The notes below the pieces were generated by a model. The model had not been told where the DNA came from. It ran no database searches and saw only the letters and a list, made by a program, of their open reading frames with translations. Positions 1 through 33,459 of a stretch of DNA of 33,459 nucleotides are shown piece by piece; within the stretch, counting starts at the first letter, position 1; every line of letters begins with the position of its first letter. This DNA comes from an uncultured Bacilli bacterium (GTDB lineage: Bacteria; Bacillota_I; Bacilli_A; RF39; UBA660). The stretch covers positions 1 through 33,459 of the forward strand of contig CANRCA010000005.1 in assembly GCA_947628985.1 (NCBI GenBank). Direction: 5' to 3'. The translations under genes were made by a program, and so were the position numbers.

Positions 1-123
1 AATCCATATCCATGCTATACAAATTATCAATATTATTTAATGCATGATGAAGATGAAAAAATGAATTATTTAGAACAAATTAAAGATATTTTAGGAAGCG
101 AGATTGAGAATGTTAAGTGGTAA
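1..123 (+). CDS. C-terminal end of an unidentified protein (partial)
   Basis: Reading frame 1 is open from the window edge and stops with TAA at 121-123, giving the last 40 residues of a protein, ending ...GSEIENVKW. The stretch is Tyr-rich at first (NPYPCYTNYQYY) and then acidic and helical. I recognise no family from this tail. It overlaps the start of the alanine racemase gene by 14 bases or more, so the two are probably co-transcribed and translationally coupled. The 5' part lies outside the window. Confidence 0.55.
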   Translation, partial: NPYPCYTNYQYYLMHDEDEKMNYLEQIKDILGSEIENVKW

Positions 124-1168
124 TACTTTAGAAATTAATTTAAAAGGTATATCTCATAATGTAAAACAAATCATAGCAGACTATAGTGATTATAAATACT
201 ATATTGGTGTAGTTAAAGCTAATGCTTATGGTTGTGGATATGAAAAAGTAATTAAAACTATGGAATCTTCTGGTATTAATTTCTTTGCAGTTTCTAATAT
301 AGATGAAGCATTAAAGGTAAGAAAATATACTAGAAAAGGAATATTAATATTAACACCTGTTTTTCCTGAAGATATAAATAAATGTATAAGAAATAATATA
401 TCTATTACTATTGATGATATAAACTATTTAAGAGCTATTAAAAATACTCATAGATTAAAAATACATATTAAATTAAATACTGGTATGAATAGATTTGGTA
501 GTAGTAATTTTAAAGAAATTAATGAAATGATTAATTATTCTAAAAAACATGGTATTAAAATAGAAGGTATTTATACTCATATATATTATGCATCTAATAA
601 AAAAATAGTTGATAATCAAATAGATGCATTTAATTATATTTTTGATAAATTAAATTATGAATTTCCAATGGTACATATTATGAATAGTGAATCATTACTA
701 TATTATGATAAGTTTAAATATACTAATGGTATTAGAATAGGAGATTTATTATATGGACTTACTTTAGATGAAAGATTTGAATCAGTTATTAGTTTAAAAA
801 GTCATATAATAAAAGTAAGAAAACTTAAAAAAGGAGATACTGTTGGTTATGATGGAGCATATACATCAGTAAAAGATGATGAATTAATTGGAATAATACC
901 AATTGGATATGCAAATGGATTATTAAAACCTAATAAAGGAAGATATGTATATATAAATGATAAAAAATATAAAATAATTGGTAATATTTGTATGTGTAAT
1001 ACATTTATAAAAATAGATGAAAATGTTAAATTATATGATACAGTTTATGTAATTAAAGATTCAAAAGATGTAATGAGAATTAATGAATATATAAATGATA
1101 CATATACAGAGTCACCTAGTGAAATTACTTGTTTAATAAATGATAATATTAAAAAAGAATATATTTAA
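110..1168 (+). CDS. alr: Alanine racemase
   Basis: Interconverts L- and D-alanine with PLP, supplying D-Ala for peptidoglycan in the cytoplasm. The N-terminal barrel carries VVKANAYG, whose Lys (residue 36 from the ATG at 110) is the PLP lysine of the family. TGMNRFG and the GIRIGDLLYG segment follow. The C-terminal beta domain has GYDGAY, holding the usual second catalytic Tyr, and IPIGYANG. The length of about 352 residues is slightly short for the family (360-380). Start: an AGGAAG site at 93-98 serves either TTG 104 (spacing 5) or ATG 110 (spacing 11). I prefer the ATG. The gene overlaps the upstream reading frame. A VanT-type serine racemase is less likely because there is no membrane domain. 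Confidence 0.93.
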   Translation: MLSGNTLEINLKGISHNVKQIIADYSDYKYYIGVVKANAYGCGYEKVIKTMESSGINFFAVSNIDEALKVRKYTRKGILILTPVFPEDINKCIRNNISITIDDINYLRAIKNTHRLKIHIKLNTGMNRFGSSNFKEINEMINYSKKHGIKIEGIYTHIYYASNKKIVDNQIDAFNYIFDKLNYEFPMVHIMNSESLLYYDKFKYTNGIRIGDLLYGLTLDERFESVISLKSHIIKVRKLKKGDTVGYDGAYTSVKDDELIGIIPIGYANGLLKPNKGRYVYINDKKYKIIGNICMCNTFIKIDENVKLYDTVYVIKDSKDVMRINEYINDTYTESPSEITCLINDNIKKEYI

Positions 1169-1172
1169 ATAT

Positions 1173-1210
1173 AAAAAAAATCAATCAATTCATATTGACT
1201 GATTTTTTTT
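1173..1210. terminator. Bidirectional terminator between alr and ponA
   Basis: An A-run and T-run flank the stem AAATCAATCAA / TTGACTGATTT with a short loop around CATA. Read on the minus strand the single imperfect pair becomes a G-U wobble, so the structure ends the minus-strand ponA transcript best, but it also has eight T after the stem for the plus-strand alr transcript. Confidence 0.75.
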
Positions 1211-1222
1211 GTTTAATTTTTA

Positions 1223-4039
1223 TTATTGAACTGTAACAGTTTGATTAAATGTTCTAGAGATATATACACCACCATAATAGAATGATACGCTATATGTAAC
1301 ATCGTAAATACCAGCTTCTTGAGTTATTTGATTAGGTGTAATACTTTGAGAAGTATTTCTATTTGTTACACTTGTTGTTATTACTGATAAGTTAGCTATT
1401 AAATTTTTAATATCAGTTCCATTATATGTTATTGTGTTAATAGCACTTGATGATAATTCTGTATAAGTATCTCCTGTTTTTAATACTTGATTTAAACCAT
1501 TCATTGTAACATCTACATCTGATTCATAAATAGTACCACCACCAGAACTAGATGAGAATGATACTTTATAACCATCAGATGCATTATTTGTAAATATTGA
1601 ATACATACTCTTAATAATAGCTCCATCATAATATCCTGGATAATTATTTAAGTTAATTGTATAACTTGTATCTCTTGTATATCCTACATATGTAGAAGAT
1701 TCACCTTGAGTTAAATAAATAGCATATCCAAAATCTCCAATTTTAGAAGAATTATAACTTAATCTTTTATTTAGATAATCATCTGCCCATATTGTATATC
1801 CATTATTAAAGTATTCAGTTAAATAATCTCTATCAATCGCACTAGGTGTACCTGGAGAATTCCAATATAATGATACATAATTACCAGAATTACTAAATTG
1901 TACATTTACAGGATCTGATAATTTACTAAATCTAGATGATACTTCAGTGGGAGCAGTATTACCTGGGAACATAAATGTTCCTCTTAAATTACTTGGTGTA
2001 AACTCACTTGCAAGTTGTGGTGGGATAGTTTCAAGTTCTATTTCAGCAGTTGTTATACCACCAGGGTTTTTAAATTTAGAATTCTTTTCATATATTTTAT
2101 TTACAATAGCAGCTTGTATTTTTAATCTTTCTGTACTTGCATGACCATTTAATAAATAATGTTTCTTTTTAACAGTTTCTTTTGTAAGTCCTTCTTTATA
2201 TCCATACCATATAGCAATAGCATAATCAGGACTATAACTACTTGTCCATGCATCTGGAATAACTGAACTAGTTAAACCAAATTGTTTTAAATAATCAGTA
2301 TCATAAGAAGTAGTACCTGTCTTAGTAGCAACTTGTGTACCTGATACTTTTACTCTTGAAGATGTAGCAGTAGTTAAAATACTTGTAATAATATATGCTG
2401 TTTGTGGTTTCATAACTTTTTCTGATTTAATATCTTTTTTAACTTCTTCTCCTGTATCACGATAAGTAATTTTTGTATAAGTATGAGGTGTATGATAAGT
2501 TCCACCATTACCAAATGCAGCATAAGCAGCAGCAAGACTTACTGGAGAAACACCATTAAATGCTCCGATAGAATATGAATCTACTAATTGTGTAGTACCT
2601 AAATCAATACCTAATTTAGTAGCAAATTCAACTTTTTGATCATTAGTAGTTAATCTAAATGCTTGTAAAGCACATGTATTAATTGAATTCTTTAAACAAT
2701 CTCTCATAGTCATAAATCCTTTATATGAACTATTAAAGTTTCTCATAAATCCAGTACCATAAGGAGTTTTTTCATCTATAAATGGTCCATATGTACTTAA
2801 GTTTTCATATTCAATCGCAGGTCCATAATCAAGAATTGGTTTAATTGTTGAACCTGGCATTCTAAGTGTTTGATCATGGAATGTTGCAACATTTAAGCCT
2901 CTTGCTTTAGATTTATCTCTTCCAGCACCAACAGCAAGTATAGCACCAGTTTTATTATCTACAACACCAACACCAACTTCAATCGCGCTATCTTTAAATT
3001 TATAAGTTTTATAGAAATTATTAATTACATCTTGTTTACTTCTAACCATAGTAGTTTGAATATCCATAGATACATCATATGGGTTATTACCTGTATCGTC
3101 TTCTATTTCATCTACTAAAGTATCAATAAATCCTTGATATTCATTAGTAGAAGTGGATGCTTCAGTTAAGAAATCTTTTATTTCAACAGATGTAGCTGCT
3201 TTATATTCAGTATCTGTTATATAACCATGTCTTTTCATTAAATATAATACAGTATTTTTCCTGTCATTAGCATCATTTGGATTTACATATGGATTATATC
3301 CATTAGGAGATTGAAACATACCAGCTATTTGTGCAGCTTCAACTAAATTTAAATCTCCTACATCTTTACCAAAATAATATTGACTAGCTTGTTGAACTCC
3401 ATAAATATTACCACCTAAACATGGAGTATTTACATAATATTCAATTAATTCTTCTTTAGTAAAATTCTTTTCTAATTTAAATACTGCTAAATAAATATCA
3501 GTAAACTTTCTTATAATACCAGCAAGTCCTTCAGTTAATTTATAATCAGTAAATGCTAGTTTTGAAAGTTGCATTGTTAGGGTAGAAGCACCACCTCCAC
3601 CACGACCTAGTACTTGTTGAATAGATGCTTTTAAAAATCTAGGAGCATCAAATCCATTATGTTGGAAGAATCTTGAATCTTCTGTTGCTATTATCGCATC
3701 AACTAAAACTTCTGGTAATTCTTCATATTTTACTTTTTGTCTTTGCTCAGTTCCAAGAGTTGCAAATAATTCACCATCAGCATCAAATATTCTAGTAGCT
3801 TCTTTTTCAAACAAATTATCTACATTAAATTCAGGTGCACTTTTAACAATATAGAAACAAAAAGCAATACCACATAAAAAACATAATAATGCCATTATAA
3901 CTATAAATACCATGAACCAATACCAAAATCTAAATCTTTTTGGTTTTTTCTCTTTATGAACTTTTTCTTTTTTTACTTTTTCTTTTTTAACTTTAACCTT
4001 TTTTACTTTCTCTTTTTTCTCTTTTTTCTCTTTTTTCAT
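1223..4039 (-). CDS. ponA: Class A penicillin-binding protein (transglycosylase/transpeptidase)
   Basis: Bifunctional peptidoglycan synthase of 938 residues. The cytoplasmic N-terminus (1-36) is almost entirely Lys/Glu/Val repeats, followed by one membrane helix (about 39-66). The GT51 domain has the catalytic Glu120 in EDSRFFQHNGFD. The transpeptidase domain has SxxK at Ser397-Lys400 (PGSTIK), SxN at 452-454 and KTG at 573-575 (KTGTT), so both active sites look intact. Residues from about 690 are Ser/Thr/Tyr-rich beta-type modules, probably FN3/Ig-like, ending in a plausible Big-type domain. The gene starts two bases after the recU stop, the recU-ponA arrangement known from Bacillus. The start is preceded by AAGGAGTAAG on the minus strand, inside the end of recU. 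The name follows B. subtilis PBP1. Confidence 0.93.
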   Translation of the reverse strand: MKKEKKEKKEKVKKVKVKKEKVKKEKVHKEKKPKRFRFWYWFMVFIVIMALLCFLCGIAFCFYIVKSAPEFNVDNLFEKEATRIFDADGELFATLGTEQRQKVKYEELPEVLVDAIIATEDSRFFQHNGFDAPRFLKASIQQVLGRGGGGASTLTMQLSKLAFTDYKLTEGLAGIIRKFTDIYLAVFKLEKNFTKEELIEYYVNTPCLGGNIYGVQQASQYYFGKDVGDLNLVEAAQIAGMFQSPNGYNPYVNPNDANDRKNTVLYLMKRHGYITDTEYKAATSVEIKDFLTEASTSTNEYQGFIDTLVDEIEDDTGNNPYDVSMDIQTTMVRSKQDVINNFYKTYKFKDSAIEVGVGVVDNKTGAILAVGAGRDKSKARGLNVATFHDQTLRMPGSTIKPILDYGPAIEYENLSTYGPFIDEKTPYGTGFMRNFNSSYKGFMTMRDCLKNSINTCALQAFRLTTNDQKVEFATKLGIDLGTTQLVDSYSIGAFNGVSPVSLAAAYAAFGNGGTYHTPHTYTKITYRDTGEEVKKDIKSEKVMKPQTAYIITSILTTATSSRVKVSGTQVATKTGTTSYDTDYLKQFGLTSSVIPDAWTSSYSPDYAIAIWYGYKEGLTKETVKKKHYLLNGHASTERLKIQAAIVNKIYEKNSKFKNPGGITTAEIELETIPPQLASEFTPSNLRGTFMFPGNTAPTEVSSRFSKLSDPVNVQFSNSGNYVSLYWNSPGTPSAIDRDYLTEYFNNGYTIWADDYLNKRLSYNSSKIGDFGYAIYLTQGESSTYVGYTRDTSYTINLNNYPGYYDGAIIKSMYSIFTNNASDGYKVSFSSSSGGGTIYESDVDVTMNGLNQVLKTGDTYTELSSSAINTITYNGTDIKNLIANLSVITTSVTNRNTSQSITPNQITQEAGIYDVTYSVSFYYGGVYISRTFNQTVTVQ

Positions 4040-4041
4040 AC

Positions 4042-4569
4042 TTACTCCTTAAAATATGCTTCATCAACTGCATCTAAATATTTAAGCCTTGGTAAATAGC
4101 TTTCACTAATTTTATAACCTTTCTTTTCTAAATATTCAAATTTTATAGATTTCCTTGTATTATTATCAACAAAATCAATAATGTCTTCTCCTTTTAATAA
4201 ATAGAAATTATTATTCATATAAATTATTAAGAAAACTATACCTTTTTGTTTAATAACTTTTCTCATGTGTTCTAATTGATGAGCTTTTATATTTTCTAAT
4301 GGGAAAGATGTCTTACTATGACATTCTTTAGCATCAAATTCAATATATTTTTCTTTATATATTCCATTATAATCTAAGGTAGATATATTTGAATAAACAG
4401 CTTTATCTATTAAATGTGAATAATTATTTGGATATGTTACATTTAATACTTTAATAGGAGTTGGTTTCTTATATATTAATGATCTATCTATTCCATTATA
4501 ATATGTATTTGATTCATTAATGATATTTTCAAGAAACATACCTCTATTTTTATAAGAAGTGTTTTTCAT
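4042..4569 (-). CDS. recU: Holliday junction resolvase RecU
   Basis: Resolves Holliday junctions during recombination and chromosome segregation. The 175-residue protein opens with YKNRGMFLENIINESN, followed by the nuclease core FDAKECHSKTSFPLENIKAHQ, where the Asp/Glu/Lys cluster is the family's metal site, and then HQLEHMRKVIKQKGIVFLII. The length agrees with RecU (about 170-200). It is directly upstream of ponA on the same strand, as in Bacillus and relatives, which supports the call. A ribosome binding site AAGGTGAT lies on the minus strand at 4575-4582, just upstream of the ATG. Confidence 0.92.
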   Translation of the reverse strand: MKNTSYKNRGMFLENIINESNTYYNGIDRSLIYKKPTPIKVLNVTYPNNYSHLIDKAVYSNISTLDYNGIYKEKYIEFDAKECHSKTSFPLENIKAHQLEHMRKVIKQKGIVFLIIYMNNNFYLLKGEDIIDFVDNNTRKSIKFEYLEKKGYKISESYLPRLKYLDAVDEAYFKE

Positions 4570-4573
4570 TAAA

Positions 4574-4593
4574 TATCACCTTTTATAATTATA
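4574..4593 (-). promoter_or_regulatory. recU-ponA ribosome binding site and -10 box
   Basis: On the minus strand a TATAAT box sits at 4588-4593 and an AGGTGAT ribosome binding site at 4574-4580, both just upstream of the recU ATG. I find no convincing -35 hexamer. The -10 lies so close to the ribosome binding site that the 5' leader would be very short. Confidence 0.4.
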
Positions 4594-4696
4594 CTATATT
4601 TCTAAATATATTTCCATTAATACATTAATTTTATTGTAAAGTAGTTTTAATTTTTATTTTTTTATGTTAATATAAATACAGAATTGAGGTTTTTAT

Positions 4697-6058
4697 ATGA
4701 AAAAAGTATTTATAATATATTTATTAATATTAGTAAATATATTTACAATTAATGTAATATATGCAGCGGATGCTTGTTCTTCTATTAATTTTGATGAATT
4801 AAAGTGTGAAATTAAATTAGGACCACTTGCTAATTTGGGTTTAAGTAAGAAAAAAACATGTCAAGATACTAAAGTTATACCTAAAAAGTCTTATGTAGAT
4901 CAAACTGGTAGTATACATGGAGTATGTTATTTTGAAGGTGATTCAAATGCATATTTTTATGGAGTTTATAAGAGTAATGCAAAAAATACTAAATGTAATT
5001 TAATATATGAAGCATATTTTCCAGTACATAGAAATGCAAGTAAGTTAATTGAAGGAGACGATGAAATACATATTTTATTAGATGGTACAGAGGCTACAGC
5101 ATCAACTGGTTGTGCTAATTATTTTTATGTTCAAAATCAAGGAAAATCTAATGAATCTTACGTATTTTCATATGAAGATACAAAAAAATATGAATGGTTT
5201 GATCAAAGTGGAATAGGTGAAACTTCTTATGATCAAAGTGATGTAGATGGAATAGAAAATTGTGTTTTAAATAAAATTTCTCTTCCAAATTGTAATAATT
5301 TAAATGATTATGTGTCTGATGCTATAAAAAGTTGTATCGAATCTTCTAAGCCAGGATTTTCTGGTGAAAAATTTGATCAATTAGCATTAGATGTAAATAA
5401 AGAATTAGTAAAAGATAAGAAAATAGAAAGTGTAAGTTTATTTTGTCAATTTAAAAATAAATGTAATGTAAGTAATGAAAAAACATTTTTATCAGAATTT
5501 ACAAAATGGAGAACTGATTTAGAAAAAAATACTGGGTCTAATAATTATTATGGTTATTCTATACTTCAAAACTATTTTACTGATCCAAATATAGCATCTT
5601 GTATTAGTGGTACTTATAATAATGAATCAGAAAAAAAGGAATTGGAAAATAAAGTAGATGAATTAGAGAATGTTGCTAGTGAAACTATTGATAAAACAGT
5701 AGATGAAACAAAGAAAGAAATAGAAAATTATAAAGATTCTGATTCAACTTTACCAGTTATTCCACCATTAGATATAGATGATAATGTAGGAACTTGTAGT
5801 GAAATATTAGGGCCAAGTTTAACAAAATTAGTAAAAGCTGCAGTAAGGATATTACAAATAGGTGGAGTAATTGCTACAATAGTTAATGCTATGATATCAT
5901 TAATTCCAGCAATTACATCAAAAGATCAAGAAGGACTTAAAAAAGCAGTAAGAAAATGTATATATATGGCAATAGTTTTAGTATTACTATTATTACTTGG
6001 AACAATAATTAAATTAATAGGAATGGTATTTGGATTTGATACATCTTGCTTTATTTAA
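4697..6058 (+). CDS. Secreted Cys-rich protein with VirB2/TrbC-like two-helix membrane tail
   Basis: Function unknown. The 453-residue protein begins with a clear signal peptide (MKKVFIIYLLILVNIF..., likely cleaved after IYA at about residue 23). The extracellular part has about 14 cysteines, suggesting several disulfides, and an acidic coiled-coil-like stretch near 310-345 (EKKELENKVDELENV). The last 85 residues hold two hydrophobic helices joined by a short basic loop (SKDQEGLKKAVRKC), the layout seen in VirB2/TrbC-type pilins of conjugative systems. That resemblance is by pattern only. The ATG at 4697 has TGAGG at 4685-4689. The gene stands alone, with its own terminator behind it and a divergent recU in front. 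No other secretion genes are adjacent. Confidence 0.6.
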   Translation: MKKVFIIYLLILVNIFTINVIYAADACSSINFDELKCEIKLGPLANLGLSKKKTCQDTKVIPKKSYVDQTGSIHGVCYFEGDSNAYFYGVYKSNAKNTKCNLIYEAYFPVHRNASKLIEGDDEIHILLDGTEATASTGCANYFYVQNQGKSNESYVFSYEDTKKYEWFDQSGIGETSYDQSDVDGIENCVLNKISLPNCNNLNDYVSDAIKSCIESSKPGFSGEKFDQLALDVNKELVKDKKIESVSLFCQFKNKCNVSNEKTFLSEFTKWRTDLEKNTGSNNYYGYSILQNYFTDPNIASCISGTYNNESEKKELENKVDELENVASETIDKTVDETKKEIENYKDSDSTLPVIPPLDIDDNVGTCSEILGPSLTKLVKAAVRILQIGGVIATIVNAMISLIPAITSKDQEGLKKAVRKCIYMAIVLVLLLLLGTIIKLIGMVFGFDTSCFI

Positions 6059-6076
6059 TTAATATAAATAAAATTT

Positions 6077-6098
6077 AACTCGTTTTTACGAGTTTTTT
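6077..6098 (+). terminator. Terminator of the secreted Cys-rich protein gene
   Basis: Perfect stem AACTCG (6077-6082) / CGAGTT (6089-6094) with loop TTTTTA, running into six T. It separates the gene from the MarR operon. Confidence 0.8.
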
Positions 6099-6116
6099 GA
6101 TGCTAAAAAATAATAG

Positions 6117-6144
6117 TTGACATATAATATAAAATGAGTATAAT
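6117..6144 (+). promoter_or_regulatory. Promoter of the MarR/ABC exporter operon
   Basis: TTGACA at 6117-6122 and TATAAT at 6139-6144 with a 16-base spacer: both hexamers match consensus. The only downstream genes are marR and the two exporter genes, so this should drive the whole operon. Confidence 0.85.
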
Positions 6145-6146
6145 TA

Positions 6147-6166
6147 TTAGTTAGCAACCTAACTAA
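6147..6166 (+). promoter_or_regulatory. Operator palindrome for the MarR repressor
   Basis: A perfect 8-base inverted repeat, TTAGTTAG (6147-6154) and CTAACTAA (6159-6166), separated by CAAC. It begins two bases after the -10 box, so a bound dimer would cover the transcription start. MarR proteins bind such palindromes, and the marR gene follows at once, so autoregulation is a direct inference. Confidence 0.8.
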
Positions 6167-6182
6167 AGAGGTGAAAAATAAA

Positions 6183-6620
6183 GTGAAATCTATAGGTTTA
6201 GAAATTAAAAAAATAGATAATTTAATATTTAGAAAATTAATTTCTTTTCAAAAAGAAACTTTAAATATTTCTTTATCTCCTGCACAAATAATAATTATAA
6301 AATATTTAGATGAAAATAGTGATAAGGAAATATATCAAAGTGATATACAAAAACATTTTCCTATGAGAAAATCTACATTATCTGGTGTACTTGATACTAT
6401 GGAGAAAAATGATTTAATTAAAAGAATTGATTCTTCTAAAGATGCAAGAAGTAAAAAAGTTATATTAACTAATAAATCTTTAGAAATAAATAATAAAATT
6501 AAAAATAATTTTAATAAATTTGAAAAATTAATATCAAAAGATATAGATAATGATGATTTAAAAATATTTTATAAAGTGTTAAATCAAATAGAAAATAATT
6601 TAAGAAAAGAGGATGAATAA
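6183..6620 (+). CDS. MarR-family transcriptional regulator
   Basis: Winged-helix repressor, about 145 residues. The recognition region reads YQSDIQKHFPMRKSTLSGVL, followed by the wing KRIDSSKDARSKKVIL, including the conserved DxRxxK-type wing residues. Flanking helices would form the dimer interface. Start choice: a GTG at 6171 is itself part of the ribosome binding site AGAGGTG (6167-6173), so the GTG at 6183 is the better start. The stop TAA is directly followed by the ATG of the first exporter gene. With the operator at 6147-6166 it probably represses its own operon and is released by a ligand that the exporter removes. Confidence 0.88.
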   Translation: MKSIGLEIKKIDNLIFRKLISFQKETLNISLSPAQIIIIKYLDENSDKEIYQSDIQKHFPMRKSTLSGVLDTMEKNDLIKRIDSSKDARSKKVILTNKSLEINNKIKNNFNKFEKLISKDIDNDDLKIFYKVLNQIENNLRKEDE

Positions 6621-8381
6621 ATGATAAAATTAATTAAAAATTTTAATAAAAAACAAGTATTATATATTTTTATTGCATTTCTTTTAATCGCAGTACAAGT
6701 TTATTTTGAATTAAAAATACCAGATTATATGAGTAAAATAACTTCTTTAGTACAAACTGGTGGACTTGTAAAAGATGTATTAATTCAAGGTTTTTATATG
6801 CTTGGATGTGCTCTTGTAAGTTTAGCTTCAACTGTAATAGTTGGTTACATTTTAGCAAATACATGCTCATTATTTTCAAAAAATTTAAGAAGTAAACTTT
6901 ATAAAAAAGTAGAATCTTTTAGTATGTCAGAAATAAAGAGTTTTTCAACTAGTAGTTTAATTACAAGAACTACTAATGATATTACTAATGTTGAAATGTT
7001 TTTAACTATGGGACTTCAAACTATGATAAAAGCACCACTTACCGCTATTTGGGCTATTCTTAAAATATTAGGTAAAAGTTATACTTGGACTATGATTACT
7101 GGAGGATGTGTAGTAGTATTACTTGTAACAGTAATTAGTGTAATGCTAACAGTTATACCAAGATTTAAAATAGTACAAAAGTTAATAGATAGAGTAAATG
7201 AACTTACTCGTGAAAACTTAAAAGGTTTAAGAGTAGTTCGTGCTTTTAACGCAGAAGATTACCAAAAAGATAAATTTGAGAGTGTTAATGATAATCTTAC
7301 TAAAACACAAGTATTTAATCAAAAAATTATGGGTTTAATTTCTCCAATGATGTATTTAGTTATGAATGGAGTTGCTCTTGCTATTTATTTTGCTGGTGCT
7401 TATTTAATTAAAGATGCCACTCTTAGTTTAAAAATAGACTTATTTAGTAATATGGTTATATTTAGTTCATATGCAACACAAGTTATTATGTCATTCTTAA
7501 TGCTTGCTATGATATTTATAATGTTACCACGTGCTCAAATATCAGCTGTTCGTATTAATGAAGTATTAGAAACAGAAAATTCTATTAAAGAAGGAAATGT
7601 TACTACATCTAAAACAAAAGGTGAAGTTGAATTTAAAAATGTTAGCTTTAAATATCCAGATGCTAAAGAACATATGTTAGAAAATATATCATTTAAAGCA
7701 AATAAAGGAGAAACAATAGCAATAATTGGTTCTACTGGTAGTGGTAAATCAACATTAATAAATTTAATTACTAGATTTTATGATGTAACAGAAGGTGAAG
7801 TACTAATTGATGGAATAAATATCAAAAATTATAAATTAAATTCTTTATATGATAAGATTGGTTATATTCCTCAAAAAGCAGTATTATTTTCTGGAACAAT
7901 TAGTGATAATATAGCATTTGGTGAAAAAAGTAATTATAAAGTAACTGATAAAAAAATAAAAGAAGCAGTAGAAGTAGCACAAGCAAAAGAATTTGTAGAA
8001 AATAAAGAAGATAAATATTTAAGTAATGTAGCACAAGGTGGATCTAATTTAAGTGGAGGACAAAAACAAAGACTTGCAATCGCAAGAGCTATCGCAAGAG
8101 ATCCAGAAATATATATTTTTGATGATTCTTTTAGTGCACTTGACTATAAAACAGATTACACATTAAGAAAAGAATTAAAAAAATATACAAAAGATTCTAC
8201 TTGTTTTATCGTAGCACAAAGAATAGGTACTATTAAAAACGCAGATAAAATTATTGTTTTAGATAATGGAAAATGTGTAGGAATTGGTACACATAAAGAA
8301 TTATTAAAAAAATGCAAAGTTTATAAAGAAATTGCTACATCTCAATTATCAGAGGAGGAATTATTAAATGACAGAGCGTAA
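6621..8381 (+). CDS. Heterodimeric ABC exporter subunit with degenerate ATP site (BmrC-like)
   Basis: Half-transporter of 586 residues: a membrane domain (about 10-310) and a nucleotide-binding domain. Walker A is GSTGSGKST (370-378), the signature is intact LSGGQ (477-481), Walker B is IYIFDD, with Asp502 where the catalytic Glu belongs, and the H-loop has Gln533 instead of His. Asp-for-Glu plus Gln-for-His is the mark of the degenerate-site subunit in heterodimeric exporters such as BmrCD, LmrCD and TM287/288. Its intact signature completes the active site of the partner encoded at 8368. The start abuts the marR stop. Likely substrates are drugs or peptides; specificity cannot be read from sequence. 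Confidence 0.9.
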   Translation: MIKLIKNFNKKQVLYIFIAFLLIAVQVYFELKIPDYMSKITSLVQTGGLVKDVLIQGFYMLGCALVSLASTVIVGYILANTCSLFSKNLRSKLYKKVESFSMSEIKSFSTSSLITRTTNDITNVEMFLTMGLQTMIKAPLTAIWAILKILGKSYTWTMITGGCVVVLLVTVISVMLTVIPRFKIVQKLIDRVNELTRENLKGLRVVRAFNAEDYQKDKFESVNDNLTKTQVFNQKIMGLISPMMYLVMNGVALAIYFAGAYLIKDATLSLKIDLFSNMVIFSSYATQVIMSFLMLAMIFIMLPRAQISAVRINEVLETENSIKEGNVTTSKTKGEVEFKNVSFKYPDAKEHMLENISFKANKGETIAIIGSTGSGKSTLINLITRFYDVTEGEVLIDGINIKNYKLNSLYDKIGYIPQKAVLFSGTISDNIAFGEKSNYKVTDKKIKEAVEVAQAKEFVENKEDKYLSNVAQGGSNLSGGQKQRLAIARAIARDPEIYIFDDSFSALDYKTDYTLRKELKKYTKDSTCFIVAQRIGTIKNADKIIVLDNGKCVGIGTHKELLKKCKVYKEIATSQLSEEELLNDRA

Positions 8382-10524
8382 AAATTTAAATAAAAATCTT
8401 CGTGGAAGAAATAGAGTACCTGAAAAACCAAAAAATATAAAAAAAGCAGTAGTTAAATTATTAAAATATATAAAACCATATAGAATACTTATTATATTTG
8501 CAATTATTCTTGCATCTTTAAGTAGTATTCTTTCAATAATTGGACCTGATAAATTAAGTAATCTTACAGATGAAATATCAAAAGGTATAGAAATAAATCA
8601 AAATAATTTAACTTTAGTAATGAATAGTATACAAAATGATATTAAAAATAATATTATTTTAACAGATGATAAAATTAATTCATTAAGTGATGAAAATAAA
8701 GTAATTTATAATGAATTTATATCTAATATAAATAAAGATAATATAATAAATGAAGTATTATTATTAAATGATGATATTAAAATATTATTTTTAAATGATT
8801 CTATTATTGATAATGTAAAAGTATCTAAAAAAGATAAATTAATTTTATTAAATTCAATTAGTAAAATGAATGAAAATGATATAAATGATTTATATAAAAA
8901 TATAGAAAGTTTAGATAAAGATGTATATAATTTATTAGTAAATAAAATGGATATGAAAGCAATAAAAAGTATATCTCTTACTTTATTAATTATGTATTTA
9001 TTAAGTGCTTTATTTAATTATACACAAAACTATTTAATGGTTATTACATCTAATAATTTTGCTAAAAGTTTAAGAAGTAAAATAATAGTTAAAATAAATA
9101 AACTTGCATTAAAATATTTTGATAAAAATAGTTTTGGAGATATATTATCAAGAATAACAAATGATGTTGATACTATAAATATGTCTCTTCATAATAGTTT
9201 AGGTTCACTTGTGTCATCTCTATCTTTATTTATAGGTTCTATTATAATGATGTTAAAAACTAATGTAATAATGGCTATTAGTGGTATGTTATCTTCTTTA
9301 ATAGGTTTTATATTTATATCAATAATTATTAAAAAATCACAAAAATATTTTATTAAAAGACAAGTAGAACTTGGTAAATTAAATGGACATATTGAAGAAA
9401 TATATTCTTCACATAATGTAGTAAAATCATATAATGCAGGAGAGTTTGAATCTAAAAAGTTTGAAAAATTTAATGATAGTGTTTATAACTGTAATAGAAA
9501 AAGTCAATTCTTATCAGGACTAATGCAACCTATGATGGGATTTATTGGTAACTTTGGTTATGTTGTTGTTTGTATAGTAGGTGCTATATTAGTATTACAT
9601 AATAAAATTACATTTGGTGTAATAGTTGCATTTATTATGTATGTAAGATTATTTACAGGACCTTTATCACAAATTGCACAAAGTATTACTAATTTACAAT
9701 CAGCAACTGCAGCTAGTGAAAGAGTATTTGAATTTATTGAAGAGGAAGAAATGCCTTCAGAAGAAAATATTACTCAAAAATTATTAAGAAAAGATGTAAA
9801 AGGTAATATTGAATTTGAACATGTTAAATTTGGTTATGATGAAGATAAAGTTATTATTAAAGACTTTAATTGTAAAGTAAAACCAGGTCAAAAAATAGCA
9901 ATAGTAGGACCAACAGGAGCAGGTAAAACTACTTTAGTAAATCTTTTAATGAAATTTTATGATATAAATAGTGGAGATATTAAAATAGATGGTGTTTCTA
10001 TAAAAAATTTAACTCGTGATAATATTCATCAATTATTTATAATGGTTTTACAAGATACATGGTTATTTAATGGAACTATAAAAGATAATATTAAATTTAA
10101 TAAATCAAAAGTAACTGATGAAGAAATATGGAATGCTTTAAAAACAGTTGGTATTGAACATTTTGTAAAAACTCTTCCTAAAACATTAGATTATAGAATA
10201 GAAGATAATGAATCAATATCAGCAGGACAAAAACAATTATTAACAATTGCAAGAGGTATGATTGAAAATGCACCATTCTTAATATTAGATGAAGCCACTT
10301 CTTCAGTAGATACTAGAACTGAAGAATTAGTACAAAAAGCAATGGATAAATTAACAGAAGGAAGAACTTCATTTATAATCGCACATAGATTATCTACTAT
10401 TAAAAATGCAGATTTAATATTAGTAATGAAAGATGGAAATATAATAGAACAAGGTAATCATCAAGAATTACTTAAAAAGAATGGATTTTATGCAGAACTT
10501 TATAATTCTCAATTTCAAAATTAA
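8368..10524 (+). CDS. Heterodimeric ABC exporter subunit with catalytic ATP site and extracellular insert (BmrD-like)
   Basis: Partner half-transporter, 718 residues, overlapping the previous gene by 14 bases. Walker A GPTGAGKTT (514-522), catalytic Glu642 in LILDEATSSVD and His673 in IIAHRLSTI are intact, while the signature is degenerate, ISAGQ (617-621). The two subunits are thus complementary: one consensus ATP site and one dead site. Between the first and second membrane helices (about residues 75-197) lies a roughly 120-residue Asn/Asp/Lys-rich insert, which would be extracellular. B. subtilis BmrD also carries an extracellular domain there, which supports the BmrCD comparison. The total is longer than BmrD (about 670). 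Confidence 0.9.
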   Translation: MTERKNLNKNLRGRNRVPEKPKNIKKAVVKLLKYIKPYRILIIFAIILASLSSILSIIGPDKLSNLTDEISKGIEINQNNLTLVMNSIQNDIKNNIILTDDKINSLSDENKVIYNEFISNINKDNIINEVLLLNDDIKILFLNDSIIDNVKVSKKDKLILLNSISKMNENDINDLYKNIESLDKDVYNLLVNKMDMKAIKSISLTLLIMYLLSALFNYTQNYLMVITSNNFAKSLRSKIIVKINKLALKYFDKNSFGDILSRITNDVDTINMSLHNSLGSLVSSLSLFIGSIIMMLKTNVIMAISGMLSSLIGFIFISIIIKKSQKYFIKRQVELGKLNGHIEEIYSSHNVVKSYNAGEFESKKFEKFNDSVYNCNRKSQFLSGLMQPMMGFIGNFGYVVVCIVGAILVLHNKITFGVIVAFIMYVRLFTGPLSQIAQSITNLQSATAASERVFEFIEEEEMPSEENITQKLLRKDVKGNIEFEHVKFGYDEDKVIIKDFNCKVKPGQKIAIVGPTGAGKTTLVNLLMKFYDINSGDIKIDGVSIKNLTRDNIHQLFIMVLQDTWLFNGTIKDNIKFNKSKVTDEEIWNALKTVGIEHFVKTLPKTLDYRIEDNESISAGQKQLLTIARGMIENAPFLILDEATSSVDTRTEELVQKAMDKLTEGRTSFIIAHRLSTIKNADLILVMKDGNIIEQGNHQELLKKNGFYAELYNSQFQN

Positions 10525-10553
10525 TTGACTAAAATTTATAATTAAAATATAAT
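10525..10553 (+). promoter_or_regulatory. Promoter of the 222-residue protein gene
   Basis: TTGACT at 10525-10530 and TATAAT at 10548-10553, spacer 17. It starts directly after the stop of the exporter gene. Confidence 0.75.
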
Positions 10554-10574
10554 ATTTTTTGAAAAGAGGGTATT

Positions 10575-11243
10575 ATGAGAATAATTAGTAATAATGAATG
10601 CTATGTTCAAAAAAGTGATTTAGAATATATAGTAGAAAATGAAAAAAATATTCCAAATGAAATATATAATGATTTAAGTAGATTTCAAAATGATAAAGAA
10701 TATTTAAAAATTGATAATCAAAAAAGTTTAGAATGTGTTTTAAATACTAATATAATAGATTTTTCTTTAATTAGTAATTATGATGTTTCAAAGTTAGAAA
10801 AAGAAATAATAAAATTAAAACTTTTAATATTAGATGAATTTGATAGTGATATGTCTTATGAAGAAGAGGAAGATATAAACAAAATAATTCAAGAAAGAAA
10901 AAATAGAGAATATATACTTAAACAATTAAAAGAAATGATTGAATATAAAAGCCTACAATCAAAAATAAATTATCCTAATATTCCAAATCCTAATTATGAA
11001 AGTATTACTAATGATAATATGTGTGCATCTAGAAGTATTAATCCAAATGAAATAGTTGTATATAATTTAGATGGAAGTAGAGTAGTAGATGAAGATAATA
11101 AAGAATTTATAGAAATTTCATATAAATTATTATTACATGATGAACTTGATAGTAAAAAAATTCTAGAACTTACAACATATAATGATGGAAAATATTTAGT
11201 TGTTAAAAACAATTTAGAAAAAGTATTAAAAAAAGTTAAGTAA
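10575..11243 (+). CDS. Uncharacterised 222-residue acidic/helical protein
   Basis: I do not recognise this protein. It has no signal peptide or membrane helix. The middle (about 75-135) is a strongly charged helical stretch (SYEEEEDINKIIQERKNR) that could form a coiled coil. The C-terminal part reads like a small beta-containing module (IVVYNLDGSRVVDEDNKEF, then TYNDGKYLVVKNN). The AGAGGG site (10565-10570) lies close to the ATG. It has its own promoter and its own terminator, so it is monocistronic. It opens a run of accessory-looking genes between the exporter and rpsB. Confidence 0.7.
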   Translation: MRIISNNECYVQKSDLEYIVENEKNIPNEIYNDLSRFQNDKEYLKIDNQKSLECVLNTNIIDFSLISNYDVSKLEKEIIKLKLLILDEFDSDMSYEEEEDINKIIQERKNREYILKQLKEMIEYKSLQSKINYPNIPNPNYESITNDNMCASRSINPNEIVVYNLDGSRVVDEDNKEFIEISYKLLLHDELDSKKILELTTYNDGKYLVVKNNLEKVLKKVK

Positions 11244-11255
11244 TTAGCTTTTTTT
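11228..11255 (+). terminator. Terminator overlapping the stop codon of the 222-residue protein gene
   Basis: Stem AAAAAAAGTTAA (11228-11239) / TTAGCTTTTTTT (11244-11255) with one G-U pair and a GTAA loop. The stop codon lies in the loop. Confidence 0.65.
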
Positions 11256-11265
11256 AATTATAAAA

Positions 11266-11294
11266 TTGTTTTTTTAAAAATTTAAAGTTATAAT
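11266..11294 (+). promoter_or_regulatory. Promoter of the 28-residue-repeat protein gene
   Basis: TTGTTT at 11266-11271 and TATAAT at 11289-11294, spacer 17. Confidence 0.6.
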
Positions 11295-11317
11295 ATGTAC
11301 TTAAAAGGAGAGATGCT

Positions 11318-12823
11318 ATGAATTTAAATATAATAGAGTTAATGAATTATGATTTTGGTAAATTTATAAAATTAGTAGAATTAGGAATTATTGATGAAGA
11401 AAAAGCTTGTAAGTCTGTTATTCAAAGTAATACTCCTGTCTATATTTATGAGTTTGCAAGAAGTATAAAATCTTCAAATATAGAAAAACTAGAAGATGCG
11501 ATAATTCAAACTAAAAGTGTAGAATTTATTTTTGAATTTGCTAAAAATATTAAAAGATCAAATAAGGAAAAATTAGAAGATGCGATAATTCAATTAGAAA
11601 ATATAAAATATATTTATTGGTTTGCTTATGGTATAAAAGGCGTTAATGTAGAAAAACTAGAAAATGCAATTATTCAATCTGAAAATGCAGAGTATATTTA
11701 TAAATTTGCAAGTGATGAATTTATAAAAGTTAAAAATATAGAAAAATTAGAAGAAGCAATTATTAAAACAAAAGATGCAAAATATATTTATGAGTTTGCA
11801 AGTGATGTAGAAAATTCAAATAAAGAAAAGTTAGAGGATATAATAATTCAATTAGGAAATACAAAGTATATTTATTGGTTTGCTTATGGTGTAAAAGGTG
11901 TTAATGTAGAAAAACTAGAAAATGCAATTATTCAATCTGGAAATGCAGAATATATTTATAAATTTGCAAGTGATATAAAAAATTCAAATAAAGAAAAGTT
12001 AGAAAAAGCAATAATTCAAACAGGAAATGCAGAGTATATTTATAAATTTGCAAGAGATATAGAAAATGTAAATATAAAAGAATTAGAAGATGCAATAATT
12101 CAAAGTGGAGATGCAGAATATATTTATGCTTTTGCTAAGTTTATAAAAGAAACTAACATAAAAGAACTAGAAAAAGCGATAATCCAAACAGGAGATGCAG
12201 AATATATTTATAATTTTGCAAATTTTCTAAGAAATGAAAGATATATAAAAGTATCAGAAATAGAAAAATTAGAAGAAGCTATAATTAAAAGTAAAAATGC
12301 AGAATATATTTATTATTTTGCAAGAGATATAGTAGGGGATAATATAGAGGAATTAGAAGATGCATTAATTTGCACTAAAGATGCTAGATATATTCAATTA
12401 TTTGCTCTTAATATAGATGGTGCAAATATAGAAAAACTAGAAAATGCAATTATTCAAACTGGGGATCTTTTTTATATTGATTCTTTTGCTTCTATTATAA
12501 AAGGGTCAAATATAGAAAAATTAGAAGACACAATAATTAAAAGTGGAAATGCAAAATATATTTATAATTTTGCAAAATATATAAAAGGTGCTAATATTAA
12601 AAAATTAAAAGCTGCAATCAATAAAACTAAAAATGATGAATTTATACTTCTTTTTGATGAAGAATTAAAAAGAATAAATAAGGAAAATTTATCAAATTTA
12701 ATGATGCTTTTAGAAAATAAACAATATCGAGAAATATTAGAAAATAGTGAAATATATTCACAATTATTTAATGATGATACAGAAGAAGAAAAACATTCAG
12801 AAAAAATTTTAAAAATCAAATAA
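11318..12823 (+). CDS. Alpha-solenoid-like protein of fourteen 28-residue repeats
   Basis: A 501-residue protein, not recognised by name. After an N-terminal cap (1-53) it consists of 14 units (54-453) with the pattern N(I/V/K)EKLEDAIIQ, then TGNAEYIYKFA, then a short linker. Each unit can form two short helices, so a curved solenoid for binding a protein or peptide is the likely shape. Ten units or more keep EYIY.FA-type cores. Unit 3 carries two extra residues and unit 9 six. Residues 454-501 form a diverged, charged tail. No signal peptide or membrane helix. Good site AAAGGAGAG before the ATG. It lies next to a Fic gene but has its own promoter. Confidence 0.8.
   Translation: MNLNIIELMNYDFGKFIKLVELGIIDEEKACKSVIQSNTPVYIYEFARSIKSSNIEKLEDAIIQTKSVEFIFEFAKNIKRSNKEKLEDAIIQLENIKYIYWFAYGIKGVNVEKLENAIIQSENAEYIYKFASDEFIKVKNIEKLEEAIIKTKDAKYIYEFASDVENSNKEKLEDIIIQLGNTKYIYWFAYGVKGVNVEKLENAIIQSGNAEYIYKFASDIKNSNKEKLEKAIIQTGNAEYIYKFARDIENVNIKELEDAIIQSGDAEYIYAFAKFIKETNIKELEKAIIQTGDAEYIYNFANFLRNERYIKVSEIEKLEEAIIKSKNAEYIYYFARDIVGDNIEELEDALICTKDARYIQLFALNIDGANIEKLENAIIQTGDLFYIDSFASIIKGSNIEKLEDTIIKSGNAKYIYNFAKYIKGANIKKLKAAINKTKNDEFILLFDEELKRINKENLSNLMMLLENKQYREILENSEIYSQLFNDDTEEEKHSEKILKIK
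11477..12676 (+). repeat. Fourteen tandem 84-base coding repeats
   Basis: The units begin at residues 54, 82, 110, 140, 168, 196, 224, 252, 280, 314, 342, 370, 398 and 426 of the protein. Units 2-3 and 5-6 are nearly identical (both contain YIYWFAYG.KGVNVEKLENAI), and units 1 and 4 are alike, so a block of three units was duplicated recently. The DNA around 11610-11710 and 11870-11970 shows the same near-identity. Confidence 0.85.
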
Positions 12824-12884
12824 ATTTAGTTTGTAATATTTTAATTTAATTTTTAATGTTATACTTATATTGGAGACAAAAATT

Positions 12885-13634
12885 ATGTTAATAGAAAAAA
12901 TAAAAAATGAATTGATAGAACAAAAAAAATCTAATTTTAAAGGTAACATTTATCATTATTTTCAAGTTAATTTTGCATATAATTCTAATAAAATTGAAGG
13001 TAGTCATTTAACAGAAGATGAAACAGAAGAAATATTTGAAACAAATTCATTTATACCAAAAAGTGATGATGCGATTAAACTTGATGATTTAATTGAAATG
13101 AAAAATCATTTTCGTCTTTTTGATTATTGTTTAGATATTATTGATTTAGAATTATCAAAAGATATAATGATTAAAATGAATAAGATATTAAAAAGAAATA
13201 CTACTGATGAAGATAATCCTCGTTATAATGTAGGAGGATTTAAAGTAGTTCCTAATAAAATTGGACTTATTAATGTAATAGATACAACACACCCAAGTGA
13301 AGTAGAAAAAGATTTAGATGATTTATTAAAAGAATATAAAAAAATAAAAAATGTAACAATTGAAGATATAATTGATTTTCATTATCGATTTGAATGTATT
13401 CATCCTTTTGGTGATGGTAATGGTAGAGTAGGAAGAATGATTATGTTTAAAGAATGTTTAAAAAATAATATAATGCCATTTATTGTACTAGATAGTGATA
13501 AACCTTATTATATGAGAGGACTTAAAAATTATAAAGAAGATAAAATGTTTTTAATAGATACTATTAAACATGAACAAGATATATATGAAAATATTGCAAA
13601 AGAAATGTTAGATTTTAACTTAAAAGATAAATAA
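12885..13634 (+). CDS. Fic-family protein (probable AMPylase)
   Basis: Fic proteins usually transfer AMP from ATP to a hydroxyl side chain of a target protein. The active-site motif HPFGDGNGRVGR is complete, with His173 from the preferred start. An N-terminal SNKIEG (about 34-39) matches the inhibitory helix motif (S/T)xxxE(G/N), whose Glu blocks ATP, so this is a self-inhibited class II type. About 249 residues. Start: the TTG at 12870 overlaps the ribosome binding site TTGGAGA, so the ATG at 12885 is chosen. No antitoxin gene is adjacent, in line with built-in inhibition. A TATACT box lies at 12860-12865. The target is unknown; the neighbouring repeat protein is a possibility only by position. 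Confidence 0.9.
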   Translation: MLIEKIKNELIEQKKSNFKGNIYHYFQVNFAYNSNKIEGSHLTEDETEEIFETNSFIPKSDDAIKLDDLIEMKNHFRLFDYCLDIIDLELSKDIMIKMNKILKRNTTDEDNPRYNVGGFKVVPNKIGLINVIDTTHPSEVEKDLDDLLKEYKKIKNVTIEDIIDFHYRFECIHPFGDGNGRVGRMIMFKECLKNNIMPFIVLDSDKPYYMRGLKNYKEDKMFLIDTIKHEQDIYENIAKEMLDFNLKDK

Positions 13635-13670
13635 TAAATATTAAAATATAAGAATATTTATTATTTTTTT
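13629..13670 (+). terminator. Terminator of the Fic gene
   Basis: Perfect 14-base inverted repeat AAATAATAAATATT (13629-13642) / AATATTTATTATTT (13653-13666) with a 10-base loop and a T tract. The stop codon is in the left arm. Confidence 0.75.
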
Positions 13671-13692
13671 ATATGCCTTAATTTAAATTTTA

Positions 13693-13721
13693 TTGAAAAA
13701 TAATAAAAAAAGTACTATTAT
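13693..13721 (+). promoter_or_regulatory. Promoter of the membrane protein/amidoligase pair
   Basis: TTGAAA at 13693-13698 and TATTAT at 13716-13721, spacer 17. The leader to the ATG at 13773 is about 45 bases. Confidence 0.5.
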
Positions 13722-13772
13722 ATTAAGCACTTCAAGAAAAACTTACAATGTAAAATTAGGGGATTATAAAAT

Positions 13773-14603
13773 ATGATTAATGATAATATTCAAGATAATG
13801 AAAAAAAAGAATTAGAAAAACAAAAACTATTAATTCAAATGAAAAACGAAATTGAAAGTTTAGAGAGACAAATAAAATATTCAAGATTATCAAATTTAAA
13901 AATTAATTCAATAAAGAATTTAAAATTAACTGCTAGAATATTACAACTTGTTACGCCTTATGCTTTAACTGCTGGAATACTTGCAGGAGTGTTTTCTATA
14001 GCAGGTATTACTCCATTTCGTCGTGATAAAAAAGAAGTATATTCAAATGTTATGATGGAATTTGATAATTTAGGTAATATTAGATATGAACAACAATATA
14101 ATGATTTTAATAAAATAAATGTTTTTAAATTTTATTCTAAATGGGAATCACAAGAAGGTGACTTTTATACAAGAATAGTAAAAACTTATAATGTTGAAGA
14201 AAAAACTTATGAAGAATTAGTAGAACTAATTAATAAAGAAAATTTATCATTAGAAGATATTTTAGGTGAACCTATTTCAATCATTAAAGAAACTAAAAAT
14301 AATTTAACAGAAGAAGAAATAAATAAAAAAGCATTTATGCAAGCAACAATTTATAGGAAAGATATAAATGATTATATTATAAAAGAAGAAACTATTAATG
14401 AAAACATTTTGTTAACTATATTTTATTTATTAGCAAATGTTCCTTTAGGAGCAGTACTAGCATTTATTAGATCACAACTTTCTTCTTTTGATTTTGGTGA
14501 ATGTGTTGAAAGAATAAATGATGAATATGAATCAGTTGATACTCAAGAATTAAGACTTAAATTAGAAATTAGACGTGATAATTATAATAGGATGGTTGAC
14601 TAA
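13773..14603 (+). CDS. Two-helix membrane protein with N-terminal coiled coil, partner of the amidoligase
   Basis: No recognised family. Residues 1-50 are a charged heptad-like helix (KKELEKQKLLIQMKNEIESL), predicted to be cytoplasmic. Two membrane helices follow, near 62-82 (LVTPYALTAGILAGVFSIAG) and near 212-230 (LTIFYLLANVPLGAVLAFI). The roughly 130 residues between them are charged and would lie outside the cell. The C-terminus (ERINDEYESVDTQELRLKLE) is again helical. Ribosome binding site AGGGGA at 13758-13763. The stop is one base before the amidoligase ATG, so the products probably act together, for instance by holding the ligase at the membrane. Confidence 0.7.
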   Translation: MINDNIQDNEKKELEKQKLLIQMKNEIESLERQIKYSRLSNLKINSIKNLKLTARILQLVTPYALTAGILAGVFSIAGITPFRRDKKEVYSNVMMEFDNLGNIRYEQQYNDFNKINVFKFYSKWESQEGDFYTRIVKTYNVEEKTYEELVELINKENLSLEDILGEPISIIKETKNNLTEEEINKKAFMQATIYRKDINDYIIKEETINENILLTIFYLLANVPLGAVLAFIRSQLSSFDFGECVERINDEYESVDTQELRLKLEIRRDNYNRMVD

Positions 14604-14604
14604 A

Positions 14605-15627
14605 ATGAATAATACAAAAAATAATCCTTTGTTTCAATATATTAAACCAAAAAATAATGATATGTTTTCTTTAATGAAGGGTAGTGATTTACAAGAATTA
14701 ATATATTATATAGAAAATTATTATTTAGAATTAAGAAATTCTCTTGGATTTGATAAAAATATTACTTTTGGATTAGAGTTAGAATTTGAAAATGCAATGA
14801 GAAATTGTATTGAAGAAGAATTAGATAAAAATTCACTAAATAGTTCTTGGGTAGTAAAAAGAGATAGTTCTTTATCTTTTGGTGCAGAAATTAATTCACC
14901 TGTTTTAACTGATAGTACTAATAATTGGAATAATTTAAAACAAGTATGTTCTATTGTTAGTCAATATGCGTCTATTGGAGCACATTCTGGTGGTCATATT
15001 CATATTGGTACTCAAGTTTTAGGCAATAATACTGAATCTTGGTTGAACTTTATTAAAATATGGTCAGTTTATGAAAATATAATTTATAGATTTGTTTATG
15101 GTGAATTTTTAACTGCAAGATCAACTATGGTAGAATATGCTAAACCAATGACTAAAGTTTTTTGGAAAGATTATCAAAAATTAAAAAAATCATCATCTTT
15201 AGAATTACAGGAAATTCTAAAAAAAATATCTCATAAAAGATATCAAGCAGTAAATTTTAATAATGTAAATAATTTTAATAAAATAGAAGAAGGTAATACA
15301 ATAGAATTTAGATGTCCTAATGGAACATTAGATTCAACAATTTGGCAAAACAATGTAAATATGTTTGTTAATCTATTACTTTATTCAAAAAGTTCAAAAT
15401 ATAATGATGATATAGTTGAAAAAAGAAGAAAAGAAAATAAAGATAAATATTCTAAATTAAGTTTATATAATGAAATATATTTACAACAAGCATTAGAATT
15501 TTGTGATATGATTTTTAAAAATAATTTTGATAAAGTATATTTTTTAAGACAATATTTTAAATCATTTGAAATTGGTACAAATGATTTATCTAAACCAAAA
15601 GAATTTACTAAAAAATTAAGTATATAA
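14605..15627 (+). CDS. Amidoligase (COOH-NH2 ligase fold, Amidoligase_2-like)
   Basis: ATP-dependent ligase related to glutamate-cysteine ligase. Visible motifs: FGLELEFE near the N-terminus (metal/ATP acidic residues), a second acidic strand FGAEINSPVL, the HIHIG segment in SGGHIHIGTQ, and IEFRCPNGT near residue 235. These are the landmarks of the amidoligase group that joins amino acids or peptides to proteins or wall material. About 340 residues. Start: GTG at 14575 would overlap the upstream gene; the ATG at 14605 has AGGATGG at 14589-14595 at good spacing. The partner membrane gene ends one base upstream. The substrate cannot be read from sequence. Confidence 0.8.
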   Translation: MNNTKNNPLFQYIKPKNNDMFSLMKGSDLQELIYYIENYYLELRNSLGFDKNITFGLELEFENAMRNCIEEELDKNSLNSSWVVKRDSSLSFGAEINSPVLTDSTNNWNNLKQVCSIVSQYASIGAHSGGHIHIGTQVLGNNTESWLNFIKIWSVYENIIYRFVYGEFLTARSTMVEYAKPMTKVFWKDYQKLKKSSSLELQEILKKISHKRYQAVNFNNVNNFNKIEEGNTIEFRCPNGTLDSTIWQNNVNMFVNLLLYSKSSKYNDDIVEKRRKENKDKYSKLSLYNEIYLQQALEFCDMIFKNNFDKVYFLRQYFKSFEIGTNDLSKPKEFTKKLSI

Positions 15628-15658
15628 GAATTATTGAAAAATAAATTCTTAATACTTT
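15627..15658 (+). terminator. Possible terminator after the amidoligase gene
   Basis: Stem AAGAATT (15627-15633) / AATTCTT (15644-15650), followed by a T run only after five further bases. Weak. Confidence 0.35.
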
Positions 15659-15700
15659 TTTTATTATGAAGTTAACTACTTAAAAGATATTCTAATTTCA

Positions 15701-15730
15701 TTGACAATACAGTTTAAATTGTGTTAAAAT
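15701..15730 (+). promoter_or_regulatory. rpsB-tsf promoter
   Basis: TTGACA at 15701-15706, extended -10 TGTTAAAAT ending at 15730, spacer 18. The perfect -35 and TG extension fit a strong ribosomal protein promoter. Confidence 0.7.
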
Positions 15731-15810
15731 AAGCATGCTTTAAGAAAAAGACATGCTTATTGATTTAATATTCTAGTGCTTTAAATAATATATTTTAAAG
15801 TGAATATTAA
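15728..15810 (+). promoter_or_regulatory. Structured rpsB leader (two stem-loops)
   Basis: The 5' leader before rpsB is about 115 bases. It holds a perfect 10-base stem AATAAGCATG (15728-15737) / CATGCTTATT (15752-15761). A second hairpin has outer arms TTAATATTC (15765-15773) / GAATATTAA (15802-15810) and inner arms CTTTAAA (15779-15785) / TTTAAAG (15794-15800). Neither is followed by a T run, so they are not intrinsic terminators. A ribosomal-protein autoregulatory leader is a plausible role. The first stem begins at the -10 box, so part of it may not be transcribed. Confidence 0.5.
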
Positions 15811-15852
15811 TTTAAAGATAAGCAGAAGAATTAACGAAAGGAGAGAAGAAAT

Positions 15853-16797
15853 ATGGCAGTAATTGCAAAAAGTTATTTATTAGAAGCAGGTGTACATTTT
15901 GGACACCAAGCTAAAAGATGGAATCCTAAAATGAAGGAATACATTTTTACTACTAGAGATGATATACATATCATTGATTTACAAAAAACTGTTGAAAAAA
16001 TAGAAGAAGCTTACGCTGAACTTCTTAAAGCATGTGAAAACGGTGGTAAGGTTCTATTTGTTGGTACTAAAAAACAAGCTAAAGAAGCTAGTATTGAAGA
16101 AGCAACAAGATGTAATAGTTTTTATGTAACAGAAAGATGGTTAGGAGGTACTCTTACTAATTTTAGAACAATTAGAAATAGAGTAAAAAGATTAATTCAA
16201 ATTGAAGAAATGGAAAAGAGTGGAAAATTTGAATTATTACCTAAAAAAGAAGTTATTAAAATTCAAAAAGAATATGAAAAATTAAATAAACTACTTTCTG
16301 GAATTAGAAATATGGAAACATTACCTAAAGCTATAATAGTAGTAGATCCTAGAGTAGAAATTAATGCTATTCGTGAAGCACGTAGATTACATATTCCAGT
16401 ATTTGGAATCGTTGATACAAACTGTGATCCAGATGATGTTGATTATGCAATTCCAGCAAATGATGACGCTGTTAGAAGTGTAAAGGTTGTTTTAGGTGTT
16501 TTAGCTAATGCTGTATGTGAGGCTAATGGGTTAGAACTTGTTGATTATGTTACAGAAGATGAAAGCGTTAAACCTGCTAAAGAAATCAAAGTTGAAACTA
16601 AAGTAGTAGATTTTGATGAAGAAGAGGAAAAACCTAAAAAAGTTAAAAAAGAAGAAACAGAAGAAACAGTTTCTAAAGAAGAAAAAGTAGATTATAGTAA
16701 AATGACTGTTAGTGAACTTAAAAAACTTGCTAAAGAAAAAGGAATTAGCGGTTATTCAACTATGAAAAAAGATGAATTAATTTCATCATTAAATTAG
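15853..16797 (+). CDS. rpsB: 30S ribosomal protein S2 with C-terminal SAP/Rho-N-like extension
   Basis: Core S2 is plain: [34 protein letters not shown], then [12 protein letters not shown]-type sequence ([16 protein letters not shown]) before residue 220. At 314 residues it is longer than usual (about 230-260). The extra part has an acidic/basic linker ([17 protein letters not shown]) and then about 35 residues, [27 protein letters not shown], matching the helix-turn-helix pattern of SAP, HeH and Rho N-terminal motifs, which bind nucleic acid. Strong site AAAGGAGAG before the ATG. It is co-transcribed with tsf, nine bases downstream. Confidence 0.96.
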
Positions 16798-16806
16798 GAG
16801 GAAGTT

Positions 16807-17679
16807 ATGGAAATTAGTGCAAGTATGGTAAAAGATTTAAGAGAAAGAACTGGCGCTGGAATGATGGATTGTAAAAAAGCCTTAGTTGAAAGTAATGGAG
16901 ACATGGATAAAGCAATCGATTATTTAAGAGAAAAAGGTATTTCTAAAGCTGCTAAAAAAGCTGAAAGAATCGCAGCTGAAGGTCTTGCAAATATTTATAT
17001 TAATGGAAATGATGCCGCTATTTTAGAATTAAATTCTGAAACTGATTTTGTAGCTAAAAATGCTGAATTCAAAGAATTATTAGATAAAATAGGAAATGCT
17101 ATTTTAAATAATGATCCTAAAAATATGGAAGAAGCATTAAAATTAGAATGTGGTAGTGATACAGTTAATGATTTAATAGTAAATGCTACTGCAAAAATAG
17201 GAGAAAAAATTAGTTTAAGAAGATTTGAAAAAGTTAGCAAATCAAATGATGAAGTTTTTGGTTCTTACTTACATATGGGTGGTAAAATAGCATCTTTAAC
17301 AGTAGTAAGTGGAGATAATGAAGAAATAGCAAAAGATGTTGCTATGCAAGCAGCAGCTATGAGACCATTATATGCTAAAATTGAAGATGTTCCAGAAGAA
17401 GATTTAGAACATGAAAAATCAGTAATTAGAGAACAAGTAATAAATGAAGGTAAAAAACCTGAATTTGCTGATAAAATTATAGAAGGAAGAATTAGAAAAT
17501 TCTATGAAGAAACAGTTTTAGAAGAACAAGCATTCATTAAAGATTCTAGTATTAATATAAAAACATATTTAGAAAATAACAAATCTAATTTAGTAAAACT
17601 TGTAAAATTTGAAGTAGGCGAAGGTATGGAAAAGAGAAATGAAAACTTTGCTGAAGAAGTTATGAGTCAAATAAAATAA
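16807..17679 (+). CDS. tsf: Elongation factor Ts
   Basis: Exchanges GDP on EF-Tu. The N-terminal UBA-like domain has VKDLRERTGAGMMDCKKAL, and the core has ETDFVAKNAEF, the conserved EF-Tu contact region. 290 residues, normal for the family. AGGAGG at 16797-16802 starts in the rpsB stop codon, so translation is coupled. The rpsB-tsf order is the usual one. Confidence 0.97.
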   Translation: MEISASMVKDLRERTGAGMMDCKKALVESNGDMDKAIDYLREKGISKAAKKAERIAAEGLANIYINGNDAAILELNSETDFVAKNAEFKELLDKIGNAILNNDPKNMEEALKLECGSDTVNDLIVNATAKIGEKISLRRFEKVSKSNDEVFGSYLHMGGKIASLTVVSGDNEEIAKDVAMQAAAMRPLYAKIEDVPEEDLEHEKSVIREQVINEGKKPEFADKIIEGRIRKFYEETVLEEQAFIKDSSINIKTYLENNKSNLVKLVKFEVGEGMEKRNENFAEEVMSQIK

Positions 17680-17706
17680 AAGCATTAGTTTGCTTTTATT
17701 TTATTT
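17673..17706 (+). terminator. tsf terminator
   Basis: 12-base stem AAAATAAAAGCA (17673-17684) / TGCTTTTATTTT (17691-17702), loop TTAGTT, followed by T-rich sequence. The tsf stop codon lies in the left arm. Confidence 0.8.
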
Positions 17707-17718
17707 TTATGTTATAAT
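17690..17718 (+). promoter_or_regulatory. Promoter of the HNH-like gene
   Basis: TTGCTT at 17690-17695 and TATAAT at 17713-17718, spacer 17. The -35 lies in the right arm of the tsf terminator. Confidence 0.55.
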
Positions 17719-17742
17719 AACCAACTTGTAAAGGAGGAAATT

Positions 17743-18120
17743 ATGAATACTAATGAACAAGAAGTTTTAAAACAAATGGTAAACATTTATACTCCTAATG
17801 GTTATGACTGGATGGATACACCAATTACTAAAAATAATCCTTTAACATATCATCATATTATTGGTAGAAAAGTAGGGAATACTTCTGTTAGTAATGGTGC
17901 ATTATTAACAAAAAGTAGTCATCGAAGATTAAATATGTTAAAAACTAAAGATAATGATTTATACGAAGAATGGCAATGGTTATTCTATGCTATTAACGTA
18001 TCTATGACTCATCCATTACTTCCATATAAAGAAATGATGGAAGAGTTAAAAATGCAAACAGAAGAAGTACTTTATAAAAAAGATAATGAAAAGAAATTAA
18101 CTTATAAAAAAAATATATAA
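17743..18120 (+). CDS. Small HNH-nuclease-like protein
   Basis: 125 residues. The segment TYHHIIGRKVGNTSVSNGAL, followed by LTKSSHRRLN, follows the HNH order: a His pair, an Asn about 20 residues later, then a His. The rest (YEEWQWLFYAINVSM) is like small conserved Bacillota proteins of this type. The metal-binding Cys pairs of some HNH proteins are absent. Function in the cell is unknown; it could be a nuclease or a catalytically silent relative. Strong site AAAGGAGG before the ATG; single gene between tsf and rpsU. Confidence 0.6.
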   Translation: MNTNEQEVLKQMVNIYTPNGYDWMDTPITKNNPLTYHHIIGRKVGNTSVSNGALLTKSSHRRLNMLKTKDNDLYEEWQWLFYAINVSMTHPLLPYKEMMEELKMQTEEVLYKKDNEKKLTYKKNI

Positions 18121-18146
18121 AAATTTGCCTTTTTTCTCGAGAATAC

Positions 18147-18175
18147 TTGAAATTTGGCGAATTTTGTACTATAAT
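18147..18175 (+). promoter_or_regulatory. rpsU-yqeY promoter
   Basis: TTGAAA at 18147-18152 and TATAAT at 18170-18175, spacer 17. The region also has an inverted repeat AAATTTGCC (18121-18129) / GGCGAATTT (18156-18164) spanning the -35, and the palindrome TTCTCGAGAA just upstream. Either could be an operator or part of the preceding gene's terminator. Confidence 0.7.
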
Positions 18176-18206
18176 TAATAATAGTCATTGAAGGGAGGGA
18201 AGAAAA

Positions 18207-18401
18207 ATGACACGTGTAGAAGTTAAAGATGGAAATGTTGAAAATGCTTTAAAGCGTTTTAAAGTTAAATTTCAAAGAAGCGGAGTCCCTACCGAAATGA
18301 GAAAAAGAAGAGAATATTCTAAACCTGGTATAGTAAGAAGAGAAGCCAAAAAAGAAGCAATTAGAAATGCTAAAAAACATAATAAACAAAGAAATAATTA
18401 A
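18207..18401 (+). CDS. rpsU: 30S ribosomal protein S21
   Basis: 64 residues, highly basic, with VEVKDGNVENALKRFKVKF and then EMRKRREYSKPGIVRREAKK, typical of S21. Strong site GGGAGGG before the ATG. It is followed by yqeY, the usual Bacillota order. Confidence 0.96.
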   Translation: MTRVEVKDGNVENALKRFKVKFQRSGVPTEMRKRREYSKPGIVRREAKKEAIRNAKKHNKQRNN

Positions 18402-18428
18402 TATATTTTAATAAAGGAAGTGTTACTT

Positions 18429-18878
18429 GTGTTATACGATAAAATATCAAAAGATATGGTTGAAGCCATGAAAAATAAAGATAAAGATAAATTAAGTACA
18501 TTAAGATTATTAAAATCAGCAATTGATTTATACTTAATAAATAACAAAATGGAAAGACATGATGCTAGTGACGAAGTAGTAATTGATGTTGTAAGTAAAC
18601 AAGTAAAAACTCATAAAGAAAGTATTGAAGAGTTTAAAAAAGGAAATAGACAAGACTTAATAGATAATTTAAATAAAGAAATAGAATTATTAAGTACTTA
18701 TCTTCCAGAACAATTATCAGAAAGTGAAATTAGAGAACAAATAGATAAAGTATTTGATAAAGTAAAACCAACATCTCAAAAAGATATGGGACTTATTATG
18801 AAAGAATTAACTCCTATATTTAGAGGTAAGGCTGATATGAAACTTGTAAATACTATTGTAAGAGAAAAATTAAATTAA
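18429..18878 (+). CDS. yqeY: GatB/YqeY domain protein
   Basis: About 149 residues, resembling the tRNA-binding tail of GatB. Visible features: LSTLRLLKSAIDL near the start, VVSKQVKTHKESIEEFKKG, ELLSTYLPEQLSE, and DMGLIMKELTPIFRGKADMK near the end. Start: AAGGAAG at 18414-18420 overlaps the GTG at 18420, so the GTG at 18429 is preferred. It is in an operon with rpsU (27 bases between). The cellular role of the family is not settled. Confidence 0.92.
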   Translation: MLYDKISKDMVEAMKNKDKDKLSTLRLLKSAIDLYLINNKMERHDASDEVVIDVVSKQVKTHKESIEEFKKGNRQDLIDNLNKEIELLSTYLPEQLSESEIREQIDKVFDKVKPTSQKDMGLIMKELTPIFRGKADMKLVNTIVREKLN

Positions 18879-18904
18879 ACTAGCTCACTAGTTTATTTTT
18901 TTTG
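18876..18904 (+). terminator. rpsU-yqeY terminator
   Basis: Perfect stem TAAACTAG (18876-18883) / CTAGTTTA (18888-18895), loop CTCA, then eight T. Confidence 0.85.
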
Positions 18905-18935
18905 TTTAAAATTATATAATTATATTGGTGATATC

Positions 18936-19733
18936 ATGATAATAATTTTAATACTAATAATTATATTATTTCTTTTAATATTAGATAATTATATTAATTT
19001 AGATGTAACTAAATATAATATTAAAAATAATAAAATAGATAAAAATTTAAAAATAATGTTTTTAAGTGATTTACATAATAGAAATATATTAAAAAGATTA
19101 TTAAAAATAATAAATAATGAAAAACCAGATATTATTATATTTGGTGGAGATATGGTTAATGAATATATAAAAGAAACTAAAAACTTTTTAGATTTAATAG
19201 ATAACTTAAATAATAAAAACATATATTATACATTTGGTAATCATGAACTTGTAATGGATGACTTTAATAAATATAAAAAAATTATTGATAATAAAAATAT
19301 TAATGTTTTAAATAATAAAAATACAAAATTAAGTAAAAATATTAATTTATATGGATTTATAAGTGATATAAAATATTATAATAGAAAAGAAAAAATAAAA
19401 TTAACTAAAAATTATATTTTAAATAAAATAGGTAAACTTGATAAAAATAAATTTAATATATTAATCGCACATAATCCATTAGAATTTGAAACTTATAAAG
19501 ATTTAGATGTTGATCTAGTACTTACAGGACATGTTCATGGAGGAATAATTTATATTCCTGTGTTAGGTGGACTTTTATCACCAGAATTTAAATTTTTTCC
19601 AAAATATTATAAAGGTATATATGAAAAAAATAATACTAAAATGATTGTATCAAGAGGAATAGGATTTAGTGAATGTATACCATTTAGAATATTAAATAGA
19701 GGACAAATAATAATTATTAATTTAAATTCATGA
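18936..19733 (+). CDS. Membrane-anchored metallophosphoesterase (YkuE-like)
   Basis: Calcineurin-like phosphoesterase of 265 residues with one N-terminal membrane helix (IIILILIIILFLLILDNY). The metal-binding motifs appear in order: SDLHN, FGGDMVNE, FGNHE, AHNP and TGHVHGG. The first motif has LHN where DxH is usual (D-L-H is kept). Relatives act on lipids, nucleotides or wall precursors; the substrate here is open. A GGTG site lies close to the ATG. The stop is TGA, evidence for the standard bacterial code. The ligase gene follows 37 bases later with its own -10 box. Confidence 0.88.
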   Translation: MIIILILIIILFLLILDNYINLDVTKYNIKNNKIDKNLKIMFLSDLHNRNILKRLLKIINNEKPDIIIFGGDMVNEYIKETKNFLDLIDNLNNKNIYYTFGNHELVMDDFNKYKKIIDNKNINVLNNKNTKLSKNINLYGFISDIKYYNRKEKIKLTKNYILNKIGKLDKNKFNILIAHNPLEFETYKDLDVDLVLTGHVHGGIIYIPVLGGLLSPEFKFFPKYYKGIYEKNNTKMIVSRGIGFSECIPFRILNRGQIIIINLNS

Positions 19734-19749
19734 GTAACTATGATATAAT
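19721..19749 (+). promoter_or_regulatory. Promoter of the AMP-forming ligase gene
   Basis: Extended -10 TGATATAAT ending at 19749 and a weak TTTAAA at 19721-19726, spacer 17. The promoter begins inside the end of the phosphoesterase gene. Confidence 0.55.
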
Positions 19750-19770
19750 TTAATAATAAAGGTAGAAATT

Positions 19771-21414
19771 ATGAATAAAAAGAATGATAAAAATTATAAT
19801 GATTCTATGTATAACATGCTTTTAAATGCTTCAAATAAATATCCAAATAATATAGCATGTTTATCTTCAACTAGTAAAGTTACATATAAATCTTTAATTA
19901 AAAAAATAGATAATTTTGCTAGTGGATTAAATAAACTTGGAATTAAAAAGAATGATTATGTAACATTAATAATACCAAATTGTAAAGAAGCAATAATTTC
20001 ATTTTATGCTTTAAATAAAATAGGTGCGATTTCTTGTATACTTCATCCATCATTAAGTGAAGAAGAAATAAAAAATAGTATTAATTTAACTAAATCAAAA
20101 TATGTAATAGTTTGTGAAAATGAATACTATAAAATTAAAAATATTAAAGATAAAATTAATATAAATAAAATAATTTATGTTTCATTAAAAGAAAGTAATA
20201 TATCACTATTTAATTTAGGAAAGAAAAATATAAATGTTGTATTTGATGAAGATAGTATAAGTTATTACACATTAATATCAAAATCTTATTTTAATAAATT
20301 AGATGTTACAAATAATTCATCTGCAGAAGACTATGCAGCAGTTATGTATAGTAGTGGTACTACTGATAAACAAAAAGGAGTATTACTTACAAACAATAAT
20401 TTTAATTTTGTATCTACTTCTATGAATAAATTTAATAAATATTTACAAGATAGTACAGTTCTTTCAAATATGCAAATATTTAATGTATTTGGACTTTGTA
20501 ATTGTATACATTCTACTTTATTAAATGGTAATACAATAATATTAAATTCTATAATTAATCCTAAAAATTTTGCTAAATTAATTATTAAATATAAACCTAA
20601 TATTTTAATAGTGACACCTAATATATTAGAAAGTATACAAAATAATAAAAAATTAAATAAAATGGATTTATCATTTATAAAAAACGTTATTTGTTTAGGA
20701 GATACATTAAGTTTAAAATTAAATAGAAAAATAGATAAACTATTATATGATGGTGGAAGTGATGCTTTTGTAAGAACTGCTTATGGAATGACTGAAACTA
20801 CATCATCTATTGTAGAAATGAGTGAAGATATAACTAAAATTGGAAGTGTAGGTATTCCACTTGATGGAGTAAGTGTAAAAATATTTAATCCTAAAACTAA
20901 AAGAGAATTAAAACCTATGGAAGTAGGAGAAATATGCATAAGTGGTCCTTGCTTAATGAAAGAATACATTAATAATGAAAGTGATACTAAAGAAGTATTA
21001 ATAAAACATAAAGATAAAAAATTATGGTTACATACTGGAGATTTAGGTTATTTAGATGAAGATGGATTTTTATATTTTAAATCAAGAAAGAAAAGAATAA
21101 TTGTATCAAATGGATATCATATATATCCAGATGCAATCGAACAAATAATACTAGATCATACATATGTAAAATCATGTATAATAGTAGGAGTACCACATCC
21201 ATATAAAAAAGAAATAATAAAAGCATATATAGTATTAAAAGATAATCTAGTTTTAAATAATGAAATTAAAAAAGAAATAAGAAGTTATTGTGAAAAACAT
21301 ATCGCATCTTATGCTCTTCCATATTCATATGGTTATAGAAAAGAACTTCCTAAAACAATAAATGGAAAAGTTGCATATAGAAATTTATTTACTGATAATG
21401 ATGATATTGAATAA
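19771..21414 (+). CDS. AMP-forming acyl-CoA synthetase/ligase
   Basis: ANL-superfamily adenylating enzyme, 547 residues. The phosphate-binding loop is YSSGTTDKQKGV (TTDKQKG instead of the common TTGxPKG). YGMTETTS, LHTGDLGYLDEDGFLYF and SRKKRIIVSNGYHIYP define the core and hinge, and LPKTINGKVAYRNL near the C-terminus holds the catalytic Lys. Most similar in pattern to fatty-acyl-CoA ligases, but an acyl-carrier or amino-acid ligase cannot be excluded. There is no carrier domain. Site AAAGGTAG before the ATG. Confidence 0.88.
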   Translation: MNKKNDKNYNDSMYNMLLNASNKYPNNIACLSSTSKVTYKSLIKKIDNFASGLNKLGIKKNDYVTLIIPNCKEAIISFYALNKIGAISCILHPSLSEEEIKNSINLTKSKYVIVCENEYYKIKNIKDKININKIIYVSLKESNISLFNLGKKNINVVFDEDSISYYTLISKSYFNKLDVTNNSSAEDYAAVMYSSGTTDKQKGVLLTNNNFNFVSTSMNKFNKYLQDSTVLSNMQIFNVFGLCNCIHSTLLNGNTIILNSIINPKNFAKLIIKYKPNILIVTPNILESIQNNKKLNKMDLSFIKNVICLGDTLSLKLNRKIDKLLYDGGSDAFVRTAYGMTETTSSIVEMSEDITKIGSVGIPLDGVSVKIFNPKTKRELKPMEVGEICISGPCLMKEYINNESDTKEVLIKHKDKKLWLHTGDLGYLDEDGFLYFKSRKKRIIVSNGYHIYPDAIEQIILDHTYVKSCIIVGVPHPYKKEIIKAYIVLKDNLVLNNEIKKEIRSYCEKHIASYALPYSYGYRKELPKTINGKVAYRNLFTDNDDIE

Positions 21415-21454
21415 TAAAAATATTAAAAAAATATAATTAAATATAAGAAAATTA

Positions 21455-21507
21455 GTGAAAAAATATAAATAATATTATATAATAATGCTTGCAAAGTTAT
21501 CTTTGCA
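21455..21507 (+). promoter_or_regulatory. murG promoter and 5'-end hairpin
   Basis: GTGAAA (21455-21460) and TATAAT (21478-21483), spacer 17. Just at the expected transcript start is a perfect hairpin TGCAAAG (21490-21496) / CTTTGCA (21501-21507), loop TTAT. No T run follows, so it is not a terminator; a 5' stem of this type may protect the mRNA. Confidence 0.55.
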
Positions 21508-21521
21508 CAAAAGGAGAAAAT

Positions 21522-22625
21522 ATGAAATTTATTTTAACTGCTGGTGGAACAGGTGGACATATTTATCCAGCTTTATCAATATTAGAAGAAATTAAAAAGG
21601 ATAAAAAGAATGAATACTTATATATTGGAACTAAAAATAGAATGGAAAATGAATTAATTCCTAATATGGGTATTCCTTATGAAGGAATAGAAATATATGG
21701 ACTTTCTAAAACTAATATGATTAGAAATATTAAAAATATAAAATGTATTATAAGTTCATATAAAAAATGTTTAAAAATAATAGATGATTTTAAACCTGAT
21801 GGAGTTATTGCTTTTGGAGGTTATGTAACATTACCAGTATGTTTAGCTGCTAAGAAAAGAGGAGTTAAAGTATTTTTACATGAACAAAATAAATTACCTG
21901 GAAAAACAAATATATTTTTATCTAAAAAAGTAGATGCAGTATTTGTATCATTTAAAGATAGTGAAAAGAAATTAAAAAATAAAAATGTTATATATTCAGG
22001 AAATCCAGTTAGTCAAAGAGCTATTGAATGTAAAAAATATAATAAAACAGATTTAGGATTTAATAAAGATAAAAAATTAATTATAATAGTTATGGGTTCT
22101 TTAGGAAGTACATCTGTAAATGAAAAATTATTAGATTTCTTAAGAACTTATGAAAGAGAAGATAGTGAAATATTATTTATAAGTGGAAAAACAAATTATG
22201 CAGAACTTAATAATAATTTAATAGTACCAAAAAGTACTAAAATAGTTCCATTCTTTGATAATTTACCAACTTTAATGAAAAGTGCAGATTTAATTATTTC
22301 ACGAGCAGGAGCATCAACTATCGCAGAAATATTAGCAACTAAAATACCATCAATATTAATACCTAGTCCTTATGTTGCTAATAATCATCAATATTATAAT
22401 GCATTAGATTTAGTAAATAAGGGTGTTAGTAGTTTAATAGAAGAAAAAGATTTAGATAAAAATACATTAGTAGAAGAAATAGATAAAATGTTTGATAAAG
22501 AAAAACTAAAAGATGTTAAAAATAAATTAGAAGAAATAAAAACAATAGATTCTAGTACAATAATGTTAAATGAAATAAAGAATATAATAAAGGGTAAAAA
22601 TGGCAAAAAGGAAAGTAAAAAATAA
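21522..22625 (+). CDS. murG: UDP-GlcNAc:undecaprenyl-PP-MurNAc-pentapeptide GlcNAc transferase MurG
   Basis: Makes lipid II from lipid I on the inner face of the membrane. The N-terminal loop TAGGTGGHIYPAL and HEQNKLPGKTN are the family marks, the second nucleotide-binding half has VMGSLGST, and ISRAGASTIAEIL followed by PSPYVANNHQYYNA is the UDP-GlcNAc site. About 367 residues. Start: a TTG at 21489 lies in the leader hairpin; the ATG at 21522 follows AAAAGGAG and matches the family N-terminus. It overlaps ftsQ by 26 bases, a remnant of the dcw cluster. No murD or ftsW is next to it. Confidence 0.96.
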   Translation: MKFILTAGGTGGHIYPALSILEEIKKDKKNEYLYIGTKNRMENELIPNMGIPYEGIEIYGLSKTNMIRNIKNIKCIISSYKKCLKIIDDFKPDGVIAFGGYVTLPVCLAAKKRGVKVFLHEQNKLPGKTNIFLSKKVDAVFVSFKDSEKKLKNKNVIYSGNPVSQRAIECKKYNKTDLGFNKDKKLIIIVMGSLGSTSVNEKLLDFLRTYEREDSEILFISGKTNYAELNNNLIVPKSTKIVPFFDNLPTLMKSADLIISRAGASTIAEILATKIPSILIPSPYVANNHQYYNALDLVNKGVSSLIEEKDLDKNTLVEEIDKMFDKEKLKDVKNKLEEIKTIDSSTIMLNEIKNIIKGKNGKKESKK

Positions 22626-23277
22626 ATTTAATTTTTTAAAGTTTATAATTTTTGTAATAATATTATCAATTATAATAGTAGTTTCATATTATTTAATTAA
22701 TACTAAAACTAAAAATATAGTTATATTAAATAATAATTATTATAATGATGAAGAAATTATAGAAACAGCTAATTTAGAAAATTATCCTAAATTTCTATTA
22801 TTAAGTAAATCTAAAATAAAGAAAAAATTATTAAAATTAGATTTAATAGAAGATGTGAAAATAACTAAAAAATGGGGATTTATATTAAATATAGAAGTTA
22901 AGGAAAAAAAGATATTGTATTTTGTTAGAAGTAGTCAAAAATATATGTTATCTACTAATGAATTATTAGAATTAGATAATGTAAATGGAATACCAACATT
23001 AATAAATTATGTACCAGAAGATATAGAAAAATCTTTTGTAAATGGACTTAAAAAAATAGATAGTAATGTAATTAGTTTAATTAGTGAAATAGAATATAGT
23101 GTAACAAACTATGATGATAAAAGATTTTTACTTTATATGAATGATGGTAATTTAGTATATATAACAATATCTAAAATAGATGTTTTAAATAAATATGTAG
23201 AAATATTACAAAAATTAAATAATAAAAAAGGAATATTACATTTAGATAGTGGAAATTATTTAGAAATTAAAAAATAG
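22600..23277 (+). CDS. ftsQ: Cell division protein FtsQ/DivIB
   Basis: Divisome membrane protein, 225 residues. A short basic cytoplasmic start is followed by one membrane helix (FLKFIIFVIILSIIIVVSYY, about 13-33). The POTRA part then reads NIVILNNNYYNDEEIIETAN and LIEDVKITKKWGFILNIEVK, the classical FtsQ beta domain entry. The position directly after murG, overlapping it, supports the call. The length is at the short end for DivIB (about 220-280). Confidence 0.88.
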   Translation: MAKRKVKNKFNFLKFIIFVIILSIIIVVSYYLINTKTKNIVILNNNYYNDEEIIETANLENYPKFLLLSKSKIKKKLLKLDLIEDVKITKKWGFILNIEVKEKKILYFVRSSQKYMLSTNELLELDNVNGIPTLINYVPEDIEKSFVNGLKKIDSNVISLISEIEYSVTNYDDKRFLLYMNDGNLVYITISKIDVLNKYVEILQKLNNKKGILHLDSGNYLEIKK

Positions 23278-23301
23278 ATATCATTTAGCATATCTATTTT
23301 T
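23270..23301 (+). terminator. murG-ftsQ terminator
   Basis: Perfect 12-base stem AAAAATAGATAT (23270-23281) / ATATCTATTTTT (23290-23301), loop of eight. The ftsQ stop codon is in the left arm. Confidence 0.8.
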
Positions 23302-23303
23302 CA

Positions 23304-23309
23304 TATAAT
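23304..23309 (+). promoter_or_regulatory. -10 box five bases before the ylbD start
   Basis: TATAAT at 23304-23309, and the ylbD ATG begins at 23315. A transcript from this box would start at about the ATG, giving a leaderless mRNA. No Shine-Dalgarno sequence is present. No good -35 hexamer is seen. Confidence 0.4.
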
Positions 23310-23314
23310 TTAAT

Positions 23315-23677
23315 ATGTCAAAGATAGATAGTTTTAAAAAATTTGTGTCTAATCATCCTGAATTTGTTGATTATGTAAGAAGTAATAAAGTATCATGGCA
23401 AACATTTTATGAATTATATGATATTTATGGAGAGGATGAAAGTATTTGGAAAAAATATACTTCTAATGATTTAAAAGAATCAATTAATATAAAAGGATTA
23501 TTTAATACATTAAAAAATATTAATTTAGATTCATTAGAAGAAAATATAACATCTATTCAAAAAGCAGTGGGACTTGTAGAAGAATTAACTAAATCAACAA
23601 AAGAAGATGAAAAAGAAAAAACAAATGTAAAAGAAGAAAAAATAGATAAATTATATGGAGATGATAATGAGAAGTGA
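23315..23677 (+). CDS. ylbD: YlbD-like protein
   Basis: 120 residues. The N-terminus SFKKFVSNHPEFVDYVRSNK, followed by SWQTFYELYDIYGEDESIWK, matches the YlbD family, called a putative spore coat protein in Bacillus. The helical middle and the Lys/Glu-rich tail are as expected. Unusually there is no ribosome binding site before the ATG. The stop is TGA and overlaps ylbE. Whether this organism sporulates is not shown by the window, so the coat role may not apply. Confidence 0.75.
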   Translation: MSKIDSFKKFVSNHPEFVDYVRSNKVSWQTFYELYDIYGEDESIWKKYTSNDLKESINIKGLFNTLKNINLDSLEENITSIQKAVGLVEELTKSTKEDEKEKTNVKEEKIDKLYGDDNEK

Positions 23678-23891
23678 TGTTATTAATAAATTAAAAGAAA
23701 ATGAAAAATTTTTAAAATATTTAAGAGAAAACTCAGATTGGTATAAAAAATTAAATAGAGATCCTGATTCATATGATTTATTTATTAAAAAAATGAAAGA
23801 AAAATATAAATTAAGAACAATAGATAAAGTAGATAATTTTGTAGATAGTGTAGATTTAATTACTAAAATAATTAGTGCATCTAATGAATAA
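23667..23891 (+). CDS. ylbE: YlbE-like protein
   Basis: 74 residues, with VINKLKENEKFLKYLRENSD and then WYKKLNRDPDS, the YlbE pattern (xWYRxLxRxP). It overlaps ylbD by 11 bases, the order found in Bacillus. Start: of three in-frame ATGs (23655, 23661, 23667) the last has GGAG at 23657-23660 at a proper distance and gives MRSDVI, as in the family. Function unknown. Confidence 0.78.
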   Translation: MRSDVINKLKENEKFLKYLRENSDWYKKLNRDPDSYDLFIKKMKEKYKLRTIDKVDNFVDSVDLITKIISASNE

Positions 23892-23903
23892 GCTGCACTT
23901 TTT
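23874..23903 (+). terminator. ylbD-ylbE terminator
   Basis: Stem AGTGCA (23874-23879) / TGCACT (23894-23899), 14-base loop holding the ylbE stop, then TTTT. Confidence 0.6.
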
Positions 23904-23919
23904 ATAATTTAAAGTTATA

Positions 23920-23948
23920 TTGACATTTCGAATATATATTTATATAAT
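23920..23948 (+). promoter_or_regulatory. Promoter of pilin gene 1
   Basis: TTGACA (23920-23925) and TATAAT (23943-23948), spacer 17. The spacer holds an interrupted TA repeat. Confidence 0.88.
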
Positions 23949-23981
23949 TTAAATATAAGATAGAGAAAGGAAGGTATGAAA

Positions 23982-24437
23982 ATGAAAAGTAAGAAAGGTT
24001 TTACATTAGTAGAATTATTAGCAGTAATCGCTATTTTAGCAATTTTAGTAATTATAGCATTACCAAATATTTTAAATCTATATAGAAATGCAAGAAAGAA
24101 TGTATTTGTAGAAGAAGCACAAAATGTTCTTAGAACAGCTCAACAAAAATATTTAGAAGATTCATTAACAGCAACTACATCTACACCTTGTTATTCAACA
24201 CTTGAATCAGGAACACCATTAGATTTAGATGCTAAATCATCATTGAAATATGCTGTACAATTTGGTGCAGATGGAAATGTATCTGCTGTACATGTAAGTG
24301 ATGATAATTATTCTATTAAAATTACAACTGGACCAGTTAAAATTGAAAGCTTAACATCATCTGGTGTTCAAACTAAAGGAAATTCAGCAGAAAAATATAC
24401 TGCAGTAAGTGCTTGCCCTCCAGTAGCAGATGAATAA
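23982..24437 (+). CDS. Type IV pilin-like protein, copy 1
   Basis: Class III-signal pilin or pseudopilin, 151 residues. Leader MKSKKG is cut before Phe by a prepilin peptidase, then FTLVELLAVIAILAILVIIA forms the assembly helix, with Glu5 of the mature protein present. The head has TPCYST, LDLDAKSSLKYAVQF and a final SACPP; the two Cys could close a disulfide loop. Start: the ATG at 23976 is in frame, but copy 2 shows that the second ATG (here 23982) is the shared one. No pilus motor, platform or peptidase gene is in the window. Confidence 0.88.
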   Translation: MKSKKGFTLVELLAVIAILAILVIIALPNILNLYRNARKNVFVEEAQNVLRTAQQKYLEDSLTATTSTPCYSTLESGTPLDLDAKSSLKYAVQFGADGNVSAVHVSDDNYSIKITTGPVKIESLTSSGVQTKGNSAEKYTAVSACPPVADE

Positions 24438-24463
24438 TTAAAAATACAATAAAACAATAATTT

Positions 24464-24503
24464 AAAAGACTATTCAAAATAACGATGTGAATAGTCTTTT
24501 ATA
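24464..24503 (+). terminator. Terminator of pilin gene 1
   Basis: Perfect 12-base stem AAAAGACTATTC (24464-24475) / GAATAGTCTTTT (24489-24500). The same stem recurs after pilin 3. Confidence 0.75.
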
Positions 24504-24551
24504 ATGCAAAGTAAAAAAATAAAATTATAATGTAAAGTAAAAAAAATAAAA

Positions 24552-24580
24552 TTGACATTTTGAATATATATATATATAAT
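24552..24580 (+). promoter_or_regulatory. Promoter of pilin gene 2
   Basis: TTGACA (24552-24557) and TATAAT (24575-24580), spacer 17. (TA)7 at 24565-24578 runs through the spacer into the -10 box. Confidence 0.88.
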
Positions 24581-24614
24581 TTAAATATAAGATAGAGAAA
24601 GGAAGGTATGAAAT

Positions 24615-25073
24615 ATGAAAAATAAGAAAGGTTTTACATTAGTAGAATTATTAGCAGTAATCGCTATTTTAGCAATTTTAGTAATTATAGCATTACCTAA
24701 TATTTTAAACTTATATAGAAATGCAAGAGAAAATGTATTTGTAGAGGAAGCACAAAATGTACTTAGAACAGCACAACAAAAATATTTAGAAGATTCTATG
24801 AATAATACTGCTGTAGAATGCTATTCAACTGATGAAGGACATCAATTAGACCTAGATGCTAAATCATCATTACATTACTATGTTCAAATATCAGGTGGAA
24901 AAATTGTTAAATTACAAGTTGAAGATGGAAATTATCAACTAGTAGCAGATGGAAGCAGTACTGGAGCAGAAATAAAATTAGATCAATTAGGTAATAAATC
25001 TTCTAACAAAACATATAAATCTGCTGCTTATGCTAATTTAACTGTTACTAAATGTCCAACACCTGGTGCTTAA
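24615..25073 (+). CDS. Type IV pilin-like protein, copy 2
   Basis: 152 residues, leader MKNKKG, and an N-terminal helix nearly identical to copy 1 (one visible change, NARENVF for NARKNVF). The head differs: VECYSTDEG, LDLDAKSSLHYYVQIS and a final TKCPTPGA, keeping both Cys and the LDLDAKS motif. The ATG at 24608 is out of frame and meets a stop within six codons, so translation starts at 24615. It has its own promoter and terminator. Confidence 0.88.
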   Translation: MKNKKGFTLVELLAVIAILAILVIIALPNILNLYRNARENVFVEEAQNVLRTAQQKYLEDSMNNTAVECYSTDEGHQLDLDAKSSLHYYVQISGGKIVKLQVEDGNYQLVADGSSTGAEIKLDQLGNKSSNKTYKSAAYANLTVTKCPTPGA

Positions 25074-25090
25074 TTATTATGTCAATGATT

Positions 25091-25115
25091 AAACTGCTTA
25101 AGTGAGCAGTTTTTT
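25091..25115 (+). terminator. Terminator of pilin gene 2
   Basis: Stem AAACTGCT (25091-25098) / AGCAGTTT (25105-25112), loop TAAGTG, then a T run. Different from the terminators of copies 1 and 3. Confidence 0.8.
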
Positions 25116-25129
25116 AATGTAAAGTTATA

Positions 25130-25160
25130 TTGACATTTCGAATATATATATATATATAAT
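25130..25160 (+). promoter_or_regulatory. Promoter of pilin gene 3, with a longer TA spacer
   Basis: TTGACA (25130-25135) and TATAAT (25155-25160), spacer 19 because the repeat is (TA)8 at 25143-25158. One unit more than copy 2, and less favourable for RNA polymerase than 17. Confidence 0.8.
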
Positions 25161-25193
25161 CTAAGTATAAGGTAGAGAAAGGAAGGTATGAAA

Positions 25194-25643
25194 ATGAAAA
25201 GTAAGAAAGGATTTACATTAGTAGAATTATTAGCAGTAATCGCTATTTTAGCAATCTTAGTAATAATAGCATTACCAAATATTCTAAATCTATATAGAAA
25301 TGCAAGAAAGAATGTATTTGTAGAAGAAGCACAAAATGTACTTAGAACAGCACAACAACAATATTTACAAGATTCATTAACTTCAACTACATCTAATCCT
25401 TGTTATTCAAATACTGTTAGTGGTAAAACTGCGCTAGATTTAGATGCTAAATCAACATTAAAATATGCTGTACAATTTGCAGTAGATGGAACTGTAGATG
25501 CTATACATGTAAGTGATAGTAATTATTCTATTAAACTAACAACAGGTTCAATTAAAATTGAAGACTTAAAATCAGATGGCATTGCTGAAACTCTTGAAGC
25601 AGTATCAGCAACAGCATGTCCTACAAAATCAGACGGTGATTAA
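25194..25643 (+). CDS. Type IV pilin-like protein, copy 3
   Basis: 149 residues from the ATG at 25194 (an in-frame ATG lies at 25188). The leader MKSKKG and the helix are identical to copy 1; the head is closest to copy 1 (NPCYSN, LDLDAKSTLKYAVQF, final ATACPTK). It is the last pilin before the sequence changes character at about 25735. Confidence 0.88.
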   Translation: MKSKKGFTLVELLAVIAILAILVIIALPNILNLYRNARKNVFVEEAQNVLRTAQQQYLQDSLTSTTSNPCYSNTVSGKTALDLDAKSTLKYAVQFAVDGTVDAIHVSDSNYSIKLTTGSIKIEDLKSDGIAETLEAVSATACPTKSDGD

Positions 25644-25668
25644 TAAAAATAAAAATAAGCAATAATTT

Positions 25669-25703
25669 AAAAGACTATTCAAAATTGATGTGAATAGTCT
25701 TTT
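25669..25703 (+). terminator. Terminator of pilin gene 3
   Basis: AAAAGACTATTC (25669-25680) / GAATAGTCTTTT (25692-25703), the same stem as after copy 1. Confidence 0.75.
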
Positions 25704-25782
25704 AATAATGTAAAGTGGTAAAAAAATAAAATTGTATGGCAATCGCTTAAAAAATATTAAAGATTAACTTATACTTGGAATA

Positions 25783-25828
25783 ATTTCAAATATCAGTTTT
25801 TCTATATTAGTGAAATCTAGCGTATACC
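25783..25828 (+). other. Candidate origin of transfer for the MOBV relaxase
   Basis: Hairpin ATTTCA-AATAT (25783-25793) / ATATT-AG-TGAAAT (25804-25816), followed by CTAGCGTATACC. An inverted repeat just before a nick region, upstream of mob, is the layout of MOBV origins. The sequence itself does not let me name a nick site. Confidence 0.3.
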
Positions 25829-25830
25829 AA

Positions 25831-25968
25831 ATGACACACAATAAAAAAATATATGATTTACTTTATTTTAAAGGAGTTATACATGATTATAATATTGAGA
25901 TAAAATTAATAAATAATGAATATGTAGCAATGGAAAATTTAAAAATAATAGTATCAGTAATAAAATAA
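25831..25968 (+). pseudogene. Short open frame, possible gene remnant (45 codons)
   Basis: The frame is open from 25768 and has an ATG at 25831 (MTHNKKIYDLLYFKGVIHDY...), ending with TAA at 25966-25968. There is no ribosome binding site before the ATG. The composition looks protein-like, but I recognise nothing. It may be the end of a gene cut by insertion, or chance. Confidence 0.25.
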
Positions 25969-26057
25969 TTAAAATCAGTTGTGTTCTTAAAATTATTGAT
26001 ATAAATATTTAAAACTTTTATTAGAAATTTAAAATTATTAGTATTTGAGAAAGTTGC

Positions 26058-26086
26058 AGAGGTATGTGTAAAAGCATATCTTTTTT
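26058..26086 (+). terminator. Terminator-like hairpin before the relaxase gene
   Basis: Stem AGAGGTATG (26058-26066) / CATATCTTT (26075-26083) with G-U pairs, loop TGTAAAAG, then a T tract. It could end an upstream transcript or attenuate mob expression. Confidence 0.5.
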
Positions 26087-26115
26087 ATTATGTTTAAAGA
26101 AAGTGAGGTAGATAT

Positions 26116-27402
26116 ATGAATTTAAACTATGCAATATTTAGAAGCGAACCAATAATGACTATAAATGATTTAGCACAAATTGGATCACACAATAAAAGAG
26201 AAAAAAAGGCTTATAATTCAAATCCAGATATAAATATTGAAAAAAGTAAAGATAATATAGAACTTGTCCCTTTAGCTGATAAATATGTTAAGGGGTTTTA
26301 TAATATTGTAAAAGATTATAGAAAAGAACACGAAGAAAGAATGAAAACAGAGCGAGTTGATAGAAAAAAGACTTTTAAACAAATGTTAGATAAATCAAAT
26401 AATGTTGTTGCTGATGAATTATTATTTACTGCTACAAATGAGTTTTTTAAAGACATGACTAGAGATGATATTAAAGAATGGGCTAATACTTGTATGGAGT
26501 TTGTTTATAATGATTTAGGATATACCAAAGAACAAGTTTTACACGCAACAGTTCATTTAGATGAAAAAACACCACATATTCATTGTGTTGTTGTTCCACT
26601 TATTAAAAAGTTTGATAAACGAACTAATACTGTAAGATATACTATTTCTAAAAAACAATATATCAAAGATAAAGTTCATTTATCTGAATTACAAGATAAA
26701 TACCACGAAAGACTTACTTCTAAAGGTTATGATTTAGAAAGAGGCATTAAAGGTAGTGATAGAGAACATATAAAAATTAAAGATTATAAAAAGATTAATA
26801 GAAAACTAGAACAAAATCTAAATACTAGAAATGATAGATTAGATAAAGTTATGAATGAATTTGAAGAAAAAATGAAAACTACTAAAACAATTCCTTTTGA
26901 TAAGAAACATATTATTGTAGAAAAAGATACTTTTGATACAATGAACAAAGTTATTAAAGAGTCTAAAAAAATTATGGAATTACAACCTAAAATAAACCAA
27001 GTATTTAATGAAGTAGATAGTTATGTTAGTAGTTATAATTTACTAGAAAAAGATAATCAAAAATATCAAAGAGAAATCAAATCATTAAAAACTAGAAATG
27101 GTAATCTTCTACAGGAAAATAACAAATTAAAATCTTATATAAGTACTATTTTAGATGTCATAAAGAAGTTTTTTAGAAAACTATTACAAATTGGAAATGA
27201 ACCCGCAAAAGAAGCTACCACGAGCGAAATAAAAGAGTATTATGATGATAAAAATTTTGATTCTAATGATGTCTATGATATTTCAAAAGGTACTACTAAA
27301 GAAAATGAATTATTTGATTATGCAGGAATACCTAGTTATTTAAAAACTAGCAGAAATTCTTATGCTGAGAACGAAAAGGATGATTATGAGATAAGTATAT
27401 AG
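26116..27402 (+). CDS. mob: MOBV-family relaxase (Mob/Pre)
   Basis: Nicks the origin of transfer and leads DNA into a recipient; the mark of mobilizable plasmids and integrated elements. 428 residues. N-terminus NYAIFRSEPI, then GSHNKREKKAYNSNPDI, and the metal-binding motif HLDEKTPHIHCVVVPL (H-x-D-E-x-T-P-H-x-H) are the family landmarks. A long coiled coil follows (about 230-350; LLEKDNQKYQREIKSLK and further), and the tail is acidic. Site GTGAGG before the ATG. Neither a replication protein nor an integrase is in the window, so whether the element is an integrated mobilizable element or a captured plasmid is open. Confidence 0.92.
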   Translation: MNLNYAIFRSEPIMTINDLAQIGSHNKREKKAYNSNPDINIEKSKDNIELVPLADKYVKGFYNIVKDYRKEHEERMKTERVDRKKTFKQMLDKSNNVVADELLFTATNEFFKDMTRDDIKEWANTCMEFVYNDLGYTKEQVLHATVHLDEKTPHIHCVVVPLIKKFDKRTNTVRYTISKKQYIKDKVHLSELQDKYHERLTSKGYDLERGIKGSDREHIKIKDYKKINRKLEQNLNTRNDRLDKVMNEFEEKMKTTKTIPFDKKHIIVEKDTFDTMNKVIKESKKIMELQPKINQVFNEVDSYVSSYNLLEKDNQKYQREIKSLKTRNGNLLQENNKLKSYISTILDVIKKFFRKLLQIGNEPAKEATTSEIKEYYDDKNFDSNDVYDISKGTTKENELFDYAGIPSYLKTSRNSYAENEKDDYEISI

Positions 27403-27419
27403 TAAAAAAAACGAATTTA

Positions 27420-27465
27420 TGGTATAATAATTTACTGATAAATTGCTGATTTTTCTTGCAGTAAA
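27420..27465 (+). promoter_or_regulatory. Promoter and leader hairpin of the radical SAM gene cluster
   Basis: Extended -10 TGGTATAAT (27420-27428); no good -35. The leader has an inverted repeat TTTACTG (27431-27437) / CAGTAAA (27459-27465), whose right arm runs into the ribosome binding site AAAGAGGTG, so folding could limit translation of the first gene. Confidence 0.55.
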
Positions 27466-27477
27466 GAGGTGTTTATA

Positions 27478-28821
27478 TTGAATATATTAGTAATTAATCC
27501 ACCAAACAAACCATTTACAAACGAGTCAATACTTGCTGAACCAATTGATGTTTTACAAGTTGCAACAATAATTAAACAAAAGTATGAAAATGTTATGGTT
27601 ATTGATATGGATGTTAATAGAATGGAAAATAATATAAATGATTATTTAAAGGATGATAATATTATTGTTTTTGTATATGATTATCAGTTACCATTACATA
27701 CCAGTGATACTGTTGCTAATATGTTTGAAATTATTAACAATACTAATAAAAAATCAAAATTTATTATTATTGGTAAAACATCTTCATATTATTATGAAAA
27801 ATTCCTTAATAATGGTTTTGATGTAGTTATAAATGGAATAGTAGATGATTCAATTATTAAAGTAATTGACGGTTTTGTTAATGAGAAAGATCTGTCTATA
27901 ATTCCAAATATTGAAATAAAAAAAGAAAATGAAATTATAATTACAGAAAAGACCAAAATTGATAATAAATTTGATTTGTTGAAATATCCAGATCGTAGTT
28001 TTATAGATTTGGATAAGTATATGGATACCAGAACTATGATTACTTCAAGAGGATGTATAGGAAAATGTAGTTTTTGTACTACTCCAACTTTTTTTGGAAA
28101 TTGGAATGGTAAAAATTCAAAGCAAGTTGTTGATGAAATAGAGTATTTAATAAATAACTTTAATACTAAAAAAATCATGTTTTTAGACGACAATATGACA
28201 GTAAATAAAAAAAGAATGTATGAAATTTGTAATGAAATTGAAAATAGAAAAATTAAATGCTTATTTGGTTGCTTAAGTAGTATAATTTGTTATGATAAAG
28301 AAATGTTTATCAAAATGTATTCAGTCGGATTTAGATGGATTCATTTTGGGATTGAGTCTGGAAGCCCAAAAATTTTAAATCTTATGAATAAACCCATGGA
28401 CATAAAAAATATTAAACAAATTATAAAAGAAGTAAAAATAATTGGATATAGAGTAAGAACTAGTTTTATATTAGATTATCCAGGCTCAACAAAAGAAGAT
28501 ATTATAGCTACAAGGAATTTAATTAACGAATTAGAACCACATGAATTAAGATTACACTATTTAGCATATAGAGTTGGAACACCAGTTTTTGAAAATAATA
28601 AAAATATAAAAAATAAAACTCAATATATTCATAGTAATCATCCAAATATTGAAAATGATGAATTAACTGAAGAAATTAATTTATTAATAGATGATTTAGC
28701 AAAAAAAGGTTATAAATTAGTATTTGATGATGTTAATTGGAATAAATATAATTTATTAGATAAAAATACAAAATTTGCATCATTTATTCCAATAAAATAT
28801 GGGATGTGTTGGTATGAATAG
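27478..28821 (+). CDS. Radical SAM enzyme with N-terminal B12-binding-like domain
   Basis: 447 residues. Residues 1-140 have the alternating Rossmann pattern of B12-binding domains of the class B radical SAM group (NILVINPPNKPF; VIDMDVNRME; FDVVINGIVDDSI); a DxHxxG motif is not visible, as is usual in this group. The radical SAM core has RGCIGKCSFC (Cys193, 197, 200), then IMFLDDNMTVNK and WIHFGIESGSPKIL. Such enzymes often methylate unreactive carbons. Start: GTG 27469 is part of the site AAAGAGGTG, so TTG 27478 is chosen (MNILVINPP). It ends eight bases inside the next gene. First gene of the modification cluster. Confidence 0.88.
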   Translation: MNILVINPPNKPFTNESILAEPIDVLQVATIIKQKYENVMVIDMDVNRMENNINDYLKDDNIIVFVYDYQLPLHTSDTVANMFEIINNTNKKSKFIIIGKTSSYYYEKFLNNGFDVVINGIVDDSIIKVIDGFVNEKDLSIIPNIEIKKENEIIITEKTKIDNKFDLLKYPDRSFIDLDKYMDTRTMITSRGCIGKCSFCTTPTFFGNWNGKNSKQVVDEIEYLINNFNTKKIMFLDDNMTVNKKRMYEICNEIENRKIKCLFGCLSSIICYDKEMFIKMYSVGFRWIHFGIESGSPKILNLMNKPMDIKNIKQIIKEVKIIGYRVRTSFILDYPGSTKEDIIATRNLINELEPHELRLHYLAYRVGTPVFENNKNIKNKTQYIHSNHPNIENDELTEEINLLIDDLAKKGYKLVFDDVNWNKYNLLDKNTKFASFIPIKYGMCWYE

Positions 28822-30262
28822 ACTTATAGGAATTACTGGTGAAATGTCATCAGGTAAAACAACATTAGCAAAGAAATTAATTAAACTTAATCCAAATTTT
28901 ATCTACATTGATGTTGATGAATTTAGAAGGAGCTTATATGATAACTCAAGTTATATAAATGAACTGAAATTAAGTATAAATGAGTTAAAACAATATGAAA
29001 AAATAGATTCATTAATTCTTAATCAATATATCTATAATGATAATAAAAAGATGGAGCAATATAAAAAAATTTTATATAAATATCTATTTGAATATATAAA
29101 ATCTTTTTCAAATAAAACCATTGTTATTGATTGGGCTTTAATTGTTAATGATGGTTTAATAGATAAATTTGATAAAATTATTTATTTAAATATTTCTGAA
29201 GATATAAGATTATCAAGATTAAAAAATAGTGATTTAACTAAAAGAGAAATTTTAAGAAGATTTGAATTACAAAAAATAAATAATATTAATGATTATGAAT
29301 CTGAAAACTTTATGATAGTAGGTGAAAATATGAATATTGATAAAATTAATGATTTTATAAATTCTATGGAGTGTAAATTTACTCTACCAGAAGATGGAGG
29401 AAAAGTTATATGGGAAATCACTCATAATTGTAATTATGGATGTTCATATTGTATTTTTTCTTGTGATAAAAAACGAGTTGATGATGAATTAACTACTCAA
29501 GAATGTTTTCATGTAATAGATGAATTGGTTAATAATGGTTTTAAATATTTAAAAATAACAGGTGGAGAACCATTTATTAGAAAAGATATAATTGAAATAT
29601 TAGCATATGCTAGTAAAAATTTAATTGTTGATATTTCTACTAATGCATCATTGATAACAGATGAAATTGTATCAAAATTAAATGAAATAAATTTAAAAAT
29701 GATTCATGTTAGTTTAGATGGCAATAAGGAAGAACATGAATCTGTTAGAGGAAAACTAACTTATGATAGAACAATTAGGGGATTAAATGCACTAAGAAAA
29801 TCTAAAAATAAAGTAAGGATTGGATCTGTAATCCATGCTAATAATGAAAATAACTTAGAAAATTTAATAAAGGATTCAATTAATCTTAATACTAATGAAA
29901 TTATATTTTCAATAATGGAACCAGTAGATGGCCAAAGTAAATCACTTGTAAAAACTATTTCCAATGATGCATTGATTAAAAATATTGATAAATTAAAAGT
30001 AAAATATCAAGATAATATAATTGTAAATTATAATTTTGGTAAACAGCCAATCTTTGTTAAAAAATGCCCTGCAGGTGATAAATTCTTATATATAAATAAT
30101 ATGGGATTTGTTAGTCCATGCCCATGGGTATATGAAAATAACAAAAATTGTATTTCTAAAAAATCATTGAGAGATAACGAATTAAAAGAAGTTTTGAAAG
30201 ATAACAATATTTCATTGTTTTTATCAGAAAAGTTTAAAGGTGTATGTTATGGAAAAATTTAA
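28814..30262 (+). CDS. CoaE-like kinase fused to a SPASM-type radical SAM enzyme
   Basis: A two-part protein of about 482 residues. Residues 1-190: P-loop kinase, GITGEMSSGKTT (Walker A), YIDVDEFRRSLYD, and YLNISEDIRLSRL with REILRRFELQ, a layout like dephospho-CoA kinase. From about 195: radical SAM core with CNYGCSYC (Cys206, 210, 213), ITGGEP, and HVSLDGNKEEHESVRG. The C-terminal part has a Cys-rich twitch/SPASM-like region (KCPAGDKFLYI, SPCPWV, VCYGKI), typical of peptide-modifying enzymes. I know of no named family with this fusion. ATG at 28814; an in-frame ATG lies at 28799. It overlaps both neighbours. Confidence 0.85.
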   Translation: MNRLIGITGEMSSGKTTLAKKLIKLNPNFIYIDVDEFRRSLYDNSSYINELKLSINELKQYEKIDSLILNQYIYNDNKKMEQYKKILYKYLFEYIKSFSNKTIVIDWALIVNDGLIDKFDKIIYLNISEDIRLSRLKNSDLTKREILRRFELQKINNINDYESENFMIVGENMNIDKINDFINSMECKFTLPEDGGKVIWEITHNCNYGCSYCIFSCDKKRVDDELTTQECFHVIDELVNNGFKYLKITGGEPFIRKDIIEILAYASKNLIVDISTNASLITDEIVSKLNEINLKMIHVSLDGNKEEHESVRGKLTYDRTIRGLNALRKSKNKVRIGSVIHANNENNLENLIKDSINLNTNEIIFSIMEPVDGQSKSLVKTISNDALIKNIDKLKVKYQDNIIVNYNFGKQPIFVKKCPAGDKFLYINNMGFVSPCPWVYENNKNCISKKSLRDNELKEVLKDNNISLFLSEKFKGVCYGKI

Positions 30263-31079
30263 TAGTATCTATTCTTTCACAACAGAAAATATTGCAGGAT
30301 ACATGAGTAAACTAGATTTAACTGATAAAAAAATAATTACTGTTACTGGATCATCAGATCATATAATTAATGCTATTTTAAGAGGTTGCTTAGATATAAC
30401 AACATTTGATATAAATCCACTTACAAAATATTATATGGATTTAAAATTATCTGCAATAAAAGAATTATCATATAATGAATTTTTAGATTTTTTGCTATAT
30501 AATACAGAAAAATCATTTTCTTATGAAATAATTATTAAGTTAAATATGGAAGATGAGAGCAAAATGTTTTGGTTAAAGGAATTAGTAAATAATGATAATG
30601 ATGGTTTGAAAATGAAACATTCCAATTTGTTTAATTTAAAATATTTTGATGCTCAAAATAAAATTGATTGTAATTTATATCTGAAACAAGAAAATTATGA
30701 TATAATTAAAGATAGATTGGAACTTGTAAAAATAAATTTTATAGAATCCAATTTAAAAGATTTAGAAATTATTGAAAATTATGATTATATGTTTTTATCA
30801 AATATATCTGATTATATTAATACTTTTTATGAAGATAATTATTTGATTAACTATAAAAATTTAATTTTTAGGTTTTTAAAAAATGTAAAAAATATATATT
30901 TTGCTTATGTATATGATATTGATAACAAAATTAAAAGAAGTGTTATTGATGACTTGAAAAATGTTCAAGAAGTTTTTGGAAATATTAAAATTCAAAAATT
31001 TAAAAGTGCATTGCTTAATCAAAACAAAGATACCGAGGATGCAGTATTTATAAAGGAGGAAAATAAAAATGGAAAGTAG
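30249..31079 (+). CDS. SAM-binding Rossmann-like protein, possible aminocarboxypropyl transferase
   Basis: 276 residues. The start SIYSFTTENIAGYM, then IITVTGSSDHIINAIL and CLDITTFDINPLTKYYMDLK, reads as the glycine-loop and acidic second strand of a SAM-binding fold. The DINPLxKYYxxLK region resembles the DUF3419/BtaA group, which moves the 3-amino-3-carboxypropyl group of SAM rather than methyl. This is a pattern-level call; an ordinary methyltransferase is possible. Start: GTG 30240 overlaps the site AAAGG; ATG 30249 is preferred. It overlaps the previous gene and the next one by 11 bases. Confidence 0.6.
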   Translation: MEKFNSIYSFTTENIAGYMSKLDLTDKKIITVTGSSDHIINAILRGCLDITTFDINPLTKYYMDLKLSAIKELSYNEFLDFLLYNTEKSFSYEIIIKLNMEDESKMFWLKELVNNDNDGLKMKHSNLFNLKYFDAQNKIDCNLYLKQENYDIIKDRLELVKINFIESNLKDLEIIENYDYMFLSNISDYINTFYEDNYLINYKNLIFRFLKNVKNIYFAYVYDIDNKIKRSVIDDLKNVQEVFGNIKIQKFKSALLNQNKDTEDAVFIKEENKNGK

Positions 31080-31557
31080 AAGTAGTGAAAGTAGTTATGG
31101 ATTTGGTGGATATTCAGGGGGATATTCATCAGAAAGCAGTTATGCTAGTGAAAGTCGTAATAGTTATAGACCATCATCATCATTTAGTAGCAAAAGTGCA
31201 TTAGAAAGTAGACCTTCAATCGTTTCAGCTGAAAGTCGAGCAACAAGTTTTAGTTCTGAAAGTAGAGGTATGGGTATTCAAACATCTATCACAAAACCAA
31301 AAACACAATATAATTCTTTAGATGATATTGATAAATTAATCGAAAGATTAGAAGCATCTTTTGGAACTACACAAGTTACTAGCGAAAGAGCTAATCAAAT
31401 TTTAGCCCAAAGAAAACAAAAAATTGAATCTTTAAAACAATTAGTTGCTGATGCTAGAAAAGCAGAAACTGAAGAAAGAATTATTCAACAACTAGAACAA
31501 GAAAATAGTGAACTTGATGATGCTATTGATAGTATGAATAAAGGATTTCATAGATAA
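31069..31557 (+). CDS. Ser/Tyr/Gly-rich repeat protein, probable substrate of the modification cluster
   Basis: 162 residues, no Cys. Residues 1-75 are low-complexity, Ser-, Tyr-, Gly- and Arg-rich, with seven Glu-Ser motifs: ESR at 2-4, 28-30, 46-48, 55-57, 64-66 and ESS at 7-9, 22-24. The last three ESR are exactly nine residues apart. Residues 82-162 form a helical, charged domain (DDIDKLIERLEASFG; RIIQQLEQENSELDDAID). It has the best ribosome binding site in the cluster, AAAGGAGG at 31052-31059, and lies between radical SAM genes and an ATP-grasp gene. I read it as a precursor or carrier protein whose N-terminal part is modified and whose helical end is recognised. A surface or scaffold protein is the alternative. 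Confidence 0.7.
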   Translation: MESRSSESSYGFGGYSGGYSSESSYASESRNSYRPSSSFSSKSALESRPSIVSAESRATSFSSESRGMGIQTSITKPKTQYNSLDDIDKLIERLEASFGTTQVTSERANQILAQRKQKIESLKQLVADARKAETEERIIQQLEQENSELDDAIDSMNKGFHR

Positions 31558-32597
31558 TGGAAAACATATATAAAGATTTACATTCTAATCAAAAAATTTT
31601 TATATATGAAATGCTTAAAAGAGGAATAAATGTTGAAATAATTGATGTTGAAAGAGAGATTATTAAATCATCATACAATGGACATGATGAATTAATATGT
31701 GATAGAGATTCTTCTATAATGCCTTATAATGTTTCAATATTAGCTGGTGATAAAGGATTTACAAAAAAGAATTTGATGATGAATGGAATATCAGTTCCTA
31801 TTGGAGAAACTTTTTTAGCTAAAGATATTGATTATATTCTAAAGACATTTAGAGTATTGAATTGCCCTGTTGTAATTAAACCTGTATTTGGTTCGCATGG
31901 TTTTGATGTATATACTGATTTAAAAACAGAAAAAGACATTTCTAATGCGATTAAAAGTATTATTGAACATAGAGGAGATTTAACAAAAATAATTATTGAA
32001 GAATATTATCAAGCACAAGAATATAGAGTGTTTGTTACTAAAAATGGTGATTATGCAGTATTACTTCGTGATCCTGCTCACATTTATGGTGATGGTATTA
32101 ATACAATTGAATATTTAATTAAAAAAGAAAATTATGAAAGAATGAATCCTAGAACAAATGCTTTATGTGAAATATTAGTTGATGAAGAATTATTGAAATA
32201 TTTATCAAAAAAAGGATTATCTTTACAGAGTATTCCAGCAAATGGAGAAAAAGTTTATTTAAGACCAAATTCTAATGTTGCTATGGGTGGTATTTGTGAA
32301 GATTATACCGATAGAGTTCATCCAAGTGTTATAGAAATTGGTTTAAATGTTCTAAAGGCTTTTCCAGGATTGCCTTATGTTGGTATTGATTTTATGACAA
32401 ATTCAATAACAGAAATGCAAACTGATGATAGTTATAGAATTATTGAAATAAATACTGTTCCAGGTGTTCATATGCATTTTAGACCAGCAATTGGTAAATC
32501 TCAAAATATTGCAAAATATATAGTTGATATGATTTATCCTGAAACAATAGAAAACAAAGAGGAAGTATTAGATGAAAAACCTATTAAAAGACTCTAA
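31557..32597 (+). CDS. ATP-grasp ligase of cyanophycin-synthetase/GshF type
   Basis: 346 residues, a free-standing ATP-grasp. VVIKPVFGSHGFDVY is the ATP lysine and glycine loop; EYRVFVTKNGDYAVLLRDPA and YGDGINTIEYLI match the RVxVxxGxxxAxxxRxPAxxxGDG pattern of CphA and GshF; IEINTVPGVHMHF holds the metal-binding Glu and Asn. The Mur-ligase half of CphA and the GCL half of GshF are absent. These enzymes form amide bonds with an acyl-phosphate intermediate, so this one probably adds an amino acid to a carboxylate, such as a Glu of the neighbouring protein. Its start overlaps the previous stop by one base (TAATG). Confidence 0.85.
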   Translation: MENIYKDLHSNQKIFIYEMLKRGINVEIIDVEREIIKSSYNGHDELICDRDSSIMPYNVSILAGDKGFTKKNLMMNGISVPIGETFLAKDIDYILKTFRVLNCPVVIKPVFGSHGFDVYTDLKTEKDISNAIKSIIEHRGDLTKIIIEEYYQAQEYRVFVTKNGDYAVLLRDPAHIYGDGINTIEYLIKKENYERMNPRTNALCEILVDEELLKYLSKKGLSLQSIPANGEKVYLRPNSNVAMGGICEDYTDRVHPSVIEIGLNVLKAFPGLPYVGIDFMTNSITEMQTDDSYRIIEINTVPGVHMHFRPAIGKSQNIAKYIVDMIYPETIENKEEVLDEKPIKRL

Positions 32598-33276
32598 AGC
32601 ATATTATGAAAATAATGACTATTATGAGATTTTTAGTCAAGCCGAAGATTATGAAAGTAAAGTTGCTGAATATTTAAATAGCATTTCTAAAAATAAAGTG
32701 GTTTTAGATGCAGGTTGTGGGACAGGTAAATTTCTAAAAGTTTTAGAAAACAATGCCAAGGAATATATTGGTATTGATTTATCTAACGATCAATTATCAA
32801 AAGCAAAAATAAAATCAACTAATAAAAGATCGAAATTTATTTGCTCTAATTTATCAAAAATACCCCTAGATGATGGTTCAATCGATTTAATAATTTCTTC
32901 TTGGGTATTGGGTACAATAACTGATATTGAAGAAAGAAATAATGTTGTATGTGAACTTAAACGAATTTTAAAGTCAAATGGTATTATTATATTGGTTGAA
33001 AATTCTGAAAATAGTGAATTTGAAATAATTAGAGGTAGGGATAAAGACACTAGAACAAAAGAGTATAATGATTGGATTTTAGAAAATGATTTTATATTGG
33101 ATTGTAAGTTCAATACTTATTTTAAATTTAAATCATTAGAAGAAGCAAAAAAGTGTTTTGAAGTTATATATGGTAGCAAAATTGCTTCTAAAATAGCAAG
33201 TGACAAAATAGAACATAAAATTGACATATATAAATTTAATCAAATAAAAAGCAAAAATCCAAAAGAAACTTCGTAA
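32572..33276 (+). CDS. Class I SAM-dependent methyltransferase
   Basis: 234 residues. Motif I is VVLDAGCGTGKFLKVL, motif II YIGIDLSNDQLSKAK, and the DLIISSWVLGTI and LKRILKSNGIIILVE segments complete the fold. It belongs to the Methyltransf_11/25 type found in natural-product clusters. GAGGAAG about seven bases before the ATG; it overlaps the ATP-grasp gene by 26 bases. Last gene of the cluster. TTG Leu codons are used freely, unlike in the core genes. Confidence 0.87.
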   Translation: MKNLLKDSKAYYENNDYYEIFSQAEDYESKVAEYLNSISKNKVVLDAGCGTGKFLKVLENNAKEYIGIDLSNDQLSKAKIKSTNKRSKFICSNLSKIPLDDGSIDLIISSWVLGTITDIEERNNVVCELKRILKSNGIIILVENSENSEFEIIRGRDKDTRTKEYNDWILENDFILDCKFNTYFKFKSLEEAKKCFEVIYGSKIASKIASDKIEHKIDIYKFNQIKSKNPKETS

Positions 33277-33283
33277 CTAATGA

Positions 33284-33431
33284 ATTTCGGCGATTTAACT
33301 ATTTCAACCGAAATAGTAACCCACTACGCTATTGGCAGAGCCAATAACCGTGGGCAAAGGGATAAACCCCTTTTGAAACCCCATTAAGCAATAACATTAC
33401 AAACTATCGTAAGTAAAGTTATTGCCTTTTT
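33284..33431 (+). ncRNA. GC-rich structured region ending in a terminator (candidate RNA or transfer site)
   Basis: Three successive hairpins: ACTATTTC/GAAATAGT (33298-33317); CCCAC-TATTGGC-AGA-GCCAATA-GTGGG, two nested stems (33320-33354); AAAGGG/CCCTTT (33356-33373). A fourth, GCAATAAC/GTTATTGC (33388-33425), with inner pair TTAC/GTAA, runs into CTTTTT as a terminator. An overlapping alternative is ATTTCGG (33284-33290) / CCGAAAT (33308-33314). Bases 33301-33360 have 28 G/C of 60, against 13 of 60 in 33121-33180. No promoter is visible before it. Confidence 0.5.
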
Positions 33432-33456
33432 ATTTAAATCAAGTTTAAATAAAAAG
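33426..33456. repeat. 13-base perfect inverted repeat at the window end
   Basis: CTTTTTATTTAAA (33426-33438) / TTTAAATAAAAAG (33444-33456), 5-base loop. It may be a bidirectional terminator for a gene beyond the window, or an element end. Confidence 0.5.
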
Positions 33457-33459
33457 AAA

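Follow-up and report, generated by a model that had tools for sequence, protein, structure and literature searches.

Which product is made by six overlapping genes that combine a small Ser-rich protein with two radical SAM enzymes, an ATP-grasp ligase, a further SAM-dependent enzyme and a methyltransferase? The question is raised by one end of a 33,459-bp stretch of DNA, here called the window, which is an entire contig from a MAG with a completeness of 67.8%, the sequence ending at position 33459. An earlier note on this DNA had proposed that the enzymes modify the Ser-rich protein in the manner of RiPPs. RiPPs are ribosomally made, post-translationally modified peptides.

Organization of the operon

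Six open reading frames, A–F, are present on the plus strand between 27478 and 33276, each overlapping its successor, which agrees with the earlier description of co-directional, overlapping genes (Table 1). The letters A, B, C, E and F denote the enzyme genes, and D the substrate-like protein. Purifying selection acts on each of the five enzyme genes, with dN/dS values of 0.10–0.20 relative to the copy in a same-genus relative. Promoter-like sites in the AT-rich region upstream of the operon are no more frequent than expected by chance, and an Rfam search of 25600–33459 returned no RNA elements. A contig-end repeat was considered and rejected, as the 183-bp contig tail occurs nowhere else in the genome.

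Table 1 Features of the operon and its immediate surroundings, in coordinates of the window
Feature	Position	Strand	Basis and remarks
MobV relaxase, neighbour outside the system	26116..27402	+	NCBIfam MobV, above cut-off
Candidate extended -10 promoter element, TGGTATAAT	27420..27428	+	Upstream of the operon; sequence only, weak
A: class-B radical SAM enzyme	27478..28821	+	PF04055, predicted fold; TTG start, GTG at 27469 as alternative
B: fusion of CoaE-like P-loop kinase (~residues 1-170) and SPASM-like radical SAM part (~200-482)	28814..30262	+	Pfam
C: DUF3419 (BtaA-like) SAM-dependent enzyme	30249..31079	+	PF11899; class I SAM fold (predicted)
Shine-Dalgarno of D, AAAGGAGG	31052..31059	+	Sequence; 9 nt upstream of ATG
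D: substrate (precursor) protein, 162 aa	31069..31557	+	ORF; orthologs at the same position in 13 loci
ESR tract of D	31072..31266	+	ESR at residues 2, 28, 46, 55 and 64, plus ESS variants
Conserved helical recognition domain of D, residues 81-162	31309..31554	+	Precursor alignment
E: stand-alone ATP-grasp ligase, cyanophycin synthetase/GshF group	31557..32597	+	NCBIfam; D278, E297 and N299 invariant
F: class I methyltransferase, accessory	32572..33276	+	Family match; absent from L041

Recurrence and distribution

In a search of relatives, an E with 88% identity came up in one other genome of the genus, and the contig of that relative carries all six genes in identical order within another neighbourhood. 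Scanning a species-level genome collection with an alignment of E yielded 15 loci, all from MAGs, the titles of which are nearly all Bacilli or other Firmicutes/Tenericutes. Once duplicates had been removed, the window and 12 other Bacilli MAG loci formed a set of 13 loci in which the order A-B-C-D-E is kept while the flanks differ; F is also present in 12 of the 13. The earlier note had named failure of the genes to recur together as the outcome that would speak against it, and their recurrence in the same order in 12 other loci with different flanks is the opposite of that outcome; its prediction that the six genes travel with a variable Ser-rich protein is thus borne out. Some copies are incomplete: the cluster in L025 is cut at the contig end, A in L024 is split across two frames, and L037 and L038 are contig-edge fragments holding E and F only. 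A decayed cluster was also seen in L040 (8881-10132), where an internal deletion has left a fusion of residues 1-45 of A with residues 187-346 of E and, behind it, a shortened F.

The cluster is rare and patchy within the genus. It occurs in six of 337 sampled genomes of the order, the same six that hold a full or near-full B, and across the phylum only the window's own genome carries it (392 sampled). Of 385 genomes sampled from the order, seven gave a match to a profile of B, one of these matches being weak and containing internal stops, and probably representing another radical SAM gene. Two same-genus genomes, both incomplete (G001 and G003), have no match to E. Their ribosomal protein S2 is 88% and 90% identical to that of the window, respectively, compared with 86% for G002. 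Identities of E and S2 to the window are 79% and 69% in G250, and 60% and 72% in G230. This patchiness, together with E identities that do not track those of S2, argues against simple vertical inheritance and suggests horizontal spread or repeated loss, neither of which is proven.

Carriage by a mobile element was considered and rejected. Searches of viral contigs with E and A gave no orthologs, and those with B gave just distant radical SAM proteins of 19–37% identity over parts of the sequence; a plasmid search with B found no place covering 80% of it. The relaxase that the earlier note placed beside the cluster is indeed there, a MobV protein encoded upstream, but it adjoins the window copy alone and is incidental. 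The flanks of the loci contain no conserved seventh gene, and only generic ABC ATPases and the synteny of near relatives recur. Neither an exporter nor a protease is conserved in the cluster or its flanks, and such functions may be supplied from other parts of the genome or be dispensable; the conserved set also lacks a known RiPP recognition element (RRE domain).

The substrate-like protein D and its ESR motif

D has no family match, and at 162 residues it is long for a RiPP precursor. It is built from two parts, a helical domain of about 80 residues with the pattern YNSLDDIDxLIExLE...ENDELDxAI, and a remainder rich in Ser, Gly and Tyr that carries the tripeptide ESR. The earlier description of a Ser-rich repeat protein is therefore apt, and the repeated unit can be specified as (S/G)ESR, the tripeptide usually following Ser or Gly. 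ESR occurs 62 times in the repeat tracts of the 13 precursors, whereas 2000 shuffles of these tracts gave 2.6 on average and never more than 9, and the next commonest form is ES followed by another residue. Spacing from unit to unit and the intervening sequence vary, even inside a single precursor.

The two parts evolve differently. Relative to the same-genus copy, dN/dS is about 0.18 for the helical domain and about 0.9 for the ESR part, the latter value being derived from one sequence pair and 65 codons. A conserved domain combined with a sequence that drifts around a fixed ESR is the pattern expected of a RiPP precursor, i.e., a recognition part and a variable core with a fixed motif. Furthermore, a profile of the D domain matched exactly six of the 337 genomes of the order, all of them cluster genomes carrying B, so that a ribosomal precursor in conserved synteny with tailoring enzymes across 13 loci is accompanied by exclusive co-occurrence. 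The assignment of D as the substrate is well supported by these data, while the chemistry performed on it is inferred.

The placement of the ESR tract is not fixed. It is N-terminal in five of the 13 precursors (the window, L014, L022, L024 and L025), C-terminal in another five (L026, L035, L036, L039 and L041), and present on both sides of the domain in the remaining three (L023, L029 and L031). All eight precursors with a C-terminal tract end exactly in ESRW-COOH. At least two changes of layout are needed on the tree of E, the deep branches of which are unresolved. With tracts before, after or around the domain, the leader appears to be naturally permuted, and the D family seems to use all three layouts. 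Engineered leader-to-follower precursors of fuscimiditide have shown that a graspetide recognition sequence is functional before or after the core (PMC13003496). The recognition element can thus lie on either side of the core in both cases; however, the permutation was engineered in fuscimiditide, whereas the three layouts described here occur in natural homologs. If the reading of D is correct, its family provides a natural case of leader permutation, which has so far been shown through engineering (PMC13003496).

The radical SAM enzymes A and B

Enzyme A matches the radical SAM family (PF04055, E-value 1e-18), and its CxxxCxxC motif is invariant in 11 orthologs. The predicted structure (pLDDT 83.8) superimposes over both domains with AprD4 (Z 29.1, 2.9 Å over 389 residues) and with MgmA (Z 27.1, 3.0 Å over 366 residues), a protein glutamine C-methylase. 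It shows the two-domain class-B fold with a Rossmann N-domain which, together with CxxxCxxC, characterizes cobalamin-dependent radical SAM enzymes, and cobalamin binding by A is plausible. The earlier note had called A a B12-type enzyme; the radical SAM assignment and a full-length class-B predicted fold agree with this, but the Pfam search returned no B12-binding domain, and the title of the closest fold by Z score, AprD4, names a diol dehydratase and not cobalamin. A shares its fold with a group that includes protein-modifying enzymes, but its identity to MgmA and AprD4 is 15–19%, and its score on the NCBIfam model for MgmA (TIGR04014) is 112 bits against a cut-off of 360.

In B, the Pfam domains agree with the kinase–radical SAM fusion recognized earlier: a CoaE P-loop kinase (E-value 1e-9) is fused in the window to a radical SAM domain (E-value 1e-25) with a weak SPASM match. 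The two parts are encoded by adjacent genes in L026, L035 and L036, which indicates that both are retained and that the fusion as such is not needed. Conserved motifs comprise the P-loop, the CoaE-like VDxFRR (replaced in two copies by IDxFRR or a variant) and CxxxCxxC, and additional conserved, SPASM-like Cys residues are found close to the C-terminus.

The SAM-dependent enzymes C and F

That C binds SAM, as the earlier note had it, is in agreement with a match to DUF3419 (PF11899) at an E-value of 6e-13 and 49.2 bits, above the Pfam cut-off of 28.2, and with a predicted class I SAM fold (pLDDT 91.7). All 12 orthologs of C match PF11899 at an E-value of 0.01 or better. A sequence search returned no solved relatives, and the fold search retrieved generic class I SAM enzymes, spermine synthase being top (Z 13.0) and tied with methyltransferases, so that the fold fits methyl transfer as well as aminocarboxypropyl transfer. 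BtaA, a DUF3419 protein, is the aminocarboxypropyl transferase of betaine lipids. C and its orthologs share with BtaA the N-terminal SAM-binding region, but C is shorter, aligns with no more than the first third of the profile and is encoded within a peptide-modification operon. By analogy with this family, C may donate an aminocarboxypropyl group, beyond mere SAM binding.

Distant DUF3419-like homologs of C are also found in another setting. At L063 (G086:C7:38001-58000), at least 21 consecutive head-to-tail genes of about 300 codons encode such proteins, and genomes related to G086 (G072, G085, G089 and G105) hold at least three such matches each; in other genomes of that family, single distant homologs adjoin housekeeping genes.

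F is a class I methyltransferase (E-value 1e-21), which confirms the presence of such an enzyme in the set. Its absence from one of the 13 loci (L041) shows that it is accessory and dispensable, in contrast to its listing as a regular member of the six.

The ATP-grasp ligase E

The earlier assignment of E to the CphA/GshF type of ATP-grasp enzymes is upheld: its best NCBIfam match is to the cyanophycin synthetase/GshF region (E-value 2e-68), it resembles the solved CphA and GshAB structures, and the ATP-grasp residues D278, E297 and N299 are invariant in seven orthologs. Its family membership predicts that E couples an amine to a carboxylate that it has activated. Among all NCBIfam matches up to an E-value of 0.1 there is no graspetide ligase model, which sets E apart from the graspetide family of ATP-grasp enzymes.

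Proposed pathway and alternative explanations

We consider it likely that the genes form a RiPP-type operon: D would be the ribosomally made substrate, with a helical domain to which the enzymes dock and with modification taking place at every (S/G)-Glu-Ser-Arg unit. The reading is supported by the conserved unit, a D domain exclusive to it, the fixed ESR and its swappable sides, and it agrees with the retention of catalytic motifs in A, B and E. The genomic prediction of the earlier note thus stands, while the repeat unit, the relaxase, the methyltransferase and the chemistry come out differently from its account.

C–H chemistry, amide bond formation and methylation are inferred steps, read from distant families that all score below NCBIfam cut-offs. 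With the helical domain docking the enzymes, the (S/G)ESR units in the disordered end or ends of D would serve as short cores. E would activate a carboxylate, most likely the γ-carboxylate of Glu, as an acyl phosphate and join to it an amine, either an amino acid or an amine added by C, which in turn would use SAM as the donor of an aminocarboxypropyl or methyl group. Phosphorylation of a hydroxyl, e.g., that of Ser, may fall to the kinase part of B, and C–H chemistry to its radical SAM part and to A, in the case of A plausibly C-methylation or a related radical step; F would add a methyl group. Irregular spacing of the units makes a product local to each ESR likelier than a large fixed ring, and the modification is thus probably local. 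In a more specific version, the cluster would define a new RiPP class: at every ESR, a non-proteinogenic unit would be built jointly by the CoaE-like kinase/radical SAM pair, the class-B radical SAM enzyme, C as a BtaA-like aminocarboxypropyl transferase and E as a cyanophycin-type ATP-grasp enzyme, guided by a domain that can precede or follow the core or lie between two cores; we put this at about even chances.

The main rival follows from the missing exporter and protease, which leave room for a decorated D that stays in the cell. D would then be a functional intracellular protein with permanently decorated ESR tails (e.g., metal binding, polymerizing or a scaffold), and the cassette would be its maturation system, not a natural-product pathway. 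The large, conserved helical domain would suit such a protein, as would the lack of any protease or exporter recurring alongside the cluster; however, the ESR part is almost free to vary and is found at either end, which is more core-like than the working part of a folded protein, and we regard this explanation as unlikely.

Even less probable is that D acts as a carrier of amino acids or peptides, on which a small molecule is built at the Glu of ESR and released while D is recycled. LysW is an amino-acid carrier protein of this manner. The combination of an ATP-grasp enzyme with a kinase and SAM enzymes would be well suited to assembling a bound intermediate step by step, and multiple ESR copies would increase the yield, but the conserved set contains no hydrolase or reductase for release, and E is not a close match to LysX, scoring 38 bits where the cut-off is 276.

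An antiviral, viperin-like nucleotide system, made up of a radical SAM enzyme and a nucleotide kinase with accessory genes, was rejected and is barely credible: the radical SAM domain of B does match PADLOC pVip profiles (E-value 5e-20), one of which is named kinase-associated, but B reaches 61.7 bits on the NCBIfam viperin model (cut-off 180), many other radical SAM families score higher, B has SPASM-like Cys residues, and viperin chemistry offers no role for A, C, D or E.

Comparison with known systems

Having set these alternatives against the RiPP-type reading, we find the closest known logic, by analogy, in the radical SAM systems of His-Xaa-Ser and TVGG repeats. The former (HxsA/B/C/D; Haft and Basu, cited in PMC9062424) combine, in the secondary account given there, a protein with many short Ser-containing tripeptides and two radical SAM enzymes, as does the ESR cluster. 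However, D has ESR instead of the HXS repeats and no NCBIfam match to the HxsA precursor, and the ESR cluster adds an ATP-grasp enzyme, a kinase, a DUF3419 protein and a methyltransferase. TvgA/TvgB systems have TVGG repeats, one radical SAM enzyme, an Fe/ketoglutarate oxidase and peptidase/transporters (PMC9062424). Radical SAM modification at every copy of a short repeated motif is the shared feature, whereas the oxidase and the peptidase/transporters are not conserved in the ESR cluster.

Graspetides, or omega-ester peptides, are made when an ATP-grasp enzyme modifies a ribosomal precursor, and radical SAM genes are at times encoded close by (PMC8939145). The ESR cluster likewise pairs an ATP-grasp enzyme with a ribosomal precursor whose core contains Glu and Ser; however, E belongs to the cyanophycin/GshF group and is not a graspetide ligase, the core consists of irregularly spaced tripeptides, and no PFFARFL-type leader was seen in D. 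The main text of this large graspetide survey does not mention cyanophycin, CphA or glutathione (PMC8939145). The open-access literature searched contains no RiPP with a cyanophycin-type ATP-grasp enzyme or DUF3419, which is weak evidence of absence.

The earlier note knew no named pathway with this set, and we likewise found none that joins these enzymes in the family libraries or the open-access literature searched. As the enzyme mix is unmatched by any named pathway found, the product of the cassette is probably a modified peptide of a new kind. What is new is the enzyme set, the ESR motif and the permuted precursor, the RiPP-like logic being already known. If the reading is correct, a cyanophycin/GshF-type ATP-grasp enzyme, a DUF3419 SAM enzyme and a CoaE-like kinase that is linked with a radical SAM enzyme would join the tools of RiPP tailoring, a trio not reported together in the literature searched. 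With a code as short as ESR and an operon this simple, the proposal can be tested directly in E. coli.

Neighbouring features

Several loci hold further genes of interest beside the ESR cluster. In G002, a second peptide-modification-like cluster adjoins it (L014:2346-5902) and encodes an HxsC-like and a HemN/STM4012-like radical SAM enzyme, a methyltransferase and a 143-residue Cys-rich protein ending in CGIPGGGGRC. In G250, the adjoining genes (L024:3335-6154) encode a C39-type bacteriocin cleavage/export ABC transporter and two small possible bacteriocins. Just downstream of the cluster at L031 (10815-12481) and L039 (10826-12143) lie four to five tandem paralogs of about 90–115 residues with the pattern WxIExxCxG...GCGAxLEVExxDIY.

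Elsewhere in the window, three tandem type IV pilin-like genes (23976-25643) have near-identical N-terminal and different C-terminal halves, and a 501-residue protein (11318-12823) is composed of about 20 diverged repeats of the type KLExAIIQTxNAEYIYxFA.

Follow-up and report, generated by a model that had tools for sequence, protein, structure and literature searches.

The window analysed here, a stretch of 33,459 nucleotides from an uncultured Bacilli bacterium, encodes a CoaE-like P-loop kinase joined in one chain of 482 aa to a radical-SAM/twitch enzyme (28814..30262, forward strand). The fusion belongs to a rare but conserved six-gene cassette, which probably decorates chemically a small protein with repeated Glu-Ser (ES) motifs, in the manner of a RiPP-like system. 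In what we consider the best explanation, the fusion would be the second enzyme of a mobile cassette modifying this ribosomally made protein, with phosphoryl transfer and radical chemistry coupled to each other, a proposal that we put at slightly under an even chance.

As the original prediction held, the frame of the fusion is uninterrupted, running from the ATG at 28814 to the stop codon ending at 30262; an in-frame ATG at 28799 is an alternative start, which would add 5 aa. The expected architecture of CoaE, Radical_SAM and SPASM was recovered for the first two domains in Pfam: PF01121 matches residues 4–153 with 38.3 bits (cut-off 27), placing the protein in the CoaE family, and Radical_SAM matches residues 201–353 with 90.8 bits, whereas the match of SPASM (PF13186) to residues 418–475 scores 15.4 bits, under the cut-off of 21.5. 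The kinase domain, delimited also by fold matches and by alignment with the CoaEs of the order, covers about residues 1–183 (28814..29362, +), and is followed by the radical-SAM domain with its partial SPASM/twitch C-terminus (29363..30259, +). In the predicted structure (mean pLDDT 73, pTM 0.52, from five sequences), pLDDT is low at the junction and in parts of the C-terminus, and the relative placement of the domains is of low confidence. Residues 1–190 of the model match dephospho-CoA kinases in fold (Z up to 16.0; 8dv0) and residues 203–475 match SuiB, SkfB and PqqE (Z 18.7–19.1).

Full-length fusions with 64–78% identity are present in four other species (L032, G048, G191 and G202). In a fifth, G235, the gene spans a contig break, with residues 1–106 ending contig C119 and the in-frame remainder, including the LID, beginning C55. 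Such recurrence points to neither chance nor assembly error. By contrast, in G181 the kinase and the radical-SAM enzyme are two ORFs in different frames with a 53-base overlap, so that the kinase part does occur as a separate gene in a related cluster. The split pair and the fragmented state of the genome of the window (G000; a draft in 95 contigs, 67.8% complete) could be taken to mean that a sequencing error or frameshift had merged two genes, the outcome by which the original prediction would have fallen. However, the fusion is found in six separate genomes, and its recurrence in independent assemblies rules such an artefact out, leaving it a negligible probability. Beyond the order, no further fusions were detected at E 1e-28 among 395 genomes of the class and 392 of the phylum, and the architecture accordingly looks restricted to this order within the sampled genomes. 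Searches of viral contigs yielded as relatives only 28% matches over a short radical-SAM stretch, and no plasmid record covered 80% of the fusion query. Matches in G025 and G190 (about 33%) sit in other gene contexts, without the kinase.

All seven loci share the same gene order: a B12-type radical-SAM protein, the kinase–radical-SAM fusion (or the split pair of G181) as gene 2, a DUF3419 protein, the ES-motif protein, an ATP-grasp enzyme and a methyltransferase. Most neighbours within the cassette overlap or stand a few bases apart, whereas the flanking genes differ at every locus. A search of the order (385 genomes) recovered the cassette at high identity from six, each belonging to a genus of its own. 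This patchy occurrence and the changing flanks fit a horizontally moving accessory cassette. A promoter scan gave a result equal to chance. Directly upstream of the cassette in the window lies a gene for a MobV-family relaxase (26116–27402), a possible trace of the movement of the cassette. Elsewhere in the window, three tandem pilin-like genes (23976–25643) encode proteins that are almost the same at the N-terminus but diverge in the C-terminal part, and a 501-aa protein (11318–12823) consists of repeats like 'NIEKLEDAIIQTGNAEYIYEFA', with no convincing family match.

The first cassette gene (27469..28821, +) overlaps the fusion gene by 8 bases and encodes the B12-type radical-SAM protein (Radical_SAM, 68 bits), for which the best NCBIfam models, TIGR04014 (MJ_0865-type) and a PhpK-type model, score far under cut-off. 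In G202 (L037 9994–11324), this gene is in two ORFs, a frameshift of either the genome or the assembly. Gene 3 (30249..31079, +) encodes a DUF3419 (BtaA-family-like) SAM-dependent transferase, with a PF11899 match of 49.4 bits (cut-off 28.2) that covers only positions 5–119 of 385. Its structural model (pLDDT 90) has a class-I SAM fold, and we found no solved structures related to it by sequence. In the fold search, spermine synthase leads (Z 13.0) with methyltransferases close behind, a mixture from which the type of transferase cannot be told. The DUF3419 family includes betaine-lipid synthase (PMC10685587), and the 3-amino-3-carboxypropyl group of SAM is what is transferred there. By its partial match, the gene 3 product can tentatively be assigned to the family of this synthase, and the same transfer is its putative activity. 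The order shows an expansion of the DUF3419 family (125 of 288 genomes), and G015 carries about fifteen DUF3419-like genes in tandem (L056 1461–17000). Gene 5 (31557..32597, +) encodes an ATP-grasp amide ligase of the cyanophycin-synthetase/GshF type: TIGR02068 matches with 231 bits over the ATP-grasp part, and cyanophycin synthase 7wac is hit with an E-value of 4e-42. Cyanophycin synthase and GshF link amino acids via acyl phosphates. The last gene (32572..33276, +) encodes a class-I SAM methyltransferase (Methyltransf_11, 77 bits). Neither a protease nor a leader motif nor an exporter was found within the cassette; the sole exporter is a neighbour in G202, a C39-peptidase peptide-export ABC transporter (L037 3041–5155) just downstream of the cassette and absent beside the others.

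The kinase half retains the CoaE fold, a Walker A motif (GEMSSGKTT), D33 and D35 followed by FRR (DVDEFRR), and R132 and R135 of the LID. In the alignment, the Walker A Lys, the strand-2 acidic residue and the two LID Arg are kept in all cassette kinases covering these positions, and the CoaE-like kinase with a LID region that had been read from the window is conserved across seven species. The strand-2 acidic residue is a feature used by dephospho-CoA kinases (PMC10853773). The cassette kinases nevertheless differ from CoaE in several respects. DVDxFRR stands where most CoaEs of the order have a DxDxxGH-like stretch; the third LID Arg (Arg-Asp, within KRD in most CoaEs of the order) is replaced, the position reading Ser-Asp, or Ile-Asp in G181, so that catalysis could be altered; the kinase is fused to a radical-SAM enzyme; and the host often lacks CoaD. 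In the tree, a branch with 100/100 support separates the cassette kinases from the order's own CoaEs. Judged from this alignment and tree, the acceptor side of the cassette kinases is remodelled and the kinases form a clade of their own.

Given the family match and the fold, the fusion might be read as a dephospho-CoA kinase supplying CoA to its host. However, neither CoaD nor any other CoaE scores above cut-off in four hosts (G000, which is 67.8% complete, G191, G202 and G629), leaving these with no above-threshold match for the enzyme that makes the substrate, whereas three others (G048, G235 and G181) encode a separate CoaE. It is thus very unlikely that the cassette kinase is present for CoA making. 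CoaE matches are also scarce across the order (12 of 193 genomes), which suggests that the final step of CoA synthesis has been lost in much of the order. Together with the well-supported branch, this host gene content rules out a CoA-supply role, to which we leave only a very small residual probability; the dephospho-CoA-kinase-like domain of the original prediction stands as a family and fold assignment, without the role in CoA synthesis. In G181 (L062 1501–2529), CoaE and CoaD apparently lie within one open reading frame.

The loss of one LID Arg and the remodelled acceptor side, along with the lower conservation of the kinase half (53–71%, versus 66–83% for the radical-SAM half), would also suit a kinase domain that uses ATP to fold, gate or regulate the radical-SAM enzyme and passes no phosphate to the product. 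This we consider unlikely: a scaffold needs no complete catalytic set, yet the cassette kinases that cover these sites retain Walker A, the strand-2 Asp and two LID Arg, and in G181 the kinase is a gene of its own. dN is lower than dS in 10 of 10 pairs for both the kinase half and the radical-SAM half, indicating that selection maintains both and arguing against a dead kinase.

The radical-SAM half carries the C206-x3-C210-x2-C213 motif, invariant in all seven relatives, which together with the profile match places it in the radical SAM superfamily. Two further Cys, 187 and 231, are invariant as well. At the C-terminus, three Cys are conserved throughout the seven relatives (C418, C436 and C478). 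A full SPASM domain has seven C-terminal Cys and two auxiliary clusters, with PF13186 above cut-off, whereas SkfB-like partial SPASM/twitch domains have three or four Cys after the radical-SAM barrel, as here. The radical-SAM part of the earlier 'SPASM-type' label was therefore correct, and the SPASM part is better read as a partial SPASM/twitch. The best PDB sequence match of this half is the peptide maturase SkfB (6efn, 61 bits), and its best NCBIfam models are AhbD, NirJ1, StsB and the mycofactocin maturase, all far under their cut-offs. This half is similar to maturases of peptides and tetrapyrroles that have a partial SPASM.

The main rival to an ES-motif Ser as the phosphate acceptor is a small molecule or nucleotide, and both types of acceptor are plausible. 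In this alternative, the acceptor of the kinase half would be a small molecule, nucleoside or nucleotide, whose phosphorylated form would then be transformed, or attached to the ES-motif protein, by the radical-SAM half or by the remaining enzymes. The substrate site of CoaE is the ribose 3′-OH of a nucleotide, and such a system would be reminiscent of prokaryotic viperins, a group with some kinase-associated members: in PADLOC, the radical-SAM half scores 70 bits with pVip, a model described as 'associated with kinases', VakA matches the kinase half weakly (18 bits), and viperins are among the fold matches of the model (Z 16.6). Against this, the models of AhbD, NirJ, StsB and the mycofactocin maturase outscore the viperin model, the radical-SAM half has its three invariant C-terminal Cys, and every locus encodes a dedicated ES-motif protein. 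We regard this alternative as possible, if on the unlikely side. A viperin identity of the radical-SAM half itself can be rejected, since its NF038283 score of 61.8 bits falls far short of the cut-off (180), although the PADLOC viperin models match.

The likely substrate is the product of gene 4 (31069..31557, +), composed in the window of an arm at the N-terminus, in which ES[R/S] occurs seven times, and a conserved helical domain. Across the seven loci, these proteins (142–215 aa) combine a common, recognition-like helical domain (YNSLDDIDKLIE..R..KL.ELK.L) with low-complexity arms carrying repeated [S/G]-E-S-[R/S/N]. RiPP systems, by comparison, have a short precursor with a leader and a core that undergoes modification once translated. 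The ES motifs noted in the original prediction are real: each of the seven proteins contains 4–10 ES[R/N/S], versus about 0.6–1.5 expected from composition shuffles. The arm is N-terminal in five of seven proteins, whereas G181 has it at the C-terminus and G048 on both sides of the helical domain; retention of the motif while the arm moves is the behaviour that would be expected of a substrate motif read by enzymes. The proposed link between the kinase–radical-SAM enzyme and this protein also held, the two being conserved together across seven species, and in the eight genomes searched, the ES-motif protein was found solely inside the cassette. No family name was found for it in the libraries searched, which gave weak coiled-coil-type matches under cut-off. 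A further segment, ESRG[IL]SY..WLKT.PW...GGLSS..EMH, is common to the ES-motif proteins at L032 7297–7878 and L037 7093–7740, and is duplicated in G202. At L032 12554–13943, a methyltransferase gene is followed by one for a small Ser/Cys-rich protein resembling another peptide substrate.

In the proposed coupled modification of the ES-motif protein, the helical domain would recruit the enzymes, and the kinase half would transfer the γ-phosphate of ATP to a hydroxyl group, whose most likely bearer is the invariant Ser of the ES motif or a moiety constructed on that Ser. Abstraction of a hydrogen adjacent to the phosphorylated site, by the radical-SAM half, would follow. The phosphate might be a lasting mark or might serve as an activating or leaving group, the part that it plays in class III/IV lanthipeptide synthetases. 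The ATP-grasp enzyme would form an amide on a carboxylate, either that of the motif Glu or one that the DUF3419 enzyme has attached, and the last steps would fall to the methyltransferases. With the two halves fused, or in G181 translated from overlapping genes, both activities would stay on the same substrate. This explanation is supported by the unchanged order of the six genes in seven species whose flanks are unrelated, with the kinase and radical-SAM parts fused in six and split in one; by the intact kinase residues, dN below dS and the likeness to SkfB, SuiB and PqqE; and by the ES enrichment despite moving arms, the confinement of the partner to the cassette and the C39-peptidase exporter of G202. 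The replaced LID Arg, the low confidence in the relative placement of the two domains and the lack of a cassette protease, leader motif or exporter, the G202 neighbour apart, count against it, as does the fact that, to our knowledge, CoaE-fold enzymes are known for phosphorylation of small molecules, not of protein. A more specific version, in which the CoaE-fold kinase phosphorylates the repeated E-S Ser, the radical-SAM enzyme of the same chain acts there, and aminocarboxypropyl transfer and ATP-grasp ligation complete a novel side chain, appears rather unlikely as a whole.

Several known systems resemble parts of the cassette. With SkfB and other sactipeptide SPASM-type maturases, the fusion shares the fold and a partial SPASM ending in Cys-x-Gly-Lys, but it has a kinase at the N-terminal place, its putative ES-motif substrate has no Cys-rich core, and the cassette adds a DUF3419 protein and a cyanophycin-type ATP-grasp enzyme. 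Prokaryotic viperins with their kinase (pVip/VakA) likewise pair a kinase with a radical-SAM enzyme, although the viperin model scores far under cut-off and the cassette adds four other enzymes as well as the dedicated ES-motif protein. In class III/IV lanthipeptide synthetases, a kinase is joined to a second catalytic domain and both act on Ser of one precursor; the kinase fold of the fusion is unrelated to theirs, and its second domain is a radical-SAM enzyme, not a lyase or cyclase. The BtaA/BtaB betaine-lipid pathway also combines a DUF3419 transferase with a methyltransferase, whereas the cassette contains no lipid genes, and its DUF3419 protein is shorter and linked to a putative substrate that is a protein. 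Finally, graspetide clusters comprise an ATP-grasp enzyme, a radical-SAM maturase and a ribosomal precursor (PMC8939145), a combination that the cassette would share, with the ES-motif protein as the putative precursor, but the cassette ATP-grasp enzyme is of the cyanophycin-synthetase/GshF type and no graspetide model is among its NCBIfam matches.

Each part of the cassette belongs to a known family, whereas neither the CoaE–radical-SAM fusion nor the six-gene combination was found in the families, genome samples and open-access literature searched, and both appear undescribed within that literature, in which no paper was found to report a P-loop small-molecule kinase in fusion with a radical-SAM enzyme. 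The lineage carrying the cassette has small genomes of about 1–1.6 Mb, mostly without a detectable CoaE. Compact, conserved and equipped with an obvious candidate substrate, the cassette opens a way into new protein-modification chemistry that can be tested directly.

Follow-up and report, generated by a model that had tools for sequence, protein, structure and literature searches.

The DNA analysed here, referred to as the window, is a stretch of 33,459 nucleotides from an uncultured Bacilli bacterium (contig CANRCA010000005.1, assembly GCA_947628985.1). Seven genes on its plus strand encode, in order, a MobV relaxase (26116–27402), a B12-binding-type radical SAM enzyme (27478–28821; 447 residues from a TTG start, with an invariant CxxxCxxC), a CoaE-like P-loop kinase fused to a radical SAM/SPASM enzyme (28814–30262), a DUF3419 (BtaA-like) SAM-binding protein and putative 3-amino-3-carboxypropyl transferase (30249–31079), a protein of 162 residues rich in Glu-Ser motifs (the ES protein, 31069–31557), an ATP-grasp ligase of 346 residues (31557–32597) and a class I SAM methyltransferase (32572–33276). 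From 27478 onward successive genes of this cassette overlap. The relaxase (115.9 bits, cut-off 100), which lies directly upstream, 75 bases before the cassette, is taken as context only; it hints at a mobile element, and the regions flanking the other cassettes described below contain no relative. Elsewhere the window encodes three tandem prepilin-like proteins with almost identical N-termini (23976–25643) and a 501-residue protein with repeats of about 30 residues (AIIQTGNAEYIYxFAxxI; 11318–12823).

The enzymes of the cassette

A radical SAM domain was detected by Pfam in the B12-type enzyme, with no Pfam match to the B12-binding domain PF02310 in the window protein; among three archaeal homologues PF02310 scores above its cut-off in two and below it in the third. 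The NCBIfam B12-radical SAM models match the window enzyme below their cut-offs, as do the best NCBIfam matches overall, methyl-coenzyme M reductase Gln C-methyltransferase and PhpK. The kinase part matches Pfam CoaE (E=1.4e-9; 38.3 bits, cut-off 27) and an archaeal kinase matches TIGR00152 (69.2 bits, cut-off 65.55), profile matches that place the cassette kinase in the dephospho-CoA kinase family. In some cassettes one fused gene encodes both kinase and SPASM enzyme, in others (L063, L064, L065 and the three archaea) each has its own gene, suggesting that the two work together.

The DUF3419 protein matches its Pfam family with E=5e-13 (49.4 bits, cut-off 28.2), best over residues 3–112, and its archaeal homologues score 38–56 bits (E=6e-15 in one archaeon). 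No related solved structure was found by sequence. In the AlphaFold2 model (pLDDT 93) the fold is of the class I methyltransferase type; spermine synthase is the best structural match (Z 13.4, rmsd 3.8 over 167 residues), followed by methyltransferases at Z of about 12.3 and below. These fold matches of a predicted structure would fit methyl or aminocarboxypropyl transfer alike. Of 288 genomes examined from the order, 130 have DUF3419-like genes, mostly without the cassette, and such genes can be numerous: 19 ORFs form a tandem array in one 20-kb stretch (L050, G205:C7:37000-56900), and 18, some of them fragments, lie within 17 kb at L051 (G037:C25:93000-110000).

The ligase resembles the ATP-grasp part of cyanophycin synthetase (E=2e-68; 231 bits against a TIGR02068 cut-off of 850) and of GshF (GshAB, E=7e-55; 187 bits against 425). 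Solved cyanophycin synthases match from 7.5e-52, and the NCBIfam names matched are cyanophycin synthetase, GshF and RimK-type ligases. With scores far under the family cut-offs and a length of only 346 residues, we rejected a full cyanophycin synthetase or GshF.

The ES protein of the window

A sequence-only reading of this DNA had proposed the ES protein as a putative precursor or carrier, with seven ES(R/S) motifs, many Tyr and Phe between them and a helical C-terminus, and each of these features is borne out. The motifs start at residues 2, 7, 22, 28, 46, 55 and 64 (five ESR, two ESS), all seven Glu of residues 1–68 are followed by Ser, and the same residues include five Tyr and three Phe. 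Shuffling does not reproduce the number: none of 100,000 shuffles of residues 1–68 held five ESR or seven ES(R/S), and five ESR arose in 1 of 20,000 shuffles of the whole protein. The motif region (residues 1–74, 31069–31290), proposed to be the modified part, is predicted to be disordered, residues 1–75 being unstructured in the AlphaFold2 model (block pLDDT about 40–54). The remainder (residues 75–162, 31291–31554), proposed as the recognition element, comprises the stretch YNSLDDIDKLIExLE and a long helix, with predicted helices at 84–98 and 106–159 (block pLDDT 79–96 over residues 81–160).

Distribution of the cassette and linkage to the enzymes

Among 197 related genomes we found one other copy of the precursor, in the same genus and within a whole cassette in the same order; its helical part is 70% identical to that of the window over 93 residues, and its motif part has another length and spacing with SESR kept. 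A DUF3419 profile search led to five further cassettes, an ATP-grasp profile run on 386 genomes of the family gave nine genomes in all, and the B12-type enzyme, used to scan 84,980 species genomes, returned 17 loci, 12 with a readable precursor and one of them in a Candidatus Woesearchaeota MAG. A search around that genome, in its archaeal order, located the system in 3 of 241 genomes. Since a phylum-wide draw contained it in 1 of 392, namely the window itself, and added no locus, the system seems to be uncommon beyond the window's family (9/386) and the archaeal order (3/241). No homologue of the precursor was found in plasmids, phages or viral contigs, and none of the ATP-grasp in viral contigs; DUF3419 gave no match in viral or phage sequences and one fragment of 28% identity in plasmids. 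A link to defence was rejected, as PADLOC matches were generic (viperin-like radical SAM, methyltransferases).

Altogether, 17 distinct loci carry a readable ESR precursor: 14 in bacterial MAGs, the window included, and three in archaea. Excluded before counting were L056, L062 and L068, whose contigs end before the precursor, the collapsed remnant L069, and L070 (24% identity, no cassette); loci at the same place were counted once (L054/L005, L055/L038, L057/L037, L063/L039, L064/L081, L065/L080, L066/L036 and L067/L088). In the collapsed cassette (L069:10001-11252), residues 1–45 of the B12-type enzyme are joined in frame to the terminal portion of the ATP-grasp, the methyltransferase follows this fused remnant and all that normally separates the two joined enzymes is missing, through either decay or assembly collapse. 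Reading of the L059 precursor began at its first ATG, at the cost of a shortened N-terminus; the frame is open upstream of this ATG, behind a GAGGTG site (L059:13590-13670), and an ACG at the expected start is either a non-standard start or a sequence error.

Beside every ESR protein lie enzymes of the same set, comprising the B12-type radical SAM enzyme, the CoaE-like kinase, the radical SAM/SPASM enzyme, the DUF3419 protein, the ATP-grasp of the cyanophycin synthetase (CphA)/GshF kind and the methyltransferase. All six activities are encoded at 14 of the 17 loci, with the B12-type gene split into two ORFs at L036/L066; the cassettes of L047 and L082 are truncated at contig ends, and L061 is without the methyltransferase, which is therefore not always needed. 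The precursor gene sits between those for DUF3419 and ATP-grasp in all 14 bacterial loci and in L087, and upstream of the B12-type enzyme in L086 and L088. Within the family, a profile of the ES protein and the ATP-grasp select the same nine of 386 genomes, with the two genes side by side in each (ES profile at E≤6e-28 in eight genomes and 0.006 in G418, where the match lies inside the cassette). A further 23 genomes of the family match the ES profile only weakly (E 7e-6 to 0.01), and none of the seven loci with such a match that we inspected contains an ESR-rich ORF. A wide occurrence of homologues without the enzymes, which the sequence-only reading had named as grounds for abandoning a precursor, is thus not what the family presents.

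Two sets of neighbouring genes deserve mention in their own right. Near the ESR cassette of G002 is a second peptide-like cluster (L005:327-4903) with three radical SAM-type ORFs, a methyltransferase-like ORF and a 143-residue protein whose Cys-rich tail ends in GIPGGGGRC. The neighbourhoods L058:16027-19029, L059:15832-18759 and L060:3488-5079 share small proteins with spaced Cys (one to five copies, about 90–115 residues) and two ORFs that we read as Nudix-like.

Conservation of the ESR motif

A precursor was expected to keep its helical part and ES motifs while varying in repeat number, and comparison of the homologues agrees, the number of ESR ranging from 3 to 9 in the 17 precursors. In the motif regions of 15 precursors (L086 and L087 were left out of these statistics) 99 of 113 Glu have Ser next, Arg comes after 73 of these 99 ES, and the preceding residue is Ser in 51 and Gly in 32, together 83 of the 99; outside the motif regions the same 15 proteins contain four ES in total. 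Motif pairs 5 or 6 residues apart are frequent, the commonest ES–ES spacings being 6 (16 times), 5 (15) and 9 (9). The nine-residue period seen by the sequence-only reading is exact for Ser47, Ser56 and Ser65 of the window protein, but these counts reject it as a general rule.

The 17 precursors contain 90 ESR, counting one within the L060 helical part, and 20 different 9-mers are used to encode them; it is therefore a protein motif that is kept, not a recent DNA repeat. Per precursor, as many ESR as observed arise in 0 to 59 of 20,000 shuffles, and among the 878 distinct ORFs of at least 80 residues in the loaded loci, the 17 with at least three ESR are precisely the 17 precursors. The C-terminus is ESRW in nine precursors (eight bacterial and L086), ESRY in L088 and ESR in L087; the six whose motif block is N-terminal have no such ending. 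In L036 a motif-containing block of about 40 residues is doubled, showing a route by which repeat number can change.

Several properties of the window protein hold less widely. Its gene is preceded by the ribosome binding site AAAGGAGG (31043–31068, plus strand), whose 8-nt Shine-Dalgarno match is longer than those of the other operon genes (3–6 nt; six genes compared), the sequence-only reading having called it the strongest in the operon; in the 14 of 17 cassettes compared (L047, L059 and L082 left out), however, the match of the precursor is the longest in only seven, tied in four and shorter than another in three. Similarly, the window protein is free of Cys as described, but ten of the 17 precursors contain one to three Cys. 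With none in the other seven, Cys thioether chemistry was rejected as a general feature of ESR precursors, as was a sactipeptide or ranthipeptide, for which core Cys is required.

The order of the two parts, repeats first and helical recognition part last, had been singled out as inverted relative to usual ribosomally synthesised and post-translationally modified peptides (RiPPs). This is correct for the window but is just one of three layouts: six precursors have the motif block on the N-terminal side of the recognition part (the window, L005, L036, L038, L047 and L082), eight on its C-terminal side (L039, L059, L061, L064, L065 and the three archaea) and three at both ends (L037, L058 and L060). 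Placed on the ATP-grasp tree, the layout labels require four changes, the minimum possible being two. In the archaeal precursors the (G/S)ESR tail is attached to an N-terminal domain without any Pfam match, for which hhalign gives a probability of 0.1 against the bacterial helical part, the archaeal profile consisting of three rows. As judged by this alignment the domain is unrelated to the bacterial helical part, so the tail alone is common to bacterial and archaeal precursors.

Proposed role and chemistry

The homologue comparison and the linkage to the enzymes support the precursor or carrier interpretation, and we consider it very probable, from gene content and sequence, that the window ORF encodes a substrate for the six activities of the adjoining cassette. 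The precursors consist of two parts that change places, the first part of the archaeal ones being unrelated. Because the motif is kept, relocatable, also borne by an unrelated archaeal domain and linked to the enzymes, ESR is a conserved repeated element and most likely the site of modification, which we infer to be covalent. The helical part, or in archaea the unrelated N-terminal domain, would act as the recognition element and recruit the enzymes to the chain. Each (S/G)-Glu-Ser-Arg in the flexible tail would then be a modification site at which Ser, Glu or Arg is altered, giving many decorations per chain.

A BtaA-like protein encoded together with a methyltransferase and an amide-forming ligase suggests that Ser receives an aminocarboxypropyl group, and that methylation and amide formation take place as well. 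In betaine-lipid synthesis, as described in PMC10685587, BtaA uses SAM to form diacylglycerol-O-homoserine and BtaB adds three methyls. The cassette likewise pairs a DUF3419-type enzyme with a class I methyltransferase, but only the first ~110 residues of its protein match DUF3419, and the acceptor is diacylglycerol in BtaA as against the proposed peptide Ser. By analogy, the DUF3419 protein would transfer the SAM-derived 3-amino-3-carboxypropyl group to the Ser hydroxyl, as BtaA does on diacylglycerol, and the methyltransferase would methylate the transferred group, as in BtaB. The ATP-grasp may form an amide with either the new carboxylate or the side chain of Glu; it matches cyanophycin synthetase and GshF over most of its length, but differs from them in being a stand-alone ligase that lacks their partner domains and whose gene lies among those for a peptide and radical SAM enzymes. 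Kinase and SPASM enzyme may function as a pair, and the B12 enzyme may methylate an unactivated carbon, perhaps on Arg. This exact combination of aminocarboxypropyl-Ser, methylation, amide, kinase-SPASM pair and B12 C-methylation is tentative, and somewhat unlikely to be right in full.

Diphthamide on EF2 is made by aminocarboxypropyl transfer, methylation and then ATP-dependent amidation, and we infer that the ESR system may follow this logic, transferred to a repeat peptide. The likeness is an analogy in the proposed logic only, with no homologous enzymes claimed, and diphthamide occupies one His on EF2 as against many sites on the repeat peptide. In its fullest form the proposal would be that the Ser of (S/G)ESR is aminocarboxypropylated, methylated, amidated and altered by the kinase-radical SAM pair and the B12 enzyme, to give a polyvalent, diphthamide-like carrier that stays uncut in gut Bacillota and Woesearchaeota; this whole we regard as speculative and unlikely.

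What becomes of the decorated chain bears on a further reading, in which the ESR tail is never excised and the whole protein functions in the cell, its many identical amine and carboxylate side-chain groups serving, for example, as a metal or cofactor carrier. Clustering of the flanking genes of 16 loci revealed no recurrent protease or exporter beside the cassette, the recurrent flank families being host or island genes, and a lasting modified carrier is for that reason a possibility to be weighed. A motif so nearly identical from locus to locus is more readily explained as a lasting functional group than as a fast-changing antimicrobial core, and the release of a single core would be awkward with motifs before the helical part, behind it or both. 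On the other hand, housekeeping peptidases could free a product, a C39-peptidase ABC exporter adjoins one of the 17 cassettes (L066, 249 bases downstream), and the patchy distribution suits a specialised product. A lasting carrier seems to us possible rather than probable, and it and a cut-out precursor both stand.

The ATP-grasp in every cassette, together with one Glu and one Ser per motif, also recalls graspetides, which combine an ATP-grasp with a repeat peptide whose core offers Ser/Thr and Glu/Asp for linkage; here the ligase would link Glu to Ser side chains as esters or amides, forming rings within or between ESR repeats. According to PMC13003496, the leader position is movable in graspetide synthesis. 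The ESR cassette differs, however, in its cyanophycin synthetase/GshF kind of ATP-grasp and its near-invariant motif; none of 24 NCBIfam families matched (E up to 1) bears a graspetide-ligase name, and five other activities of nearly every cassette would be left without a role. In a term search of a graspetide survey (PMC8939145), 'cyanophycin', 'DUF3419', 'ESR' and 'B12' each occurred zero times. Crosslinking of this kind is, in our judgement, improbable.

We are equally doubtful that the ESR protein is a scaffold rather than a substrate, its motifs being short binding sites that gather enzymes making a small molecule. Repeated identical short motifs in a disordered tail describe scaffolds equally well, and the dephospho-CoA kinase family, represented in the cassette, is known for a small-molecule substrate. 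Yet one tripeptide ligand would have to serve six different enzymes, motif placement and carrier domain vary freely, and radical SAM/SPASM enzymes commonly modify ribosomal peptides. An ordinary low-complexity or coiled-coil protein with motifs arisen by chance or drift, for which a Ser-rich composition and the many, though weak, matches between the helical-part profile and unrelated coiled coils might speak, can be dismissed in the face of the shuffles, the codon variety, the strict enzyme linkage and the archaeal precursors, with ESR conserved across two domains of life.

Comparison with RiPPs and implications

As a probable gene-encoded substrate, the ESR protein resembles RiPPs modified by radical SAM/SPASM enzymes in being a short protein with a putative recognition part and variable repeats, with genes for radical SAM, B12-type radical SAM, ATP-grasp and methyltransferase enzymes as neighbours, and a precursor lies alongside candidate modifying enzymes at 17 distinct loci. 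It departs from them in a repeat motif without Cys, in a recognition part that follows, precedes or splits the repeats, and in a cassette that has DUF3419 and a CoaE-like kinase and no conserved protease or exporter. To our knowledge, this set of six enzymes beside a tripeptide-repeat protein is unlike any known RiPP class. We found no earlier description of the system in the open-access literature by title and start of abstract.

The ESR protein and its six enzymes, present in uncultured gut bacteria and archaea, point to an undescribed form of peptide decoration, and the archaeal copies show a distribution across domains of life. Since the motif is short, repeated and found on two unrelated proposed recognition domains, it lends itself directly to testing and is possibly portable. 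If the DUF3419 protein acts as proposed, aminocarboxypropyl chemistry would be extended to peptides.
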